Assembly: GCF_002836515.1 (NCBI RefSeq)
Contig: NZ_PJBC01000060.1
Span: forward strand, 62,001 to 126,000
DNA from: Pseudomonas sp. Choline-02u-1
GTDB lineage: Bacteria > Pseudomonadota > Gammaproteobacteria > Pseudomonadales > Pseudomonadaceae
Length of the DNA: 64,000 nt
Direction: 5' to 3'
Part shown: piece after piece, positions 1-64,000 of the stretch
Layout: each line of letters starts with the position of its first letter
Numbering within the stretch: position 1 is the first letter of the stretch
Translations under genes and position numbers: made by a program
The notes under the pieces: model-generated
Told to the model about the DNA's origin: nothing
What the model saw: only the letters and a program-made list of their open reading frames with translations
Databases searched by the model: none

Positions 1-1
1 A

Positions 2-481
2 ACGCAGAACGCCGCTGGCCGCTTCCTCAGTGTGTTGCGCCCGGGCAGCTACGTGGCGCACGACCATGGCATCTACAAAGAGGCGCAGTGCTGCGTGCTC
101 GACCGTCGCAGCGACCTGCACGAAGGCCTGCGCCCGGCGCTGGAAGTCTGGGCTCATGTGCAGTCGCTGCCGGAACCGGGTTTCGCGGTGATCGCGCTGG
201 GCAAGCGCGACGTTGCATTCGATGCCGGTTTGCCCGTGCCGTTGTTGCGCTACAAGGCCGGCGTGGTGCCGGCGGCGGGTGAGGATGTCGGTGCATGCAA
301 GGTCACGGCGGTGATGGATCAACATGCGTTCATGACGGTGGCACCGGGCATTGAGCTGCGGGTCGGCGACATCATTTCCTTTGGTACCTCGCACCCGTGC
401 CTGACGTTCGATAAATGGCGGGTGGGGTTGCTGGTAGATGAGCAGTTGGCGGTCATCGAGACCCTGGAGACTTGCTTCTAA
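2..481 (+). CDS. D-amino-acid deaminase / D-threonine aldolase-like protein, C-terminal part (5' end outside window)
   Basis: Open from the window edge to TAA, 159 residues. It reads as the C-terminal beta-barrel domain of the fold-type III PLP family (alanine-racemase-like N-terminal domain, D-serine dehydratase-like C-terminal domain). The C-terminus carries a His-Pro-Cys triplet (SFGTSHPCLTF). In eukaryotic D-serine dehydratases an H-x-C pair binds the catalytic zinc, so a metal-dependent D-amino-acid lyase or aldolase is likely. The PLP-lysine domain lies upstream of the window. The next gene on the same strand is a sugar kinase 86 nt away, and the two may be co-transcribed. The exact substrate (D-Ser, D-Thr or another beta-hydroxy D-amino acid) cannot be read from this fragment. 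Confidence 0.78.
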   Translation, partial: TQNAAGRFLSVLRPGSYVAHDHGIYKEAQCCVLDRRSDLHEGLRPALEVWAHVQSLPEPGFAVIALGKRDVAFDAGLPVPLLRYKAGVVPAAGEDVGACKVTAVMDQHAFMTVAPGIELRVGDIISFGTSHPCLTFDKWRVGLLVDEQLAVIETLETCF

Positions 482-504
482 GGCTTGAGACCGCGTTGCG
501 GCCA

Positions 505-524
505 TTCGCGAGCAAGCTCGCGAA
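505..524. repeat. Short Pseudomonas intergenic palindrome (TTCGCGAGC type)
   Basis: A perfect 9-bp inverted repeat (TTCGCGAGC / GCTCGCGAA) with a 2-nt spacer sits between the deaminase-like gene and the kinase. The same core recurs as a longer hairpin at 11618-11653. It is a common extragenic palindrome type in fluorescent pseudomonads. Confidence 0.7.
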
Positions 525-567
525 GACGCCAGTCCAGACACCATCGATCAACCAGAGACAGCACAAA

Positions 568-1503
568 ATGAACACCCTCAGCCCCCAGGGCCCGAACATT
601 CCACATATCGCCCTCATCGGCGAATGCATGATCGAACTGCAGCAACGCGCCGACGGCAGTCTGCAGCAAAGCTTCGGTGGCGATACGCTCAATACGGCGG
701 TGTACCTGTCCCGCGCGATGGGTGACAAGGCGCAAGTCGATTACGTAACAGCGCTGGGTGATGACAGTTTCAGCGACGCCATGTGCCAGATCTGGCGCAG
801 CGAAGGTATCGGCCTCGAACTGGTGCAGCGTTTGCCCGGTCGACTGCCCGGTTTGTACTGCATCCAGACCGACGCCAGCGGCGAGCGGCGTTTCCTGTAT
901 TGGCGCAACGAAGCGGCGGTGCGCGATTGCTTCACGACACCTGCGGCTGAACCAGTCCTTGCGGCCTTGCCCGACTACGATGTGCTGTATTTCAGCGGCA
1001 TCACCCTCGCCGTGCTCGGCATGCAGGGGCGCGCTCGCCTGGTCAAGACGTTGAGCGAAGCCCGGCAGCGCAATGCGCGTATCGTTTTCGACAATAACTA
1101 CCGCCCACGCCTGTGGGCTTCGGTGGAAGAGGCGCGGGCGGCGTATCGCAGCGTTTTGCCTTACGTCGATCTGGCGTTACTCACCGTAGATGACGAACAG
1201 GCGCTATTCGGTTTTGCCGATGGCGAAGAAGTGTTCGCCGCTTATGCGCAGTTCGGCACGCCGGAAGTGGTGCTCAAGCGTGGCGCCGAGGCGTGTCTGA
1301 TACGTTGTGCGGGGGAGGCGTTTGAAGTCCCGGCGCTGAAGGTTGAAAAGGTCGTCGACACCACGGCGGCAGGGGATTCGTTCAGTGCGGCGTATCTGGC
1401 CAGGCGCCTGCTCGGCGGCAGCCCGGCAGAGGCGGCGCAGGCGGGACATGAATTGGCCAGTCGGGTGATTCAGGTGCCCGGAGCACTGATCCCCAAAATC
1501 TGA
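568..1503 (+). CDS. kdgK: PfkB-family sugar kinase, probably 2-keto-3-deoxygluconate kinase
   Basis: Cytoplasmic kinase of the ribokinase/PfkB family, 311 residues, the usual length. Visible features are the N-terminal Gly-rich substrate region (SFGGDTLNTAVY, residues 35-46) and the C-terminal ATP/anion-hole signature DTTAAGDSFS (264-273) with Asp270 as presumed catalytic base. The arrangement GGDTLNTA and the RRFLYWRNEAA stretch fit 2-keto-3-deoxygluconate kinases, which phosphorylate KDG to KDPG for the Entner-Doudoroff route. The family assignment is firm; the substrate is inferred. Start: the reading frame extends upstream to 472, but ATG 568 begins the first recognisable family sequence and avoids the inverted repeat at 505-524. 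It follows a deaminase-like gene on the same strand. Confidence 0.82.
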   Translation: MNTLSPQGPNIPHIALIGECMIELQQRADGSLQQSFGGDTLNTAVYLSRAMGDKAQVDYVTALGDDSFSDAMCQIWRSEGIGLELVQRLPGRLPGLYCIQTDASGERRFLYWRNEAAVRDCFTTPAAEPVLAALPDYDVLYFSGITLAVLGMQGRARLVKTLSEARQRNARIVFDNNYRPRLWASVEEARAAYRSVLPYVDLALLTVDDEQALFGFADGEEVFAAYAQFGTPEVVLKRGAEACLIRCAGEAFEVPALKVEKVVDTTAAGDSFSAAYLARRLLGGSPAEAAQAGHELASRVIQVPGALIPKI

Positions 1504-1515
1504 AATCCAATCCCT

Positions 1516-1616
1516 TGTAGGAGCTGACGAGTGCAACGAGGCTGCGATCTTTTGATCTTGATCCGCTAATACAGAATCAAAAGATCGCAGCCTCGTTGCA
1601 CTCGTCAGCTCCTACA
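1516..1616. repeat. Long perfect intergenic inverted repeat (41-bp arms)
   Basis: Arms 1516-1556 and 1576-1616 are perfectly complementary over 41 bp with a 19-nt loop. The inner part has the GGCTGCGATCTTTTGAT motif also used by the repeat at 10050-10128. It lies between the convergent kinase and parvulin genes, so it may also end transcription from both sides. It belongs to the abundant 'GTAGGAGCTG...GATCGCAGCC' extragenic repeats of fluorescent pseudomonads. Confidence 0.9.
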
Positions 1617-1628
1617 CAGCTGCAGTGA

Positions 1629-1904
1629 TCAATCGCGGTAAAACACCTGCACCAGGTGATAACCAAACTTGCTCTTGATCGGCCCATGCACGGTGCGCAG
1701 CGGTTTCTTGAAAATCACCGCATCAATCGCGCCGACCATCTGCCCCGGCCGCACTTCGCCCAGATCGCCGCCGCGCTTGCCCGACGGACAGGTCGAAAAC
1801 TTCTTCGCCAGCACATCGAACGCCTCGCCCTTGGCGATGCGCTGCTTGAGTTGTTCGGCCTCTTCGGCGGTTTTCACCAGAATGTGGCGGGCTTGGGCTT
1901 TCAT
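1629..1904 (-). CDS. Peptidyl-prolyl cis-trans isomerase, single-domain parvulin (PpiC type)
   Basis: A 91-residue stand-alone parvulin without signal peptide, so a cytoplasmic prolyl isomerase like E. coli PpiC (93 aa). Recognisable elements are ARHILVKT (residues 4-11), the FSTCPSGKRGGDLG segment with the catalytic-region Cys, and FGYHLVQV near the end. ATG 1904 begins the conserved N-terminus; the frame continues upstream without homology. A paralogue lies at 17348-17629. The gene stands alone, between the long inverted repeat and the sensor kinase on the same strand. Confidence 0.93.
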   Translation of the reverse strand: MKAQARHILVKTAEEAEQLKQRIAKGEAFDVLAKKFSTCPSGKRGGDLGEVRPGQMVGAIDAVIFKKPLRTVHGPIKSKFGYHLVQVFYRD

Positions 1905-1956
1905 CGTGCAATACCTGATAACGGGGCGACGGCGGGGCGCGCGATTATGCCTCAAG

Positions 1957-4494
1957 TCACGGGGTCGGGTTGATCAACTTGCGAATCTTGCTCGCCAGCA
2001 CTTCGAGGACAAACGGCTTGGCGACCATGTCCATACCTTCTTCAAGGAAACCCTGACGTTCGGCAGCAATTTGCGCGTAACCGGTCATGAACAGCACCTT
2101 CAGCTCCGGACGATGCTGACGGGCAATCTCCGCCAACTGGCGACCGTTCATGCCGGGCAGCCCGACATCGGTGACCAGCAGATCGACGCGCCGCGCAGAC
2201 TCGAGCAACGGCAGCGCGGTCTGAGCGTTTTGCGCTTCGACGGTTTTGTAGCCCAGCTCCTTGAGCAGATCGAGCACCAGCATGCGCACCGCCGGATCAT
2301 CCTCGACGACCAGCGCGGTTTCACCAGTCGATGACGCCGCGATCGGTTCGGCATTCTTCACCGACACCGCCTCGGCATCCAGTTCAAGCAAGCGCGGCAA
2401 GTACAGGCGCACACAAGTGCCTTGCCCCGGCACGCTGTCGAGGCTGACATGCCCGCCCGACTGCTGGGCGAAACCGTAAATCATCGACAGCCCGAGCCCG
2501 GTGCCCTGGCCGATCGGCTTGGTAGTGAAAAACGGGTCAAACGCCTTGGAGCGAATTGACGGCGTCATGCCGGTGCCGTTATCGCTGACCGCGAGCATCA
2601 CGTATTCCCCGGCCTTCACCGGCTCGAGAATGGTGATGTCACTGCTGTCGAGATACACGTTGGCGGTCTGGATCAGCAACGTGCCGCCTTCCGGCATCGC
2701 ATCGCGGGCGTTGATCACCAGATTGAGCAGGGCATTTTCCAGCTGACTCACGTCGGTGCTGACTGGCCAAACCTCTTCGGGCAGGCGCAGTTGCAGATCG
2801 ATGGCATCGCCCTTGGTGCGGCGGACGAGGTCTTCCAGCGAATGCACCAGTTCGTTGACGTTCAGTTGTTTGCGGTCCAGCGATTGGCGCCGTGAGAACG
2901 CCAGCAAGCGATGCGTCAGCGCCGCCGCGCGATTGGCCGAGGACACCGCCGCCTCGGTGAATCGGCCGATCTCGTCGGCGCGACCGTTGGCGATGTAGCG
3001 CTGCATCAAATCCAGACTGCCGATGATGCCGGTGAGCATGTTGTTGAAGTCGTGGGCAATGCCCCCGGTGAGCTGGCCGACGGCTTCCATCTTCTGCGCG
3101 TGGCGCAAGGCATCCTCGGCGCGCTCGCGCTCGAACATCTCGTTCTGCAAACGCTGGTTGGCCTGGGCCAGTTGCTCAGTGCGCGCGCTGACCCGCTCTT
3201 CAAGCGTTTCGTTGAGATTGCGCAGGGCTTCTTCGGTTTTCTTGCGCTCGGTTTCGTCAATCACAAAGATGTAGAAACCGTTGACCGCACCGTCTGCGCC
3301 GTGACGTGGCAGATAGTTCATCAGGGCATGACGGGTGCTGCCGTCGCGGTGGGGGGTGTAGAAACTGAAGGAACACGAGCGCCCGGCCAGCGCTTCAGCG
3401 ATATAAGGCGCACGCAGGAAATACGCCTCTTCGCCGATGACTTCGCGGATTGTGCGCCCATACAACTCCTGCGGTGTCAGGCCGTACCAATCGAGATAGG
3501 CCGCGTTGTTGAGGCGAAAACGTTCTTCTGCGTCGACGTAGCTGATCAGGATCGGCATGGCGTTGATGATCAATTGCAATTCGGTCTGGCTCTGACGCAG
3601 CGCCTGTTCCGTGTGTTTGCGTTCGGTCAGATCCAGCGCCGCGCCGAGAAACCGCATCGGCCGACCATGATGGTCCTTGTAGCAGCGCCCGCGTGCGAAC
3701 ACCCAGCGCAACGTGCCATCGGCCTGCAACAAGCGGTATTCCTCGGCGTACTCGGTGCCATGAGTAATGCAATGTTTGATGCCACGCGCGACCATGGCGC
3801 GGTCTTCCGGGTGCACCCCGTGCAGATATTCGCTGATCGGCAACTGTCCGGCCCCGGCCGGATCGACGCCATGCAATTCGGCGAAGTGCGCATCGGCGAT
3901 GAAGCGATCTTCACCAATGTCCCAATCCCAGGTGCCGACCGCGTCGGTGGCGGCGAGGGCCAGTTGCAGGCGCTCTTCGGACTGACGCTGGGCCTTGAGG
4001 CTTTCCTCGGAGCGGCGCTGCAATTCAAGGGCGATGCGGCGGCGTTCGTTGGTTTCGATGGCGGTGATCAGAATTCCCGCGACCTGTGCGGTTTCATCAC
4101 GAATCGGGCTGTAGGTCAGATCCAGCCAGAAATCGGTTTTTTTACCGTCGCGTTGCACGCTGAAACGCTGCTCGCTGAAGCTGCGCACCTGGCCTTGCAG
4201 TACCGCCTGATAAATCGGTTCGGAAAAATCCCGCACTTCCGGCCAGACCTCATGCGTCGGCTGCCCGAACGCCTCGGGATGCTTGCTGCCGGCGAGCAGG
4301 GCGAAACCATTGTTGTAGATCTGCGTCAGCTCAGGACCCCATAACAACAACATCGGCATCGGCGAATGAAGCACGATATCCACGGCCGTGCGCAGGCTTT
4401 GCGGCCAGGTGCCGGCGGCGCCCAGCGGGCTGCGGCTCCAGTCGGTGCGGGCAATCAGGGCCTGAGCGTCATCGGTGGTGGGTACAGCATTCAT
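1957..4494 (-). CDS. Soluble PAS-containing hybrid sensor histidine kinase with C-terminal receiver
   Basis: 845 residues with no transmembrane segment seen, so a cytoplasmic signal sensor. Domain order: N-terminal PAS/GAF-like region (about 1-150), a PAS of the PAS_3 type with [10 protein letters not shown] (about 175-292), another PAS (about 305-415), a coiled-coil linker (420-465), HisKA with [15 protein letters not shown] (His481 as phospho-acceptor), a HATPase_c domain with N box ([14 protein letters not shown]) and [14 protein letters not shown] motifs, and a receiver with Asp776 (VTDVGLPG). The HDFNN phospho-site motif is usual for kinases with multiple PAS domains and a fused receiver. 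No HPt domain or partner regulator is adjacent. It is divergent from the PilT/PilU-type ATPase gene. The signal sensed is not evident. Confidence 0.9.
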
Positions 4495-4603
4495 GTTTCA
4501 ATCCTGAGCGTGGTTCGGTGAGACGGGGTCTATCATTGTTGCAGGAGCCGCGCAAAGCGTAGGCCAAATCTGCTGTTTCGATGCTTCGCGGGTGCTTTCA
4601 GCC

Positions 4604-5710
4604 ATGGAAATCGATGCACTGTTGTCAATATTGTCGCAAAAAAACGGTTCTGATCTATTCCTCTCCACCGGCGCAGCGCCGAGCGCGCGCATTGACGGTG
4701 TGCTGAGGGCATTGAGCGACCAGCCGTTCAAACCCGGCGAAACTGCGGCCATCGCCGCCTCCCTGATGGACGCCGAGCAACGGCGGGAGTTCGACCGGGA
4801 TCTGGAAATGAACCTGGCAATCTCCCGAACGGGCGTCGGGCGATTCCGCGTAAACATTTTTCAGCAGCGCAACGACGTCTCGATCGTGATTCGTAACGTA
4901 AAACTCGACATCCCGCGATTCGAAGACCTGAAGCTGCCGCCGGTATTGCTGGAAACGGTGATGCTCAAACGCGGCCTGATCCTGTTCGTCGGCGCGACCA
5001 GTTCGGGCAAATCGACCTCGTTGGCGGCACTGATCGATCATCGCAACCGCCACAGTGCCGGGCACATTGTGACGATCGAGGACCCAATCGAATATATACA
5101 TCGGCACAAGCGCTCGATCATTAACCAGCGTGAAGTCGGCGTTGATACACGCAGCTTCCATGCGGCGCTCAAGAACACTCTGCGCCAGGCACCGGATGTT
5201 GTGTTGATCGGCGAAATCCGTGACCGCGAAACGATGGAACATGCGCTCGCGTTTGCCGAAACCGGGCATCTGGTGTTGTCGACGTTGCATGCGACCAATG
5301 CCAATCAAGCGCTGGACCGGATCATCAACATGTTTACCGAAGAGCGCAGGCCACAACTGCTGCAAGCCTTGGGCAATCACCTCAAAGCCTGCGTGTCCCA
5401 GCGCTTGGTCCGCACGCGCGACGGTCAGCGCCGCGCAGCGGTGGAAGTAATGCTCGGCACACCAACCGTCAGCGACTTGATCCGCAGCCACCAATTGGGC
5501 GAGCTCAAAGGCATCATGGAAAAATCTGCCGAGTCGGGCATGCAAACCTTTGACGCTGCGTTACACGCGCTGGTGATAGAGGGCGCCATCAGCGAGGAGG
5601 AGGCCCTCAAGCACGCCGACTCGGTGAATAATCTGCGGCTGCGATTGAAGCTGCAGGCCGACGGCGCGCCAGGGAACCCTGACTCGGGTGAGTGGGGGTT
5701 GATGGATTGA
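4604..5710 (+). CDS. PilT/PilU-family type IV pilus retraction ATPase
   Basis: 368 residues. N-terminal PilT-type PAS-like domain (GSDLFLSTGAAPSARIDG), Walker A GATSSGKST, Asp/His boxes (EDPIEYIHRHKRS), Walker B-region VVLIGEIRDRETM and the TGHLVLSTLHATNA His box. The C-terminal GMQTFDAALHALVIEGAISEEEAL resembles PilU more than PilT. The role is hydrolysis of ATP at the inner-membrane base of a type IVa pilus to power or modulate retraction. No other pil gene is nearby, so this is an orphan paralogue in addition to the expected pilTU elsewhere. ATG 4604 is preferred; an in-frame GTG lies at 4592. It is convergent with the acetoacetyl-CoA synthetase gene, with 6 nt between the stops. Confidence 0.88.
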   Translation: MEIDALLSILSQKNGSDLFLSTGAAPSARIDGVLRALSDQPFKPGETAAIAASLMDAEQRREFDRDLEMNLAISRTGVGRFRVNIFQQRNDVSIVIRNVKLDIPRFEDLKLPPVLLETVMLKRGLILFVGATSSGKSTSLAALIDHRNRHSAGHIVTIEDPIEYIHRHKRSIINQREVGVDTRSFHAALKNTLRQAPDVVLIGEIRDRETMEHALAFAETGHLVLSTLHATNANQALDRIINMFTEERRPQLLQALGNHLKACVSQRLVRTRDGQRRAAVEVMLGTPTVSDLIRSHQLGELKGIMEKSAESGMQTFDAALHALVIEGAISEEEALKHADSVNNLRLRLKLQADGAPGNPDSGEWGLMD

Positions 5711-5716
5711 TCCCGC

Positions 5717-7672
<1,956 letters not shown>

Positions 7673-7723
7673 CAGTTGCCTCTTGTTGTTTGATTACACA
7701 TAGCTGCGCAGGCGCGGGCGGCT

Positions 7724-8497
7724 TTATTGCGCCAACCAGCCACCATCAATATTCCACGCCGCGCCGCGCACCTGGCTGCCGGCTTCGCTGCACAAGAACA
7801 GCACCAGCTCACCCAGATGCTGCGGCGTGACGAACTCCAGCGACGGCTGTTTCTCGGCAAGCAGATCATGCTGCGCCTGCTGCGGATCGACGCCTTTGGC
7901 CGCGCGATCATCGATCTGCTTCTGCACCAGCGGCGTCAACACCCAGCCCGGACAGATCGCATTGCAAGTGACATTGCTGGTCGCGGTTTCCAGCCCGACT
8001 ACCTTGGTCAGACCGATAACACCATGCTTGGCGGCGACATACGCGGCTTTGCCGGTGGAACCGACCTGGCCATGCACCGAGGCGATATTGATGATGCGTC
8101 CCCAGTTTTTCTGGCGCATGCCCGGCAGGCTCAAGCGAGTGCTGTGAAACACCGAGGACAGGTTGATCGCAATGATCGAGTCCCAGCGCTCCACTGCAAA
8201 CTCCTCCACCGCAGCCACGTGCTGAATGCCGGCGTTATTGACCAGAATATCGACGCCGCCAAATTCACGCTCGGCGTAAGCGATCATGTCGGCTATCTGC
8301 GCCGGATCGCTGACATCGGCGGGATGGTGGCCGACCTTGCCGCCGAACCGGGCGACCTCGGCGATCACCTGCGAGGCGTCGCCGAAGCCATTGAGAATCA
8401 GGTTGGCGCCAGCTTTCGCCAGGCTCAGCGCGATGCCCAGGCCGATGCCGCTGGTAGAACCGGTGACCAAAGCTGTCTTGCCGGAAAGAGTGGTCAT
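7724..8497 (-). CDS. bdhA: (R)-3-hydroxybutyrate dehydrogenase
   Basis: 257-residue classical short-chain dehydrogenase that oxidises (R)-3-hydroxybutyrate to acetoacetate with NAD+. TGSTSGIGLG (residues 12-21) is the cofactor loop, NNAG (87-90) the stabilising motif, and Ser140, Tyr153 and Lys157 form the catalytic triad. The C-terminus (VRGAAWNIDGGWLAQ) is typical of HbdH. ATG 8497 starts the protein; an in-frame codon further upstream (8512) would run into the permease gene. It lies 7 nt after the permease gene and just before acetoacetyl-CoA synthetase, so the operon imports hydroxybutyrate and feeds it to acetoacetyl-CoA. Confidence 0.95.
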   Translation of the reverse strand: MTTLSGKTALVTGSTSGIGLGIALSLAKAGANLILNGFGDASQVIAEVARFGGKVGHHPADVSDPAQIADMIAYAEREFGGVDILVNNAGIQHVAAVEEFAVERWDSIIAINLSSVFHSTRLSLPGMRQKNWGRIINIASVHGQVGSTGKAAYVAAKHGVIGLTKVVGLETATSNVTCNAICPGWVLTPLVQKQIDDRAAKGVDPQQAQHDLLAEKQPSLEFVTPQHLGELVLFLCSEAGSQVRGAAWNIDGGWLAQ

Positions 8498-8504
8498 GAA
8501 TACC

Positions 8505-9896
8505 TCACACAATGCCAGTGGCGTAGAAAGTGCCGATCACCACGAAAACCGCCAGGGTCTTGATCAGCGTAATACAGAAAATGTCTTTGTAGGCTTCGCG
8601 GTGGGTCAGCCCGGTGACGGCCAGCAGCGTGATCACCGCGCCATTGTGCGGCAGGGTGTCCATGCCGCCGCTGGCCATCGCTGCCACGCGGTGCAGCACT
8701 TCCAGCGGAATATTCGCCGCGTGCGCCGCGCTGATGAATTGCTCGGACATCGCTGCCAGCGCAATGCTCATGCCGCCGGAAGCCGAACCGGTGATGCCGG
8801 CGAGCAGCGTCACGGTGATCGCTTCGTTGACCAACGGATTGGGAATTTGCTTGAGCCAGTCGGCCAGCACCAGGAAACCGGGCAGCGACGCGATCACCGC
8901 GCCAAAGCCGTACTCGGACGCGGTGTTCATCGCCGCCAGCAATGCGCCGCTGACCGCGCTTTTACTGCCTTCGGCGAGTTTGCTTTTAATCGCCTTGAAG
9001 CCGAATGCCAGCACCATGAGGATGCCCACCAGCAGCGCCGCCTGCACCGCCCAGATCGCCGTAAGCTTGGCGATCTCGGTGGTGACCGGCGCAGCCATCC
9101 CCGGCAGCGCCAGGCTGTGAGTCTTGCCGTACCACTGCGGAATCCATTGGGTGAACAGCAGATTCATGATGCCCACTGCCAGCAAGGGCGACAGCGCAAT
9201 CCATGGGTTGGGCAGCTTCAGGTCTGCGGCCGTCTCGGGCTCGTTGCGCAGTTCAGTGCCGTAACCTTCACCGGCACGCTGTGCCTTGTTGCGCTGACGC
9301 TGAAGAAACAGCATGCCGGCGCAGAACACGAAAATCGTGCCGATCACGCCCAGCCATGGCGCTGCCCACGCGGTGGTGTTGAAGAAGGTGCTGGGGATGA
9401 TGTTCTGGATCTGCGGGGTGCCGGGCAGGGCGTCCATGGTGAACGAGAACGCACCCAGGGCGATGGTCGCCGGGATCAGACGCTTGGGGATGTTGCTCTG
9501 GCGGAACATTTCGGCTGCAAACGGATATACCGCAAATACCACCACGAACAGCGATACGCCGCCGTAAGTGAGCAGGGCGCAAACCAGCACAATCACCAGC
9601 ATGGCCTGTTTGGTGCCGAGCAACCGAATCGCGGCAGCCACAATCGAGCGCGAGAAACCCGACAATTCGATCAGCTTGCCGAACACTGCGCCAAGCAGGA
9701 ACACCGGGAAGTACAGCTTGATGAAGCCGACCATCTTGTCCATGAATACCCCGGTGAATGCGGGCGCCACGGCGGACGGATCGGTGAGCAGAACCGCGCC
9801 GAGGGCGGCGATCGGGGCGAAGAGGATGACGCTGTAGCCACGGTAGGCAGCAAGCATCAGCAGCGTCAGGGCTGCCAAGGCAATGATCACACTCAT
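8505..9896 (-). CDS. GntP-family permease, probable 3-hydroxybutyrate transporter
   Basis: 463-residue polytopic inner-membrane protein with about 12 hydrophobic segments, belonging to the GntP/gluconate permease family. It has family features such as the early GVFMDKMVGFIKLYFPVFLLG segment and the GGMDTLPHNGAVITLL segment near the C-terminus. GntP members carry gluconate or other hydroxy acids; the operon context (3-hydroxybutyrate dehydrogenase and acetoacetyl-CoA synthetase) points to D-3-hydroxybutyrate. First gene of the operon, preceded by the sigma-54-type promoter at 9953-9968, which leaves a 5' UTR of about 45 nt. Confidence 0.88.
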   Translation of the reverse strand: MSVIIALAALTLLMLAAYRGYSVILFAPIAALGAVLLTDPSAVAPAFTGVFMDKMVGFIKLYFPVFLLGAVFGKLIELSGFSRSIVAAAIRLLGTKQAMLVIVLVCALLTYGGVSLFVVVFAVYPFAAEMFRQSNIPKRLIPATIALGAFSFTMDALPGTPQIQNIIPSTFFNTTAWAAPWLGVIGTIFVFCAGMLFLQRQRNKAQRAGEGYGTELRNEPETAADLKLPNPWIALSPLLAVGIMNLLFTQWIPQWYGKTHSLALPGMAAPVTTEIAKLTAIWAVQAALLVGILMVLAFGFKAIKSKLAEGSKSAVSGALLAAMNTASEYGFGAVIASLPGFLVLADWLKQIPNPLVNEAITVTLLAGITGSASGGMSIALAAMSEQFISAAHAANIPLEVLHRVAAMASGGMDTLPHNGAVITLLAVTGLTHREAYKDIFCITLIKTLAVFVVIGTFYATGIV

Positions 9897-9952
9897 GGTG
9901 TGTCTCTCCAGGATTGTTGTTTTTATGGGTGGAACGGGTGTGGAGAGGTGTT

Positions 9953-9968
9953 AGCGATTACTGTGCCA
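9953..9968 (-). promoter_or_regulatory. Sigma-54 (-24/-12) promoter of the 3-hydroxybutyrate operon
   Basis: On the minus strand the sequence is TGGCACAGTAATCGCT. It matches the RpoN consensus TGGCACG-N4-TTGCW at 10 of 12 positions, with GG and GC exactly 10 nt apart. The predicted start point near 9942 lies about 45 nt before the permease ATG. The neighbouring regulator is a sigma-54 activator, as expected. Confidence 0.82.
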
Positions 9969-10031
9969 AATACCTAACATGTTGATATCTGTAGATATTT
10001 CCTGAGGGAGTGAGATTGCGCAGGAAAATTT

Positions 10032-10047
10032 GTCTCGTTTGTGAGAC
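10032..10047. promoter_or_regulatory. Candidate upstream activator site for the sigma-54 regulator
   Basis: Inverted repeat GTCTC-N6-GAGAC, about 95 nt upstream of the predicted transcription start, the usual distance for an enhancer-binding protein. A weaker related pair (GAGA-N6-TCTC) lies at 10155-10168. Assignment to the adjacent regulator is inference. Confidence 0.45.
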
Positions 10048-10049
10048 CG

Positions 10050-10128
10050 AAAAGATCGCAGCCTTCGGCAGCTCCTACAAGGAAATACGTATCTACCCTG
10101 TAAGAGACGCCGAAGGCTGCGATCTTTT
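10050..10128. repeat. Intergenic inverted repeat (GATCGCAGCC type)
   Basis: Arms 10050-10069 and 10109-10128 are perfectly complementary over 20 bp with a 39-nt loop. They share the GATCGCAGCC/GGCTGCGATC core with the repeat at 1516-1616. The hairpin lies downstream of the regulator gene and may act as its terminator. Confidence 0.8.
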
Positions 10129-10169
10129 GATCTTAAAAAACCTATCCATGATATGAGATCAGTGTCTCT

Positions 10170-11585
<1,416 letters not shown>

Positions 11586-11617
11586 GAAAATTGATCCTGA
11601 TGTGTGTCGCCAGTGCC

Positions 11618-11653
11618 GGCCCCTTCGCGAGCTAGCCTGCTCGCGAAGGGGCC
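11618..11653. repeat. Intergenic palindrome / possible bidirectional stop
   Basis: A perfect 15-bp stem (GGCCCCTTCGCGAGC / GCTCGCGAAGGGGCC) with a 6-nt loop, between the sigma-54 regulator and yejF. It shares the TTCGCGAGC core with 505-524. No U-tract follows on the minus strand. Confidence 0.8.
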
Positions 11654-11681
11654 GCTGTGCCGAGGCTAGCGCCGATTATGC

Positions 11682-13256
11682 CTACCCCGGATGTGCTGCC
11701 GCCAACAGCTCTTGAGTGTAGGGATGCTGCGGGTTGTCAAACACGTCATGACTGGCGCCACGCTCGACGACCTGACCGTCCTTGATCACGATCATGTCAT
11801 GGGCGAGGGCGCGCACTACCGCCAGATCGTGGCTGATGAACAGGTAAGTCAAGCCGTGTTTCTCCTGCAGGTCACGCAGCAGCGCAACCACCTGTTTCTG
11901 CACGGTGCGGTCGAGCGCGGAAGTCGGTTCATCGAGCAGAATCAGCGCGGGTTTCAGCACCAGCGCCCGGGCGATGGCGATGCGCTGACGCTGGCCACCG
12001 GAGAATTCATGCGGATAACGATGGCGACTCTCGGGGTCCAGGCCGACTTCCTTGAGTACGCGAATCACTTGCTCTTCGCATTCGTCAGCCGTCGACTCGC
12101 CGTGGACTTCCAGGCCTTCACTGATGATCTGCGCCACCGACATGCGCGGGCTGAGGCTGCCGAACGGGTCCTGAAACACCACCTGCATCTGACGCCGCCA
12201 CGGCCGCAGTTGCTTTTGATCAAGACTGTCGAGCGCTTCGCCCTGAAAGCGAATGCTGCCTTCGGAGTCGAGCAAGCGCAGGATCGCCTGACCCAGTGTT
12301 GACTTGCCCGAACCGGACTCGCCAACGATCCCCAGGGTCTTGCCACGCTGAATACTCAAGCTGACCCCATCGACCGCGCGCAAATATTGCTTGCGCTGGA
12401 GCAGTCCGCCACCGACCTGGAAATCAACGCGCAGGTCAGCCACTTCCAGCACGTTTTCACGTTCGTCACGGGGCAGGGCTTCACCTTCCGGTTCCGCGTT
12501 CAACAACACGCAGCTGTAAGGGTGTTTCGGCTCGGTGAACAGGGTTTCGCAGGGTGCCTGCTCGACGATCTCACCAGCCTTCATCACACACACGCGTTGC
12601 GCGATGCTGCGCACCAGATTGAGATCGTGACTGATCAGCAGCAGCGACATGCCGAGTCGCTGTTGCAGGGACTTGAGCAGCACAAGGATCTTGCGTTGCA
12701 CGGTGACATCCAGCGCCGTGGTCGGCTCGTCGGCGATCAACAGCTCCGGCTCACACGCCAACGCCATGGCGATCATCACCCGTTGTCGTTGGCCGCCGGA
12801 CAGTTGATGCGGATAGGCTTTCAACCGTTCCCCGGGCTTCTGAATGCCGACCAGCCCGAGCAGTTCGAGAATGCGCTGCTGCGCTTGTTTGCCGCCGAGG
12901 CCACGGTGCAGCAACAGGGTTTCGCCGATCTGCTTTTCGATGGTGTGCAGCGGATTGAGCGAAGTCATCGGCTCCTGAAAGATCATGGCGATGCGATTGC
13001 CGCGCAGTTCTCGCAAGACCTTCGGATCAGCACCGAGCAGTTCCTGGCCGCGATAGCGAACGCTGCCACGGGTTTGCGCCTCGCTCTCAGGCAGCAACTG
13101 CAGGATCGAATGCGCGGTCACCGATTTCCCCGAACCCGATTCGCCGACCAGTGCCAGGCACTCACCGGGGCGGATATCCAGGCACAGGTCACGCACCACA
13201 GTCTGGCCATGGAAAGCGACATTGAGGTTGCGGATTTCGATCAGATTTTCAGTCAT
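11682..13256 (-). CDS. yejF: ABC transporter, fused double ATPase subunit of the YejABEF peptide importer
   Basis: 524 residues with two complete nucleotide-binding domains in one chain: Walker [11 protein letters not shown] and LSGGQRQRV signature in the first half, [11 protein letters not shown] and FSGGQRQRI in the second. Oligopeptide-type C-terminal extensions follow each domain ([26 protein letters not shown]). It energises import of peptides through YejB and YejE; in enterobacteria this system takes up microcin C-like peptides. ATG 13256 is preferred; a GTG at 13262 is in frame and adds two residues. It begins just after the yejE stop and is the last gene of the operon. Confidence 0.93.
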
Positions 13257-13265
13257 GGTCACGCT

Positions 13266-14288
13266 TCAGGATCGAGGGTCAAAAGCGTCACGTAACGCTT
13301 CACCGATGAATACCAGCAAGGAAAGGATCAGCGCGAGGGTGAAGAACGCGGTCAACCCCAGCCATGGCGCTTGCAGGTTCTGCTTGCCCTGACCGATCAA
13401 CTCGCCCAGCGAAGCGCTGCCGGCCGGCATGCCAAATCCCAGGAAGTCCAGCGCGGTCAGCGTCGAAATGGCCCCGGTCAAAATGAACGGCAGGTAGCTC
13501 AGCGTCGCATTCATTGCGTTGGGCAGGATGTGCCGGAAGATCACCTTGCGGTCAGTCAGGCCCAAGGCGCGTGCGGCTTTGACGTATTCCAGATTGCGCC
13601 CGCGCAGAAATTCGGCGCGCACCACGTCCACCAGCGCCAACCAGGAAAACAGCGCCATGATCCCCAGCAGCCACCAGAAATTCGGCTCGACGAAACCGGA
13701 GAGGATGATCAGCAGATACAGCACCGGCAGCCCTGACCAGACTTCCAGCACGCGCTGTCCGAGCAAATCGACCCAGCCACCGTAATAGCCCTGCAACGCG
13801 CCGGCGGCGATACCGATCAGCGCGCTGACAAAGGTCAGCATCAGGGCAAACAGTATCGAGACCCTCGCACCGAAAATGACCCGCGCCAGTACATCGCGCG
13901 CCTGATCGTCGGTGCCCAGCCAGTTGACTGAGGTCGGAGGGCTCGGTGCGGGTTTGTCCAGATCGTAGTTGGGCGTGTCGTCGCTGAAGGGTATCGGCGG
14001 GAACAGCAACCAGCCGCCGTCCTTGCGGATCAGATTCTGCACATACTCGCTGCGATAATCAGCCTGGAACGGCAATTGCCCGCCGAACTCCTGTTCGGTG
14101 TGACGCTTGAATACCGGGAAGTACCACTGGTCCTGATAGCTGACCACCAGCGGTTTGTCGTTGGCAATCAACTCGCCACCCAACGTCAGCATGAACAGAC
14201 CGATGAACAGCCACAGCGACCACCAGCCGCGCCGGTTTTTCTTGAACCGCTCGAAACGGCGTCGACCCAAAGGCGAGAGCTTGAACAT
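13266..14288 (-). CDS. yejE: ABC transporter permease YejE
   Basis: 340-residue inner-membrane permease of the DppC/OppC type. It has an N-terminal transmembrane helix after a basic start (FERFKKNRRGWWSLWLF), the YejE-specific periplasmic insert (SYQDQWYFPVFKRH), and the BPD-transport segment with the EAA-like loop AARALGLTDRKVIFRHILPNA. It pairs with YejB. Its ATG overlaps the yejB stop (ATGA), so translation is probably coupled. Confidence 0.94.
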   Translation of the reverse strand: MFKLSPLGRRRFERFKKNRRGWWSLWLFIGLFMLTLGGELIANDKPLVVSYQDQWYFPVFKRHTEQEFGGQLPFQADYRSEYVQNLIRKDGGWLLFPPIPFSDDTPNYDLDKPAPSPPTSVNWLGTDDQARDVLARVIFGARVSILFALMLTFVSALIGIAAGALQGYYGGWVDLLGQRVLEVWSGLPVLYLLIILSGFVEPNFWWLLGIMALFSWLALVDVVRAEFLRGRNLEYVKAARALGLTDRKVIFRHILPNAMNATLSYLPFILTGAISTLTALDFLGFGMPAGSASLGELIGQGKQNLQAPWLGLTAFFTLALILSLLVFIGEALRDAFDPRS

Positions 14289-15349
14289 CAGGCATTCCTC
14301 GCGGCGAAGTCGATACGCGGGTCGACGAGGGTGTAGCAGAGGTCGCCGATGAGTTTTATCAGCAGGCCGAACAGCGTGAAGATGAACAGCGAGCCGAACA
14401 CCACTGGGTAGTCCCGCGACACCGCGGCTTCGTAGCTCATGCGTCCGAGGCCATCGAGCGAGAAGATCACTTCGATCAGCAGCGAGCCGGCAAAGAACAC
14501 ACTGATGAAAGCCTGAGGTATCCCCGAAACCACCAACAGCATGGCGTTGCGAAACACGTGTCCGTACAGCACGCGGCGTTCGCTCAAGCCTTTGGCGCGG
14601 GCCGTTACTACGTACTGTCGGGTGATTTCATTGAGGAACGAGTTTTTCGTCAGGATCGTCAGGGTCGCGAAGCCACCGATCACCAATGCAGTGACGGGCA
14701 ACACCAGATGCCAGAAATAGTCGGCGATCTTGCCCAGTGTCGACAGCGATTCGAAATTGTCCGAGACCAGCCCGCGCACCGGAAACCAGTCAAGCGACGT
14801 GCCGCCGGCAAACACCACGATCAGGAACATCGCAAACAGAAACGCGGGCATGGCGTAACCGATGATGATGGCCGTGCTGCTCCAGATGTCGAAATGGCTG
14901 CCGTGGTGCACAGCCTTGCGGATGCCCAGCGGGATCGACACCAGATAAGTGATCAGCGTCGCCCACAGCCCGAGGGAAATGGTCACCGGCATCTTTTCCA
15001 GAATCAGGTCAGTGACCGTTGCACCACGAAAGAAGCTCTTGCCGAAATCCAGCTGCGCGTAATTCTTCAGCATCAGCCACAGCCGTTCGTGGGCCGGCTT
15101 GTCGAAGCCGTACTGTTTTTCGATGTCTTTGATCAGTTGCGGGTCCAGGCCCCGGCTGGCCCGCGAAGCGTTACTTGACGTCTCGCTGGCGCCACCGCCG
15201 ACACTGGCGCCGCCGATCCCTTGCAGATGGGCGATGGCTTGTTCCACTGGCCCGCCGGGCGCGGCCTGAACGATCACGAAATTGACCAGCAGGATAATCA
15301 CCAGCGTCGGAATGATCAGCAGCAGCCGCCGCAGTGTGTAACCCCACAT
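14288..15349 (-). CDS. yejB: ABC transporter permease YejB
   Basis: 353-residue permease of the DppB/OppB type with about six transmembrane helices. The N-terminal helix ([20 protein letters not shown]) is followed by a periplasmic region and the EAA loop [21 protein letters not shown] that contacts the ATPase. It forms the channel with YejE. Both ends overlap neighbours by ATGA, upstream with yejA and downstream with yejE. Confidence 0.94.
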
Positions 15350-17217
15350 CAGTGCGGTCCTCCGGGTCTGCTGCGACTGATTTTCTCAGCGGTCATTTGT
15401 TGATTGGTCAGCGGCGTTCGACTGATTTCCCACCAGCTCTCGATGGCTTCGTCATTGCTTGCCTGCACCGTGGGGATGCCGAAGCGATTCCACCACACGG
15501 TCGAGGTGCCCGGCGGGTAATAATTGGGAATCCAGTAGTAATTCCATTGCAGCACCCGGTCCAGCGCATGGGCGTAATGCAACATGTCCGACTGGGTCGA
15601 GGCGCGGATCAGTCCGTTTATCAAGGTATCGACCGCCGGGTTTTTCAACACCATGTAGTTGTTCGCGCCCGGGTCATTGGCCGCTGCCGAGCCGAAATAG
15701 TTGAGCAACTCGCCGCCCGGAGAAGTGGTAACGGGATAGCCGGTGACGATCATGTCGTAGTCGCGACTCATCAGGCGATTGACGTATTGCGAGGCGTCGA
15801 TGCGACGGATATTCAGCTCGATGCCGATCTGCTTCAGCGTGCGCTTGTATGGCAACAGCAGGCGGTCCATGCCGTTCTGGCTGACCAGAAAAGTGAAGCT
15901 CAGCGGCTCGCCGGCGCTGTTGACCAATTGGTCACCATCCGGTTTCCAGCCGGCCTGCTCGAGCAGTTGCAGGGCTTGCAACTGCTTGTCACGGATGATG
16001 CCGCTGCCGTCGGTCTTCGGCGCCTCGAAGACTTTACTGAACACTTCCTCAGGCACCTGACCGCGCAGCGGTTCAAGGATTTTCAATTCCTGCGCATCGG
16101 GCAACTGCCGGGCGGCGAGATCGGTGTTGGAAAAGTAACTTTGCTGGCGGATATAAACGTTGCGCATCATCTGCCGGTTGCTCCATTCGAAATCCCAGAG
16201 CATCGCCAGTGCCTGGCGTACCCGGCGGTCCTGGAATATCGGCTTTTGCAGATTGAACACGAAACCCTGGGCCGACTGCGGCGCTTCAGTGGCCAGGTGG
16301 GCTTTTTGCAAGCGGCCATCGCTGAGGGCGGGGCTGTCATAGCCGATCGAGTAGCCGGTCGCGGAGAACTCCCGGTTGTAGTCGTAGGCGCCGCCACGCA
16401 GCACCTGACGCGCGACGTCGGTGTCGCCGAAGTACTCGATGCTGAAATGATCGAAGTTATACAAGCCGCGACTGACCGGCAGATCCTTGCCCCACCAGTC
16501 GCCATTGCGTTCGAAAGTGATGCTGCGCCCGGAATCGACCTTGCCAACCCGGTACGGTCCGCTGCCCAGCGGCGGTTCATAACCACCGCCGCTGGCGAAA
16601 TCGCGGCTCTTCCACCAGTGTTCGGGGAACACCGGCAGGGTCGCGATATCCAGCGGCAACGTGCGGTTTTCGTTGCTTTTGAAGTCAAAGCGCACGGTCA
16701 GCGGGGCCTCGACCTCGACGCCTTTGACGTCGGCGAACTGCGTGCGATAACGCAGGCTGCCCTGGGTCATCAGCAAGTTGAAGGTGTAGCGAACGTCTTC
16801 GGCAGTAATCGGTTTGCCATCGGCAAAGCGTGCCTTGGGATTGATAAAGAAACGCAGCGACAGGCCGTCGTCCGAACGTTCCATCTTCTGCGCGACCAGA
16901 CCATAGACGGTGTAAGGCTCGTCCAGCGAGCGCTGCGCCAATGGCGAATACAGCATGCCGTCGATCTGCGTTACGCCGATGCCTTTGTCTATATAAGGCA
17001 GCAAATGGTCGAAGTGACCGATTTCGATCGCCGATCGACGCATTGTTCCGCCCTTTGGCGCTTGCGGATTGGTGTAGTCGAAGTGGCTGAAACCGGCGGG
17101 GTACCTGGCCGGTTCGCCGTAGACGGTCAGTGCGTGTTGCGGCGCAGCGGTCACACCTGCGGCACCCGTGAGCAGGGCGAGGGCGGTGAGCATCAGTGTG
17201 GGAAAAACCAGTCGCAT
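15349..17217 (-). CDS. yejA: Periplasmic peptide-binding protein YejA
   Basis: 622 residues, family 5 extracellular solute-binding protein (SBP_bac_5), long as usual for YejA. A Sec signal peptide ([26 protein letters not shown]) precedes the mature protein, which starts around [27 protein letters not shown] 17217 is chosen because it gives a normal signal peptide and has an AAGG ribosome site 8 nt upstream. It binds peptides in the periplasm for YejBEF. First gene of the operon yejABEF. Confidence 0.94.
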
Positions 17218-17299
17218 CGTCAGCCTTGGAACGGAAATCGATAAGCGCAAGTTGTACGCGAGCGGCGCGCCACTCGCCAGCCGTATGTTTTACTGAAAC

Positions 17300-17329
17300 A
17301 CAACGGCCCACCAGAAGGCGGGCCGTTGT
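17300..17329 (-). terminator. Hairpin downstream of the second parvulin gene
   Basis: ACAACGGCCC / GGGCCGTTGT with additional inner GC pairs and a short AGAA-centred loop, 18 nt after the parvulin stop on the minus strand. It is followed by a moderately T-rich stretch (GTTTCAGTAAAAC). Probable factor-independent terminator separating the parvulin gene from yejA. Confidence 0.65.
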
Positions 17330-17347
17330 CAGCAATCGGACGAGGAA

Positions 17348-17629
17348 TCAGTCCTGACGGCTGGTGACTTCCAGAAGGTGATAACCGAACTGGGTCTTTA
17401 CCGGGCCTTGCACGACGTTGATCGGCGCGCTGAAGACCACGGTGTCGAATTCCTTGACCATCTGGCCAGGGCCGAACGAACCCAGATCACCACCCTGACG
17501 GCTGGATGGGCAGGTGGAGTTGGTTTTGGCGACTTCGGCGAAATCGGCACCGGCTTCGATCTGAGCCTTGAGTTCGTTGCACTTGTCTTCGCTGGAAACC
17601 AGGATGTGGCGGGCAGTGGCTTTAGCCAT
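17348..17629 (-). CDS. ppiC: Peptidyl-prolyl cis-trans isomerase, single-domain parvulin (PpiC type)
   Basis: 93 residues, the exact length of E. coli PpiC, without signal peptide. Features: ATARHILVSS at the N-terminus, NSTCPSSRQGGDLGSFGPGQMV with the conserved Cys, and FGYHLLEV. It isomerises prolyl bonds in the cytoplasm. ATG 17629 has a GGAG site just upstream, so the longer frame to 17728 is not used. It is the closer PpiC orthologue of the two parvulins in this window (the other is at 1629-1904). Confidence 0.94.
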   Translation of the reverse strand: MAKATARHILVSSEDKCNELKAQIEAGADFAEVAKTNSTCPSSRQGGDLGSFGPGQMVKEFDTVVFSAPINVVQGPVKTQFGYHLLEVTSRQD

Positions 17630-17724
17630 GGGGAATTCTCCGAACTGTTTCAATAAAAGGTGGAGCCTACCGGAATCAGTGGGCGAATTCTCGGCAAAGT
17701 TCCATTGTGAGTTGCTGACTCCAT

Positions 17725-18594
17725 TCAAAGATCCGCCGCACGCAGGCGCCGGGCATGCTCGACGTACAGCTCGATCGGATCCGCTGAAGACGGGTTGATG
17801 CCCGCGCTGCGTCGCAGGCTGGCCAGATGATCCATCGGATAATCGGAGCGGATCACTTGGCCGAGATGGCTGCTGAAGCGTCCGACGAAACCGTCATTCT
17901 GCTGGGCTTCGGTGGTGAAATATTGCGACAGCACCCGGCAGATGGCTTCAACCGGATCCAACGCAGGCAGCTTGGATTGCGCTACAACCCCGCTCCACGA
18001 GTAATAACGCACGCCGTTGACTTGCTCAGGGCCGTGGCCGCCCCAGGTTTGTGGCAATCCCTGCGGAAACTTGTCGTTGAATTGACCGACGCCGAGGGTC
18101 GTCAGCGCGTTGAGTGCGGCCAACGCATTTTGCGGCAGTGCCACGTTGCCACTGAGCAGCGATAACAGATCAGCAAATTGCGTCGCCACGTTTTGTGCGA
18201 CGGCTTCGGGAAGCTTGCCTGGGATCAAAGCCTTGCGCAGGAAGTCGGCAAGCTCCGAACCGTGGTTCGGGCCACTGACGGAGGTGACTGAAGCGACGAC
18301 GTCTGGTGCAAGCGCCGCCGCATAGCGCGCAGCGAGTGCGCCCTGACTGTGTCCTATGAGGTTGACTTTCTTCGCACCTGTGCCTCGCAGCACACAGGCA
18401 ATCTGAGACAGCAATTGCTCACCCCTTGTTTCATTATCGTGGGTGGCCGAAAGGTGTGGAACAAACAAACGACATCCGGACGCTTTGAGTGCGGTCTTGA
18501 CGTCATGGAACAGCTCGAAATGACCGATACGCTCGAACCCGAACAGACCGTGGATCAACAGGATTGGATAACGAGTTGTAGCATTCCGTTGCAT
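17725..18594 (-). CDS. Family I.1-type lipase (triacylglycerol lipase) without signal peptide
   Basis: 290-residue alpha/beta hydrolase resembling Pseudomonas/Burkholderia class I lipases. YPILLIHGLFGF carries the oxyanion region, GHSQG (81-85) holds nucleophile Ser83, DGFVG the acidic residue and SSHLGQVIR the catalytic His; the end IELYVEHARRLRAADL is also lipase-like. No Sec signal is visible from any reasonable start, and no lif foldase is adjacent, unlike true secreted I.1 lipases. ATG 18594 has an AAAGGTAAG ribosome site; ATG codons at 18621 and 18654 are in frame. It could be an intracellular esterase/lipase. It lies upstream of ppiC on the same strand. Confidence 0.82.
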   Translation of the reverse strand: MQRNATTRYPILLIHGLFGFERIGHFELFHDVKTALKASGCRLFVPHLSATHDNETRGEQLLSQIACVLRGTGAKKVNLIGHSQGALAARYAAALAPDVVASVTSVSGPNHGSELADFLRKALIPGKLPEAVAQNVATQFADLLSLLSGNVALPQNALAALNALTTLGVGQFNDKFPQGLPQTWGGHGPEQVNGVRYYSWSGVVAQSKLPALDPVEAICRVLSQYFTTEAQQNDGFVGRFSSHLGQVIRSDYPMDHLASLRRSAGINPSSADPIELYVEHARRLRAADL

Positions 18595-18928
18595 GTTCTT
18601 ACCTTTTTCGTAGAAGTTCATGGGGAAATCACCGAGCCACTCTAAAACACTCATCTCGTTGAAGAAGTACGAAGAGGCTTCACGTTGCGTTTGAAAAGGG
18701 ATTAATAGGCGTACGAAATTTCCTAGAGCTGTGAAATCCGAATCGGAAGTTCGCTGGGTCGTTTGTCGTCATAACAGTGTGAACTCCCCATTTGCCTACC
18801 TTGCGAGTAGCGGTTACGCCGTCGTCGCGGTGCATTCGGCTGACATCCGGAACATTCAAAGAAGTGCTCAATGTAGGCGTCAGTGTCGTCATTCAGGACG
18901 GCACGTTGTCCAGGGAGTGGAGACGAAA

Positions 18929-20008
18929 ATGAATAGCCATGAAGTCGAGTTTTGCTGGCGGATACGACAGCTCGCGGTTACCGAAGCGTCTGTCGAGCCT
19001 CTGGTTGCGCCGATGATTGACGGGTTGGAGGGCAGCGTGCTGGAGCCTTCGCTGGTCAGGGCCGTCGTTCGCATTTCTCCTTACGCCAACATGAGCAGTG
19101 GCGATCAGCTCGTTCTGTACTGGGAGGGGCTGGATATCGAAGGCTTTGCGTATCAATACGAAAGTGTTCGATTCATCAGCCAGGCCCAGGTTGGCAAAGA
19201 CGTTATCTTCGTCATCAAGGGCATGCATATAGCTGCGCTGGAGGGTGGCTCGCTTGAGGTTTACTGCACGCTCCAAACCGCGCTCGCACCCAAGGCAGTC
19301 GAATCAGCACGCCTGCAACTGTCGGTGGGCGATGTCCGTACGCAACTGTTGGCGCCGCTTATAGAAAACTCGGTAAACGGAGCGCTGGATCCGCCACGAG
19401 TGGTCGAGGGCACCCTGGTGACCCTGCAGCCTTACGCGAGAATGTCGGCGGGCGACCGGGTAATGTTGTCGTGGCACGGAGACACCTCACCCGAGATCTT
19501 TACCGACTCGTTGAACGTGGAGGCCTACGCCGTCGCGCAAAGCCTGTCATTCTGGGTGCCGGGCAGTTACATCGAAGCGCATCGTGGTGGCGAGGTGGTT
19601 GTCGCCTACCGTGTCGAACCACGCTCTGGAACGGTTCGAATTTCGGAACCTGCGACGATTTACATCGGGCCGACCGTGCGTGGGCAACTGGCTGCGCCGG
19701 ATGTCGTTGAGGCGGTTGAAAACGTGTTGTCAGTAAAGGATTCGGTTGACGGCGTTTCCATCCTCATCGAAGAAGCGCACGTGCAGGAGCAGGAACTGGT
19801 CTATCTCAAGTGTGACGGTGAGTTCTTCAGTCACCGGGATGATCTTGAAATCACCCGGGAGATGGCCGGGCAGCCGGTGAGTTTCATTGTTCCCCATCGG
19901 TTCTGGCGTGAGCACCACGGCACGACGGTGGAGATCGGCTACACGATTGAGCGACTGGATGACGTCAGTCAACTTTCGGCGGTAAGACGCATCAGCGTAG
20001 AGGCATAG
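18929..20008 (+). CDS. Protein of three tandem ~107-residue beta-rich repeats, function unknown
   Basis: 359 residues, not recognised as a named family. Three related units can be seen at about 25-134, 141-248 and 255-359. Each starts with a proline-containing LxAPxI/V...V.. turn and continues with a GD.(L/V).L.W.G-like strand, as in 'PYANMSSGDQLVLYWEG' and 'PYARMSAGDRVMLSWHG'. The third copy is more divergent. The pattern resembles immunoglobulin-like modules found in multiples in large Pseudomonas surface or insecticidal-type proteins, but here they stand alone without signal peptide or membrane segment. ATG 18929 has a strong GGAGTGGAG ribosome site. The neighbours (lipase, DAHP synthase) give no clue to its role. 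Confidence 0.8.
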   Translation: MNSHEVEFCWRIRQLAVTEASVEPLVAPMIDGLEGSVLEPSLVRAVVRISPYANMSSGDQLVLYWEGLDIEGFAYQYESVRFISQAQVGKDVIFVIKGMHIAALEGGSLEVYCTLQTALAPKAVESARLQLSVGDVRTQLLAPLIENSVNGALDPPRVVEGTLVTLQPYARMSAGDRVMLSWHGDTSPEIFTDSLNVEAYAVAQSLSFWVPGSYIEAHRGGEVVVAYRVEPRSGTVRISEPATIYIGPTVRGQLAAPDVVEAVENVLSVKDSVDGVSILIEEAHVQEQELVYLKCDGEFFSHRDDLEITREMAGQPVSFIVPHRFWREHHGTTVEIGYTIERLDDVSQLSAVRRISVEA

Positions 20009-20060
20009 CCTTTTAGAATCAGCCCTCCACGCCCTGTATGAGCGGGAGGGCGGCATGTGC

Positions 20061-21134
20061 TCAGTTTCTGACGTGAGCCAGGCGCCGCGCGGCGTCTGTC
20101 AGCAACTGTTCGGTAGCGCCGAAGCCGAGACAGCCATCGGTGATCGATACACCGTAGCGTAGAGACGAGCTCAGCGACTGACAGCCTTCGAACAGGTGAG
20201 ACTCCAGCATCATGCCAATCAGCGAATGGTTGCCTCGCAAACGTTGTTCGAGCACATCGTTGAACACCGCTGGCTGACGCAGTGGATCCTTGCCGCTGTT
20301 GGCATGGCTGCAGTCGACCATGATCCGGTTGGGGATCTTTAGTCGGCTGAGTTCGGCGCTGATTTTGGCTACGCTGGTTGCATCGTGGTTTGGCCCTTGA
20401 TGACCACCGCGCAGCACGATGTGTGTGTCCGCGTTGCCGGCAGTCTGCACAATCGCCGGATGCCCTTGGCTGTCCACGCCGAAGTGCCGATGAGGGTGGG
20501 CTGCCGAGCGCATGGCGTCGACAGCAACGGCGGCGCCGCCATCGGTGCCGTTCTTGAAGCCCACCGGCATGTTCAAGCCACTGGCCATTTCGCGGTGGAT
20601 TTGCGATTCGGTGGTGCGGGCGCCAATGGCCACCCAGCTCAAAAGGTCATCGAAGTAATTGGCAGCCATGGGTTGTAGCAGTTCGGTGGCGATCGGTAGT
20701 CCGAGCTGGATCATTTGCAGCATCAATTCGCGGGAAAGCGTGAGGCCGGCAGCCATGTCGTCAGTGCCGTCCAGATGCGGATCGTAGGCCAGGCCTTTCC
20801 AGCCCACTGTCGTACGAGGCTTTTCGACGTAGGCGCGCATGACCAGCAGCATTTCACTGCTCACATCCTCGGCCAGGTGCGCGAGTTTGCTGGCATATTC
20901 GAGTGCCGATTGCGGATCATGGATGGAGCAGGGGCCAACGATGACCAGCAGGCGTGGGTCTTGACCGTTGAGGATGGCGCGCACCGCCTGGCGATGGGCA
21001 TTGACTTGCTGAAGCAGGGAATGACCGAGCGGTAATTGCTGTTTGAGCTGCAGCGAGCTGGGCAGACGCAGGGTCAACGCTTCGTTGGCAGAATCGAGGG
21101 TGGACAGCGGCAAAGCGGAAGCGGAGGAGTTCAT
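20061..21134 (-). CDS. 3-deoxy-7-phosphoheptulonate (DAHP) synthase, type I
   Basis: 357 residues, class I-alpha DAHP synthase of the AroF/AroG/AroH group. It condenses phosphoenolpyruvate and erythrose 4-phosphate, the first step of the shikimate pathway. Visible signatures: LVIVGPCSIHD, MRAYVEKPRTTVGWKGL, ATELLQP, SWVAIGARTTESQ, GFKNGTDG, HIVLRGG and VDCSHANSGK. The start at ATG 21134 has an AGGAAG site; the frame runs further upstream without homology. The long leader (21135-21595) encodes an aromatic-rich peptide followed by a terminator and a second Tyr-rich small ORF, which indicates control by aromatic amino acid supply through attenuation. The feedback specificity (Tyr, Phe or Trp) cannot be read by eye. 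Confidence 0.95.
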   Translation of the reverse strand: MNSSASALPLSTLDSANEALTLRLPSSLQLKQQLPLGHSLLQQVNAHRQAVRAILNGQDPRLLVIVGPCSIHDPQSALEYASKLAHLAEDVSSEMLLVMRAYVEKPRTTVGWKGLAYDPHLDGTDDMAAGLTLSRELMLQMIQLGLPIATELLQPMAANYFDDLLSWVAIGARTTESQIHREMASGLNMPVGFKNGTDGGAAVAVDAMRSAAHPHRHFGVDSQGHPAIVQTAGNADTHIVLRGGHQGPNHDATSVAKISAELSRLKIPNRIMVDCSHANSGKDPLRQPAVFNDVLEQRLRGNHSLIGMMLESHLFEGCQSLSSSLRYGVSITDGCLGFGATEQLLTDAARRLAHVRN

Positions 21135-21181
21135 ATTCGTTCTTCCTGGGCGGATGGCGGGTATTTCCCGCTCGCTCGGCC

Positions 21182-21334
21182 CTACTGGGGTGTTCGACAA
21201 ATGGCCGTACTGGCTGGGCGCGTATGTTTGCCACCTGTAGGTGACCGATCGGAGGCGGCAGGCTGTCCCGAGCGGAAGCTGGTAAATCGCCAGGCGCTAA
21301 AGCTGTCGTAACGGTAATAAGTGGCGTAGTTCAT
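21182..21334 (-). CDS. Small Tyr-rich ORF in the DAHP synthase leader (second leader peptide)
   Basis: 50 codons from ATG 21334 to TAG, with a textbook TGAGGA ribosome site 7 nt upstream. Four of the first nine residues are Tyr (MNYATYYRY), followed by Phe12, Trp15, Phe17 and Phe20; the remaining 30 residues are unremarkable. It lies between the intrinsic terminator at 21390-21419 and the DAHP synthase start, ending 47 nt before it. A small hairpin (GCGGG-N5-CCCGC, 21157-21171) stands between this ORF and the ribosome site of the synthase gene. A ribosome-stalling role in control of the synthase is inferred from composition and position. Confidence 0.6.
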   Translation of the reverse strand: MNYATYYRYDSFSAWRFTSFRSGQPAASDRSPTGGKHTRPASTAICRTPQ

Positions 21335-21389
21335 GATGTATTCCTCAAAGTGTGGTGTGATGCTGAAAGTTGTGGGCCTGAAAAAACAA

Positions 21390-21419
21390 AACCCCCGGTC
21401 GGGAGGCCGACCGGGGGTT
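21390..21419 (-). terminator. Attenuator (intrinsic terminator) of the DAHP synthase leader
   Basis: A perfect 13-bp GC-rich stem (AACCCCCGGTCGG and complement) with a GAGG/CCTC loop, followed on the minus strand by TTTGTTTTTT at 21381-21390. It lies after the stop codon of the aromatic leader peptide (21467-21595) and upstream of the synthase, the standard place for a transcription attenuator. Confidence 0.88.
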
Positions 21420-21466
21420 GAGAAATCTCTGGTAGGCGACCCGTTATCATGGGCGCCGTTTGGGTA

Positions 21467-21595
21467 TCAGGCGCGCCAGTGGCTAAACCAATACCCAAAA
21501 TAAAAAGTGGCAGGAGCGCAGGTTTCATTCACCCGGACAGCCGCAACCGAGCGCAGGGCGCTGGCGATGCAAGACTGTGAAGGGGCGTTGAACAT
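21467..21595 (-). CDS. Aromatic amino acid leader peptide of the DAHP synthase attenuator
   Basis: 42-residue peptide with a CGGAGA ribosome site 8 nt before ATG 21595. Residues 31-40 are FYFGYWFSHW: seven aromatic residues (three Phe, two Tyr, two Trp) in ten codons, directly before the stop. The strong terminator at 21390-21419 follows about 48 nt later. The RNA over codons Phe33-Gly34-Tyr35 (TTTGGGTAT, 21491-21499) is perfectly complementary to ATACCCAAA just beyond the stop codon (21459-21467), giving the expected 1:2 pairing of an attenuator. Low charging of aromatic tRNAs should stall the ribosome here and permit read-through. Confidence 0.8.
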   Translation of the reverse strand: MFNAPSQSCIASALRSVAAVRVNETCAPATFYFGYWFSHWRA

Positions 21596-21631
21596 GGTCT
21601 GTCTCCGTTGAATGCGCCGAGCTTACTCGAC

Positions 21632-21647
21632 GCTGATACGCGTCAGC
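21632..21647. promoter_or_regulatory. Near-palindrome upstream of the DAHP synthase leader
   Basis: GCTGATACGCGTCAGC is a near-perfect dyad located 37-52 nt upstream of the leader-peptide ATG, where a promoter or operator is expected. No consensus -35/-10 pair is convincing here. Operator function is a guess. Confidence 0.3.
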
Positions 21648-21738
21648 AATCAGAAAATGCTATTGCCTGCTGCCCGAAACGACTATCAGTGGCAAACCAG
21701 ACGGGTGAATCGCATTTTACGGTTACGGAGAAAACCGA

Positions 21739-22182
21739 ATGATCTACTGGATTCGCCATGCCACGGTCGACGATCTGGCTTTTGCGCGGGATCTGACCTG
21801 TCGCAACATGCTGCGCTATTACATCGATCATGATCTGCTGTGGCAGGACGAGGCGTTTGACGCAGGCTGGCAGTCTCGTGAAAACTGGATAGTCCTGCAG
21901 GGTGAAACGCCAATCGGCTTTTTCAGTCTGAGCCAGGATGCACGGGCGCTATACATACGCGAACTGCAAATTGCTCAGGCCTGGCATGGGCGGGGTGCCG
22001 GTTCCTGGTGCATAGACCAGGTTATCGAGATGGCTCGTCAGGCAAGACGACCCGCACTCAGGCTGACCGTGTTCGAGAACAACCCGGCGCAAGAACTGTA
22101 TGCACGCAAAGGGCTGCACAGAGTGGGCAGGGACGAGTGTTTCATCAGGATGCAGCTTGATTTGAGTACAGCTGTGCGCTGA
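21739..22182 (+). CDS. GNAT-family N-acetyltransferase
   Basis: 147-residue stand-alone GNAT domain. The central strand ALYIRELQIAQAWHGRGAGSW contains motif A (Q/R-x-x-G-x-G/A as WHGRGAGSW, the acetyl-CoA pyrophosphate loop), and LRLTVFENNPAQELYARKGL is the C-terminal motif B. It transfers an acetyl group from acetyl-CoA to an amine; the substrate is unknown. GGAG ribosome site before ATG 21739. It is divergent from the DAHP synthase leader and 127 nt upstream of gacA. Confidence 0.88.
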   Translation: MIYWIRHATVDDLAFARDLTCRNMLRYYIDHDLLWQDEAFDAGWQSRENWIVLQGETPIGFFSLSQDARALYIRELQIAQAWHGRGAGSWCIDQVIEMARQARRPALRLTVFENNPAQELYARKGLHRVGRDECFIRMQLDLSTAVR

Positions 22183-22309
22183 AACCCACGGCCGGCAAGC
22201 CCTGAATGATGAATTGAAACTTTTTAAATGCGGCTTTCCGCTAGGTGTGTCTGGCACTTTTTGCTAAGGTGTCCGGCATCCCAATAAGACCATATCGCGA
22301 GGTGTCTGC

Positions 22310-22951
22310 TTGATTAGGGTGCTAGTGGTCGACGACCATGATCTCGTTCGCACAGGCATTACACGGATGCTGGCCGATATTGATGGCCTGCAGGTGGTAG
22401 GGCAGGCCGAGTCAGGTGAAGAGTCCCTGATCAAAGCCCGTGAGTTGAAGCCTGACGTAGTGCTCATGGACGTCAAGATGCCCGGCATCGGCGGCCTCGA
22501 AGCCACACGGAAATTGCTGCGCAGCCACCCGGACATCAAGGTGGTTGCCGTTACGGTGTGCGAAGAAGACCCTTTCCCGACGCGCTTGCTGCAGGCAGGG
22601 GCCGCCGGTTATCTGACCAAGGGCGCAGGTCTGCCGGAAATGGTGCAGGCCATTCGATTGGTCTTCGCCGGGCAGCGTTATATCAGTCCGCAAATCGCCC
22701 AGCAGTTGGCGATCAAATCATTCCAGCCGACCAATGATTCGCCGTTCGATGCTTTGTCGGAACGGGAAATCCAGATCGCGTTGATGATCGTCGGCTGTCA
22801 GAAGGTCCAGATCATTTCCGACAAATTGTGCCTGTCGCCGAAAACCGTGAACACCTACCGCTACCGCATTTTCGAAAAGCTTTCGATCAGCAGCGACGTC
22901 GAGTTGACACTGCTCGCGGTACGGCACGGCATGGTGGATGCCAGCGCCTGA
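22310..22951 (+). CDS. gacA: Response regulator GacA
   Basis: 213 residues, NarL/FixJ-type regulator. Receiver domain with Asp8, Asp9, phospho-acceptor Asp54 (VLMDVKMPG) and Lys104 (YLTKGAG); C-terminal LuxR helix-turn-helix ([43 protein letters not shown], broken here only for description). The sequence is almost identical to the known GacA of fluorescent pseudomonads. Phosphorylated by GacS, it activates the small RNAs that titrate RsmA/RsmE, controlling secondary metabolites, exoenzymes and biofilm. Translation starts at TTG 22310, as in other Pseudomonas gacA genes, with GAGGTG upstream. It is followed 2 nt later by uvrC. Confidence 0.97.
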
Positions 22952-22953
22952 CC

Positions 22954-24777
22954 ATGACCGAGACATTCGATTCCAGTGCTTTCCTGTCGACCGTGAGCGG
23001 TCGGCCGGGCGTCTATCGCATGTTCGACAGCGAGGCGCGCCTGCTGTACGTGGGCAAAGCGAAAAACCTGAAGAAGCGCCTGGCCAGCTATTTCCGCAAG
23101 ACCGGCCTGGCGCCGAAGACCGCCGCACTGGTCGGGCGTATCGCTCAGGTTGAGACAACCATCACCGCCAACGAAACCGAAGCGCTGTTGCTTGAACAGA
23201 CGCTGATCAAGGAATGGCGACCGCCTTACAACATCCTGCTGCGCGACGATAAATCCTATCCGTACGTGTTTTTGTCAGACGGGCAGTTTCCGCGCCTGAG
23301 CATCCATCGCGGTGCAAAAAAGGCCAAGGGCAAATATTTTGGCCCGTATCCGAGTGCCGGTGCTATCCGCGAAAGCCTGAGCATCCTGCAAAAAACCTTT
23401 TTCGTCCGTCAGTGCGAAGACAGTTATTACAAAAACCGCACTCGTCCATGCCTGCAATACCAGATCAAACGTTGCAAGGCGCCGTGTGTGGGTTTGGTCG
23501 AGCCGGACGTCTATGCCGAAGACGTGCGTCACTCGGTGATGTTCCTTGAGGGGCGCAGTCATGCGTTGACCAACGAGTTGTCCACCGCGATGGAAGAGGC
23601 GGCGATCAACCTCGAATTCGAACGCGCCGCCGAATTGCGCGACCAGATTGCCTTGCTGCGCCGGGTGCAGGACCAGCAGAGCATGGAAGGCGGAACCGGT
23701 GATATCGACGTCATTGCCGCATTCGTCAACCCTGGCGGTGCCTGCGTGCACCTGATCAGCGTTCGCGGCGGCCGAGTGCTGGGCAGCAAGAATTTCTTCC
23801 CTCAGGTCGGTATCGAGGAGGACGTCTCCGAAGTCATGGCGGCGTTCCTCGGCCAGTACTACATCAGCAGCCCTGAACGCGATCTGCCGAGCGAGTTGAT
23901 CGTCAACGTGGTTCATGAAGATTTTCCTGCGCTGATCGAAGGCATCCATACCTTGCGCGGTCGCGAGTTGGCGATCAGCCATCGGGTACGTGGTACCCGT
24001 GCGCGCTGGCAACAACTGGCCGTAACCAACGCCGAGCAAGCGTTGGGCGCGCGTCTGGCCAACCGTCAGCACACTGCCGCGCGGTTCGATGCACTGGCCG
24101 AGGTGCTGAATCTGGATGAGCCGCCCCAACGTCTGGAATGCTATGACATCAGTCATTCCAGCGGCGAGGCGACGGTTGCGTCCTGTGTGGTGTTCGGGCC
24201 GGAAGGCGCGATCAAGTCGGATTACCGCCGTTACAACATCGAAGGCGTCACTGCGGGCGACGATTATGCGGCCATGCATCAGGCACTCACGCGACGCTTC
24301 AGCAAGCTCAAGGACGGGGAGGGCAAGCTGCCGGACATCCTTTTGGTGGACGGGGGCAAAGGGCAATTGTCTATGGCCCGTGACGTGCTCAACGAACTGG
24401 CAGTGCCGGATCTGATACTTTTGGGCGTAGCCAAGGGCGCCACCCGCAAGGCTGGGTTCGAAACGTTGTATCTGAATGATGCAGCGCACGAGTTCACTTT
24501 GCGCGGCGACTCGCCCGCATTGCACCTTATTCAGCAGATTCGTGATGAGGCACACCGCTTCGCGATTACGGGACATCGCGCCCGTCGCGGCAAGACTCGC
24601 CGAACCTCGACCCTGGAAGGTGTCGCAGGGGTAGGGCCGACACGCCGACGTGACCTGTTGAAACATTTTGGTGGATTGCAGGAGCTGTCTCGTGCAAGCA
24701 TCGAAGAGATCGCCAAAGCCCCGGGGATCAGTAAAAAGCTCGCAGAGTCGATTTATGCGAACCTGCATAGTGAGTAG
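22954..24777 (+). CDS. uvrC: Excinuclease ABC subunit C
   Basis: 607 residues, the standard length. N-terminal GIY-YIG nuclease ([21 protein letters not shown]) making the 3' incision, a Cys-containing region ([13 protein letters not shown]), UVR domain binding UvrB (about 200-235), RNase H-like nuclease with [10 protein letters not shown] for the 5' incision, and a C-terminal double helix-hairpin-helix ([31 protein letters not shown]). It makes both cuts in nucleotide excision repair. ATG 22954 lies 2 nt after the gacA stop, so the two are co-transcribed, as in other gammaproteobacteria (uvrY-uvrC). Confidence 0.97.
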
Positions 24778-24809
24778 AATGCCCCTTCACCTCGTAGCCA
24801 GTTGTGCCG

Positions 24810-25370
24810 ATGAATATCCCTAATCTGATTACCGTTCTCCGCGTCCTGCTCATCCCGATCTTCATTCTGCTGTTTTATTTGCCTTACCAGTGGAGTTACA
24901 TGGCTTCTGCCTCGGTGTTTGCCTTCGCGGCCGCAACCGACTGGCTCGATGGTTATCTGGCGCGCCGACTGGAACAAAGCACACCCTTCGGTGCGTTTCT
25001 CGATCCGGTCGCCGACAAGCTGATGGTTGCAGTTGCTCTGGTCTTGCTGGTGCAGGAACACGGCAACCTCTGGCTCACGCTGCCCGCAGCGGTGATCATT
25101 GGTCGCGAGATCGTGATTTCGGCACTGCGCGAATGGATGGCCGAACTCGGCGCCCGGGCACAGGTTGCAGTGTCCAATCTGGGCAAATGGAAAACCGCTG
25201 CGCAAATGCTCGCACTGGTCATACTTCTGGCCCATCCAAAGGCTTTCAACTTCTGGGTCGTGCTCGGTTATACGCTGCTGATCGTATCGGCAGGGCTGAC
25301 GCTGTGGTCGATGGTTCAATACCTCCGCGCCGCATGGCCGCACCTGAAGACGGATGTCGAAAAGAAATAA
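24810..25370 (+). CDS. pgsA: CDP-diacylglycerol--glycerol-3-phosphate 3-phosphatidyltransferase
   Basis: 186-residue integral membrane enzyme making phosphatidylglycerol phosphate. The CDP-alcohol phosphotransferase motif is complete: Asp44, Asp47-Gly48, Ala51-Arg52, Gly61, Asp65 and Asp69. About four to five hydrophobic helices. ATG 24810 is preferred over an in-frame GTG at 24804 because it begins the conserved MNIPNLIT N-terminus. It follows uvrC by 32 nt and precedes the tRNA genes, the usual Pseudomonas order. Confidence 0.96.
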
Positions 25371-25390
25371 AAGTTTTTTGAATCAAGGGG

Positions 25391-25418
25391 TTGACGGGGC
25401 TTCTTAATTCTATAGAAT
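25391..25418 (+). promoter_or_regulatory. Sigma-70 promoter of the tRNA-Gly/tRNA-Cys operon
   Basis: TTGACG, a 16-nt spacer and TAGAAT, with a predicted start around 25425, just before tRNA-Gly at 25431. A GC-rich discriminator (GCGCCACACC) follows the -10, as in stable-RNA promoters. Confidence 0.72.
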
Positions 25419-25430
25419 GCGCCACACCAA

Positions 25431-25506
<76 letters not shown>

Positions 25507-25552
25507 ATTTGTACAGTGTTTGTTGTTGCGCTACTGACAGCGAATACTTTGA

Positions 25553-25626
25553 GGCCGAGTAGCAAAATGGTTATGCAGTGGATTGCAAATCCACCTACGC
25601 CGGTTCGATTCCGACCTCGGCCTCCA
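25553..25626 (+). tRNA. tRNA-Cys (anticodon GCA)
   Basis: 74 nt with encoded CCA. Acceptor stem GGCCGAG/CTCGGCC, anticodon loop ATTGCAAAT, T-loop GTTCGATTC. It lies 46 nt after tRNA-Gly and probably belongs to the same transcript, ending at the terminator just downstream. Confidence 0.97.
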
Positions 25627-25631
25627 CTATC

Positions 25632-25666
25632 AAAAACCCCGTAGATCAATGATTTACGGGGTTTTT
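25632..25666 (+). terminator. Intrinsic terminator after tRNA-Cys
   Basis: AAAAACCCCGTAGATCA pairs with TGATTTACGGGGTTTTT (one G-U pair) and is followed by a T-run, so a strong terminator for the tRNA operon. Its A-rich left side makes it usable in the reverse direction too, for the GAF gene transcribed towards it. Confidence 0.9.
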
Positions 25667-25710
25667 TGTTGTCTTCGAAAAAGAGTGGAATTGCGCATCC
25701 TTCAAAAAGA

Positions 25711-26250
25711 TCACTCAGCCACGCACGCTCCTGTCTTTATATGGCTGGCGCCTTCCACTGTCAGATTCGAGAAAAAGATACAGCCGATAAGCCGTGCGAA
25801 CAGCGTCAGTGTCTCTGCCAGGTCAGGGTTATCAAACAGAACAGACCTCGAATCAAGAGCACAAAGCGCGCCCCACAGTCGTCCGTCCGGCAGGAAAACC
25901 GGAGCGCCGGCGTAGCTTTCAATTGAATATTGCTTCACTACGGGACGCGACGAAAGTCTTCCGTCCTGGCTGATTTGTGGAAGGAAGAGGGCTTGAGGAT
26001 CCCTGCGAAACTCACTGCAAAGCGTAGTCTCCAGATCCAGCGTGTCGCCGACATTTATCCCCAGTTCGATCGGATCGTAGGCCGAACAGACTATCCATTC
26101 GGTTTCTGTGAATTTTGCGATGCCAGCGAAGCGCGTGCCGGTCAACCGGGTGACGAGCTGCAAAATATTGGTGGTCGCTTCGATTTCGGCGATTGCCGAG
26201 CGCTCCTCGGGGCTCAAAGACGCTTTGAGAACGGTGTCACTCATTTGCAT
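25711..26250 (-). CDS. GAF-domain protein
   Basis: 179 residues made almost entirely of one GAF domain (about 20-170): ATTNILQLVTRLTGTRFAGIA, a middle TLCSEF segment and SYAGAPVFLPDGRLWGALCALD. Such stand-alone GAF proteins can bind small ligands or, as fRmsr-type GAFs, reduce free methionine sulfoxide. The cysteines here (residues 55, 88 and the TLC region) do not obviously match the fRmsr trio, so a sensor is more likely. An AGGAGA site lies 9 nt before ATG 26250. It is transcribed against the flanking tRNA genes and sits inside the tRNA-Gly/Cys/Leu cluster that is more compact in other pseudomonads, which suggests a later insertion. Confidence 0.82.
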   Translation of the reverse strand: MQMSDTVLKASLSPEERSAIAEIEATTNILQLVTRLTGTRFAGIAKFTETEWIVCSAYDPIELGINVGDTLDLETTLCSEFRRDPQALFLPQISQDGRLSSRPVVKQYSIESYAGAPVFLPDGRLWGALCALDSRSVLFDNPDLAETLTLFARLIGCIFFSNLTVEGASHIKTGACVAE

Positions 26251-26644
26251 TCGGTTAAATCTCCTGATTGCTTGTACATCCCTGAGCTGAGCTCTGGTGA
26301 CGTTTAGTGGAAGTCAGCGCCTGTGAGGCGGGATGCGGTGTAAAAACGGTAAGCGGGTTACATGCAGTCGCTGATTCCGGCGTCATCGTTTAGCGTAGAC
26401 ACCCCGGCGAGTCATGGGTTGCTTCTTCATGATCGCCAGCGCAGAAAAATCTCTGGCCCGTACAGTGAATGTAGTGGTAACCTTTTGATCTTGTTGGGTT
26501 TTAGCTTCGGTTTCGAGTTTGGCTAGCGCGTTTTTTATCAAGCTTCAGCCTCAACTTCAAACACGCTACATAGCACAATGATTTAAATGGCTTTTTAGCT
26601 CTCATGGCCAGCAAGATTTAGTCTCCAAATCTGCCACTGCGAAC
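26251..26644. other. Intergenic region, no gene seen
   Basis: About 390 nt between the GAF gene and the tRNA-Leu promoter. It becomes AT-richer towards its right part (26470-26600) than the surrounding sequence. No ORF with a plausible start and ribosome site, RNA gene or long repeat was found. It must hold the promoter of the GAF gene. Confidence 0.5.
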
Positions 26645-26673
26645 TTGCTTCACCGGGATGTGATGTATATATT
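26645..26673 (+). promoter_or_regulatory. Sigma-70 promoter of tRNA-Leu
   Basis: TTGCTT, a 17-nt spacer and TATATT, followed by a GC-rich stretch (CCCCGCTCGG). The predicted start near 26680 leaves a leader of about 70 nt before tRNA-Leu. Confidence 0.7.
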
Positions 26674-26748
26674 CCCCGCTCGGCTTTTCAAGCGGTCATC
26701 CTGTCTGGATCGCAACCGCAACGCTGAACCAATCAACACCGCGCTACC

Positions 26749-26835
26749 GCCCGAATGGCGAAACTGGTAGACGCATGGGACTTAAAATCCCCCGCTCGTA
26801 AGGGCGTGCCGGTTCGATTCCGGCTTCGGGCACCA
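26749..26835 (+). tRNA. tRNA-Leu (anticodon TAA)
   Basis: 87-nt class II tRNA with a long variable arm (CCCGCTCGTAAGGGCG region) and encoded CCA. Acceptor stem GCCCGAA/TTCGGGC, anticodon loop CTTAAAA, T-loop GTTCGATTC. It reads UUA/UUG. Confidence 0.97.
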
Positions 26836-26841
26836 TCTTTC

Positions 26842-26880
26842 AACAAAGGCCTGCTAGCGAAAGCTACGCAGGCCTTTGTT
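26842..26880 (+). terminator. Terminator after tRNA-Leu
   Basis: AACAAAGGCCTGC-TAGC-GAAA-GCTA-c-GCAGGCCTTTGTT: a long stem closed by a GAAA tetraloop starting 6 nt after the tRNA CCA end, then TTCGTTT. A shorter relative with the same loop lies at 28523-28558. Confidence 0.85.
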
Positions 26881-26948
26881 CGTTTACGCTTCGCTATTTT
26901 GGCTTTTGCCGCGTCGATCAACGACGCAACCCGCCGGGCGGTCGCTGA

Positions 26949-28247
26949 TCAGCTGTCACCGCGCTGCGCTACCCATTCGCCACTAATCGCATCCACCATG
27001 GCCGGATGCTCTTCCGCTGCCACGCGCAAATCCTCGGTGACCCGCAATTCCGCACCCGTAGGCGAAAAGGTGGCTGCCGCCGTGAACGGTGCGGGATTGG
27101 CCGGCACCGGGCGTTTGCCCCGGCGCCAGAAGAAAAAGCTGACCATGCACAGGTTGACCACTGCAAATACCCAGAACAGGCCGTTGGCGCCGAACGAGCT
27201 CATCACCGGCGAGATCATCATCGGGCTGATGGCCGAGCCCAGCGAGTTGATCAGCAGCAAACCCTGAATCATTGGTACGAGTGTTTCGGCGGGGGCGCGG
27301 TCTGCTGCGTGGCTGACGGCAACCGGATACAGCGCGAACACGCCGCCACCGAGCAGAAACAACATCACCGCGAGCATTGTCATGGAAAGCGGCATCAGCA
27401 CAATCACCAGCGATAACACGGTGCACGCAACCGCCAACAGAGTGAGCACCTGCACGCGATCCGTGCGGTCGGACCAGCGTCCGACCGGGTACTGCAGCAA
27501 CATCGCGCCGAGAATCGTCCAGGCCATCATGCTGCCGACTTCACCGACGTCCAGCCCGCTGCGTTGCAGATACAACGGCAACAACGTGTAAATCGCCGCG
27601 ATGGTCAGCCCCGAGCCGAAACAGCCGACCAGCCCGGTCGGCGTCACGCCCAGCAATTGTCGTGGCTTGAGCGGCTCGACGTGATCGAGCAGCGGCGACA
27701 CCCGTGGCAGGATCACGATCGGCAGTACCGACAACGCAGCGAGCATGCCGGCAACCATGAACGGCGCGCTGTCGCTCATGCCCGTGATGGTTCCCAACGT
27801 CGCCTGTCCGAGTACGCCGGCGCCATAGAGGACGATCATGTACAGCGCGAGCAAACGCCCGCGAATTTTTTCGTCACCTGCCAAGAGCAGCCAGCTTTCG
27901 ATCACCAGAAACACACCGACCGTGGCCCAGCCGTTGATCAGGCGCAGAATCAGCCAGCCCCAAGTGTCATAGAACAGACCCTGCAGCAAAATCGTCACCG
28001 CTATCAGCGAGGCAAAGCTGCCGTAGGCCCGAATGTGGCCGATGCGCAGAATCAGCCGGTCATTGAACACCGCGCCGAGCGTCAGGCCCATGAAATAGGC
28101 CGACGAAACAATCCCGATCATCGTTGCCGAGGTACCGGCGGCGTCCAGGCGAAGGGTGGTCAGGGAGGAAAGAAAACCATTGCCCAAAGCAATAATGAAC
28201 AGCCCGAGCAGGGGCGCCAGCGCCATGGCCAGCAAACGCGGAGACAT
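26949..28247 (-). CDS. MFS transporter (UhpC/YcaD-like sugar/drug exporter type)
   Basis: 432-residue major facilitator with 12 hydrophobic segments. N-terminal half includes the motif-A-like loop GAVFNDRLILRIGHIRAYG, and the middle and C-terminal half the repeat GRWSDRTDRVQVL. The C-terminal tail after the last helix is about 60 residues long and hydrophilic. The substrate is unknown. ATG 28247 has a GAGG ribosome site 5 nt before it and gives a normal first helix; the frame continuing to 28361 is unlikely to be translated. It is convergent with tRNA-Leu. Confidence 0.85.
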   Translation of the reverse strand: MSPRLLAMALAPLLGLFIIALGNGFLSSLTTLRLDAAGTSATMIGIVSSAYFMGLTLGAVFNDRLILRIGHIRAYGSFASLIAVTILLQGLFYDTWGWLILRLINGWATVGVFLVIESWLLLAGDEKIRGRLLALYMIVLYGAGVLGQATLGTITGMSDSAPFMVAGMLAALSVLPIVILPRVSPLLDHVEPLKPRQLLGVTPTGLVGCFGSGLTIAAIYTLLPLYLQRSGLDVGEVGSMMAWTILGAMLLQYPVGRWSDRTDRVQVLTLLAVACTVLSLVIVLMPLSMTMLAVMLFLLGGGVFALYPVAVSHAADRAPAETLVPMIQGLLLINSLGSAISPMMISPVMSSFGANGLFWVFAVVNLCMVSFFFWRRGKRPVPANPAPFTAAATFSPTGAELRVTEDLRVAAEEHPAMVDAISGEWVAQRGDS

Positions 28248-28570
28248 AAAAACCTCAAGAAATAGAACAGCGCAACGTGCGCCTCTGCGCATGCGGTTGC
28301 CAGGCTGGAACAGGTGTTGTGAAAATGTCTGCCGATCGGGCAGGGCGGTTGCGTCGGACAAGGTCCGCCTTGCAGTTCCGCCTCCCTGACGAGACGCGCG
28401 ATAGCAAGAGCGCGCGGGATTCTAAGGCTTGCGCAGGATTTGCCAATAGCTGAAAGCTGCGACGTTAGGACGCAGGCTGTTCCGACATGAGGCTGAAGAC
28501 CAATCATCAAGCTCAGCTCCAACAAGGGCCTGCCAGCGAAAGCTGACCCAGGCCCTTGCTCATTGCAGCC
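28248..28570. other. Intergenic region between the MFS gene and the PL7 lyase gene
   Basis: About 320 nt. The left part must carry the MFS gene promoter; no consensus was picked. Near its right end lies the hairpin 28523-28558. No further gene was seen. Confidence 0.5.
28523..28558 (-). terminator. Hairpin downstream of the PL7 lyase gene
   Basis: CAAGGGCCTG / CAGGCCCTTG with an inner CAGC-GAAA-GCTG stem. It lies 13 nt past the stop of the lyase gene on the minus strand, but without a clear U-tract. It resembles the tRNA-Leu terminator in stem and GAAA loop. Confidence 0.55.
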
Positions 28571-29245
28571 CTAGGTATGTGAAATCAACAAATCACTGAT
28601 GATGCAAATCGAGCCATCCTCAGGCGGGGTGGCGTCGGTGTAATCGATCTGGTTGTAGACCCCGCCGTGGAAGTTGAACACCTGCGAATTCCAGGTTGAA
28701 TCGAGCTGCAAGTCGCCTGATGTCCCTACTACGCCGTTGTAGTCGACCGTGACTCGGGCGACGCCGGCAGAGTTCGCGCGAATGGTCACCTTGAACTTTG
28801 CGCCCAGCGGCACGCCCTTGAGCACCGTAGTGTTGACTGGCGTGGCCTGGTTGAAGCTCTGGCGGAAGCCCATGGTGATGTTGCCTTTCTGCCAGAACAC
28901 TTTGATCACCGGGCCGTCGTCGTTTTTCACGTGCATCTGTGAGATGACGACCTTTTGCGCTGAACTGACCTTGGTCACGGTCATCTCTTGATCGTTGAGG
29001 TGGTCAGCGGCGCTGGCCAGCGACCAATAGAAGGATTCCTTCCATTCGCAGCGGGTTCGGTGGGTGCTCTTGCTCGAGGCGCCTTTGGTCGGCGCGGACA
29101 GTTGCAGTGACCCGTCCGGCAGCACCGTGACGATGCTGGGGAACTGCGCGATCGCCTCGGCGCCGTTGAGCTCCAGTGCCACCGGATTGGTCGCCGAGAC
29201 GGGAACCGGAGTGGAGAGGGTGAGATTGCTGATGTTTACGGCCAT
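28571..29245 (-). CDS. Polysaccharide lyase family 7 (alginate-lyase-like) protein
   Basis: 224 residues forming the PL7 beta-jelly-roll. The three family motifs are recognisable in variant form: RTRCEW (63-68, for R-x-E), QMH (103-105, for Q-I/V-H) and FHGGVYNQ (192-199, for YFKAGVYNQ with Tyr197). PL7 enzymes cleave alginate by beta-elimination. No signal peptide is visible, so it is either cytoplasmic or exported by another route. It is encoded between two MFS genes and 42 nt downstream of one of them. Alginate or a related uronic-acid polymer is the likely but unproven substrate. Confidence 0.8.
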   Translation of the reverse strand: MAVNISNLTLSTPVPVSATNPVALELNGAEAIAQFPSIVTVLPDGSLQLSAPTKGASSKSTHRTRCEWKESFYWSLASAADHLNDQEMTVTKVSSAQKVVISQMHVKNDDGPVIKVFWQKGNITMGFRQSFNQATPVNTTVLKGVPLGAKFKVTIRANSAGVARVTVDYNGVVGTSGDLQLDSTWNSQVFNFHGGVYNQIDYTDATPPEDGSICIISDLLISHT

Positions 29246-29287
29246 GGTTTCTACTCCTGACGATAAAAATCATTCTCGCTGCAAGCC

Positions 29288-30454
29288 TCAGGTCATTCCC
29301 GAGCCGCACATTTGCCTGCGCGGGTTTTCACCACCTCTCGGGCTCAGCAGCATGGCGACGCAAGCGACCGCCGCAAAAATACACAGGGCAACGATCACAT
29401 CAGCAGCTTCCAGCACTGCACCGAACATCGGCGTGCCAGCGGTCTGACCGAGTGCGAGCACCAGAAACGGAATGCCCAGCCCCAGATCCGGGCGATCCGG
29501 GAACAACCGGATCCCTTGCAACAGATAAACGCCTGAAGAAACAATGTAGGCCGCGCCAAACAGGCCCATCGCAGCGAGGCCGTAAATGGCACCCGCGCCA
29601 GTGGCGGCAAGTCCCAGCGTGCCGACGGCGATCCCGGCGAGCGCCAGGTGCTGCATTCGTGCGACACCAAACCGGCCGGTCAGCACACCGGTTGCGCAGC
29701 CACTGATGCCCGCCGCGCCCAACACAATCCACGCCCAGGCCATCGACTGATCAGAGAACCCAGCCTCGCTACGCAGAATGTCGGCGCCGAACGTCCAGAC
29801 CGCCGTGCTCGCCAACCCCATCAGAAAAGCACTGGCGCACAACGGCATAACGCCCGGTCGACGCAACATTGCCAGAGAAAAGTGTTGCGCAACGTCATGC
29901 TCGACCCGACGCGGTACCGCAAACCAAAGCCAGGCCGTCACGCCAACGCCGATCAATCCGAACAGCGCATAAAGTGGCCGCCATTGCCCGGCCGCCAATA
30001 TTGCCGCCAAGCCTGAAAAAACGATCCCGGCCGCCGTCCCTGCATTGATAAAACCATTAGCACGCGGCCGGTCCGCGTCATCAAGACGCGCCGCCACCGC
30101 GCTGGCCAATGGCGGCGAGGTCAAACCTGTGCTCAATCCCGCCAGCGCTACGCCGCAGCCCAACGCCAGTGCGGACGACGCGATCACGAGCAACCCCATC
30201 CCTAGCGTAGCCGCGGCGCCGGCCACGACCGTCAACCCGCGTGGGCTGACTTTGTGACTGCAGACAAACGTCGCCACGATCCCCACGCAATAAGTCGCGA
30301 ACGCGCTGCCGCCGATCCAGCCGGCAGCGGTCACGCTGAGCGCCAGATCCTGACGAATCTGCGGCAGCAGCAATCCGTAGGCGAAGCGCGCCAGACCATA
30401 AGACAACGCCGTCAGCGCGAAGGCCGCCGCAACAAGGTTGATGCCACGTTTCAC
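29288..30454 (-). CDS. MFS transporter (YbfB/YjiJ family)
   Basis: 388-residue, 12-helix transporter. The start FALTALSYGLARFAYGLLLP is characteristic of the YbfB/YjiJ group, and LFGLIGVGVTAWLWFAVPRR marks the cytoplasmic loop after helix 6. Substrates of this group are undefined. It lies directly upstream of the PL7 lyase on the same strand, so the two may be co-transcribed, but no functional link is known. Confidence 0.87.
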   Translation of the reverse strand: MKRGINLVAAAFALTALSYGLARFAYGLLLPQIRQDLALSVTAAGWIGGSAFATYCVGIVATFVCSHKVSPRGLTVVAGAAATLGMGLLVIASSALALGCGVALAGLSTGLTSPPLASAVAARLDDADRPRANGFINAGTAAGIVFSGLAAILAAGQWRPLYALFGLIGVGVTAWLWFAVPRRVEHDVAQHFSLAMLRRPGVMPLCASAFLMGLASTAVWTFGADILRSEAGFSDQSMAWAWIVLGAAGISGCATGVLTGRFGVARMQHLALAGIAVGTLGLAATGAGAIYGLAAMGLFGAAYIVSSGVYLLQGIRLFPDRPDLGLGIPFLVLALGQTAGTPMFGAVLEAADVIVALCIFAAVACVAMLLSPRGGENPRRQMCGSGMT

Positions 30455-30494
30455 GAGCGCTTGGGCCCCGTAGTCACGCGGCTTTCAAGATCGG

Positions 30495-30737
30495 TCATTT
30501 GGCAGCAGACGCGCTTTTCTTGCGGGTTTTGGTCGCAGGAACAGCGGTTGCAGCCTTGGCTTTTTTGCGGGGTGCCGGTGGCGCGACGCTGCTGGCCACC
30601 GAGCCGGGCAAGCCATCGGAGTCAAACGCATCCAGCTCGGCACGCGCCTGCAACCAATGCTCGAAATCATTACCGTGGGGCCGTCCCTGCTCTTCCCAGA
30701 GGCGATAGGCGATTTTTCGGATGGTTTCCTCGTCCAT
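30495..30737 (-). CDS. DUF2934 small protein
   Basis: 80 residues. The N-terminal half MDEETIRKIAYRLWEEQGRP-HGNDFEHWLQAR is the DUF2934 helical motif (I.. A..LWE..G...G.d..dW..A). The C-terminal half is an Ala/Lys-rich low-complexity tail (PRKKAKAATAV, TKTRKKSASAAK), probably nucleic-acid binding or disordered. A GGAGA site lies 7 nt before ATG 30737. It follows the metallothionein gene on the same strand by 52 nt. Function unknown. Confidence 0.85.
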   Translation of the reverse strand: MDEETIRKIAYRLWEEQGRPHGNDFEHWLQARAELDAFDSDGLPGSVASSVAPPAPRKKAKAATAVPATKTRKKSASAAK

Positions 30738-30789
30738 TACGTTGTCTCCTGCTGAAAAAAAAGACTGCTTCGAAAGCGCAAGTGCCGGA

Positions 30790-31050
30790 TCACGGCGAAA
30801 TCGGATCGCTGGCGGGGAAGGTTTCTTCGACCGCTTCATCCAGTTTCGAATCACTCACATTGCGCTCATCGGCCCCAAGGTTTTGCTCGCAGTGGCAAGC
30901 TGAGGACGGGCAGGGTTGGCCTTTGGGATGGAGATCTGCGCAGGCCTGGCTGCAGAACTGCTTGCCGTCACGCTCGAAGGTCTGCTCGCCGCTGCACTTG
31001 CAGGTGCAGCCAGGGCAGGCGCAATCGGTAGTTGAGGGGGCATTAGCCAT
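30790..31050 (-). CDS. Bacterial metallothionein (Pseudomonas BmtA/SmtA type)
   Basis: 86 residues with ten Cys in the spacing of cyanobacterial/Pseudomonas metallothioneins (CACPGCTCKC, FCSQAC, CPSSACHC) and His residues at LHPKG and CHC. It chelates Zn, Cd or Cu in the cytoplasm. The Cys-free C-terminal extension ends ETFPASDPISP, a tail peculiar to Pseudomonas metallothioneins. ATG 31050 overlaps the 3' end of cyoE by 8 nt (cyoE stops at 31043), so it is probably co-translated with the oxidase operon. DUF2934 gene follows. Confidence 0.93.
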   Translation of the reverse strand: MANAPSTTDCACPGCTCKCSGEQTFERDGKQFCSQACADLHPKGQPCPSSACHCEQNLGADERNVSDSKLDEAVEETFPASDPISP

Positions 31051-32068
31051 GGGTTTCCTCCGGGCTGTCTGTTGGTGAAGTTGTTATCGATTCTGATAAC
31101 CCGCCACGCACCTGCGTTTGATGATTTTCCGCCACGCCCGATGAGCGGTAGAGCGCAGAGGGCGAGGGCAGCACAGCGTTCAGCGCCAGGGAAAGATTCA
31201 GCGCCAGGATCAGCAGGATCGACACGCTGAACAAACGCCGAGCCCAAGCTTTTGCGGTAGCGTTTCGCACGGGGCGCAAGGCCAGGTAAAACCAGTATCC
31301 GCCCAGCCCGAGCACCACCAGCGGATAGGAAACATTGATATTCGCGACCCAGCCCAATATCGCCGCGCTGAGCAGAAAAGCGACCATGTAGATGTTGATC
31401 TCGCGTCTGGCTTGACCCAAGGTCAACGTCGGCAATCCGGCGGCGCGAAAGTCTTCGTGGCGCATGACCGTAATCGCATGCGAGTGGGGCATCTGCCAGC
31501 AGCAAAACACCACGATCAGCATCAGTGCCGTCGCATCGAAGCTGCCTGTCACGGCGCAATAACCGACCACCGGCGGCATGGCCCCGGACAGGCTGCCGAC
31601 CAGCGTGCCCCAATGCGAGCGGCGCTTCATCAGACAGGTGTAGACGCCCGCGTAAACAATCAGCCCGACCGCCGCCATCGCACAAGCCAATTGCGTAGTG
31701 CCGGCCCACAGCAAGCCGAAGCCGACGACCCCGAGAACTGCCGCGTAGCACAACGCTCCAGGCAGCGATACTGCGCGAATGGCCAAGGCCCGATGGCAGG
31801 TGCGCACCATGCGCCGGTCGATGTCGCGGTCGACGCAGTTATTGATCACGCAACCGCAAGCAATGACCAGCGCGGTGCCGAGCAAGGCGGCCAATAAATG
31901 CGCCAGGGTAACCGGACGCCCGCCTGCAGCAAGCAGGTAGCCGCCGAACACCGACGCCAGGTTGCCGACGATAATGCCGGGCTTGGTCAGTTCCAACCCG
32001 ACATTCAGCGACAGCCGCCATTGCTTCAGTGCGCCAGCATGTTGTGGTGAATGCTGTCCATGATCCAT
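31043..32068 (-). CDS. cyoE: Heme O synthase (protoheme IX farnesyltransferase)
   Basis: 341-residue UbiA-type prenyltransferase adding the farnesyl tail to heme B to make heme O for the cytochrome bo oxidase. First Asp-rich motif NNCVDRDID, second region with YAGVYTCLMKRRSHWGTLVGSLSGAMPPVVGYC, seven to nine hydrophobic helices. It is the fifth gene of cyoABCDE. ATG 32068 overlaps cyoD by 43 nt; a CTG at 32029 overlapping the cyoD stop would give a start closer to the conserved core (LTKPGIIVGNLASVFGGY). It is divergent from the usual Pseudomonas CyoE in places (for example at the N-terminus and the long polar C-terminus). Confidence 0.9.
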   Translation of the reverse strand: MDHGQHSPQHAGALKQWRLSLNVGLELTKPGIIVGNLASVFGGYLLAAGGRPVTLAHLLAALLGTALVIACGCVINNCVDRDIDRRMVRTCHRALAIRAVSLPGALCYAAVLGVVGFGLLWAGTTQLACAMAAVGLIVYAGVYTCLMKRRSHWGTLVGSLSGAMPPVVGYCAVTGSFDATALMLIVVFCCWQMPHSHAITVMRHEDFRAAGLPTLTLGQARREINIYMVAFLLSAAILGWVANINVSYPLVVLGLGGYWFYLALRPVRNATAKAWARRLFSVSILLILALNLSLALNAVLPSPSALYRSSGVAENHQTQVRGGLSESITTSPTDSPEETHG

Positions 32069-32364
32069 AGCGAAAGCCCAACCAGCAGAAGAATGATGAC
32101 GGCGGAAAAAATCAGCGCAATCAGGTTCCAGCGTTGCTCCTTGGCGGTGTCCAGATGCAGGAAATATTTGAGGTGGGCAAACACCTGCACTACACCGAGT
32201 GCGACCACCACCCACGCGGTGACGCTGCGCGGCAACGTCGGGTACATGACCAAGCCAAAGGGAATCACCGTCAGGATCACCGAAATGATGAAGCCCACCA
32301 TGTATGAACGACTGGTGCCATGGCTGGTACCGGCACTGCTATGAATCGGACTCTGGTTATACAT
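32026..32364 (-). CDS. cyoD: Cytochrome bo ubiquinol oxidase subunit IV
   Basis: 112-residue membrane protein with three transmembrane helices (YMVGFIISVILTVIPFGLVM, AWVVVALGVVQVFAHLKYFLHL, IFSAVIILLLVGLSLWIMDSI). Family signature HLKYFLHLDT. Accessory subunit that stabilises CuB binding in subunit I. Starts right at the cyoC stop and overlaps the presumed cyoE start. Confidence 0.94.
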   Translation of the reverse strand: MYNQSPIHSSAGTSHGTSRSYMVGFIISVILTVIPFGLVMYPTLPRSVTAWVVVALGVVQVFAHLKYFLHLDTAKEQRWNLIALIFSAVIILLLVGLSLWIMDSIHHNMLAH

Positions 32365-32365
32365 G

Positions 32366-32980
32366 TCACACCACCCCCAGCAGATAAACCACGGTAAACA
32401 CGCAAATCCACACCACATCGAGGAAGTGCCAGAACAGGCTCAGGCAACTCAGCCGCGTGGTGTTGGTGTTGGTCAGGCCACGGCTGCGCACTTGCAGCAT
32501 CAGCACCGCCATCCACACCAGACCGCTGAGTACGTGCGCGCCGTGGGTGCCGACGAGGGTGAAGAACGCAGTGAGGAAACCGCTGCGATCCGGCCCGTAG
32601 CCTTCTTCGATCAGATGATGGAATTCATTGATTTCCATGGCGATGAAGCCGCAACCCAGCACGAAGGTGACACCCAGCCAGCGCAATACATGGGATGTGT
32701 CATTGCGGTTCATCGCCAGCATGGCGTAGCCGTAGGTGATGCTGCTCAACAACAGCAACGCGGTTTCGGCAAGAACGTAGGGCAGTTCGAAAATGTCGAC
32801 GGTCGATGGCCCGCCAGCCACGCTGTCACGCAGTACTGCATAGCCTGCGAACAGCGTTGCGAACAGGATGCAGTCGGTCATCAGGTAGATCCAGAAGCCG
32901 AAAATGCGCATCGACCCCGCGTCTTCATGGCCCTGTTCATGGCTGTGCGCGATGTCTTTATCCAGAATGATGTTGGACAT
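32366..32980 (-). CDS. cyoC: Cytochrome bo ubiquinol oxidase subunit III
   Basis: 204 residues, five transmembrane helices, family features [21 protein letters not shown] and a second conserved stretch around [13 protein letters not shown]. Core subunit III of the heme-copper quinol oxidase. It starts 2 nt after cyoB stops. Confidence 0.95.
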
Positions 32981-32982
32981 GT

Positions 32983-34956
32983 TCAGGCCTCCGCCAAATC
33001 TTTGAGACGCGCTTTTTCAATCCGGGCGACTTCCTCTGCCGGGACGAAATAATCGATGTCTTCGTCGTAGCTGCGCACGATCATCGCTACCACAGAAGCG
33101 ACCAGGCCGAAGATCGCCAGCCACCAGATGTGCCACACCAGGGCAAAGCTGCAGATCAGCGCAAAGACACTGATCACCAGGCCCGCCGAGGTGTTGCGCG
33201 GCATGTGGATGGCGCGGTAGTCGGTGTGGCTGAGGGTGCTGACGCCGCGCTCCTTCATGCCCCAATAGGCGTCGAGATCGTTGACCTTCGGTTGCTCGGC
33301 AAAGTTATAGAACGGTGGAGGCGAGGCCGTGGCCCATTCCAGGGTGCGTCCGTCCCATGGGTCGCCGGTGAGGTCGCGTAATTTCGCGCGGTTGCGAATA
33401 CTCACGTAGAGCTGCAGCGCCTGCGCGGATACGCCACAGAGAATGATGCCGACACCGACCAGTTCCAGCAGCAGCCACGGTTGCCAGGCCGGGTTGTCGA
33501 AATGGTTGAGACGCCGCGTCATACCCATGAAGCCGAGCACGTAAGACGGCATGAACGCGAAGTAGAAGCCGACCAGCCAGCACCAGAACGCGATGCGCCC
33601 GAGGCGGTCGTTGAGGCGGAAGCCAAAGGCTTTGGGAAACCAGTAAGTCAGCCCGGCCATGTAGCCGAACACCGCGCCACCGATGATCACGTTATGGAAG
33701 TGGGCGATCAGGAACAGGCTGTTGTGCAACAGGAAGTCGGCACCGGGCACCGCCAGCAGCACGCCGGTCATGCCGCCGATGCTGAACGTGACGATAAAGC
33801 CCAGCGTCCACAGCATCGGCGTTTCGAAGCGCACCCGACCGCGGTACATGGTGAACAGCCAGGTGAAGATTTTCACCCCGGTCGGCACGGCAATGATCAT
33901 CGTCATGATGCCGAAGAATGCGTTGACGTTGGCCCCCGCGCCCATGGTGAAGAAGTGATGCAGCCAGACGATGAACGAGAGGATGGTGATCGCAATCGTC
34001 GCCCATACCAGCGACACATAACCGAACAGGCGCTTGCTGCTGAAGGTCGCGGCGATCTCGGAGAAAATCCCGAACGCGGGCAAGATCAGGATGTACACCT
34101 CCGGATGTCCCCAGGCCCAGATGAGGTTGACGTACATCATCGGGTTGCCGCCGGCCTCGTTGGTGAAGAAGTGCATGCCCAGATAACGATCGAGGGTGAG
34201 CATCAGTAGTGTCGCGGTGAGGATCGGGAACGCGGCGAGGATCAAAATCGAGGTGCACAGTGCGTTCCAGGTGAACACCGGCATCTTGAACAGGGTCATG
34301 CCTTCGGTGCGCATCTTCAGAATGGTCACGAAGAAGTTGACCCCGGTTAATAACGTCCCTATGCCGGATATCTGTAATGACCAGATGTAGTAATCCACCC
34401 CGACTCCCGGGCTATAGCCGAGCTCGGAAAGGGGCGGGTAGGCGACCCAGCCGGTGCGGGCAAACTCACCGACACCCAGCGAGATATTCACCAGCGCCGC
34501 GCCGACCACGAACAGCCAGAAACTCAGGGCATTGAGGAACGGATAGGCGACGTCGCGGGCGCCGATCTGCAGCGGCACGACGATGTTCATCAGGCCGACC
34601 ACGAACGGCATGGCCATGAAGAAAATCATGATCACGCCGTGAGCAGTAAAGATCTGGTCGTAGTGTTCCGGCGGCAAATAACCCGGCCCGCCACTGGATG
34701 CCATGGCTTGCTGGGTGCGCATCATGATCGCGTCGGAGAAACCGCGCAGGAGCATGACCAGCGCAACGATGATGTACATGCAGCCGATTTTCTTGTGGTC
34801 GACCGAGGTGAACCACTCGCGCCAGAGGTAACCCCACTTGCGTTTCCAGGTCACGGTGCCGACCAGGGCAAAGCCCATCAGGCCGACGATAGCCAGGGTG
34901 TACATGACAATCGGCTCATGCAGTGGAACCGCGTCCCATGAAAGTTTCCCGAACAT
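32983..34956 (-). CDS. cyoB: Cytochrome bo ubiquinol oxidase subunit I
   Basis: 657 residues, about 15 transmembrane helices. It holds the low-spin heme b, heme o3 and CuB. Visible: [21 protein letters not shown] (CuB-binding His with the cross-linked Tyr), HHFFTMG (two further CuB His) and [14 protein letters not shown] (heme ligands). It reduces O2 to water and pumps protons. Very similar to other Pseudomonas CyoB. Confidence 0.97.
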
Positions 34957-34959
34957 GAT

Positions 34960-35889
34960 TTAACGCTCCTCGGCCAGCAGACTCGGTTGTTGATTGACGC
35001 GCACATCGTCGCTGTTGCGTTGCACTTGGGTTTGCTTCTTGCGTGGTGCCTTGTTCATCCCTTCATACTTGTCGACGATGTCGAGAAACAGTCGCTCCTG
35101 CACAGCCGAGTAATAAGTAATCTTGTGCGCGACAGAGGGCTTGGCCAACTCGGCGTAACTGGCCTGATCAAGTTGGCCGGGCGCCGCTTTGACTTTATTG
35201 ACCCAGGCTTCGTAATCCGCACCGCTGAGTGCCAGGGTGCTGAAGTGCATGTCGGAGAAACCGTGGCCGTTATAGTTCGCGGCGATCCCGCGATACTGGC
35301 CGATTTCATTGGCGATCAAGTGCAACTTGGTCTGCATGCCGGCCATGGCATATATCTGCCCACCGAGTGCAGGAATAAAGAATGAAGTCATGGCAGCGTC
35401 AGAAGTGACGGTGAAACTTACCGGCGTATTCACCGGTATCGCCAGTTCATTGACCGAGGCAATGCCCAGATCGGGGTAAATGAACAGCCATTTCCAGTCG
35501 GTTGCCACCACTTGCACATTGAGGTGCGGCACATCGGAATCCAGCGGTCGGTACGGATCGAGTGCATGGGTGGTTTCCCAGGTGACCCAGCCGAGCACGC
35601 AAATGATCAGGAACGGCACGCCCCAGACCACCGCTTCGATCTTGTGCGAACTGGCCCAACGCGGCGAATAACGGGCCTTCTTGTTGGTCGCCCGGTAGCG
35701 ATAGGCGAACAGGAAAGTCATGACGATGACCGGAATGACCACCAGCAGCATCAGGCCCGTGGCGAGGATGATCAGGTCGCGTTCATCGCGGGCGACATCG
35801 CCCTTGGGGTTGAACACCACCAGGTTGCAACCGGCGAGCAGAACGCTGGTAGCGAGGTAGACCAGGCAATAGCTGATTGTTCGCTTCAT
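34960..35889 (-). CDS. cyoA: Cytochrome bo ubiquinol oxidase subunit II
   Basis: 309 residues. Lipoprotein signal with lipobox LLAGC (Cys21), two transmembrane helices, then a cupredoxin domain (about 120-230) in which the CuA ligands are absent, as in quinol oxidases. C-terminal COX_ARM-like helix. First gene of the cyo operon, with AGGAG before ATG 35889. No clear promoter or ANR box was found upstream. Confidence 0.96.
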   Translation of the reverse strand: MKRTISYCLVYLATSVLLAGCNLVVFNPKGDVARDERDLIILATGLMLLVVIPVIVMTFLFAYRYRATNKKARYSPRWASSHKIEAVVWGVPFLIICVLGWVTWETTHALDPYRPLDSDVPHLNVQVVATDWKWLFIYPDLGIASVNELAIPVNTPVSFTVTSDAAMTSFFIPALGGQIYAMAGMQTKLHLIANEIGQYRGIAANYNGHGFSDMHFSTLALSGADYEAWVNKVKAAPGQLDQASYAELAKPSVAHKITYYSAVQERLFLDIVDKYEGMNKAPRKKQTQVQRNSDDVRVNQQPSLLAEER

Positions 35890-36290
35890 ACAGGCTCCTG
35901 TTTATCAGAGCGATCCTTTTTTTACGCCGGGACTGCGACGCGCCATGTTGAAAGGCAAATACCGTTGCGCTTGTTCAAGCGAAGCGAAGTTGCCGAGATA
36001 TTTCTCCAGGCAATAGTGTTCCTGTCGGCTGCAAAACAGTGTTTGCGCGGCCGCTCTGCCACCCTTTGTCGGAGATGAGTTGAGATGAACTCGTCTGGGT
36101 CTCGAACTTTTTGAATAAGCGCTCTGGCATTGGTTTGACAAAATGTTTCGCAAGCTGACGAACGGTTGAACTAGCGAAACGGCGAAGCGCAACTTGCGGG
36201 CTATGCTGCAAATGCCTCTCGGCAAAAGCGGGAATCATCCAGCCAGAGGGTGGGTCATTGAAGAAAGCGGAGTGACTTCAGGAGTACGAC
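35890..36290. other. Intergenic region upstream of cyoA
   Basis: About 400 nt between the divergently transcribed cyoA and a small hypothetical gene. It must hold both promoters. A TTGACA-like box in 36130-36145 on the plus strand has no good -10 partner. No TTGAT-N4-ATCAA (ANR) site was seen. An open frame on the minus strand (35905-36225) lacks a usable start near its protein-like part. Confidence 0.4.
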
Positions 36291-36605
36291 ATGTTTATAC
36301 GCGGCGAAACCTACAACAAATGGAAAGCGACGGAAAAGGCAGAGAAGTGCCATACCGAAGAAGTTGAAAATGGTTGCCATATCGAAGTTCGGGCGCGGGA
36401 GGCCGATGATGGCGACGTAGAAATGTTTATCAGCGTGTACACCGCGACTGGCGAGTGCGCCTATGAGCGCATCAGGAAATTGCCGGGCGTGGAATGGGAA
36501 GTCGAAGACGCGCTCAAGCGCGGTATCGACCAGGCAGAGCGAATCGCCGGCGGCGAGTCCGGGCGATTGTCCTGTGCCGACGCGCACGGCCACGAGAATG
36601 AGTGA
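36291..36605 (+). CDS. Small acidic hypothetical protein
   Basis: 104 residues, rich in Glu/Asp, without signal peptide or membrane helix. The sequence around EVRAREADDGDVEMFISVY and AYERIRKLPGVEWEVEDALKRGIDQAERIA looks like an alpha/beta single domain. AGGAG ribosome site 7 nt before ATG 36291. Not recognised as a named family. Convergent with galE. Confidence 0.75.
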   Translation: MFIRGETYNKWKATEKAEKCHTEEVENGCHIEVRAREADDGDVEMFISVYTATGECAYERIRKLPGVEWEVEDALKRGIDQAERIAGGESGRLSCADAHGHENE

Positions 36606-36618
36606 CCGCGCGCAACGT

Positions 36619-37644
36619 TCAATTGGCTTGGCGAACATTGACATTTCCGCGCTGGTTGCACTGCCAGCGCCAGGCATCGGCGAGCATGCTGTGCAGTGAG
36701 CGGCTCGCCTGCCACCCCAGTTCTTCGATCGCTTTTTGCGGGTCTGCCCAGCAACGCGCGATATCGCCGGGCCGCCGCGCTTCAATACTCATCGGGATCT
36801 TGATACCGGTGATCTGTTCAAAGGCGCTGATCACCTCCAGCACCGAATAGCCGCGCCCGGTGCCGAGGTTCCAGACGCTCACGCCGTGGCGATCGCGCAG
36901 CGCGTCGAGCGCACAGACATGCCCCAGCGCCAGGTCAACGACGTGCAGGTAATCACGAATGCCGGTGCCATCCGGGGTCGGGTAATCATTACCGAATACT
37001 GACAGCTGCGCGCGCTGGCCACTGGCGACTTCCAGCAAGTAGGGCAACAGATTGTTCGGCGTGCTGGTGGGGGCCTCACCGAGCAGGCCGGAAGGATGCG
37101 CGCCGATCGGGTTGAAATAGCGCAGCAGGCCAATCGACCAGCGCGGGTCGGAACTGGCCACGCTCTTCATGATGTTTTCCGACATCAGTTTCGACATCCC
37201 GTAAGGATTGGTCGGCTGGCCGGTGGCGCAGGCTTCATTGATAGGCAGAGTGGCACAATCGCCGTAGACCGTGGCCGACGAGCTGAACACCAGATGGAAT
37301 ACACCGGCCTGGGCCATGGCCTGGCACAGCGTCAGGCTGCCGCCGACGTTGGTATCGAAATAACGCAGTGGTTCACGGACGCTTTCGCCAACGGCTTTCA
37401 AACCCGCGCAGTGCACCACGGCATCGATCGGATAGTCATGCAGGAGATTGTCGAGCAGTCGTCGATTGCGCACATCGCCCTGAATGAACTCCGGTCGTTT
37501 TCCGGCCAGCGTGCTGATGCGCTCGATCGCCGCGCGCTGGCTGTTGCACAAGTTATCGAGGATCACTACATCCTCACCGTTGCCCAGCCATTGCAGTGCG
37601 ACATGCGCACCAATGTATCCCGCACCACCCGTAATCAAGATCAT
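36619..37644 (-). CDS. galE: UDP-glucose 4-epimerase (copy 1)
   Basis: 341-residue extended SDR interconverting UDP-glucose and UDP-galactose. NAD loop GGAGYIG near residue 7, Ser-Ser-Ala-Thr-Val-Tyr (FSSSATVYG), catalytic YGMSK, and RYFNPIGAHPSG typical of GalE. ATG 37644 gives the normal N-terminus MILITGGAGYIG. A second galE (44771-45826) lies in the exopolysaccharide operon; the two proteins are clearly homologous but differ through the whole length. This copy stands at the left edge of the locus and may supply UDP-Gal for the mutase encoded at 39128. Confidence 0.95.
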   Translation of the reverse strand: MILITGGAGYIGAHVALQWLGNGEDVVILDNLCNSQRAAIERISTLAGKRPEFIQGDVRNRRLLDNLLHDYPIDAVVHCAGLKAVGESVREPLRYFDTNVGGSLTLCQAMAQAGVFHLVFSSSATVYGDCATLPINEACATGQPTNPYGMSKLMSENIMKSVASSDPRWSIGLLRYFNPIGAHPSGLLGEAPTSTPNNLLPYLLEVASGQRAQLSVFGNDYPTPDGTGIRDYLHVVDLALGHVCALDALRDRHGVSVWNLGTGRGYSVLEVISAFEQITGIKIPMSIEARRPGDIARCWADPQKAIEELGWQASRSLHSMLADAWRWQCNQRGNVNVRQAN

Positions 37645-37970
37645 GCGTCCGCCCTCACCAGTGCTGCCATCGGCCGATGGCGATGGCGATGTGGATGGTT
37701 TCGGTGCGCCTGTGTGGCGGCCAAAACCATGGTTGTCCTGGACGGTAGGGGATGGAATGGCCGGCGAGTTCAACCTGCTTTGCCAACCGGTATGTGCAGT
37801 TCATCGGCTGCGACCAACGTTCGTATGAACGCTGTGTGAACGCCGCGATTCCAACAATCAAGAGCCCTACGGCCTCATCGAGACATGCCATGCACTTGCT
37901 GTGTCGACAAGTGTGACGGTCCGGTGGCTCGGCACTGTGTCGTCTTGTTTTTCTTGATGAGGAACTGGCT
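37645..37970. other. Intergenic region upstream of the Galf/ABC operon
   Basis: About 325 nt between divergent galE and the glycosyltransferase gene. A perfect small palindrome CGTTC-GTAT-GAACG is at 37818-37831. No reliable sigma-70 or sigma-54 promoter could be picked on either strand. Confidence 0.45.
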
Positions 37971-39140
37971 ATGAACCTTGCAGAACAACCCGAGGTCCTC
38001 GCACTGGCGAGTGTGCAAAAAGCTGTTGAAGCATCGCTACAGGTGCGGCCGACGCTGGTGTGCCTTTCGCACTTGCGTTGGGGGTTTGTCTATCAGCGGC
38101 CGCAGCACGTCATGTCGCGACTGGCAAAAAACTACGACGTAGTGTTTTTCGAAGAACCGGTATTTTCCCAAGACACGACCCCCCGGCTTGAACTCTCGAA
38201 TCCGGCAACCGGGATAGAAGTCGCTGTACCGCATTTGCCTGGCGGCATGAGCGGCGAAGCGATTGAGCAGGCGCAAAAAAAACTGCTCGACGAACACCTC
38301 GCGGGCCGCGTGCAGGGTGATCTGCTGCTTTGGTATTTCACGCCGATGAGTCTGCTGTTTACCGAGCACCTCGACCCTCGCGTCACGATTTATGACTGCA
38401 TGGATGAACTCTCGGCTTTCATGGGCGCACCGGCGCGATTGATTGATATGGAAAAGCAACTGCTGGCCCGAGCCGACGTGGTGTTTACCGGCGGCGTCAG
38501 TTTGTGGGAGGTCAAGCAGCGCCAGCACGGCAATGCTTATCCGGTGCCCAGCAGCGTAGACATTGCGCATTTCGCGGCGGCGCGGCAGGCATTGCCGGAG
38601 CCGCCAGACCAGGCATCCGTAGCGCGGCCACGTCTGGGTTTCTTTGGCGTGATTGATGAACGCTTTGATCTCCAGTTGATCGAGCGAGTGGCGACGATGC
38701 GTCCCGACTGGCAAATCGTACTGATCGGGCCAGTGGTGAAAATAGATCCGCAGACGCTGCCGCAACGGCCGAACATTCATTATCTGGGCGGCAAGCAATA
38801 TGCCGAGCTGCCGGACTACCTCGCTGGCTGGGACGTGGCGCTGATGCCGTTCGCTCTCAACGCATCCACGCGATACATCAGCCCCACCAAGACCCCGGAA
38901 TATCTCGCCGGCGGCTGCCCGGTGGTGTCGACGCCGATTCACGATGTCATCAGCGGCTACGGCGAGAGTGGCGCAGTGTTTATTGCCGACACCGTCGAGG
39001 CTTTCGTCGAAGCCATCGAAAAAGCCTTGCCGCTCAAAAGTACGATTGAATTTGTGCAGCGCGCCGATGCCGCCATCGCCGGTATGTCGTGGGACAACAC
39101 CAGCCGCTTCATGCAGGAGCAGATCGAATGCCTACGATAA
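37971..39140 (+). CDS. Glycosyltransferase (family 1/4-like), GT-B fold
   Basis: 389 residues. The opening LVCLSHLRWGFVYQRPQHVMSRLA is typical of a GT-B subgroup often found next to UDP-galactopyranose mutase. A Rossmann-like C-terminal half has LGFFGVIDERFDLQLI, VLIGPVVKID and the donor-site stretch YISPTKTPEYLAGGCPVVST. No membrane helix, so it acts at the cytoplasmic face. First of four overlapping genes; the next one (glf) starts inside its last codons. It may be a galactofuranosyl or other transferase of the polymer; acceptor unknown. A ribosome site (GAGGAA) is present before ATG 37971. Confidence 0.84.
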   Translation: MNLAEQPEVLALASVQKAVEASLQVRPTLVCLSHLRWGFVYQRPQHVMSRLAKNYDVVFFEEPVFSQDTTPRLELSNPATGIEVAVPHLPGGMSGEAIEQAQKKLLDEHLAGRVQGDLLLWYFTPMSLLFTEHLDPRVTIYDCMDELSAFMGAPARLIDMEKQLLARADVVFTGGVSLWEVKQRQHGNAYPVPSSVDIAHFAAARQALPEPPDQASVARPRLGFFGVIDERFDLQLIERVATMRPDWQIVLIGPVVKIDPQTLPQRPNIHYLGGKQYAELPDYLAGWDVALMPFALNASTRYISPTKTPEYLAGGCPVVSTPIHDVISGYGESGAVFIADTVEAFVEAIEKALPLKSTIEFVQRADAAIAGMSWDNTSRFMQEQIECLR

Positions 39141-40300
39141 GCCTGGAGAGCGCAAAGTCCGCCCAGTCCTACGACTACCTGATCGTCGGTGCCGGGTTTG
39201 CCGGCAGCGTTATCGCCGAGCGTCTGGCTGAAGGGTTGGGTCGCCGTGTGTTGCTGATTGATCGGCGTCCACACATCGCTGGCAATGCCTACGACCATTA
39301 CGATGAGGCCGGGGTGCTGGTGCACCGATACGGCCCGCATATCTTTCACACCAACGCGCAGCGGATCGTCGATTACCTGTCGCGCTTTACCAAGTGGCGG
39401 CCCTATGAGCACCGCGTCCTGGCGCAGGTGGACGGCAAGCTGGTGCCGATCCCGATCAATCTGACGACGCTTAATTCGCTTTATGGTCTGTCGATGTCCT
39501 CTGAGGAAGCCGAGGTATTTCTCGCCGAACGCGCCGAACCGGTGGCGACCATTCGCACGTCCGAGGACGTTGTAGTGAACCAGATCGGTCGCGAACTTTA
39601 TGAGAAGTTCTTCCGTGGCTATACGCGCAAGCAGTGGGGCCTGGATCCGTCGGCGCTGGACAAATCGGTGACCTCGCGCATCCCCACGCGAACCAGCGAA
39701 GACGACCGCTATTTCGGTGACACCTTTCAGATCATGCCCACCGATGGCTACACGAAAATGTTCGAACGCATGCTTGATCATCCGAACATCGATTTGCTGC
39801 TGGGCACCGATTTCACGGCGGTGCGTGAAGGGGTGAAGTACGCGCATTTGATCTACTGCGGCCCGATCGACGAGTACTTCGATTTCCAGTTGGGCCGCTT
39901 GCCGTACCGGTCGCTGCGCTTCGAGCATCGGACCCTCGAGCAGGAACATTATCAACCCGTGGCAGTGGTCAATTATCCGCATCCCGACGTGCCGTACACG
40001 CGCATCACCGAATACAAACATCTGACCGGCCAGACACACCCGTGCACCAGCATCACCTACGAATATCCCTGTGATGACGGCGATCCGTATTATCCAGTGC
40101 CCCGCGCGGAAAACGCTGAGCTGTACAAACGCTACCGAGCGCTCGCTGAGCAGACACCGAACGTGACGTTTCTCGGACGACTGGGCACCTACAAGTACTA
40201 CAACATGGATCAGGTGGTGGGGCAGGCGCTGGCCTTGTATCGGGATATTCAAGCGGCGAACGCACCAGTCACTGCCGCAACCGAGATCGATATCTCATGA
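39128..40300 (+). CDS. glf: UDP-galactopyranose mutase
   Basis: 390-residue FAD enzyme converting UDP-galactopyranose to UDP-galactofuranose. FAD loop YLIVGAGFAGSVIAERLAE, the RRPHIAGNAYD stretch, GPHIFHTN, and RIPTRTSEDDRYFGDTFQIMPTDGY and the C-terminal GRLGTYKYYNMDQVVGQAL are typical UGM features. ATG 39128 overlaps the end of the preceding gene by 13 nt, and its own end overlaps the following gene by ATGA. It indicates that the polymer or a glycoconjugate made here contains galactofuranose. Confidence 0.95.
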   Translation: MPTISLESAKSAQSYDYLIVGAGFAGSVIAERLAEGLGRRVLLIDRRPHIAGNAYDHYDEAGVLVHRYGPHIFHTNAQRIVDYLSRFTKWRPYEHRVLAQVDGKLVPIPINLTTLNSLYGLSMSSEEAEVFLAERAEPVATIRTSEDVVVNQIGRELYEKFFRGYTRKQWGLDPSALDKSVTSRIPTRTSEDDRYFGDTFQIMPTDGYTKMFERMLDHPNIDLLLGTDFTAVREGVKYAHLIYCGPIDEYFDFQLGRLPYRSLRFEHRTLEQEHYQPVAVVNYPHPDVPYTRITEYKHLTGQTHPCTSITYEYPCDDGDPYYPVPRAENAELYKRYRALAEQTPNVTFLGRLGTYKYYNMDQVVGQALALYRDIQAANAPVTAATEIDIS

Positions 40301-41496
40301 GCGTGCAGCCCAAACGCGACGAACCCGAGCCCGGCGCAGGCGCACCTTCGATGTTCAGCAGCTTCGTGATGGCCGGTTTTGAGTGTTCCAGTCAGCGCCG
40401 CCAGGACGGTCGGCGTCTCGACCTGTTGGCAGACACCGGGCATGCGCGTTGGGTGGAAGAGGATTACCAGCGCCTGGGCGCCTTGAACATTCGTTGCGCC
40501 CGAGACGGCTTGCGCTGGCACTTGATCGAACGCAGCCCCGGGCGGTATGACTGGAGCAGCTTTGTGCCCATGCTCAAAGCCGCGCAAGCGCGGCAGGTGC
40601 AAGTGGTCTGGGACTTGTGCCACTACGGTTATCCGGATGATCTGGACATTTGGCGCCCGTCGTTCGTCGAGCGCTTCGCCCGTTTCGCTGGAGCCGTTGC
40701 GAAGCTGATGACCGACGAGGGCGTGAGCGTGCCGTTCTACTCGCCGATCAACGAGATTTCGTTCTGGAGTTGGGCGGGGGGCGATGTCGCTTACTTCAAC
40801 CCGAACGCGCGCGGGCGTGCACAGGAACTCAAGCATCAACTGGTGCGAGCCAGCATTGCTGCGATCGAAGCGATTCGCGGGCAGGCGCCGAATGCACGCT
40901 TCGTCCAGTGCGACCCGCTGATCCATGTGATCGCCGGATCCCGGCGCAGCGATGAAGTCGAAGCGGCCGAAGCGTATCGGCTGTCGCAGTTCCAGGCGTG
41001 GGATTTGCTCACCGGTCGCCAATGGCCGGGGCTGGGCGGGCAGGAACGCTACCTGGATATCATCGGTGCGAACTTCTACCCGCATAACCAATGGTATTTC
41101 CAGGGGCGGCGCATTGTTCGCGGCGAAGCGGACTATCGTCCGCTGGCCGGGATGCTCAAGGAATTGCACCAGCGGTACCAGCGGCCGGTGCTGCTTGCCG
41201 AGACCGGCGCCGAGGATGACGAACGCCTGCCGTGGCTGAGCTACGTTGTTGATCAGGTGGGGAGTGCGCTGGAGCGCGGTGTGCCGGTGCAAGGCATCTG
41301 CTGGTATCCGTTTCTCGATTATCCCGGTTGGGACGACGGCCGTTATTGCCCGACCGGCGTGTTTGGCTACGCGGATGGCGAGGGCGCGCGCGCGGCGTTT
41401 CATCCGTTGCATGTCGAGCTTGCGCGAGTCCCGGAGCGGATCAACGCACGGTTGCGCAGGCTCAATGACGGGCGATTGGAGGGGCGACCAACATGA
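40297..41496 (+). CDS. Clan GH-A glycoside hydrolase / glycosidase-like protein
   Basis: 399 residues, no signal peptide. A (beta/alpha)8 barrel resembling GH1/GH5-type enzymes: YSPINEISFWSWAGG carries the presumed acid/base Glu153, and VLLAETGAEDD the presumed nucleophile Glu302, about 150 residues apart as expected. WDLCHYGYPD and NFYPHNQWYF are barrel-strand segments. Cytoplasmic location with glf and an exporter suggests a role in trimming or transglycosylating a lipid- or nucleotide-linked intermediate, but the substrate is unknown. Its start overlaps the glf stop and its stop overlaps the next start (both ATGA), so the four proteins are made together. Confidence 0.8.
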   Translation: MSVQPKRDEPEPGAGAPSMFSSFVMAGFECSSQRRQDGRRLDLLADTGHARWVEEDYQRLGALNIRCARDGLRWHLIERSPGRYDWSSFVPMLKAAQARQVQVVWDLCHYGYPDDLDIWRPSFVERFARFAGAVAKLMTDEGVSVPFYSPINEISFWSWAGGDVAYFNPNARGRAQELKHQLVRASIAAIEAIRGQAPNARFVQCDPLIHVIAGSRRSDEVEAAEAYRLSQFQAWDLLTGRQWPGLGGQERYLDIIGANFYPHNQWYFQGRRIVRGEADYRPLAGMLKELHQRYQRPVLLAETGAEDDERLPWLSYVVDQVGSALERGVPVQGICWYPFLDYPGWDDGRYCPTGVFGYADGEGARAAFHPLHVELARVPERINARLRRLNDGRLEGRPT

Positions 41497-43253
41497 ACTT
41501 CCAGCACTTGCGTGACGAACCGTTGCCGGCCGCATCCAGCGCGTTTTTGTGGCGCTACGTCAGAGTGCGCCCGGCGCATTTCATGGCAATGGTGGCGCTG
41601 GTGATTGGCGCGGCGTGTTGCGCGGTGGTGGTGCAGTACGGCATGAAACTGCTGGTCGATGCCATGGCTGGCGAATCAGCAGCGGATCAGGTCTGGCGCG
41701 CGTTCGGCCTGTTCATGGCACTGATCATTCTGGAGAACGTGCTCTGGCGTCTGGGCGGCTGGGTGGGCTGTTACACCATCGTCGGCAGTTGTGCCGATCT
41801 GCGTGTCGACCTGTTTCATCATCTGACTGGCCACCCTATGCGTTATTTCCGGCGGCATTTCTCCGGCTCGCTGGCCAACCGCGTCTCGGCGATCGGCGCC
41901 GCTGCCGACAAGGTCTACGGCGGGCTGACGTGGCGCATCGTGCCGCCGTGCGTGGATTTTATTGGCGCTGTAGTGGTGATGGTCGCGGTCCATCCGGCAA
42001 TGGCACTGGCCTTGATCGGCTGCGTCATCGTGGTCGCCGCGCTGATTACCCTCTTTGGCGTGCGCGGCCGCAGCCGGCACATCGCGTTCGCTTCGCAGTC
42101 AGCCCGGGTCGGTGGCGAAATTGTCGACCTGGTCTCCAACGTGTGGACGATCAAGGCTTTCTCCGGGCGTGAACGCGAGCGGCTGCGCCTGGAGCGCGAG
42201 ATCGGCATCGAGGCGCAATCGCACCGCCGTAGCTGGATCTACATGGAAAAGGCCCGGGTGCTGCACGACATCTGCCTGACCCTCATGGCCGGCGGCATGC
42301 TCGGCTGGGCGATTGTGCTCTGGCGCACGGGGCAAGTGACCGCAGGGGATGTGGTGATGGTCAGCGCGCTGACGTTCCGCATCCTGCATGGTTCGCGCGA
42401 ACTGGCGCTGGCGCTGGTCGAAACCAGCCAGCAAATGGGCGTCATTAGCGAAACGCTGGGCATCGTCGCCCAGCCCCACGAGCTCAGCGACACCGCAGAA
42501 GAATTGGCACCAACGCGCGGGCACATAAAAATGCTCGACGTCAGTTACGCCTATCCGGACGGGCGCAACGTCTTCGAGCATTTTTTTCTGGATATCCCGG
42601 CTGGGCAAAGTATCGGGATTGCCGGTACCTCGGGCGCGGGCAAATCGACCTTGCTCGGCTTGCTGCAACGTCTGGATGACGTGCGCAGCGGGGTGATTCT
42701 GATCGACGACCGTGACATCCGCTCGGTCAGCCAGGACAGCCTGCGCCGGCAGATCGCCGTGGTGCCGCAAGAGCCGGCGCTGTTCAACCGCAGCATTCTG
42801 GAAAACATCGGCTACGGCCAACCGCACGCTACCGAGCAGCAGATCATCGAGGCTGCCCGCCAGGCGTTTTGCGATGAATTCATTCAGGCGCTACCGCAGG
42901 GTTATCACACGCCGGTAGGGGAGCGCGGCGTAACGTTGTCCGGCGGGCAACGCCAGCGCCTGGGGCTGGCGCGGGCGTTTTTGAAGGACGCACCGATCCT
43001 GATTCTTGATGAGGCCACCTCCGCCCTGGATTCCGATTCCGAAGCGATCATCCAGCGCGCACTGAGCAACTTGATGCGCGGCCGCACGGTGCTCGCCGTC
43101 GCCCACCGCCTCTCGACCATCGCCAACTTCGACCGCGTGCTGGTGTTGGAGGACGGCGAGATCGTGCAGGACGGCACTCCCGAAGAACTGCGCGAGAGCC
43201 AGGGACGGTTTCGCACGCTGTGGCAGATGCAGGCGATGGTGCATAACCGCTGA
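41493..43253 (+). CDS. ABC exporter with fused membrane and ATPase domains (MsbA-like)
   Basis: 586 residues. Six-helix transmembrane domain (about 25-315), then a nucleotide-binding domain with Walker A GTSGAGKST, Q-loop VVPQEPALFNRS, signature [15 protein letters not shown] and Walker B ILILDEATSALDSDSE. Homodimeric exporters of this type move lipid-linked sugars, lipids, peptides or drugs outwards. Position as the last gene of the transferase-glf-glycosidase set suggests export or flipping of a Galf-containing glycolipid. It ends 8 nt before the convergent GH16 gene. Confidence 0.92.
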   Translation: MNFQHLRDEPLPAASSAFLWRYVRVRPAHFMAMVALVIGAACCAVVVQYGMKLLVDAMAGESAADQVWRAFGLFMALIILENVLWRLGGWVGCYTIVGSCADLRVDLFHHLTGHPMRYFRRHFSGSLANRVSAIGAAADKVYGGLTWRIVPPCVDFIGAVVVMVAVHPAMALALIGCVIVVAALITLFGVRGRSRHIAFASQSARVGGEIVDLVSNVWTIKAFSGRERERLRLEREIGIEAQSHRRSWIYMEKARVLHDICLTLMAGGMLGWAIVLWRTGQVTAGDVVMVSALTFRILHGSRELALALVETSQQMGVISETLGIVAQPHELSDTAEELAPTRGHIKMLDVSYAYPDGRNVFEHFFLDIPAGQSIGIAGTSGAGKSTLLGLLQRLDDVRSGVILIDDRDIRSVSQDSLRRQIAVVPQEPALFNRSILENIGYGQPHATEQQIIEAARQAFCDEFIQALPQGYHTPVGERGVTLSGGQRQRLGLARAFLKDAPILILDEATSALDSDSEAIIQRALSNLMRGRTVLAVAHRLSTIANFDRVLVLEDGEIVQDGTPEELRESQGRFRTLWQMQAMVHNR

Positions 43254-43261
43254 GTGCAGCC

Positions 43262-44740
43262 CTATTGCGTTGAGCGGGTCCAGACCCTGACGTAATCGAT
43301 GCGAAAGACCGACGGCAGGTCCGCGTCGTCGACCACGCCGAACCAGTCCCACATCGCTTCACTGTCGAAGACGATCTGCATCGGAAAATGCCAGTAGCTG
43401 TTCTTCGCTTCCCTAACGAGTACGCCGTCGACATACCAGCGCAAGGTCTCGGGTTGCCAGTCGAAACCGTAAACATGAAAGGTGTTGGCCAGCCGCCACG
43501 GCGCAATCCAGGTACTGCCGGAACTGAGATGTTGATCGTTCTGTGGTCTGGCCCAGACATGCGCATTCATGTTGTAGCGGCGATCAAACGCTTCGTTAAG
43601 GGTTTTGCCGCCGATTTCGAAGATATCGATTTCCGTGGCGTTGTCCGGCAGCCCCGTCCACGCCAGCCAGAACGCGCTGGAACCGGCAGAGTTCATCGGT
43701 TTCGCGCGTGCTTCGTAATAGCCGTACATGCCCCGTTCATGGGTGCGCACCATCGCCGAGCTGTAGTCCTTGTAGCCCAGGGCGACATATTTTTCCGGGA
43801 GGGTCTGTTTGCGGAAAGTGATGTTCAGATTGCCGTTGCCGACCTTGGCGTTCTCCGGCAAAAACAGCGCCGGTTTGCGCCCGAGGGAGTCGGTGCCGGT
43901 GGCGTTGTTGACGTGCCAGCGTTCGGCATCGAGCGCGCTGCCGTTGAATTCGTCGGACAGCCGCGTATCGCGTTTCCAACCGCCGGCATTGGCCTGGTCC
44001 GATAACGGCAGGTCGGGCGTAACGTGCGTCGGTGTCGGGCCCAACGGGCCGACGCGAGTCCAGGCATCGGCCTGTTGCGGTAGGGCGACCGCCCACTTTT
44101 GCGCCAGATACTCGAACACGTTGCGGCGTTCGTCCTGGTTGCTGAATGGGCGGTCGTAAACCAGTACTTCGGCAATGTCGCCACGCAGGATCTCCGAGGT
44201 GCCGACGACGTTGCGCGCCACGGCGAACGGGCCGATCGGCACGTCACTGGTTTCCAACACCGCCAGGGCCGGTTCGTAGGCCGTGGTCTGCTGCACGCTG
44301 ATGCCGAAATTCGGCGCGACGTTATCGTTATCCGCCAGTTGCGGTCGCGAGCTGAACAGGCGCTGCCATGCCTTGCCACCGGCCTGCTCGGGCAAGCGCC
44401 GCGAGACCACAAACACTGTCACCGGGCCTTTGCTTGTGCGAATGGCCTGGCCCATGAACGCCGCCGTGCCGCTGAAACGCACCACGCCGTGGCCGTTGAG
44501 GGCGTTGTCGACGCGCGTCGGCAACGTCGTTGCCGCACGGTTGTCGACGACGACGTCATTGCCTTTGCCGGATTTATCCAGCCAGCGTACGACCTGATTT
44601 TGCCCTTCGAGGGTCATTGCGGCCGGGTCATTGCCGTCCAGCCACAGCACCAGTCCGTCAGCCACAGGCTGTGGAATATTGGCGCTGACGCCGGCGCTCA
44701 GCAGCAGCAAAACAAACAGCAAGCATCGTGATCTGTTCAT
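43262..44740 (-). CDS. Secreted GH16 glycoside hydrolase with N-terminal LamG-like domain
   Basis: 492 residues. Signal peptide (MNRSRCLLFVLLLLSAGVSA), a LamG/concanavalin-like domain (about 25-215, starting GLVLWLDGNDPAAM), then a GH16 catalytic domain with LSDEFNGSALDAERW and the catalytic motif EIDIFE (E-x-D-x-x-E). GH16 enzymes cut beta-glucans, agar-type galactans or carrageenans; the long motif context is closer to agarase/galactanase subfamilies. Last gene of the exopolysaccharide operon, so a polymer-trimming or degrading enzyme for its own product is likely. Periplasmic or extracellular. Confidence 0.87.
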   Translation of the reverse strand: MNRSRCLLFVLLLLSAGVSANIPQPVADGLVLWLDGNDPAAMTLEGQNQVVRWLDKSGKGNDVVVDNRAATTLPTRVDNALNGHGVVRFSGTAAFMGQAIRTSKGPVTVFVVSRRLPEQAGGKAWQRLFSSRPQLADNDNVAPNFGISVQQTTAYEPALAVLETSDVPIGPFAVARNVVGTSEILRGDIAEVLVYDRPFSNQDERRNVFEYLAQKWAVALPQQADAWTRVGPLGPTPTHVTPDLPLSDQANAGGWKRDTRLSDEFNGSALDAERWHVNNATGTDSLGRKPALFLPENAKVGNGNLNITFRKQTLPEKYVALGYKDYSSAMVRTHERGMYGYYEARAKPMNSAGSSAFWLAWTGLPDNATEIDIFEIGGKTLNEAFDRRYNMNAHVWARPQNDQHLSSGSTWIAPWRLANTFHVYGFDWQPETLRWYVDGVLVREAKNSYWHFPMQIVFDSEAMWDWFGVVDDADLPSVFRIDYVRVWTRSTQ

Positions 44741-44770
44741 GAGTCGTCCCTAACTTGGTTTGCGCCGTTA

Positions 44771-45826
44771 TTACGTGCCCACCGCCAGCAACGGCGTCGG
44801 TTGCGGGCGGTAGCCCCACGGGTTGTTGGTTTGCCAGCGCCAGCTGTCGATGAGCATTTGCGTCAACTCACGCTGTGCCCGCCAGCCCAGCTCGCGCCCG
44901 GCCTTGCTCGCATCGGCGCGGCACTCGGCGACATCACCGGCACGGCGCGGGGCGAAACGGTAGGGAATGCGCAGACCGGTGACGTCTTCGAAGGCGCTGA
45001 TGATCTGCAACACGCTGTAGCCGCTGCCGGTGCCGAGATTCCACACATGCAGGCCATGCTCATCGCCCTGCAAAACCTGCAGCGCCTTGAGATGACCTTC
45101 GGCCAGATCCAGCACATGGATGTAATCGCGAATACAGGTACCGTCGACGGTCGGATAGTCATTGCCATACACGGTTAACGCAGCGCGCTGGCCGCTGGCA
45201 ACCTCGCTCAGGCACGGCAGCAGATTGTTCGGTCGACCATTGGGCGCTTCGCCGATCAGCCCGCTCTCATGCGCGCCAATTGGATTGAAATAGCGCAGCA
45301 CAGCGATGTTCCAGCGTGAATCGGCGAGGGCGAGGTCGCCGAGCAATTGCTCGATCATCAGCTTCGAGCGCCCGTACGGATTTGCCGGTATGCCGGTGCC
45401 GTGCTCCTCGACGATGGGCATCGCGGCCGGCTCGCCGTAGACAGTCGCCGATGAGCTGAACACCAGATTGAACACGTGGGCGCGGGCCATCGCCTGACAC
45501 AGGTTCAGTGTGCCCACGACATTGTTGGCGTAGTAATCCATCGGCCGGCGCACGCTCTGTGCCACAGCTTTGAGCCCGGCGAAATGCAGCACCGCGTCGA
45601 TCGCGTAAGTGCTGAAAATCTCTTCCAGCAGCGCGGCGTCGCGAATATCGCCCTCGATGAAATCGACGTGCGAATGACTCAACAGCTCAAGCCGTGCGAT
45701 CGACTCGCGGCTGCTGTTGCACAGATTGTCGAGGATCAGAACCGAGTGTCCGGACTCGATCAGTTGCAATGCCGTGTGCGAACCGATGTAGCCGGCACCG
45801 CCCGTGACCAACGTGGTTTTGCGCAT
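44771..45826 (-). CDS. galE: UDP-glucose 4-epimerase (copy 2, exopolysaccharide operon)
   Basis: 351 residues. TLVTGGAGYIGSHTAL (NAD site), FSSSATVYGEPA, catalytic YGRSK, RYFNPIGAHESGLIGEAP and the C-terminal LGWRAQRELTQMLIDSWRW. Makes UDP-galactose for the polymer. ATG 45826 has a GGAG site 9 nt before it; an earlier ATG at 45841 has none. Paralogue of 36619-37644. Confidence 0.95.
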   Translation of the reverse strand: MRKTTLVTGGAGYIGSHTALQLIESGHSVLILDNLCNSSRESIARLELLSHSHVDFIEGDIRDAALLEEIFSTYAIDAVLHFAGLKAVAQSVRRPMDYYANNVVGTLNLCQAMARAHVFNLVFSSSATVYGEPAAMPIVEEHGTGIPANPYGRSKLMIEQLLGDLALADSRWNIAVLRYFNPIGAHESGLIGEAPNGRPNNLLPCLSEVASGQRAALTVYGNDYPTVDGTCIRDYIHVLDLAEGHLKALQVLQGDEHGLHVWNLGTGSGYSVLQIISAFEDVTGLRIPYRFAPRRAGDVAECRADASKAGRELGWRAQRELTQMLIDSWRWQTNNPWGYRPQPTPLLAVGT

Positions 45827-45857
45827 GACGACGTGCTCCATTGCGGGAAAATCCGGC

Positions 45858-47276
45858 TTAGCGGGCGGTGAACACCAGCTTGAATTCTTGCGGCCAGCGC
45901 GGGTGCAGCAGGCTGTAGGCCAAGGCGTAGGTCAGCGTGCCGATAGCGATGTCGCCGGCCAGGTGCGCGTAGCCGGACAGGCCGGTTTGCCGCGACAGCC
46001 ACATCACCATGACGGCCATCACCAGTGAAGCGAACAGGCTGCGGTAACCGGACTGGAAGAAGCTGCGCCAGTCATAACCGATGGCGGCGTGCAGGCCGCG
46101 CACCTGCAGCGGCGTGATCAGCAGCATGCGCAGCAGCAAAGCCAGCGCCGCCGCCATGCCGCCATAGGTCTCGCCGAGCAGGTAGACCAGCGCCAGCGCG
46201 AGCAGGGTAGTGGCGACTTCGGCCTTGAGCGTCAGGTGTGTGCGGTTGACCGCCACCAGCGCGGTGGTGGCGTACAGCGCCAGATTGCCCAGCGCTGCCG
46301 TGCACGCGAGCACTTGCAGCAACGGAATCGCATCGGCCCATTTGGCGCCGAAGATCAGCAGAATAATGTCTTCGGCGGTCAGGGCGATGCCGAAAAAAAG
46401 CGGTGTCAGCACGAAGCCGCTGATCGCCGTTGAATCACCAATCACACCGATCAGTCGCGCCGGTTCGGCACTGCGCCGGGCAAACACTGGCAGCGCGTAA
46501 CTCATCAAACCGTTGTAGATCGCCGAGCGCGGCAGGTCGATGATGCGCATGGCCAGGTTGAACATGCCCACCGCCTGCGCCCCGGCAGTGAGGCCGAGAA
46601 GCAGGTTGACGCCGCGTTGCAGGGTTTGCGAGCTCATGACGTTGACACAGACCGGCAGGCCGGCGCGCAGCAGTTCGCCCAGCACTTGGCGGTCGATCAA
46701 CAAGGGAATGCGCCGACGCTCGCTGCGCATCAGTACCAGCGTGGAAATGCCGTCCATGATCAGCGCCTGAGCGACCACCGCCCACGGGCCGAAACCCATC
46801 AGTGCCACGGCCACACCGCCCACTCCGCCAGCAACTTTGCCGAGCAAGGTGCGCGAGGCCAGCAGCTTGAAATTGCCGCTGCGGCGCATCTGCGCCACAT
46901 ACACCCGCGCCATCAGGGTGAAGAGGATTTTCACCGAGGCCACAACGGTCATCCAGCGTAGCGCGGGCGACGGCGTGTAAAGCACGACCGCCAGCGAAAT
47001 CAACGCAATCGACAACAGACTGACCAGCACGGCAAACCAGAACACGCTGCTGATGTGTTTGTCTTCCACCCGCTGCAGACGCACCAGCGGGTCTTCCAGC
47101 ATCGACGAGAACAGAATGCCAACCACTTCGACCACAGCGATGATCAGCGTGCCGATGCCCAGCTCCGTTGGCGTCAGCAAATGTGCGTAGACGACAAAGG
47201 TGATCATCGACAGAAAGATCAGGCCGAATTTCTCGGTGAAAATCCAGGCGAGTGTCGTCAGGCGACGGTTGGCCAT
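45858..47276 (-). CDS. Wzx-type polysaccharide flippase
   Basis: 472 residues with 12-14 hydrophobic helices, MOP/PST exporter family (polysaccharide biosynthesis protein). N-terminal FTEKFGLIFLSMITFVVYAHLLTPTELGIGTL is characteristic. It flips undecaprenyl-linked repeat units to the periplasm. ATG 47276 has GGGGA upstream; the frame continues in the other direction without homology. It lies between a GT2 gene and galE in the operon. Confidence 0.9.
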   Translation of the reverse strand: MANRRLTTLAWIFTEKFGLIFLSMITFVVYAHLLTPTELGIGTLIIAVVEVVGILFSSMLEDPLVRLQRVEDKHISSVFWFAVLVSLLSIALISLAVVLYTPSPALRWMTVVASVKILFTLMARVYVAQMRRSGNFKLLASRTLLGKVAGGVGGVAVALMGFGPWAVVAQALIMDGISTLVLMRSERRRIPLLIDRQVLGELLRAGLPVCVNVMSSQTLQRGVNLLLGLTAGAQAVGMFNLAMRIIDLPRSAIYNGLMSYALPVFARRSAEPARLIGVIGDSTAISGFVLTPLFFGIALTAEDIILLIFGAKWADAIPLLQVLACTAALGNLALYATTALVAVNRTHLTLKAEVATTLLALALVYLLGETYGGMAAALALLLRMLLITPLQVRGLHAAIGYDWRSFFQSGYRSLFASLVMAVMVMWLSRQTGLSGYAHLAGDIAIGTLTYALAYSLLHPRWPQEFKLVFTAR

Positions 47277-47293
47277 GGTGCGATCCCCGAGAG

Positions 47294-48223
47294 TCAGCGG
47301 CTGTTGCCCAGGCTTTTGAAGCAGGCGTAGAGGTAGCGCAGGGTCGGTTTGCCCTGAAAGAAAAACAGCGTCTGCCACGAATGCCCGAGCATCTGCCGGA
47401 ACACCTCGATGACCCGGCGATGATCGCCGCGCCGGGAAAAGGCATTGAGAAACTCCGCGTGGTTGGCGAGGACGAAATAGATCCGCTGCTGCTTGTTCAA
47501 TCGGGTGCCATAACGCGCCAGGTACAGCTGGATGAAGCGCAGTTTGTGCGGGTAGTACTTGTGCGGTTGCGCGGTGATATTGGCGGCGTTGACGGCGCGC
47601 CAGTGCAGGATCTGCGGCACGCTGTGGATCTCGCTGATTTCCCCGATGCGCGTCCACAACAGGCGATCCTCGGCGAAGCGCAGGCTCTGATCGAAGCCGC
47701 CAATGGCAACGATGATCTCGCGCAGCGCGAGCACGCCGGAGGTGCCGTTGATGATGTTTTCGCGCATGAAGTCGGCAAAGTGATCACCGTGTTTGCAGCG
47801 ATCCTCCAGTTGCCGTTTGCCGTCGCTGAATTCACTCATTTGAAAGCAATCGATCAAACCGACCTTGCGTCCCTGCTGCGTCAGTTCAGCGTGCAGCGCC
47901 AATTGCCTGTGCAGTTTTTCCGGATGCCAGCGGTCATCGGCATCGAGGAAGGCGATAAAGGTTTCCTTGGCACTGAACACACCGCGATTGCGCGCACTGG
48001 CCGGGCCTTGATTGGGCTGTTGCAACAGGACGATGGGGAAGGGCGCGGCGTATTGCCTGACGATCTCTGGCCCGGCATCGCTGGAGCCGTCATCGACGAT
48101 GATGACTTTGTCCGGCTGGCGGGTTTGTGCGCACACCGAATCCAGTGTGCGCTGGATGCTGGCGGCGGCGTTGTACAGCGGAATCACCACGCACACGGTG
48201 ACGGCCGAGGGATCATTCAGCAT
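47294..48223 (-). CDS. Glycosyltransferase family 2
   Basis: 309 residues with a GT-A fold: VCVVIPLYNAAASIQRTLDSV at the N-terminus, VDDGSSD, PASARNRG and FLDADDRW (DxD metal site). It adds a sugar to the growing lipid-linked unit at the cytoplasmic face. ATG 48223 lies within the last codons of the upstream Wzy-like gene (ATGCTGA overlap) and has GGGAG upstream. Confidence 0.92.
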   Translation of the reverse strand: MLNDPSAVTVCVVIPLYNAAASIQRTLDSVCAQTRQPDKVIIVDDGSSDAGPEIVRQYAAPFPIVLLQQPNQGPASARNRGVFSAKETFIAFLDADDRWHPEKLHRQLALHAELTQQGRKVGLIDCFQMSEFSDGKRQLEDRCKHGDHFADFMRENIINGTSGVLALREIIVAIGGFDQSLRFAEDRLLWTRIGEISEIHSVPQILHWRAVNAANITAQPHKYYPHKLRFIQLYLARYGTRLNKQQRIYFVLANHAEFLNAFSRRGDHRRVIEVFRQMLGHSWQTLFFFQGKPTLRYLYACFKSLGNSR

Positions 48224-49524
48224 GGGCGTTGCTCCCGGAAAGTGCTGCGCATCGGCCGCGCGCTGGCGGCTGGCAGCGGCTGGGTACGGGTGACGAGGTG
48301 ATGGCGGAAGGTCAGGCTGAGCACGCAGAAAATCAGGAACTCGCCCGAGCGGTAGTTGGGAATTACATAGGCAACGTAATTGGTAACGACGAACAGGCCG
48401 ATGATCACCAGAGCACACGCCTGATAGCGCGCCGATTGATCCGCCGTGATTGCCCGATAACGCTTTGCCAGTGTCTGGGCAAACATCAGCAGCAAGGCGA
48501 TCAACTGTATCAAGCCACCGTTGAGCAGGGTCTCAACGTAGCCGCTGTGTGCGTTGCCGATGTAGCCCCAGCGCGTGATGAACGCGTCGGCATCGGCACT
48601 GGCCCAGAACGCGCCGAAGCCATAGCCCTTGAGAAATTGCGCATCGATCAGGGGCTGCAACAGCTCCCAGATCAGCGTGCGGTCGGTCAGCGACGGGTCG
48701 CGGCCAACCAGCTCCAGCAACATCGCGTAGTTGGCGTAAAGCACCCCACACAGGAGGAAGAACACCAGCGTCGCCGCCATGAACGCGAGCAGTGAGCGGT
48801 TGATGCGCAAGCGGATCAGCGCAATGAAGTACGCGTAGCTGGCAGTGCCGGCGACGATCAGGGCAATCGCCGTGGCTGACTGCGCGAGGCCAATGGCAAT
48901 CAGCGCGAACAGCCCATACAGCATGGCCAGCGGGTTGCGCTGGCGGATCATCGGCAGCAGCAACAGAATCGCGATGGCGTTCAGGCGCGCGCCAGCATTC
49001 TTTTCCGCGAACACCCCGCGAAAGGCGCCGTCGCGAATGCCGCCGGAAATAAAGGCGATGTCCGGGCGGATCAGGGCAAAGATCAACCCGACCAACGCCG
49101 CCGCACCGATCACGCAGCCGAACAGAAAAGCGATGCGTTCCAGGCTGTAGCGCCAGGCAATGAAACCGGCAAAGAACACCACGCTGAGCAGCGCAACGAA
49201 ACGCTTGAAGCTGAGCATCGGCTCGCTCGACCAACTGATCGACGCCGCCACGCAGCCCAGAAACAACAGCAAAAACAGGTTCTGCCGGTAGAAGCTCTTG
49301 CTGAGGAACACCTTGTGGCGAATGAAGAAAAACAGCGGCACCAGCAGCGTCAGCAAGCCACAGACCTGATTGGCCAGATTGCCCTCGAGATCCTGCTGCG
49401 CATCGTCCAGCGTGCTCACATTGCCCAGGCGCAGAAAGAAGCCGATCACTTGGGTATAGAACAGCACACCGAACAAGGTGAAGGCGTCGGCGAGCGTCGA
49501 ATAACGCACTTGCAGACGGTTCAT
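48217..49524 (-). CDS. Wzy-type polymerase / O-antigen ligase family protein
   Basis: 435-residue polytopic protein with about 10-12 helices and a large periplasmic loop. The Wzy_C-like region contains GVFAEKNAGARLNAIAILLL, where the motif before the loop is typical of the O-antigen ligase/polymerase superfamily, and GYIGNAHSGYVETLLNGG, the conserved His-containing periplasmic segment. In this operon it is the likely polymerase. ATG 49524 has a GAGG-like site. Confidence 0.87.
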   Translation of the reverse strand: MNRLQVRYSTLADAFTLFGVLFYTQVIGFFLRLGNVSTLDDAQQDLEGNLANQVCGLLTLLVPLFFFIRHKVFLSKSFYRQNLFLLLFLGCVAASISWSSEPMLSFKRFVALLSVVFFAGFIAWRYSLERIAFLFGCVIGAAALVGLIFALIRPDIAFISGGIRDGAFRGVFAEKNAGARLNAIAILLLLPMIRQRNPLAMLYGLFALIAIGLAQSATAIALIVAGTASYAYFIALIRLRINRSLLAFMAATLVFFLLCGVLYANYAMLLELVGRDPSLTDRTLIWELLQPLIDAQFLKGYGFGAFWASADADAFITRWGYIGNAHSGYVETLLNGGLIQLIALLLMFAQTLAKRYRAITADQSARYQACALVIIGLFVVTNYVAYVIPNYRSGEFLIFCVLSLTFRHHLVTRTQPLPAASARPMRSTFREQRPC

Positions 49525-49525
49525 C

Positions 49526-50632
49526 TCAGCGCCTCCCGAGTAACGCCTTGAGGTAGGTCTGCACCGCGCGAGCGCTGACAAAGCGTGCGGCGGCGTCGAT
49601 GCGCCGTTGTCGGTGCAGCGCTCGCGGCCTGGCCATTTGTTCGCTGATCGCAGCGGCCAGCGCCGCCGGGTCGTCAACCTCGACCAAGGGCGCGACGGCG
49701 CCATCGGCGAGGATTTCCTGCGGGCCATACGGGCAGCGTGTCGCCACTACCGGCGTGCCGGTCGACAGGGCTTCGACCAGGGCGTTGGGGCTGCCCTCGA
49801 AGCGTGACGACAAAACAAAGCAATCGGCTCGAGCGATTTCGGCGATGGGGTCACTGGCGTACCCCGGCAGATCGCAACGCTCTGCGACGCCGAGCGCTGT
49901 CGCCTGGGCAAGCAGTTCGCCGCGCAAGGCGCCTTCGCCGAAGATGATCAGACGTGCATCGCGTTGCGCCAGGCGGGCGAAGGCGTCGATCAACGTGTCG
50001 AAGCCTTTCTGCTGGGCCAGCCGACCCACGGCAACGATCACCGGAGTGGTTTTTTCCCGCAGCCAGGGATGGCTGGGGGCGGCGGCAGGTTTGTCGCGAA
50101 AATCGTTGTCGAGTACCGGGTTGTCGGCGGTGGTCACATCGCGCGGGCGGGCGATAGTGGTGTCGACCAGGTCTTCGGCGACGCCCTGTGACACGCAGAT
50201 CACCGGGTTGGGAATCAGCCGATACAGCCACGGCGCCAGCCAATAGGCGAGCTTGACCGAGAGCGCCGGGTTGACGTGCTTGTCCCGCGAGAAGGCATTG
50301 CGCTCGCTGACATGCAGCCGCGCCAGCGTCCCGGACAGCGCGGCGGCGGCAATCGCCACGACGTTGACATGAGTGAGCACCGCCAGTTGCGCGTCGTAGC
50401 GGTTGCTGCGCAAAAAGCGCATCAAAGCGGGCACGGCGGCGGCACTGCGTGGGCTATCGAGCAATACTTGCCTGACCCGAGGATCGAGCGCCGGTTGATT
50501 GATGCCGGCACCGGTGAGCATCAGCAGCGTCACTTCATTGCCGGCCTCGACCAAGGCACCAGCGAGGCGCACCATCATTTTCTCCGCGCCGCCGGCGCCG
50601 AGATCCTGGAGGATGATCAGCAGCTTTTTCAT
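49526..50632 (-). CDS. Glycosyltransferase family 4
   Basis: 368-residue GT-B transferase. Opening LLIILQDLGAGGAEKMMVRLAG, C-terminal PVIVAVGRLAQQKGFDTLIDAF, and EGSPNALVEALSTGTPVVATRCPYGPQEIL (donor site with the E-x7-E pattern). It starts at ATG 50632, overlapping the stop of the upstream transferase by ATGA. Confidence 0.93.
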   Translation of the reverse strand: MKKLLIILQDLGAGGAEKMMVRLAGALVEAGNEVTLLMLTGAGINQPALDPRVRQVLLDSPRSAAAVPALMRFLRSNRYDAQLAVLTHVNVVAIAAAALSGTLARLHVSERNAFSRDKHVNPALSVKLAYWLAPWLYRLIPNPVICVSQGVAEDLVDTTIARPRDVTTADNPVLDNDFRDKPAAAPSHPWLREKTTPVIVAVGRLAQQKGFDTLIDAFARLAQRDARLIIFGEGALRGELLAQATALGVAERCDLPGYASDPIAEIARADCFVLSSRFEGSPNALVEALSTGTPVVATRCPYGPQEILADGAVAPLVEVDDPAALAAAISEQMARPRALHRQRRIDAAARFVSARAVQTYLKALLGRR

Positions 50633-51708
50633 CGGTTCCACACCTGGTAATAAGCCTGCGCGGCGTATTGGCTGGTATACGGCTGGATCGCTTCGCTGAC
50701 CGAGCGTCGGGCCGCTGTCGCGGGCTCGCGGCTGGCCAGACTGTCGAGCAGCGCCTCGGCCAGGGCCGGAACATCATCGACGCTGACCAGGCGCCCGAGG
50801 CGTCCGCCGTCGAGCAACTCGCGCGGCCCGCTGCCGCAATCGGTGGAGATCACCGCCGTGCCCAGCGCCAGCGCCTCGACCAGCACCGTCGGCAAGCCTT
50901 CGTGAAGTGAGCTGAGCACCAACAGCTGCGCATGGCGAATCAGCGGGTATGGATTGCGCAGATGCCCGGTGAAATGCACCAGACGTTCGATGCCCAGCCG
51001 TTGCGCCTGTGCTTCAAGCTCAGCGCGCAACGGCCCGTCGCCGGCAATCACCAGATAGGGCAACGTGCGTTGTTGCGCCGCCACGGCATAGGCTTCGAGC
51101 AGCAAATCAAAGCCCTTGGTGTGCACCAGTCGGCCAATTCCCAGCCAGTAATGATGGGGCACGCCACCGGGCAGCGGCGCTTGTGCCGCGTGCAGCAATT
51201 GCTCGGTGATCACCGCGTTCGGGCAATAACGGATGCGCGGCTGGCCCCACGGCATCAACCCGGCCAGCGACTGGCGCAAACCGTGGGACACCGCGACCAC
51301 CTTGCCGCTGCCGCACAAATACAGCGCGTACAACAGGCGCAAGCTGGCACGCCCGGTGTTTTGCTCGGCGCAATCCAGCGCAGCGTGGCGACTGTAAATG
51401 ACTTTGCAGTCACTGCCCAGGGTGGCGAACCAGGTGCACAGATTGGCTTGTTCCTTGGCGCCGATCAGGTGCGTCACGCCTTCGCGGCGAATTAATCGGC
51501 GCAGCAGCACGATCGACTTCAACCAGCCAGCGAGTCCGCTGCCGCCACCTGCCACGCTCGGCGCGCCGTCGACGTCGGGCGAGTCGCCGTTCATGACGTA
51601 AAAACTCACCCGTCGACCGTCCGCCAGAAACTGCTCGGCAAGGCGTTGCTGCACGCACTCGACGCCGCCGCCAGTCTGGTAATCCTTGAGCGTGAACAGA
51701 ATATGCAT
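50629..51708 (-). CDS. Glycosyltransferase family 4
   Basis: 359-residue GT-B transferase. MHILFTLKDYQTGGGVECVQQRLAEQF at the N-terminus (broken at 20 residues here would be the same motif), YWLGIGRLVHTKGFDLLLEAY, and LHEGLPTVLVEALALGTAVISTDCGSGPRELL. ATG 51708 has a GAGGA site 8 nt before it. An alternative ATG at 51723 overlaps the upstream stop by ATGA, so either start is possible. Related to but distinct from the following GT4. Confidence 0.92.
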   Translation of the reverse strand: MHILFTLKDYQTGGGVECVQQRLAEQFLADGRRVSFYVMNGDSPDVDGAPSVAGGGSGLAGWLKSIVLLRRLIRREGVTHLIGAKEQANLCTWFATLGSDCKVIYSRHAALDCAEQNTGRASLRLLYALYLCGSGKVVAVSHGLRQSLAGLMPWGQPRIRYCPNAVITEQLLHAAQAPLPGGVPHHYWLGIGRLVHTKGFDLLLEAYAVAAQQRTLPYLVIAGDGPLRAELEAQAQRLGIERLVHFTGHLRNPYPLIRHAQLLVLSSLHEGLPTVLVEALALGTAVISTDCGSGPRELLDGGRLGRLVSVDDVPALAEALLDSLASREPATAARRSVSEAIQPYTSQYAAQAYYQVWNR

Positions 51709-51719
51709 CGACACAATCC

Positions 51720-52427
51720 TCATGGGGCAGTGACATTGATCGCCACTTGCTGGCGCAGAATCATTTCGGTCAGGCGCAGGGCATTGCTCGGGTAGTCGAG
51801 CAGGTAGCGTTTGATCGTGTGCGGCTCGCGATACATGCGGTAGAAGGCGCGCAGGTGCAGGCGATTGATGGCGTCGGGGTAGTAACGCTCGCTGGCATTG
51901 GCTTCCTGACGAATGAAGCCACCGCAGGTGAACGCCACGCCGCTGAAACCGCCGCGCAGCGCATCGAGGACAAAGCGCTCTTGCAGACCGGCGCCGAGGC
52001 CGACCAGCAGCAGGTTGGTGCGCTGTCGGAGGATGTCAGCTTGAATTGCCGCACCTTGTTCGGCGTCGAAGTAACCGTTGTGTGCGCCGACCAATTGCAG
52101 GCGCGGGTACTGCGTGCCGAGCTTGTCAACGAAACGATCAAGCTCGGCCTGCCGCGCACCGACCACGTAGACGCGTTTGCCGCGCTGCTCGGACTCGCGC
52201 AACACCGGGTCGGCAATCGAGGTGAAATCGAAACTGACCCGCTGCACCGCGCGCCCGGTGATGCGCGACATGAACCCGGACATCAGCATGCCGTCGCAGA
52301 AATACGCCAGCGACGGCGGCGGCTGGCGAATGAAACTGCCAATCGAGGCAAAGTTGAGAAAGGAGAACGCCCGGTTCGATTCCAGCAGGGCCGGCGAATA
52401 ACGGTCGAGCAATTCCAGGCGGATCAT
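51720..52427 (-). CDS. WecG/TagA/CpsF-family glycosyltransferase
   Basis: 235-residue GT26 enzyme. Typical parts: [27 protein letters not shown] near the start (GT26 acceptor region), [32 protein letters not shown], and [21 protein letters not shown]. It transfers a second sugar onto the undecaprenyl-PP-linked first sugar in many exopolysaccharide systems. ATG 52427 overlaps the ugd stop (ATGA). Confidence 0.9.
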
Positions 52428-53782
52428 GATGCAAGATCCTGTACTTGCGCGGCGCATGTCGGCCGACCGACGCTGATGTAGGTAAAGCCGCGTGCGCTGA
52501 GACGTTGCGGATCGAACAGGTTGCGGCCGTCGAAGATCAGCGGGTTTTTCAACTGGCGAGCAAGCAACTCGAAGTCCGGCGCACGAAACGATTGCCACTC
52601 GGTGACGATCACCAGCGCGTCGGCATTTTTCAGCGCCGCCTCTTTGGTGCCGGCCAGGGTCAGGTCGTCGCGCGGGCCGTAAAGCTGCTGGGCCTGTTCC
52701 ATGGCTTTCGGGTCGAACGCCTGCACGCTGGCGCCAGCGCGCCATAACGCCTCCATCAAGACGCGGCTGGGTGCTTCGCGCATGTCGTCGGTGTTGGGCT
52801 TGAAACTCAGGCCCCACAGCGCAAAGGTTTTGCCCTCCAGGGCGCCGTTGAAGTGTTCGGCGATTTTATGGAACAGCGTGCTTTTCTGTTCGTTGTTGCG
52901 CGACTCCACCGCGCGCAGCAGGCGCGCATCGATGTCGACGCCTTGGGCAGCATGAATCAGCGCACGCACATCCTTGGGAAAACACGAACCGCCATAACCG
53001 ATGCCGGGGTAGATGAACTGGTAGCCGATACGCGGATCCGAGCCAATGCCGTGGCGGACCATTTCGATGTCGGCGCCGAGCTTTTCGGCGAGCCCGGCCA
53101 TTTCGTTCATGAAACTGATCTTGGTCGCCAGCATGCAGTTGGCCGCGTACTTGGTCAGCTCGGCGCTGCGCACATCCATCACGATGATTTTTTCGCGGTT
53201 GCGATTGAACGGTTCGTACAACTCGCGCATCAGCGCTTCGGCCCGCGGGCTTTCGGTGCCGATGATGATTCGGTCGGGTCGCATGCAGTCATCGACCGCG
53301 CAGCCTTCCTTGAGAAATTCCGGGTTGGAGACCACATCGAAGGTCAGTTCGCCACGGCCGCTTTCGGCGAGGATGACATTGATGCAATCGCGCACACGGT
53401 CCGCCGTGCCCACCGGCACCGTGGATTTGTCGACGATGATCTGCTCGCCGCGCAGATGCTCGCCGATCGTTCGCGCGACGCTCAGCACATGTTTGAGATC
53501 CGCCGAGCCGTCCTCGTCCGGCGGGGTGCCGACGGCGATCAGCAACACGTCGCCGTGCGTTACCGCAGCGGCCAGATCACTGCCGAATTGCAAGCGTCCG
53601 CTCTGATGATTTTCCCGCACCAGGCTTTTCAGGCCCGGCTCGTAGATGGGCAGGCTGCCGTCATTCAAGGCCTGCACCTTGGCCGCGTCGACATCCACAC
53701 ACAGCACGTTGTGGCCGACCTCGGCCAGCGCGGCGCCCTGGACCAGTCCGACATAACCGATACCGAATACACTCACATTCAT
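52424..53782 (-). CDS. ugd: UDP-glucose 6-dehydrogenase
   Basis: 452 residues. Makes UDP-glucuronic acid with two NAD+. NAD loop [20 protein letters not shown], catalytic [14 protein letters not shown] with the thiohemiacetal Cys, and [16 protein letters not shown] in the C-terminal domain. The conserved Cys and the Lys/Asp partners are all present. Together with the epimerase at 60560-61534 it supplies UDP-GlcA and UDP-GalA, so the polymer is expected to be acidic. It lies between the priming transferase and WecG-like genes. Confidence 0.95.
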
Positions 53783-53828
53783 GGGAAAACCTCATGCGTG
53801 GCGGGGTGGGCCAGAGCGCTGGCCGCTG

Positions 53829-55220
53829 TCAGTAGATGTTTTTCGAGAACAGGGTGAAGGGCGTCTTCAGGAGGATTTTGATGTCCAGCCACAGCGACCA
53901 TTGATTGATGTAATTGAGGTCCTGGGCGACCCGGCGCTGCATCTTTTCCACGGTCTCGGTTTCGCCGCGATGCCCGGTGATCTGCGCCAGACCGGTGATG
54001 CCAGGCTTGAGCCGATGCCGCGCCATGTAGGCGCGCACCTTGCCGGTGTAATAGATGTTGTGGGTGACCGCGTGGGGGCGCGGGCCGACGAGCGCCATGT
54101 GGCCGAACAGCACGTTGAACAGTTGCGGCAGCTCATCGATCGAGCTGCGTCGCAGAAAGCGTCCCAGCGGGGTGACGCGATCGTCGTCGCGGGTGGCCTG
54201 GCGCACTTGCTGATCGTCGTGCACGCGCATCGAACGGAATTTCCACACGCGAATCACTTCGCCGTCGCAGCCATGGCGGCTTTGCTTGAACAGCACTGGC
54301 CCCGGCGACGTCAGCTTGACCGCGATGGCCACGCCGAGCAGCAGCGGGCTGAGCAGAATCAGCGCCACGGCGGCCACGCTGCGTTCGAACAGGTCTTTGC
54401 AGAACAGACTGCCGGGGTGCGAGGTGAGCAGGCTTTCGTTGAGGTAGATCGCCGGCATCCGTTCGATCTCGGAGATCGAGTGATTAAGCAGGACCATGCT
54501 GCCCAGATCCGGAATCCACACCACGTCGACGTTCATGTCGAGCAGGTTGATGTACAGCGCTTCGATGGTCGCCGCCTCCGCCATTGGCAGCACGATGTAC
54601 ACGCGCCGCGCCTGCAGGCGCGTGATGATTTCGCGGATGTCCTCGACCTCGCCGAGCAGCGGCAGGATGCTCGGCGCGGGGCCGCTGTCGGCTTTCGCCG
54701 CGACGAAACCGAGCAGCAGCGCGCGATCCGGATCGAGGAGTTTGCGCGCCAGCTCATGGGCGGTCGGGCAGGTGCCGATGATCACCGCGCGGCGCTCGTT
54801 GCTGATCATTCTGGTGTAGAGGCGCACGAACAGATGCAGCGGCACAAACGTCGCCGCCTGAGCGAGAAAACCGACCACGGCCCAGACAATCACCACCTGC
54901 CGCGAGAACAAAGCGCTGGTCTGGGTGACGAAAGCGATGCTCATCAGCAGCCCGAGCAGAATCAGCCAGCCGGCAAGCAAACGCCCGAGCCCGACCAGCA
55001 GGCCATGGCGCTTGTGGTAGACCTGCACCAGGCCGTAGACCGGCATCGAACCGAGCACCGTGAGGATGATCAGCAAGCGGTACTCACTGGGCAGTTCGCC
55101 GATGCGCCAGTGCACCAGCACGATCAGCAACAGGTTGACCAGAGTCATTGCGCACAGCCATTGCACCCAGAAGGTGAGGCCGCGACGGTGTGCCATTTGC
55201 GCGGAATATTGCGAGGTCAT
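53829..55220 (-). CDS. Undecaprenyl-phosphate glucose phosphotransferase (WcaJ-like priming enzyme)
   Basis: 463 residues. Four N-terminal transmembrane helices, a CoA-binding-like cytoplasmic domain (about 145-260), a fifth helix, then the bacterial sugar transferase domain with KSRHGCDGEVIRVWKFRSMRV-like motif, RFLRRSSIDELPQLFNVL and GLAQITGHRG. The phosphotransferase loads glucose-1-P (or galactose-1-P) on undecaprenyl phosphate and starts the repeat unit. ATG 55220 has a GGAGA site 8 nt upstream; an upstream TTG would add 8 residues. It is preceded by the Wzc-like gene. Confidence 0.93.
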   Translation of the reverse strand: MTSQYSAQMAHRRGLTFWVQWLCAMTLVNLLLIVLVHWRIGELPSEYRLLIILTVLGSMPVYGLVQVYHKRHGLLVGLGRLLAGWLILLGLLMSIAFVTQTSALFSRQVVIVWAVVGFLAQAATFVPLHLFVRLYTRMISNERRAVIIGTCPTAHELARKLLDPDRALLLGFVAAKADSGPAPSILPLLGEVEDIREIITRLQARRVYIVLPMAEAATIEALYINLLDMNVDVVWIPDLGSMVLLNHSISEIERMPAIYLNESLLTSHPGSLFCKDLFERSVAAVALILLSPLLLGVAIAVKLTSPGPVLFKQSRHGCDGEVIRVWKFRSMRVHDDQQVRQATRDDDRVTPLGRFLRRSSIDELPQLFNVLFGHMALVGPRPHAVTHNIYYTGKVRAYMARHRLKPGITGLAQITGHRGETETVEKMQRRVAQDLNYINQWSLWLDIKILLKTPFTLFSKNIY

Positions 55221-55286
55221 CGGCGCGATCTCCGATTCGTCCAACAGGGAGGGATTTGCTGTTGCCGGGCGGCACGGCCCGGAAAA

Positions 55287-57596
55287 TCAGCGCGGGGCGA
55301 AGTCGTAGTCGTAGAAGGAGCGGGAGTGACCATGGCCGTACTTGCGTGCCTTGCGCAGATCGACCTGATTGAGCACCACGCCGAACACCGGCGCTTGGCT
55401 CTGCTGCAACACGGCGATGCTTTTGCGCACCTGGCCGACCGGCGTGCTCTGCGCCTTGACCACGTAAATCACCGCGTCGGAGTGCTGAGCCAGCAACAAC
55501 GCGTCACTGACGATTTCTGCTGGCGGCGAATCGATGATGATGTGCCGATAGCGCGACTTCAGAATCTGCAATAGCCGACCGAGGCGTGGCGAACTGAGCA
55601 AGTCCTGCGCGGGGGCCACGGCATTGCTCGAACTGCTCGAGGCTTTCAGCCGTGGCGCATCGAACGGGTCCAGCGCCGAAGGCGCCAGGCAACCGGCCGG
55701 GAGCATGTCGAGATTGCCCACGCTGCGGATGCAGTCTTCGAGCCGCGCGGTGCCGGCCATGAGGTTGGCCAGGCCGGGGTTTTCAGGCGGGAAATCGAAG
55801 TTCAGCGACAGTGTCGGCTGACGCATGTCGGCATCGATCAGCAGCACTCGCTCCAGCGGCGCGAGCGACGAAGCGAGGTTGTTGGCGATGGTGCTCTTGC
55901 CTTCGCCGGACACCGAAGACGTGACCAGCACCACCTGCGCCGGACGTTCGTTGTTTTGCAGCATCAGCCAGGTGCGCAGGTTGCGGATGGTTTCGCAGAA
56001 GCGCGGGTGGTCGTTGTCCTCGAACAGCCGCGCCAACTGCCGCCGGCTCTTTTTCATTACCAGCGGCACCACGCTCAGTAGCGGCACATTGAGCAGGCTC
56101 TCGACGGTGTCGTCGGTCTTGAAGGTGTTGCTCAGGGTATCGAAGAGGAAGGCGAGGGCGACGCCGACGACCGCAGCCACCAGCGCAACAATCGCGAGGA
56201 TCAGATTCTTGCGCGGTTTGCTCGCTTCCAGCGGCGCGATCGCCGGGTCAACGATGCGTGCTTTGGCCGAATCCATGTCCGAGGTGGCGGCGGTTTCCTT
56301 GAGGCGAGTGACGAAAGTTTCGTACAGCGCTCGGGTGCTGTCGACTTCGCGCTGGAATTCGCGCAGCTGGAATTCCTTGCGCGAAATATCCTGAATCTGC
56401 GCCTTGTTGCTGTTGAAGGATTTGCGCAACGCGTCTTCGCTGGCCACCGCCAGTTGATATTGGCGTTCGATGCCGGCGACCACTTGCTGCACCTGCAGGC
56501 GCAGGCTGTTGGCAGCGGTGCGCTGTTCGGAACGGGCGGAAATCAGCGCCGGGTGCTTGGGCCCGTAGCGCCCCGACAACTCCTCGACTTTGGCCTGGGC
56601 CTTGGCCAGATCGCCTTGGAACTGCTGAATCAACGGGTTGCTCAGCACCGCTGGCACGCTCGACAGGCGACTGATATCGCCATTGCTGAGAGATTGGGCC
56701 TGGCGGTACTGGCTCTCGGCCTCGGCACGATCGCGGCGCGCGTCGATCATGCGGTTGCCGGTCATTTGCAGCTCGTTGGCACTGATCGTCGCGACACCGT
56801 CAACATCGACCAGACCCTGTTCCTCGCGGTAGGCCTGCAACTTGTTTTCGGCCACGCGCAGGTTGTCGCGCAATTCGACCAAGCGGGTGTTCATCCAGCT
56901 GGTGTTGTTTTGCGAAGACTTGAGACTGGTGTCCTGCTGGCTGTCGATGAAACCTTGGGCGAGGGCATTGGCCACCGCCGCAGCGAGCGCGGGGTCGGGC
57001 AGCTCGACGTCGATTTCCAGCAACTGGCTCTTGCCGACGAACTTGACGCTGGTGTGCAGCATCAGGTTTTGCGTGACGTCGTTGAACACCTGTTCTTCAG
57101 TGGCTGGCGGCTTGGGCGGCGGCAGCAGATCCAGCCATGGCAGCCATTGATCGCGATTGAGCTCGGCCAGCCATTGGCGCGGGGCGAACCAGCTCTGCGC
57201 CTGTTGGCGTGGATCGGTAATCGGGTGGGTGGTCAGACCGAGCTTGCGCACCGCGCGCTCGGCGAGTTCCCGCGATTGCAGCAACGCCTGCTGAGTCTGC
57301 AAGTAATCGGTGGTGGTCGCGCCGCCAGCTTCGGCGGCCTGCTGAAAACTCAACACCGGCGGCGTCTTGTCCTTGATCAGCAGCGTCGCACTGCCGACGT
57401 ACTGCGGCGTGATGAACGACAGCACCGCCACGGCCAACGCGCAACTGAGCAGTACCAGCCAGGCGATGTTCCACTTCGCCGACCAGATCACCCGCCACAG
57501 GTGCAGCAGATCAAGGGTGTCCGACTCATCGGCGGCTTGCGTTGGCAAGTGGCCCTGGAGCGGACGTTCGAGGTAGGTGCTTGGGCTGTTGTCCAT
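55287..57596 (-). CDS. Wzc-type polysaccharide co-polymerase with tyrosine autokinase domain
   Basis: 769 residues. N-terminal Wzz domain with transmembrane helix 1 (about 40-65), coiled-coil periplasmic part (about 220-440), helix 2 (about 464-486), then a BY-kinase: Walker A SSVSGEGKST (560-569), Walker A' LLIDADMRQP (585-594) and Walker B IIIDSPPA. The C-terminal tail YGHGHSRSFYDYDF carries three tyrosines, probable autophosphorylation sites. It controls chain length and links the inner-membrane polymerase to the OPX protein encoded just downstream in the transcript order (upstream coordinates). Confidence 0.94.
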   Translation of the reverse strand: MDNSPSTYLERPLQGHLPTQAADESDTLDLLHLWRVIWSAKWNIAWLVLLSCALAVAVLSFITPQYVGSATLLIKDKTPPVLSFQQAAEAGGATTTDYLQTQQALLQSRELAERAVRKLGLTTHPITDPRQQAQSWFAPRQWLAELNRDQWLPWLDLLPPPKPPATEEQVFNDVTQNLMLHTSVKFVGKSQLLEIDVELPDPALAAAVANALAQGFIDSQQDTSLKSSQNNTSWMNTRLVELRDNLRVAENKLQAYREEQGLVDVDGVATISANELQMTGNRMIDARRDRAEAESQYRQAQSLSNGDISRLSSVPAVLSNPLIQQFQGDLAKAQAKVEELSGRYGPKHPALISARSEQRTAANSLRLQVQQVVAGIERQYQLAVASEDALRKSFNSNKAQIQDISRKEFQLREFQREVDSTRALYETFVTRLKETAATSDMDSAKARIVDPAIAPLEASKPRKNLILAIVALVAAVVGVALAFLFDTLSNTFKTDDTVESLLNVPLLSVVPLVMKKSRRQLARLFEDNDHPRFCETIRNLRTWLMLQNNERPAQVVLVTSSVSGEGKSTIANNLASSLAPLERVLLIDADMRQPTLSLNFDFPPENPGLANLMAGTARLEDCIRSVGNLDMLPAGCLAPSALDPFDAPRLKASSSSSNAVAPAQDLLSSPRLGRLLQILKSRYRHIIIDSPPAEIVSDALLLAQHSDAVIYVVKAQSTPVGQVRKSIAVLQQSQAPVFGVVLNQVDLRKARKYGHGHSRSFYDYDFAPR

Positions 57597-57598
57597 GA

Positions 57599-58132
57599 TC
57601 AGAAAAAGCCTTGTGCAATGGAAATGGTGTCGCCGGGGGCGATGACGGTAGTGCGCGAAATGTTTTCAGTGACCGGCGGGCCGCCACTGCCGCGCAAAAT
57701 CGTCACGCGTTTCATCGAGGCGCGTTCGGTCAGACCGCCGCCCAGCGCGATGGCTTTTTCCAGGGTCAGGCCGGGTTGGAACGGATAGCTGCCGGGTTTC
57801 TGCACTTCGCCGTTGATATAGAAAGGGCGGTATTCGATCTGGCTGAGGCTGACTTTCGGGTCGACCAGATAGCCTTGCTTGAGGCCGTCGACGATCTTTT
57901 GTTCGACTTGATTGGGCGTCAGGCCCCTGGCGACGATCTCGCCGAGAAACGGGTAGGAGAAAGTGCCGGCGTCATTGAGGCGGATCTTCTTGAAGCTCAG
58001 TTCCGGCTCGCCGAACACGATGATGCGCAAGACATCGCCAGCGGCCAGGCGGTAATTGGTGTCGGTGTCCGCCGCCTCGACCGTGGGCACTGTCCAGAGC
58101 AGCAACAACAGTAAAATCAGGCGCGTGTGCAT
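57599..58132 (-). CDS. Short OPX (Wza-like) polysaccharide export protein
   Basis: 177 residues: signal peptide (MHTRLILLLLLLWTVPTVEA), one polysaccharide-export domain (DTNYRLAAGDVLRIIVFGEPEL) and one SLBB domain (PFYINGEVQKPGSYPFQPGLTLEKAIALGGG). It lacks the lipobox Cys and the C-terminal outer-membrane alpha-helix of E. coli Wza (379 aa), so it cannot itself span the outer membrane. The beta-barrel gene directly upstream in the operon (58145-59305) is the likely partner pore. Confidence 0.92.
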   Translation of the reverse strand: MHTRLILLLLLLWTVPTVEAADTDTNYRLAAGDVLRIIVFGEPELSFKKIRLNDAGTFSYPFLGEIVARGLTPNQVEQKIVDGLKQGYLVDPKVSLSQIEYRPFYINGEVQKPGSYPFQPGLTLEKAIALGGGLTERASMKRVTILRGSGGPPVTENISRTTVIAPGDTISIAQGFF

Positions 58133-58144
58133 GGCCCAACCCTC

Positions 58145-59305
58145 CTACAGACTGACGTCGAAAGTGATCTGGAAGACGTTGCGGGTGAAGCTTTCGTTGT
58201 CGGCATCGGAGTCGTTGTCGCGGTGGCGGTAGGCGACTTCGACGTCCAGCCAGCGGCGCATTTCGTAATTCACGCCGAGTTTGTAATCCTGCAGATCGTC
58301 GCTGCGGTCCTGGCCTTCGTAGACGTAATGACCCATGCCGACTTCGGCAACACTGGTGATGCGCTCGGTCCAGCCATGGCGCCAACCGACCTGGGTGAAC
58401 GTGGTTTTCACCGCGTCGGCGCCGTCGTCGCCTTCGGCCATGGCCTGGCGCGCAAGAAAGGTGAAGGTCGAGTAGGTGCGCGGTTTCCACGCCAGGTCCA
58501 CTTGCCAGGTCGGGTTGCTCAGGTCGTCGGAGCCGCTCTGGTCGAAATTCTTGCGCTCGTAGCCGACGCGCAGCTTGCCGGTGGTTTTCGCCGTCATGTC
58601 CCACTCGGCGCCGGCCAGCACCGCATCGGAGCGGCTGCTGCGCGGGCTGTTCGATTGCAAGTAGTCGAAGCGCGTGTGGTCGTATTCGAGCAGGCCACGG
58701 GTCTTGCTGCCGAGGCGGTGATACCAGGTGGTGGTCAGGTTGCTGGTGTCGCGCTCCTTGTCATCGTTGATGCCGTCGGCGTTGTCGTAGCGAAGCTGTG
58801 CGTAGTTGGCGCCGAGGTCGATCTGGTTCAGCGCACTGCGCGCACCGAAGGTGTAGACGCCGCCGACGCGTTTGCTTTCGATCTTGTCGTTGATGCCGTC
58901 GACGGCGGTAGACGTGGTGCGCTCGTATTTGCGCGCCTCGGCTTCGAGTTTCAGCCGATGTCGGTCCGTAAACTCCATGATGCTGTCGGCGCGCAGGCGC
59001 TGGGCGGTGTTCGAAGCATCCGAGTCGCTGTGATAGATGTAGCGGGTCGGTTCCCAAATCACCCGCGTGGCGCTGTTGCGATCCTCGGCCTTGAGCTCGA
59101 AGGCGGGCGCCAATCGCGTGACCATGGTGGACTCGACATCGTGTTCGACTTCGCGAAAATTGTCGTCGTAGCTTTCCGACAAGGCGAAAGTCGGGGTGAA
59201 ATCGAAGCCGTAGACATTGATCGCTTGCGGCTCGACGCTCCAGGCGGCTTCGGGAGCGCAGCAGGCGACGACTAAAACCAGGGAACAGCGAGGCTTCAGA
59301 GCCAT
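58145..59305 (-). CDS. Outer-membrane beta-barrel protein, probable polysaccharide porin
   Basis: 386 residues, signal peptide followed by alternating amphipathic strands ending in the aromatic/hydrophobic outer-membrane signature ...FQITFDVSL. It resembles the 'outer membrane beta-barrel' (BBP2-like) proteins encoded next to short OPX proteins. About 16-18 strands can be drawn; exact number not determined. Second gene of the operon, just after rfaH. In class 3 OPX systems such a porin provides the outer-membrane channel. Confidence 0.87.
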   Translation of the reverse strand: MALKPRCSLVLVVACCAPEAAWSVEPQAINVYGFDFTPTFALSESYDDNFREVEHDVESTMVTRLAPAFELKAEDRNSATRVIWEPTRYIYHSDSDASNTAQRLRADSIMEFTDRHRLKLEAEARKYERTTSTAVDGINDKIESKRVGGVYTFGARSALNQIDLGANYAQLRYDNADGINDDKERDTSNLTTTWYHRLGSKTRGLLEYDHTRFDYLQSNSPRSSRSDAVLAGAEWDMTAKTTGKLRVGYERKNFDQSGSDDLSNPTWQVDLAWKPRTYSTFTFLARQAMAEGDDGADAVKTTFTQVGWRHGWTERITSVAEVGMGHYVYEGQDRSDDLQDYKLGVNYEMRRWLDVEVAYRHRDNDSDADNESFTRNVFQITFDVSL

Positions 59306-59356
59306 GGATCACGCTCCTGATGAAGGGGGTCGGTGTCAGGGCGAAGCGGATCCGGA

Positions 59357-59875
59357 CTATTGTCGCTGGCGTTCCAGGTAACTCAGCGGGACGCTGACGT
59401 GCTGTTGGCGGTTGAGGAAATTGAGCAGAAGCATCACGCGCTCTTCGCCCTGCATGGACAGGAACACGCCTTCGAGCGGGGACAGCGGGCCTTGGAAGAT
59501 TTGCAAAGGTTCGCCGGGTTTGAGCATCGGATCGACAGGAAAGCCGATCGACTCCTGGCTGCGTTCACGCAGTTGTGCGATCACGTCTTCATCGACCCGG
59601 GCGGGCACATGGTTGAATTCAACAATGCGACTGACGCCGCGCGTTGAGCGGATCGGCGCCCAGTTATCGTCACGGCTCAGTTGAATGAACACGTAGCCTG
59701 GGAACAACGATTCCAGCGTCCGTTGGCGTTTGCCACGGATGCTGCGCTCGCTCATCAGCTGAGGCCGAAAGATCGAATAGTTCTGTTGCTGCAGATTGAG
59801 TTGTGCCCGTTCATCCTGGCGGGGCTTGCACTGCAATAAATACCAGTTAGAACCGTTGCGGCAAACCGTTAGCAT
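59357..59875 (-). CDS. rfaH: RfaH-type transcription antitermination factor (NusG paralogue)
   Basis: 172 residues, length of RfaH. NusG N-terminal domain: NWYLLQCKPRQDERAQLNLQ, ESLFPGYVFIQL, RSTRGVSRIVEF; C-terminal KOW-type domain about 120-172. It binds paused RNA polymerase at ops elements and prevents early termination in long operons. It is the first gene of the exopolysaccharide operon. ATG 59875 has GGAG 9 nt upstream; an upstream ATG at 59890 has none. An ops-like element lies in its own leader at 60102-60112. Confidence 0.9.
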   Translation of the reverse strand: MLTVCRNGSNWYLLQCKPRQDERAQLNLQQQNYSIFRPQLMSERSIRGKRQRTLESLFPGYVFIQLSRDDNWAPIRSTRGVSRIVEFNHVPARVDEDVIAQLRERSQESIGFPVDPMLKPGEPLQIFQGPLSPLEGVFLSMQGEERVMLLLNFLNRQQHVSVPLSYLERQRQ

Positions 59876-60101
59876 GCTGGAGTACTCCATACATAGCGAT
59901 CGTGTAAGCAGGGTGGCCGATAACGTGGGACGAGCCGCCCTGCTTGCTAGTAGGTAGTAGGCTGATCAAGGCAAAGTGCCGAGCCAGATGCATCAATGTT
60001 TATTGGCAGAAGAAGTGTTTCAAAAATGAATCAAGTTGATCGGGTTATTGTTATATCCGTGGCCGTCTTGGCTATAACGAGTCCGTGCTTTTGTTTAAGC
60101 A

Positions 60102-60112
60102 AAGCTACCGCA
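60102..60112 (-). promoter_or_regulatory. ops-like element (RfaH loading site)
   Basis: On the minus strand the sequence reads TGCGGTAGCTT, matching the E. coli ops consensus GGCGGTAGCGT at 9 of 11 positions, with the core GCGGTAGC intact. It is about 90 nt after the predicted start of the operon and 227 nt before rfaH. Confidence 0.72.
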
Positions 60113-60204
60113 CGGTTCGCAGTTGCGACCTTCAGGATCCAATTACATAAGTAGCCAGAGAGCAGAAAAGTGCGCGGCGGCGCGAGCTCATCGGGCAGTG
60201 CTAA

Positions 60205-60233
60205 GTTATCGGCCAGTCTGCGCAAGCTGTCAA
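60205..60233 (-). promoter_or_regulatory. Sigma-70-type promoter of the exopolysaccharide operon
   Basis: On the minus strand: TTGACA (perfect -35), 17-nt spacer, GATAAC (4 of 6). Predicted transcription start about 60198, upstream of the ops-like element and rfaH. Confidence 0.62.
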
Positions 60234-60559
60234 TTGATAACAGTCAAAAACATTGCCTTTCATCCGCTGATAATGGGCGTGTTTCGTAAGTCGTTGACTT
60301 TCAACGATGAAAGCTGTTCGTCGGATTTTTTAAACTTTTCGAAGTTATTGTAGTCGTCGAGGTTAGATGCTGTGTGTGATAGCAAATTAGTTTCAATCTT
60401 ACATGTTTCGGTTCGTAAGAAGTTCGGTTTTTAAATGCCTCGCGTCGGATGCTGCTGGCCCTGGTAACTAAGGTCGTCTATGAATAACTGTCGTCGTTTG
60501 CGGACAAATGTACGGCGGTGTTTAACGCCTTAAAGTCGAAACAGTGAGCCGAGGCAATC

Positions 60560-61534
60560 ATGAGTGTTCTGGTAACGGGGGCCGCAGGTTTTATCGGTTA
60601 TCACACGGCCATGCGATTATGTCGCGAAGGACTGGAGGTTGTTGGGCTCGATAATCTCAATCCTTACTACGACGTCAAACTCAAACAGGCGCGGTTGCAC
60701 AGACTGCAAGCGCAGACCAACTTCACTTTCCATCGGCTGGACATTGTTGACCCGTCGGCACTCACCGCGCTGTTCGAACACGGCCAATTCCAACAGGTCA
60801 TTCACCTCGCCGCGCAGGCCGGAGTGCGCTACTCGCTGGACAATCCTGAGGCTTATGCGCAATCGAATCTGGTCGGATTTCTCAACGTCCTGGAAGCCTG
60901 CCGACGTCATCCGCCGGAACACCTGATCTACGCATCGAGCAGTTCGGTGTACGGCGCCAATACCCGAATGCCGTTTCGCGAAGACGACAGGGTCGACCAG
61001 CCGGTTTCTTTGTACGCTGCGACCAAACGCGCCAACGAACTACTCGCCCACAGCTACTGCCATCTCTACGGCGTGCAAGCCACCGGTCTGCGCTTCTTTA
61101 CCGTTTACGGCCCCTGGGGGCGGCCGGACATGGCGCTGTTCAAATTCACCGAAGCGATGCTGCAAGGGCGCGCCATCGACATCTACAACCAAGGCGAAAT
61201 GGCGCGGGATTTCACTTATATCGATGACATTGTCGAAGCGATTTTTCGACTGCTCGACAAACCGCCCGCACGCAGCGCCGAGCGTGGTACCAACCGTTTG
61301 TTCAATATCGGTCGCGGCAGTCCGGTGGCGCTGATGAGCTTCGTTGAATGCCTGGAACAGACGCTGGTCATCGAGGCGCAGCGCCGTTATCTGCCGATGC
61401 AGGAAGGCGACGTATTGAAAACCTGGGCCGACGTGTCGGCACTGGCACGCTGCATCGACTTCCGCCCCCAGGTGCCGATCGAGCAGGGCGTGCAAGCGTT
61501 CGTGCAGTGGTATCGCGAGTTTTATCAGGTCTGA
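60560..61534 (+). CDS. UDP-glucuronate 4-epimerase (NAD-dependent epimerase)
   Basis: 324-residue extended SDR. GAAGFIGYHTA (NAD loop), GLDNLNPYYDVKLKQARL (uronate-epimerase family signature), SSSSVYG, catalytic YAATKRANE, and FFTVYGPWGRPDMALFKF. The NPYYD signature distinguishes it from GalE and points to UDP-GlcA/UDP-GalA interconversion. It complements ugd in the adjacent operon. GAGG ribosome site before ATG 60560. Transcribed away from the operon. Confidence 0.92.
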   Translation: MSVLVTGAAGFIGYHTAMRLCREGLEVVGLDNLNPYYDVKLKQARLHRLQAQTNFTFHRLDIVDPSALTALFEHGQFQQVIHLAAQAGVRYSLDNPEAYAQSNLVGFLNVLEACRRHPPEHLIYASSSSVYGANTRMPFREDDRVDQPVSLYAATKRANELLAHSYCHLYGVQATGLRFFTVYGPWGRPDMALFKFTEAMLQGRAIDIYNQGEMARDFTYIDDIVEAIFRLLDKPPARSAERGTNRLFNIGRGSPVALMSFVECLEQTLVIEAQRRYLPMQEGDVLKTWADVSALARCIDFRPQVPIEQGVQAFVQWYREFYQV

Positions 61535-61535
61535 T

Positions 61536-61745
61536 TCAGTGCAGGGTGACGGCCCTGCGACTTTCACCAATGCGGATCCGGTCGAGGGCGCGGTTCAGCG
61601 CATCCAGCGCATCGAGCAACGCCTTGGCCTCGGCTTCACGCCCGTCGCCCCACAGACGTTCGGCCATTTTGTTCAAGGCTAGAATGGCGCGTTCGATGTC
61701 GGCTGCGCTGGCGGTGCTGTCAGGGGGTGGTGGTTTTTTCGGCAT
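61536..61745 (-). CDS. Small conserved hypothetical protein
   Basis: 69 residues, starting with a proline stretch (MPKKPPPPDST) and followed by two amphipathic helices (SAADIERAILALNKMAERLW and EAEAKALLDALDALNRALDRIRI). AGGAA site before ATG 61745. No domain recognised; the shape suggests a helical dimer. Convergent with the epimerase, 1 nt between the stops. Confidence 0.72.
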   Translation of the reverse strand: MPKKPPPPDSTASAADIERAILALNKMAERLWGDGREAEAKALLDALDALNRALDRIRIGESRRAVTLH

Positions 61746-61839
61746 TCAGGGTTCCTCGGCGGTCGGCAAACCACCATATCGCCAAGGCGCCTAGCAAAAC
61801 AGCCAAAAGTGTCCCCAATCAGCAGCGAGTGCTGTCTGA

Positions 61840-62766
61840 TCAGCGATTAACCTCAATCAACGCCGCCTCGATAAACCGCACCGAACTCTCCAGCGCCTGC
61901 TGCCCCTCGGCCAGCATGCCCGCGTAGAAATGCCAAGCGTGAAACATGCCGGGCCACACTTCAAGATTGACCCGGACGCGGTTGTCCGCCAGGTGATTGG
62001 CCAGACGCATGGCGTCACTGAGCATCAGTTCGTTTTCGCCGATCTGCACCAGAATCGGTGGCAGCCCGGTGACGTCGGCGAACACCGGCGAGGCCAGCGG
62101 ATGGTTGGCCAAGGTGTCGCCGAGAAAGGCTCGCGCGAGGATATCCAGCACTGGCTTGGAGTTCAGCGGATCAAGGCCTTCACGATTGCTCATGGAAGCG
62201 CCGGTGTGTTCGAGGTTGGCCCATGGCGAGATGGACGAACCCACTGCGGGCAAGGGCAAGCCTTTGGATTTTGCCGCGACCATCACGCTGACCACCATCG
62301 CGCCACCCGCGGACTCGCCTGCGAAGGCAATCTTGCTGGCGGCGATGTTCTGCTCAAGCAACCACTCGTAGGCGCGCAAAGTGTCATCGATGGGGGCGGG
62401 AAACTGATGCTCGGGTGCGAGGCGGTAATCCGGCATGTACACCCGCGCGCCAAGCATTTTTGCGTAGTTGCCGCCGATGCCGTGGTAGCCGTCAGGTCGA
62501 CCGACGATGTAGGCACCGCCGTGGATGTACATCAGCACCGCATCGGTCTTGAGCTCATCCGGAGTCACCAGCGTAGCGGGCACTCCGCCCATGTCGACTG
62601 CTTCAAACCCCACGCCAGCAGGCGGCTGATTCTGCCCGAGCATTTTTGCGTAGGCATCGCGGATGTCGCTCATCCTTGTGGTGGTATCGGTGCCCTTGAG
62701 CACAGGTACCAGATCGCTGAGGCTGTTGGCCCAGGTTCGCACGGCTGCTTTTACTTCAGTGTTCAT
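61840..62766 (-). CDS. Alpha/beta hydrolase, hormone-sensitive-lipase family (esterase)
   Basis: 308 residues. HGGAY (oxyanion motif), GESAGG (nucleophile Ser), DPLNSKPVL acid region and the C-terminal GMFHAWHFY with the catalytic His. Cytoplasmic carboxylesterase. ATG 62766 gives the normal length; the frame runs on upstream without homology. It is divergent from a LysR-type gene, which is its likely regulator. Confidence 0.9.
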   Translation of the reverse strand: MNTEVKAAVRTWANSLSDLVPVLKGTDTTTRMSDIRDAYAKMLGQNQPPAGVGFEAVDMGGVPATLVTPDELKTDAVLMYIHGGAYIVGRPDGYHGIGGNYAKMLGARVYMPDYRLAPEHQFPAPIDDTLRAYEWLLEQNIAASKIAFAGESAGGAMVVSVMVAAKSKGLPLPAVGSSISPWANLEHTGASMSNREGLDPLNSKPVLDILARAFLGDTLANHPLASPVFADVTGLPPILVQIGENELMLSDAMRLANHLADNRVRVNLEVWPGMFHAWHFYAGMLAEGQQALESSVRFIEAALIEVNR

Positions 62767-62823
62767 ATGACCTCGATCAGGCGTTAGTGAAGGCTTAACT
62801 AATCGAGATGTTATGCTCATGAT

Positions 62824-62842
62824 TGGGGAATAGGGTTCCCCA
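62824..62842. promoter_or_regulatory. Candidate operator in the esterase/LysR intergenic region
   Basis: Perfect inverted repeat TGGGGAA-TAGGG-TTCCCCA (7-bp arms, 5-nt centre) in the 118-nt divergent intergenic region, ending 43 nt before the LysR ATG. It has the dyad form expected for a LysR-type box (T-N11-A not strict). Regulator assignment is inference. Confidence 0.6.
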
Positions 62843-62884
62843 TAACCGGTGCCAAGCCGCTTGAATGCCAAATCCGGAGGCCAC

Positions 62885-63790
62885 ATGGAACTGCATAACC
62901 TGAACGACATCGCCGCCTTCGTCGCCTCGGTGGATACCGGAAGTTTTACGGCGGCGGCCAGGCAACTCGGGCTGACCCGCTCGGCCGTCGGTAAATCGAT
63001 CGTGCGGCTCGAATCGCGTTTGCAGATCCGCCTGCTCAACCGCACCACCCGCAGCCTGAGCCTGACCGACGATGGTCGGGTGCTGTATGAGCGATGTGTG
63101 GGCATCCTGCAGGATCTGGACGAGGTCGAAGAGGCTTTGGCGTTCCGCCGTTCGACGCCCAGCGGCCGCTTGCGCATGAGCCTGCCGGTAGCACTGGGCC
63201 GGCTGCACGTTGTGCAGCACATCGAGCGCTGTCTGAGAGACTGGCCGTCGCTCGCCATCGACGCGACGTTTTCCGATCGGCTGGTCGACCTGATCGACGA
63301 GGGTTTCGATCTGGCGATTCGCATCGGTCCGCCCAAGGAAGACTCCGGGCTACTCACGCGCACGGTGGCTTACCAGCAAATGATCACCTGTGCCTCGCCC
63401 GATTATCTGAATGAACATCCGGCACCGCAGACACCCGAAGATCTCGCCGGGCATGCGTGCCTGCACTTCGTCAGCGGCGGCCGATTGCTGGCGTGGAATT
63501 TTCGCGTCAATGGTCAGCCTGTGCCGGTCATTCATGCCGGACGGCTGCAAATGGACAGCGCCGAAGCCTTGCATCAGGCGACTGCGGCAGGCCTCGGTAT
63601 CGCGACGTTGCCATCCTATGTGGTCAACGATGACCTGCGCAGTGGCAAGCTCGTGCAGTTGCTCGCAGAGTACGCCGAGGCTGCCGAGCCGATCCGGGTG
63701 ATTTACCCGAGCAAGCGACACCTGTCGCCGAAGATTCGGCTGTTCATCGACAGGCTGGTGGAAGCATGGTCGCCGGCGCCTTGGGACTGA
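62885..63790 (+). CDS. LysR-type transcriptional regulator
   Basis: 301 residues. N-terminal winged helix-turn-helix (DIAAFVASVDTGSFTAAARQLGLTRSAVGKSI), linker, then a periplasmic-binding-like effector domain (about 90-295). Typical of the large family controlling a divergent gene, here the HSL-family esterase. ATG 62885 follows a GGAGG-like site (AATCCGGAGGCCAC). The effector is unknown. Confidence 0.93.
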   Translation: MELHNLNDIAAFVASVDTGSFTAAARQLGLTRSAVGKSIVRLESRLQIRLLNRTTRSLSLTDDGRVLYERCVGILQDLDEVEEALAFRRSTPSGRLRMSLPVALGRLHVVQHIERCLRDWPSLAIDATFSDRLVDLIDEGFDLAIRIGPPKEDSGLLTRTVAYQQMITCASPDYLNEHPAPQTPEDLAGHACLHFVSGGRLLAWNFRVNGQPVPVIHAGRLQMDSAEALHQATAAGLGIATLPSYVVNDDLRSGKLVQLLAEYAEAAEPIRVIYPSKRHLSPKIRLFIDRLVEAWSPAPWD

Positions 63791-63862
63791 TTGCCGTTGC
63801 TTGCAGCTGTTTTGCAGATTCCGATGGTATTGATCGGCAATGTCCAAACCGCGCGCATTAAA

Positions 63863-63882
63863 AGCCCTGAATCATCAGGGCT
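63863..63882. terminator. Hairpin after the LysR gene
   Basis: AGCCCTGA-ATCA-TCAGGGCT, 8-bp stem, followed by GAGTTTTGG on the plus strand and TTTTAAT on the minus strand. Probable terminator shared by the LysR gene and the convergent partial gene. Confidence 0.72.
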
Positions 63883-63926
63883 GAGTTTTGGTTGAGGGGG
63901 CGTAGGGTGACAAGCTCGCGGTCGGT

Positions 63927-64000
63927 CTACTTCGCGCTCGAAGAGCAAGCCAACCGATACTGCTCATAGTTCAAACCTTCGACCTTTTCCGGCAGCTTGT
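63927..64000 (-). CDS. 3' end of an unidentified gene (continues beyond the window)
   Basis: The minus strand stays open from the window edge to TAG at 63927. The last residues read KLPEKVEGLNYEQYRLACSS followed by SAK. Not enough to assign a family. The terminator at 63863-63882 lies just past its stop. Confidence 0.45.
   Translation of the reverse strand, partial: KLPEKVEGLNYEQYRLACSSSAK

Follow-up and report, generated by a model that had tools for sequence, protein, structure and literature searches.

What controls the entry into the shikimate pathway in Pseudomonas? The question is raised by a locus of Pseudomonas sp. Choline-02u-1, in which a gene for DAHP synthase, the first shikimate enzyme, is preceded by a short reading frame full of aromatic codons and by an intrinsic terminator. 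The stretch of DNA that was analysed, here called the window, is 64,000 nucleotides long. A preliminary description of its sequence had proposed a likely attenuator at this place, which consists of the following parts:

21606-21603, minus strand: Shine-Dalgarno sequence (SD) GGAG, upstream of the ATG of leader 1
21467..21595, minus strand: leader 1 (L1), ORF of 42 aa plus stop, peptide MFNAPSQSCIASALRSVAAVRVNETCAPATFYFGYWFSHWRA, from the ORF list and its translation
21476..21505, minus strand: control codons of L1, Phe-Tyr-Phe-Gly-Tyr-Trp-Phe-Ser-His-Trp, from the translation
21491..21499, minus strand: segment A, TTTGGGTAT (GGGTAT codons), exact 9-nt complement of segment B
21474-21470, minus strand: segment B', GCGCC, pairing with C; B' and B together span 21459..21474
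21467-21459, minus strand: segment B, ATACCCAAA (ATACCC, 3' of the stop), pairing with A
21451..21457, minus strand: segment C, GGCGCCC, with B' or D as alternative partners
21431..21442, minus strand: segment D, GGGTCGCCTACC; in folding, 21437-21431 pairs with the E core GGTCGGC at 21412-21406
21390..21419, minus strand: intrinsic terminator, arms E (21419-21407) and F (21402-21390), U-tract to about 21381
20061..21134, minus strand: DAHP synthase of the AroFGH type, 357 aa, SD AGGA at 21147-21144

All parts named in the preliminary description were recovered: the 42-codon ORF with its ribosome site, the seven aromatic residues of FYFGYWFSHW near the stop, the 13-bp terminator with its U-tract, the exact 9-nt complement of 21459-21467 with 21491-21499, and the downstream DAHP synthase, which scores 442.6 bits against NCBIfam aroFGH (cut-off 173.2). 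The seven aromatics fall within ten codons and are followed by Arg-Ala-stop, and the terminator has ten G-C pairs among its 13, a loop of 4 and the tail TTGTTTTTTC. The window has 221 ORFs of 15-80 aa with an upstream SD, if nested starts are counted separately; L1 alone among them has more than five aromatics in any ten codons. The layout of an aromatic leader plus a terminator is not a product of chance. Five aromatics in ten codons are also seen in SD-preceded short ORFs at 41281-41496 and 61415-61534 of the window (both plus strand), perhaps by chance. A search of 21100-21800 for a sigma-70 consensus promoter was negative.

Identity with Rfam P15 and spread of the element

Part of the locus belongs to a catalogued RNA family:

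21392..21509, minus strand: match to Rfam P15 (RF00627), 134.3 bits, gathering score 70

The match extends from the aromatic codons through the terminator stem and identifies P15 as the same RNA. Rfam files P15 as a Pseudomonas sRNA, function not given, and its model includes neither the start of L1 nor the second aromatic leader (ORF2) that lies between terminator and gene. Of 298 Pseudomonadaceae genomes, 244 have P15, with 239 of them scoring above the cut-off; these 244 represent 14 of 19 genera. None of the 14 control genomes has it. Genome G247 has two full-score matches on contigs C5 and C15, which reflect a duplication or a mixed assembly.

The conservation of the locus was followed in 100 loci fetched by P15 (L001-L100) and 80 fetched by similarity of the DAHP synthase (L101-L180), in which the leader-finding script sought YW and WRF-like strings. 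The truncated L173 was dropped throughout, so that 179 loci were usable, and the related genomes in all these counts are not independent samples. A DAHP synthase lies downstream in all 100 P15 loci examined, and in 99 of them an ATG ORF has an aromatic cluster at its end, the exception (L057) being cut by a contig end; L1 is partly guaranteed in this set because P15 covers its aromatic codons, which is not so for ORF2. Among the 79 usable loci fetched by the gene instead of P15, L1 was found in 74 and ORF2 in 75. The totals for the 179 loci are 173 with L1, 174 with ORF2 and 172 with both. In 162 of 163 loci, the ATG of L1 and the GYW codons share a frame; the distance between them takes 15 different values. 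The L1 word TGGTTTA is kept in 176 of 179 loci, and a strict terminator scan from L1 to the gene was positive in 160 of 173, with CCCCGG there in 12 of the other 13. The preliminary description had named a lack of conserved aromatic codons or terminator in related genomes as evidence against its proposal; both are kept.

The aromatic leader occurs in Halomonadaceae, too. The 80 gene-fetched loci include Halomonas, Chromohalobacter, Cobetia, Halotalea, Franzmannia, Onishia and Salinicola; four Salinicola loci missed by the script harbor GGCTATTGGTTTAG and a terminator-like hairpin, without the ORF2 word. An order-wide search retrieved a DAHP synthase from 112 of 115 genomes, and 29 loci were examined. 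L203-L205 among them are Pseudomonadaceae, L206 and L208-L210 have both the L1 and the ORF2 word, and L207 has L1 and the terminator without the ORF2 word. In L211 and L212, from another family of the order, the region some 280 to 145 nt upstream of the DAHP synthase contains one aromatic leader ending VFFWWFGYGFYFSQS, together with TTTTAGC and a terminator hairpin, and the ORF2 word is absent; this single leader may represent an older or a parallel form of the same control. Neither word is present in the other 19 of the 29 loci. At its gathering score, the Rfam P15 model matches L033, L048 and L206 and misses L170, L178, L180, L159 and L211 in a set of eight further loci.

The window's genome encodes two DAHP synthases that are 54% identical. 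By eye, no such leader is located upstream of the second one (L182, G000:C4:96536-97570), which is followed by a gene that presumably resembles the lipoprotein OprI. In P. aeruginosa, we take PA1750 to be the orthologue of the DAHP synthase downstream of L1. The 20 tested of the 54 genomes lacking P15 have a single DAHP synthase match each, with an identity of 50-53%, and therefore the other type only; their upstream regions contain no L1 word, ORF2 word or terminator word. P15 thus appears to come and go with this one DAHP synthase. A wider regulon was rejected on the number of hits in the genome, three for the ORF2 word and one for the L1 word. The two ORF2-word hits away from the locus are exact TGGCGATTTACC sites at G000:C2:51969-51980 and G000:C11:12417-12428.

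Alternative folds and probable transcription attenuation at L1

Attenuators of his and trp operons combine a leader ORF with control codons, a chain of mutually exclusive hairpins and an intrinsic terminator. Transcripts ending before F were folded with the ribosome set on the Trp codon or at the stop. The stalled folds of L003, L159, L172, L206, L207 and L209 show B':C plus D:E-type pairing, and the at-stop folds of the same six loci show C:D and then the terminator, C:D of L003 being partial until F is made. The mutually exclusive structures for which the preliminary description had suggested RNA folding are hence predicted in six loci, but L211 retains C:D when stalled and L178 is unclear, having no clean B':C. 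Three of 19 loci in one folding set were dropped for want of a terminator call; for L208 and L210, the terminator used in folding was the wrong one. On a larger scale, the E region forms a mean of 8.86 pairs with upstream RNA in the stalled state and 6.70 at the stop (166 loci, six dropped), and its pairing is greater when stalled in 151 of the 166; the excess of the stalled state is modest, because dinucleotide shuffles already give 7.47.

Covariation was assessed in 38 representatives. B':C reaches a score of 0.126 compared with 0.062 in shuffles (0/500 as high), 83.3% of its cells are paired and nine cells are changed on both sides versus 3.3 in shuffles, all of them in one pair, a pair count that is matched by 495 of 500 shuffles. 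A:B and C:D together have 89.0% of cells paired and no covariation beyond shuffles. On inspection by eye, several Halomonadaceae have GGCA/TGCC in place of the C:D pairing GGCG/CGCC. In a swap test, for which five of 43 loci were dropped and the D stretch partly overlaps C, cognate B:C is stronger than swapped (24 of 38 loci) and none of 1000 permutations is as strong; the corresponding number is 34/1000 for C:D and 166/1000 for D:E, the latter without measurable covariation. This test is not specific because the pairs B:D (4/1000) and B:E (39/1000) outside the model also give a signal. The B':C / D:E switch is a prediction from folding and conservation.

The attenuator upstream of DAHP synthase, as envisaged in the preliminary description, is well supported by the gene association, the frame, the conserved codons and the alternative folds, and we regard it as highly probable that L1 is a ribosome-mediated transcription attenuator of the his/trp kind acting on the first shikimate enzyme. 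L1 is probably translated, to judge from its SD, its ATG and the kept frame. With charged aromatic tRNAs, the ribosome would reach the L1 stop, C:D would pair, the terminator would form and a short RNA, namely P15, would be released. A shortage of charged Phe-, Tyr- or Trp-tRNA would halt the ribosome in FYFGYWF, where it masks A; B' could then pair with C, D would be free for the 5' terminator arm, and the polymerase would read through into an RNA that carries ORF2. We infer that the terminator functions in the cell and that starvation relieves it. This scheme proposes a function for an Rfam RNA that is listed without one and was once suggested to be a riboswitch. The entry into the shikimate pathway of Pseudomonas is likely to be controlled by the charging of aromatic tRNAs, which matters for the engineering of aromatics in P. 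putida and its relatives.

The codons indicate what L1 may sense. In 162 distinct L1 peptides, the C-terminal 14 residues contain a mean of 2.51 Phe, 2.48 Tyr and 1.42 Trp, hence about 6.4 aromatics, versus 1.6% in the body of L1, and all three amino acids are present in 162 of 162; the enrichment of Tyr and Trp is partly built in because YW was a search string. The codon content by itself suggests a sensing of all three aromatic tRNAs, as proposed in the preliminary description. Aromatic tRNAs share an iron-dependent modification.

Three other readings of L1 and P15 have to be weighed. A single tRNA might count and the other aromatic codons be passengers, a serious possibility to which we give somewhat less than even chances: according to the accessible part of a review (PMC11802643), Phe limitation acts on the aroF leader of Corynebacterium glutamicum (aroR) and Tyr limitation does not, but Phe, Tyr and Trp recur together in every one of the L1 peptides, the Tyr and Trp part of this finding being search-built. 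That P15 is a trans-acting sRNA with its own targets, the leader ORF being incidental or the released RNA having a second job, would agree with its place among the sRNA genes of Rfam and with trans-active attenuator products such as peTrpL of Sinorhizobium (PMC7298713, as far as its available text goes); we consider it improbable given that the L1 frame and the aromatic codons are kept and that P15 tracks this one DAHP synthase. An untranslated P15, acting as a riboswitch or a protein-bound terminator, would accord with the suggestion of a riboswitch made from synteny by Livny 2008 (PMC2527527, accessible part), but a frame maintained at 15 distances with conserved aromatic codons makes this very hard to believe. 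The attenuator reading of L1 is preferred. It does not give the full picture, since past the terminator comes a second aromatic leader; neither this leader nor the identity with P15 is part of the preliminary description.

A second aromatic leader between terminator and gene

The interval between terminator and DAHP synthase contains the following features:

21182..21334, minus strand: ORF2 (leader 2), 50 codons with stop TAG, SD GAGGA at 21346-21342
21281..21292, minus strand: ORF2 core TGGCGATTTACC (Trp-Arg-Phe-Thr), from the comparison of loci
21230..21275, minus strand: H-type pseudoknot inside ORF2, S1 21275-21268 with 21252-21245, S2 21259-21254 with 21235-21230
21191..21196, minus strand: CGA ACA (Arg-Thr) near the ORF2 stop, Arg being CGA in 151 of 153
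21148..21182, minus strand: hairpin from the ORF2 stop to the DAHP synthase SD, from folding versus base shuffles

Of 179 loci, 174 have ORF2 between terminator and gene. In all 100 P15-fetched loci, this interval contains an ATG ORF with four or more aromatics among the first 30 residues. Measured from the TGG word of ORF2, the closest ATG with an SD lies in the same frame in 168 of 169 loci, and 14 different distances occur. Up to Trp-Arg-Phe, the peptide is 37% aromatic, mostly Tyr, and 1.4% past it. The motif TGGCGATTTA followed by GC, CC or GT is found in 163 of 179 loci; within Trp-Arg-Phe, Arg is encoded by CGA in 168 and Phe by TTT in all of 171, and CGAAC[AG] follows the core in the same frame in 138 of 151. 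Elsewhere in ORF2, CGA accounts for 94 of 664 Arg codons, and the background usage in four window ORFs (one read with an in-frame upstream extension) is 23% TTT for Phe and 12% CGA for Arg. The nearly fixed choice of CGA and TTT at the core is indicative of a constraint on the ORF2 RNA. Substitutions in ORF2 number 132, 133 and 174 at the three codon positions, 114 being silent and 173 not, and the mild bias for position 3 would fit a peptide whose body matters little. The Trp codon is lost in L046, which kept GGCGATTTAGC, and L094 and L097 lost the ORF2 word. No NCBIfam or Pfam family matches the L1 or the ORF2 peptide up to an E-value of 10; a conserved small protein was rejected for both, given the missing family match and peptide bodies that vary freely. 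The string TGG(CGA)TTTA is common to the two leaders (TTTA at 21487-21484 and 21286-21283), and codon sensing requires neither its TTT nor its A.

The pseudoknot follows the ORF2 word in loci with a long ORF2, i.e., in fluorescens/syringae-type Pseudomonas and Halomonadaceae; it was not seen by eye in the short ORF2s of the stutzeri/aeruginosa type. In 37 representatives, 90.9% of its cells are paired, with 13 both-sided cells compared with 3.9 in shuffles and five covarying pairs compared with 2.2 (both 0/500). Four of the five covarying pairs belong to S1, where 27 of 37 representatives leave one pair (columns 24-48) unpaired. When the partners are slid by +3, 11 both-sided cells are obtained, but only 53.1% of cells are paired. 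For L172 and L174, small shifts improve the pairing as judged by eye, for which the gapless alignment gives no credit. The hairpin before the SD has a mean z of -2.87 versus base shuffles and is below -1 in 135 of 141 loci; L058 and L168 are exceptions to it.

Several explanations of ORF2 were dismissed. A known riboswitch was rejected, since Rfam at gathering score returned no riboswitch or leader family for ORF2 (P15 hits only, in the window and eight further loci). The pairing of TGGCGATTTA with a nearby partner was rejected on a mean duplex energy of -12.0, hardly better than the -11.5 of the shuffled motif; in 105 of 158 loci the best duplex was located between the stop of L1 and ORF2. 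The corresponding energies for CGAACA are -5.5 and -6.5. A programmed -1 frameshift at TTTA before the pseudoknot was rejected on reading of the sequence because TTTAGC (109 of 168 loci) puts a TAG in the -1 frame.

The ways in which ORF2 might work differ in their probability. A classic translational attenuation, in which a stalled ribosome frees the SD of DAHP synthase, would be suggested by the aromatic codons of an ORF that adjoins the gene upstream, but the predicted opening of SD and start is 0.464 without a ribosome, 0.495 with one stalled at Trp and 0.453 at the stop, and greater when stalled in 84 of 150 loci (14 without a recognised start dropped); the folding does not support a sequestration of the SD by ORF2, and we regard this mode as unlikely. 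Nascent-peptide arrest of the TnaC type, replacing codon sensing in both leaders, could account for the almost invariant G-Y-W-F-S and W-R-F, but silent positions are constrained (TTT and CGA of the ORF2 core), the residue after WF varies in Halomonadaceae and the A of TTTA stays, and L046 has its RNA word without the Trp codon; this is less credible still. A control of Rho access or of translational coupling, with the ORF2 tail as Rho entry or the hairpin linking stop and gene start, is a tentative option: 50 of 65 short ORF2 tails and 43 of 80 long ones have a C/G ratio of at least 1.5, versus 11.8% of 45-nt windows, and the hairpin lies between the ORF2 stop and the SD of the gene. Against it, a C bias is a common property that does not prove a Rho site, and the stall site of ORF2 is upstream of the stretch that would need protection.

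We favor, with reasonable but limited confidence, ORF2 as a second ribosome-read control. For its action we infer that the aromatic codons, Tyr above all, which precede a near-invariant RNA word, make the position of the ribosome on ORF2 the probable determinant of a second expression step. A more speculative proposal, which we advance as a working model that may well be wrong, is that DAHP synthase of Pseudomonadaceae and Halomonadaceae is controlled by two serial aromatic-codon leaders with different outputs: L1 would decide on termination, and ORF2 would be a new ribosome-read element in which ribosomes slowed at Tyr/Trp and two fixed CGA codons control the pseudoknot, or its equivalent in the other clades, for the second expression step, the shared TTTA being the site of a common factor. 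To our knowledge, the mechanism of ORF2 is explained by no known attenuator. With its near-invariant RNA word, two fixed CGA codons and a pseudoknot within its reading frame, ORF2 is an easily cloned object.

Comparison with known systems

The control of a DAHP synthase gene by an aromatic leader is already known from C. glutamicum, whose aroR leader with Phe-Tyr-Phe precedes aroF and raises transcription upon ribosome stalling (PMC11802643, PMC4046766, accessible text). This arrangement corresponds to the one described here; it belongs to another phylum, Tyr is reported to be without effect, and the portions available mention neither Trp codons nor a second leader. The uORFC-13-1 motif before aroF of Acholeplasma, proposed by comparison (PMC8632094, partial text), likewise places a uORF and a terminator before a DAHP synthase gene. 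It differs in its range (Acholeplasma and environmental sequences) and in the codons named (at least one Phe), and the part at hand mentions no second leader. The accessible text of PMC6429828 refers to shikimate-linked uORFs containing Phe and Tyr.

The Rfam His_leader model gives 20.8 bits with the window's terminator, below its gathering score of 49, and the peptide strings GYWFS, FGYWF, YGYWF and YYRYDW were not found in the literature text covered. In the literature covered on DAHP synthase leaders, P15 and tandem leaders (few subscription papers and no supplements), neither this attenuator nor ORF2 is described. DAHP is absent from the main text of a premature-terminator study (PMC2965389), as are DAHP, PA1750 and P15 from that of a 3'-end map of P. 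aeruginosa (PMC8297930). The accessible part of the latter reports premature ends and a potential uORF with a GTG start for trpGDC, possibly a sister attenuator. Judged by these searches, three points are new: the interpretation of P15 as this attenuator, its occurrence in Halomonadaceae, and ORF2.

With the enteric his and trp attenuators, L1 shares the leader ORF, the control codons and the terminator, and also the mutually exclusive hairpins as far as these are predicted. The locus differs from them in its mixed Phe, Tyr and Trp codons, in a second leader after the terminator, and in invariant RNA words for which codon sensing does not account.
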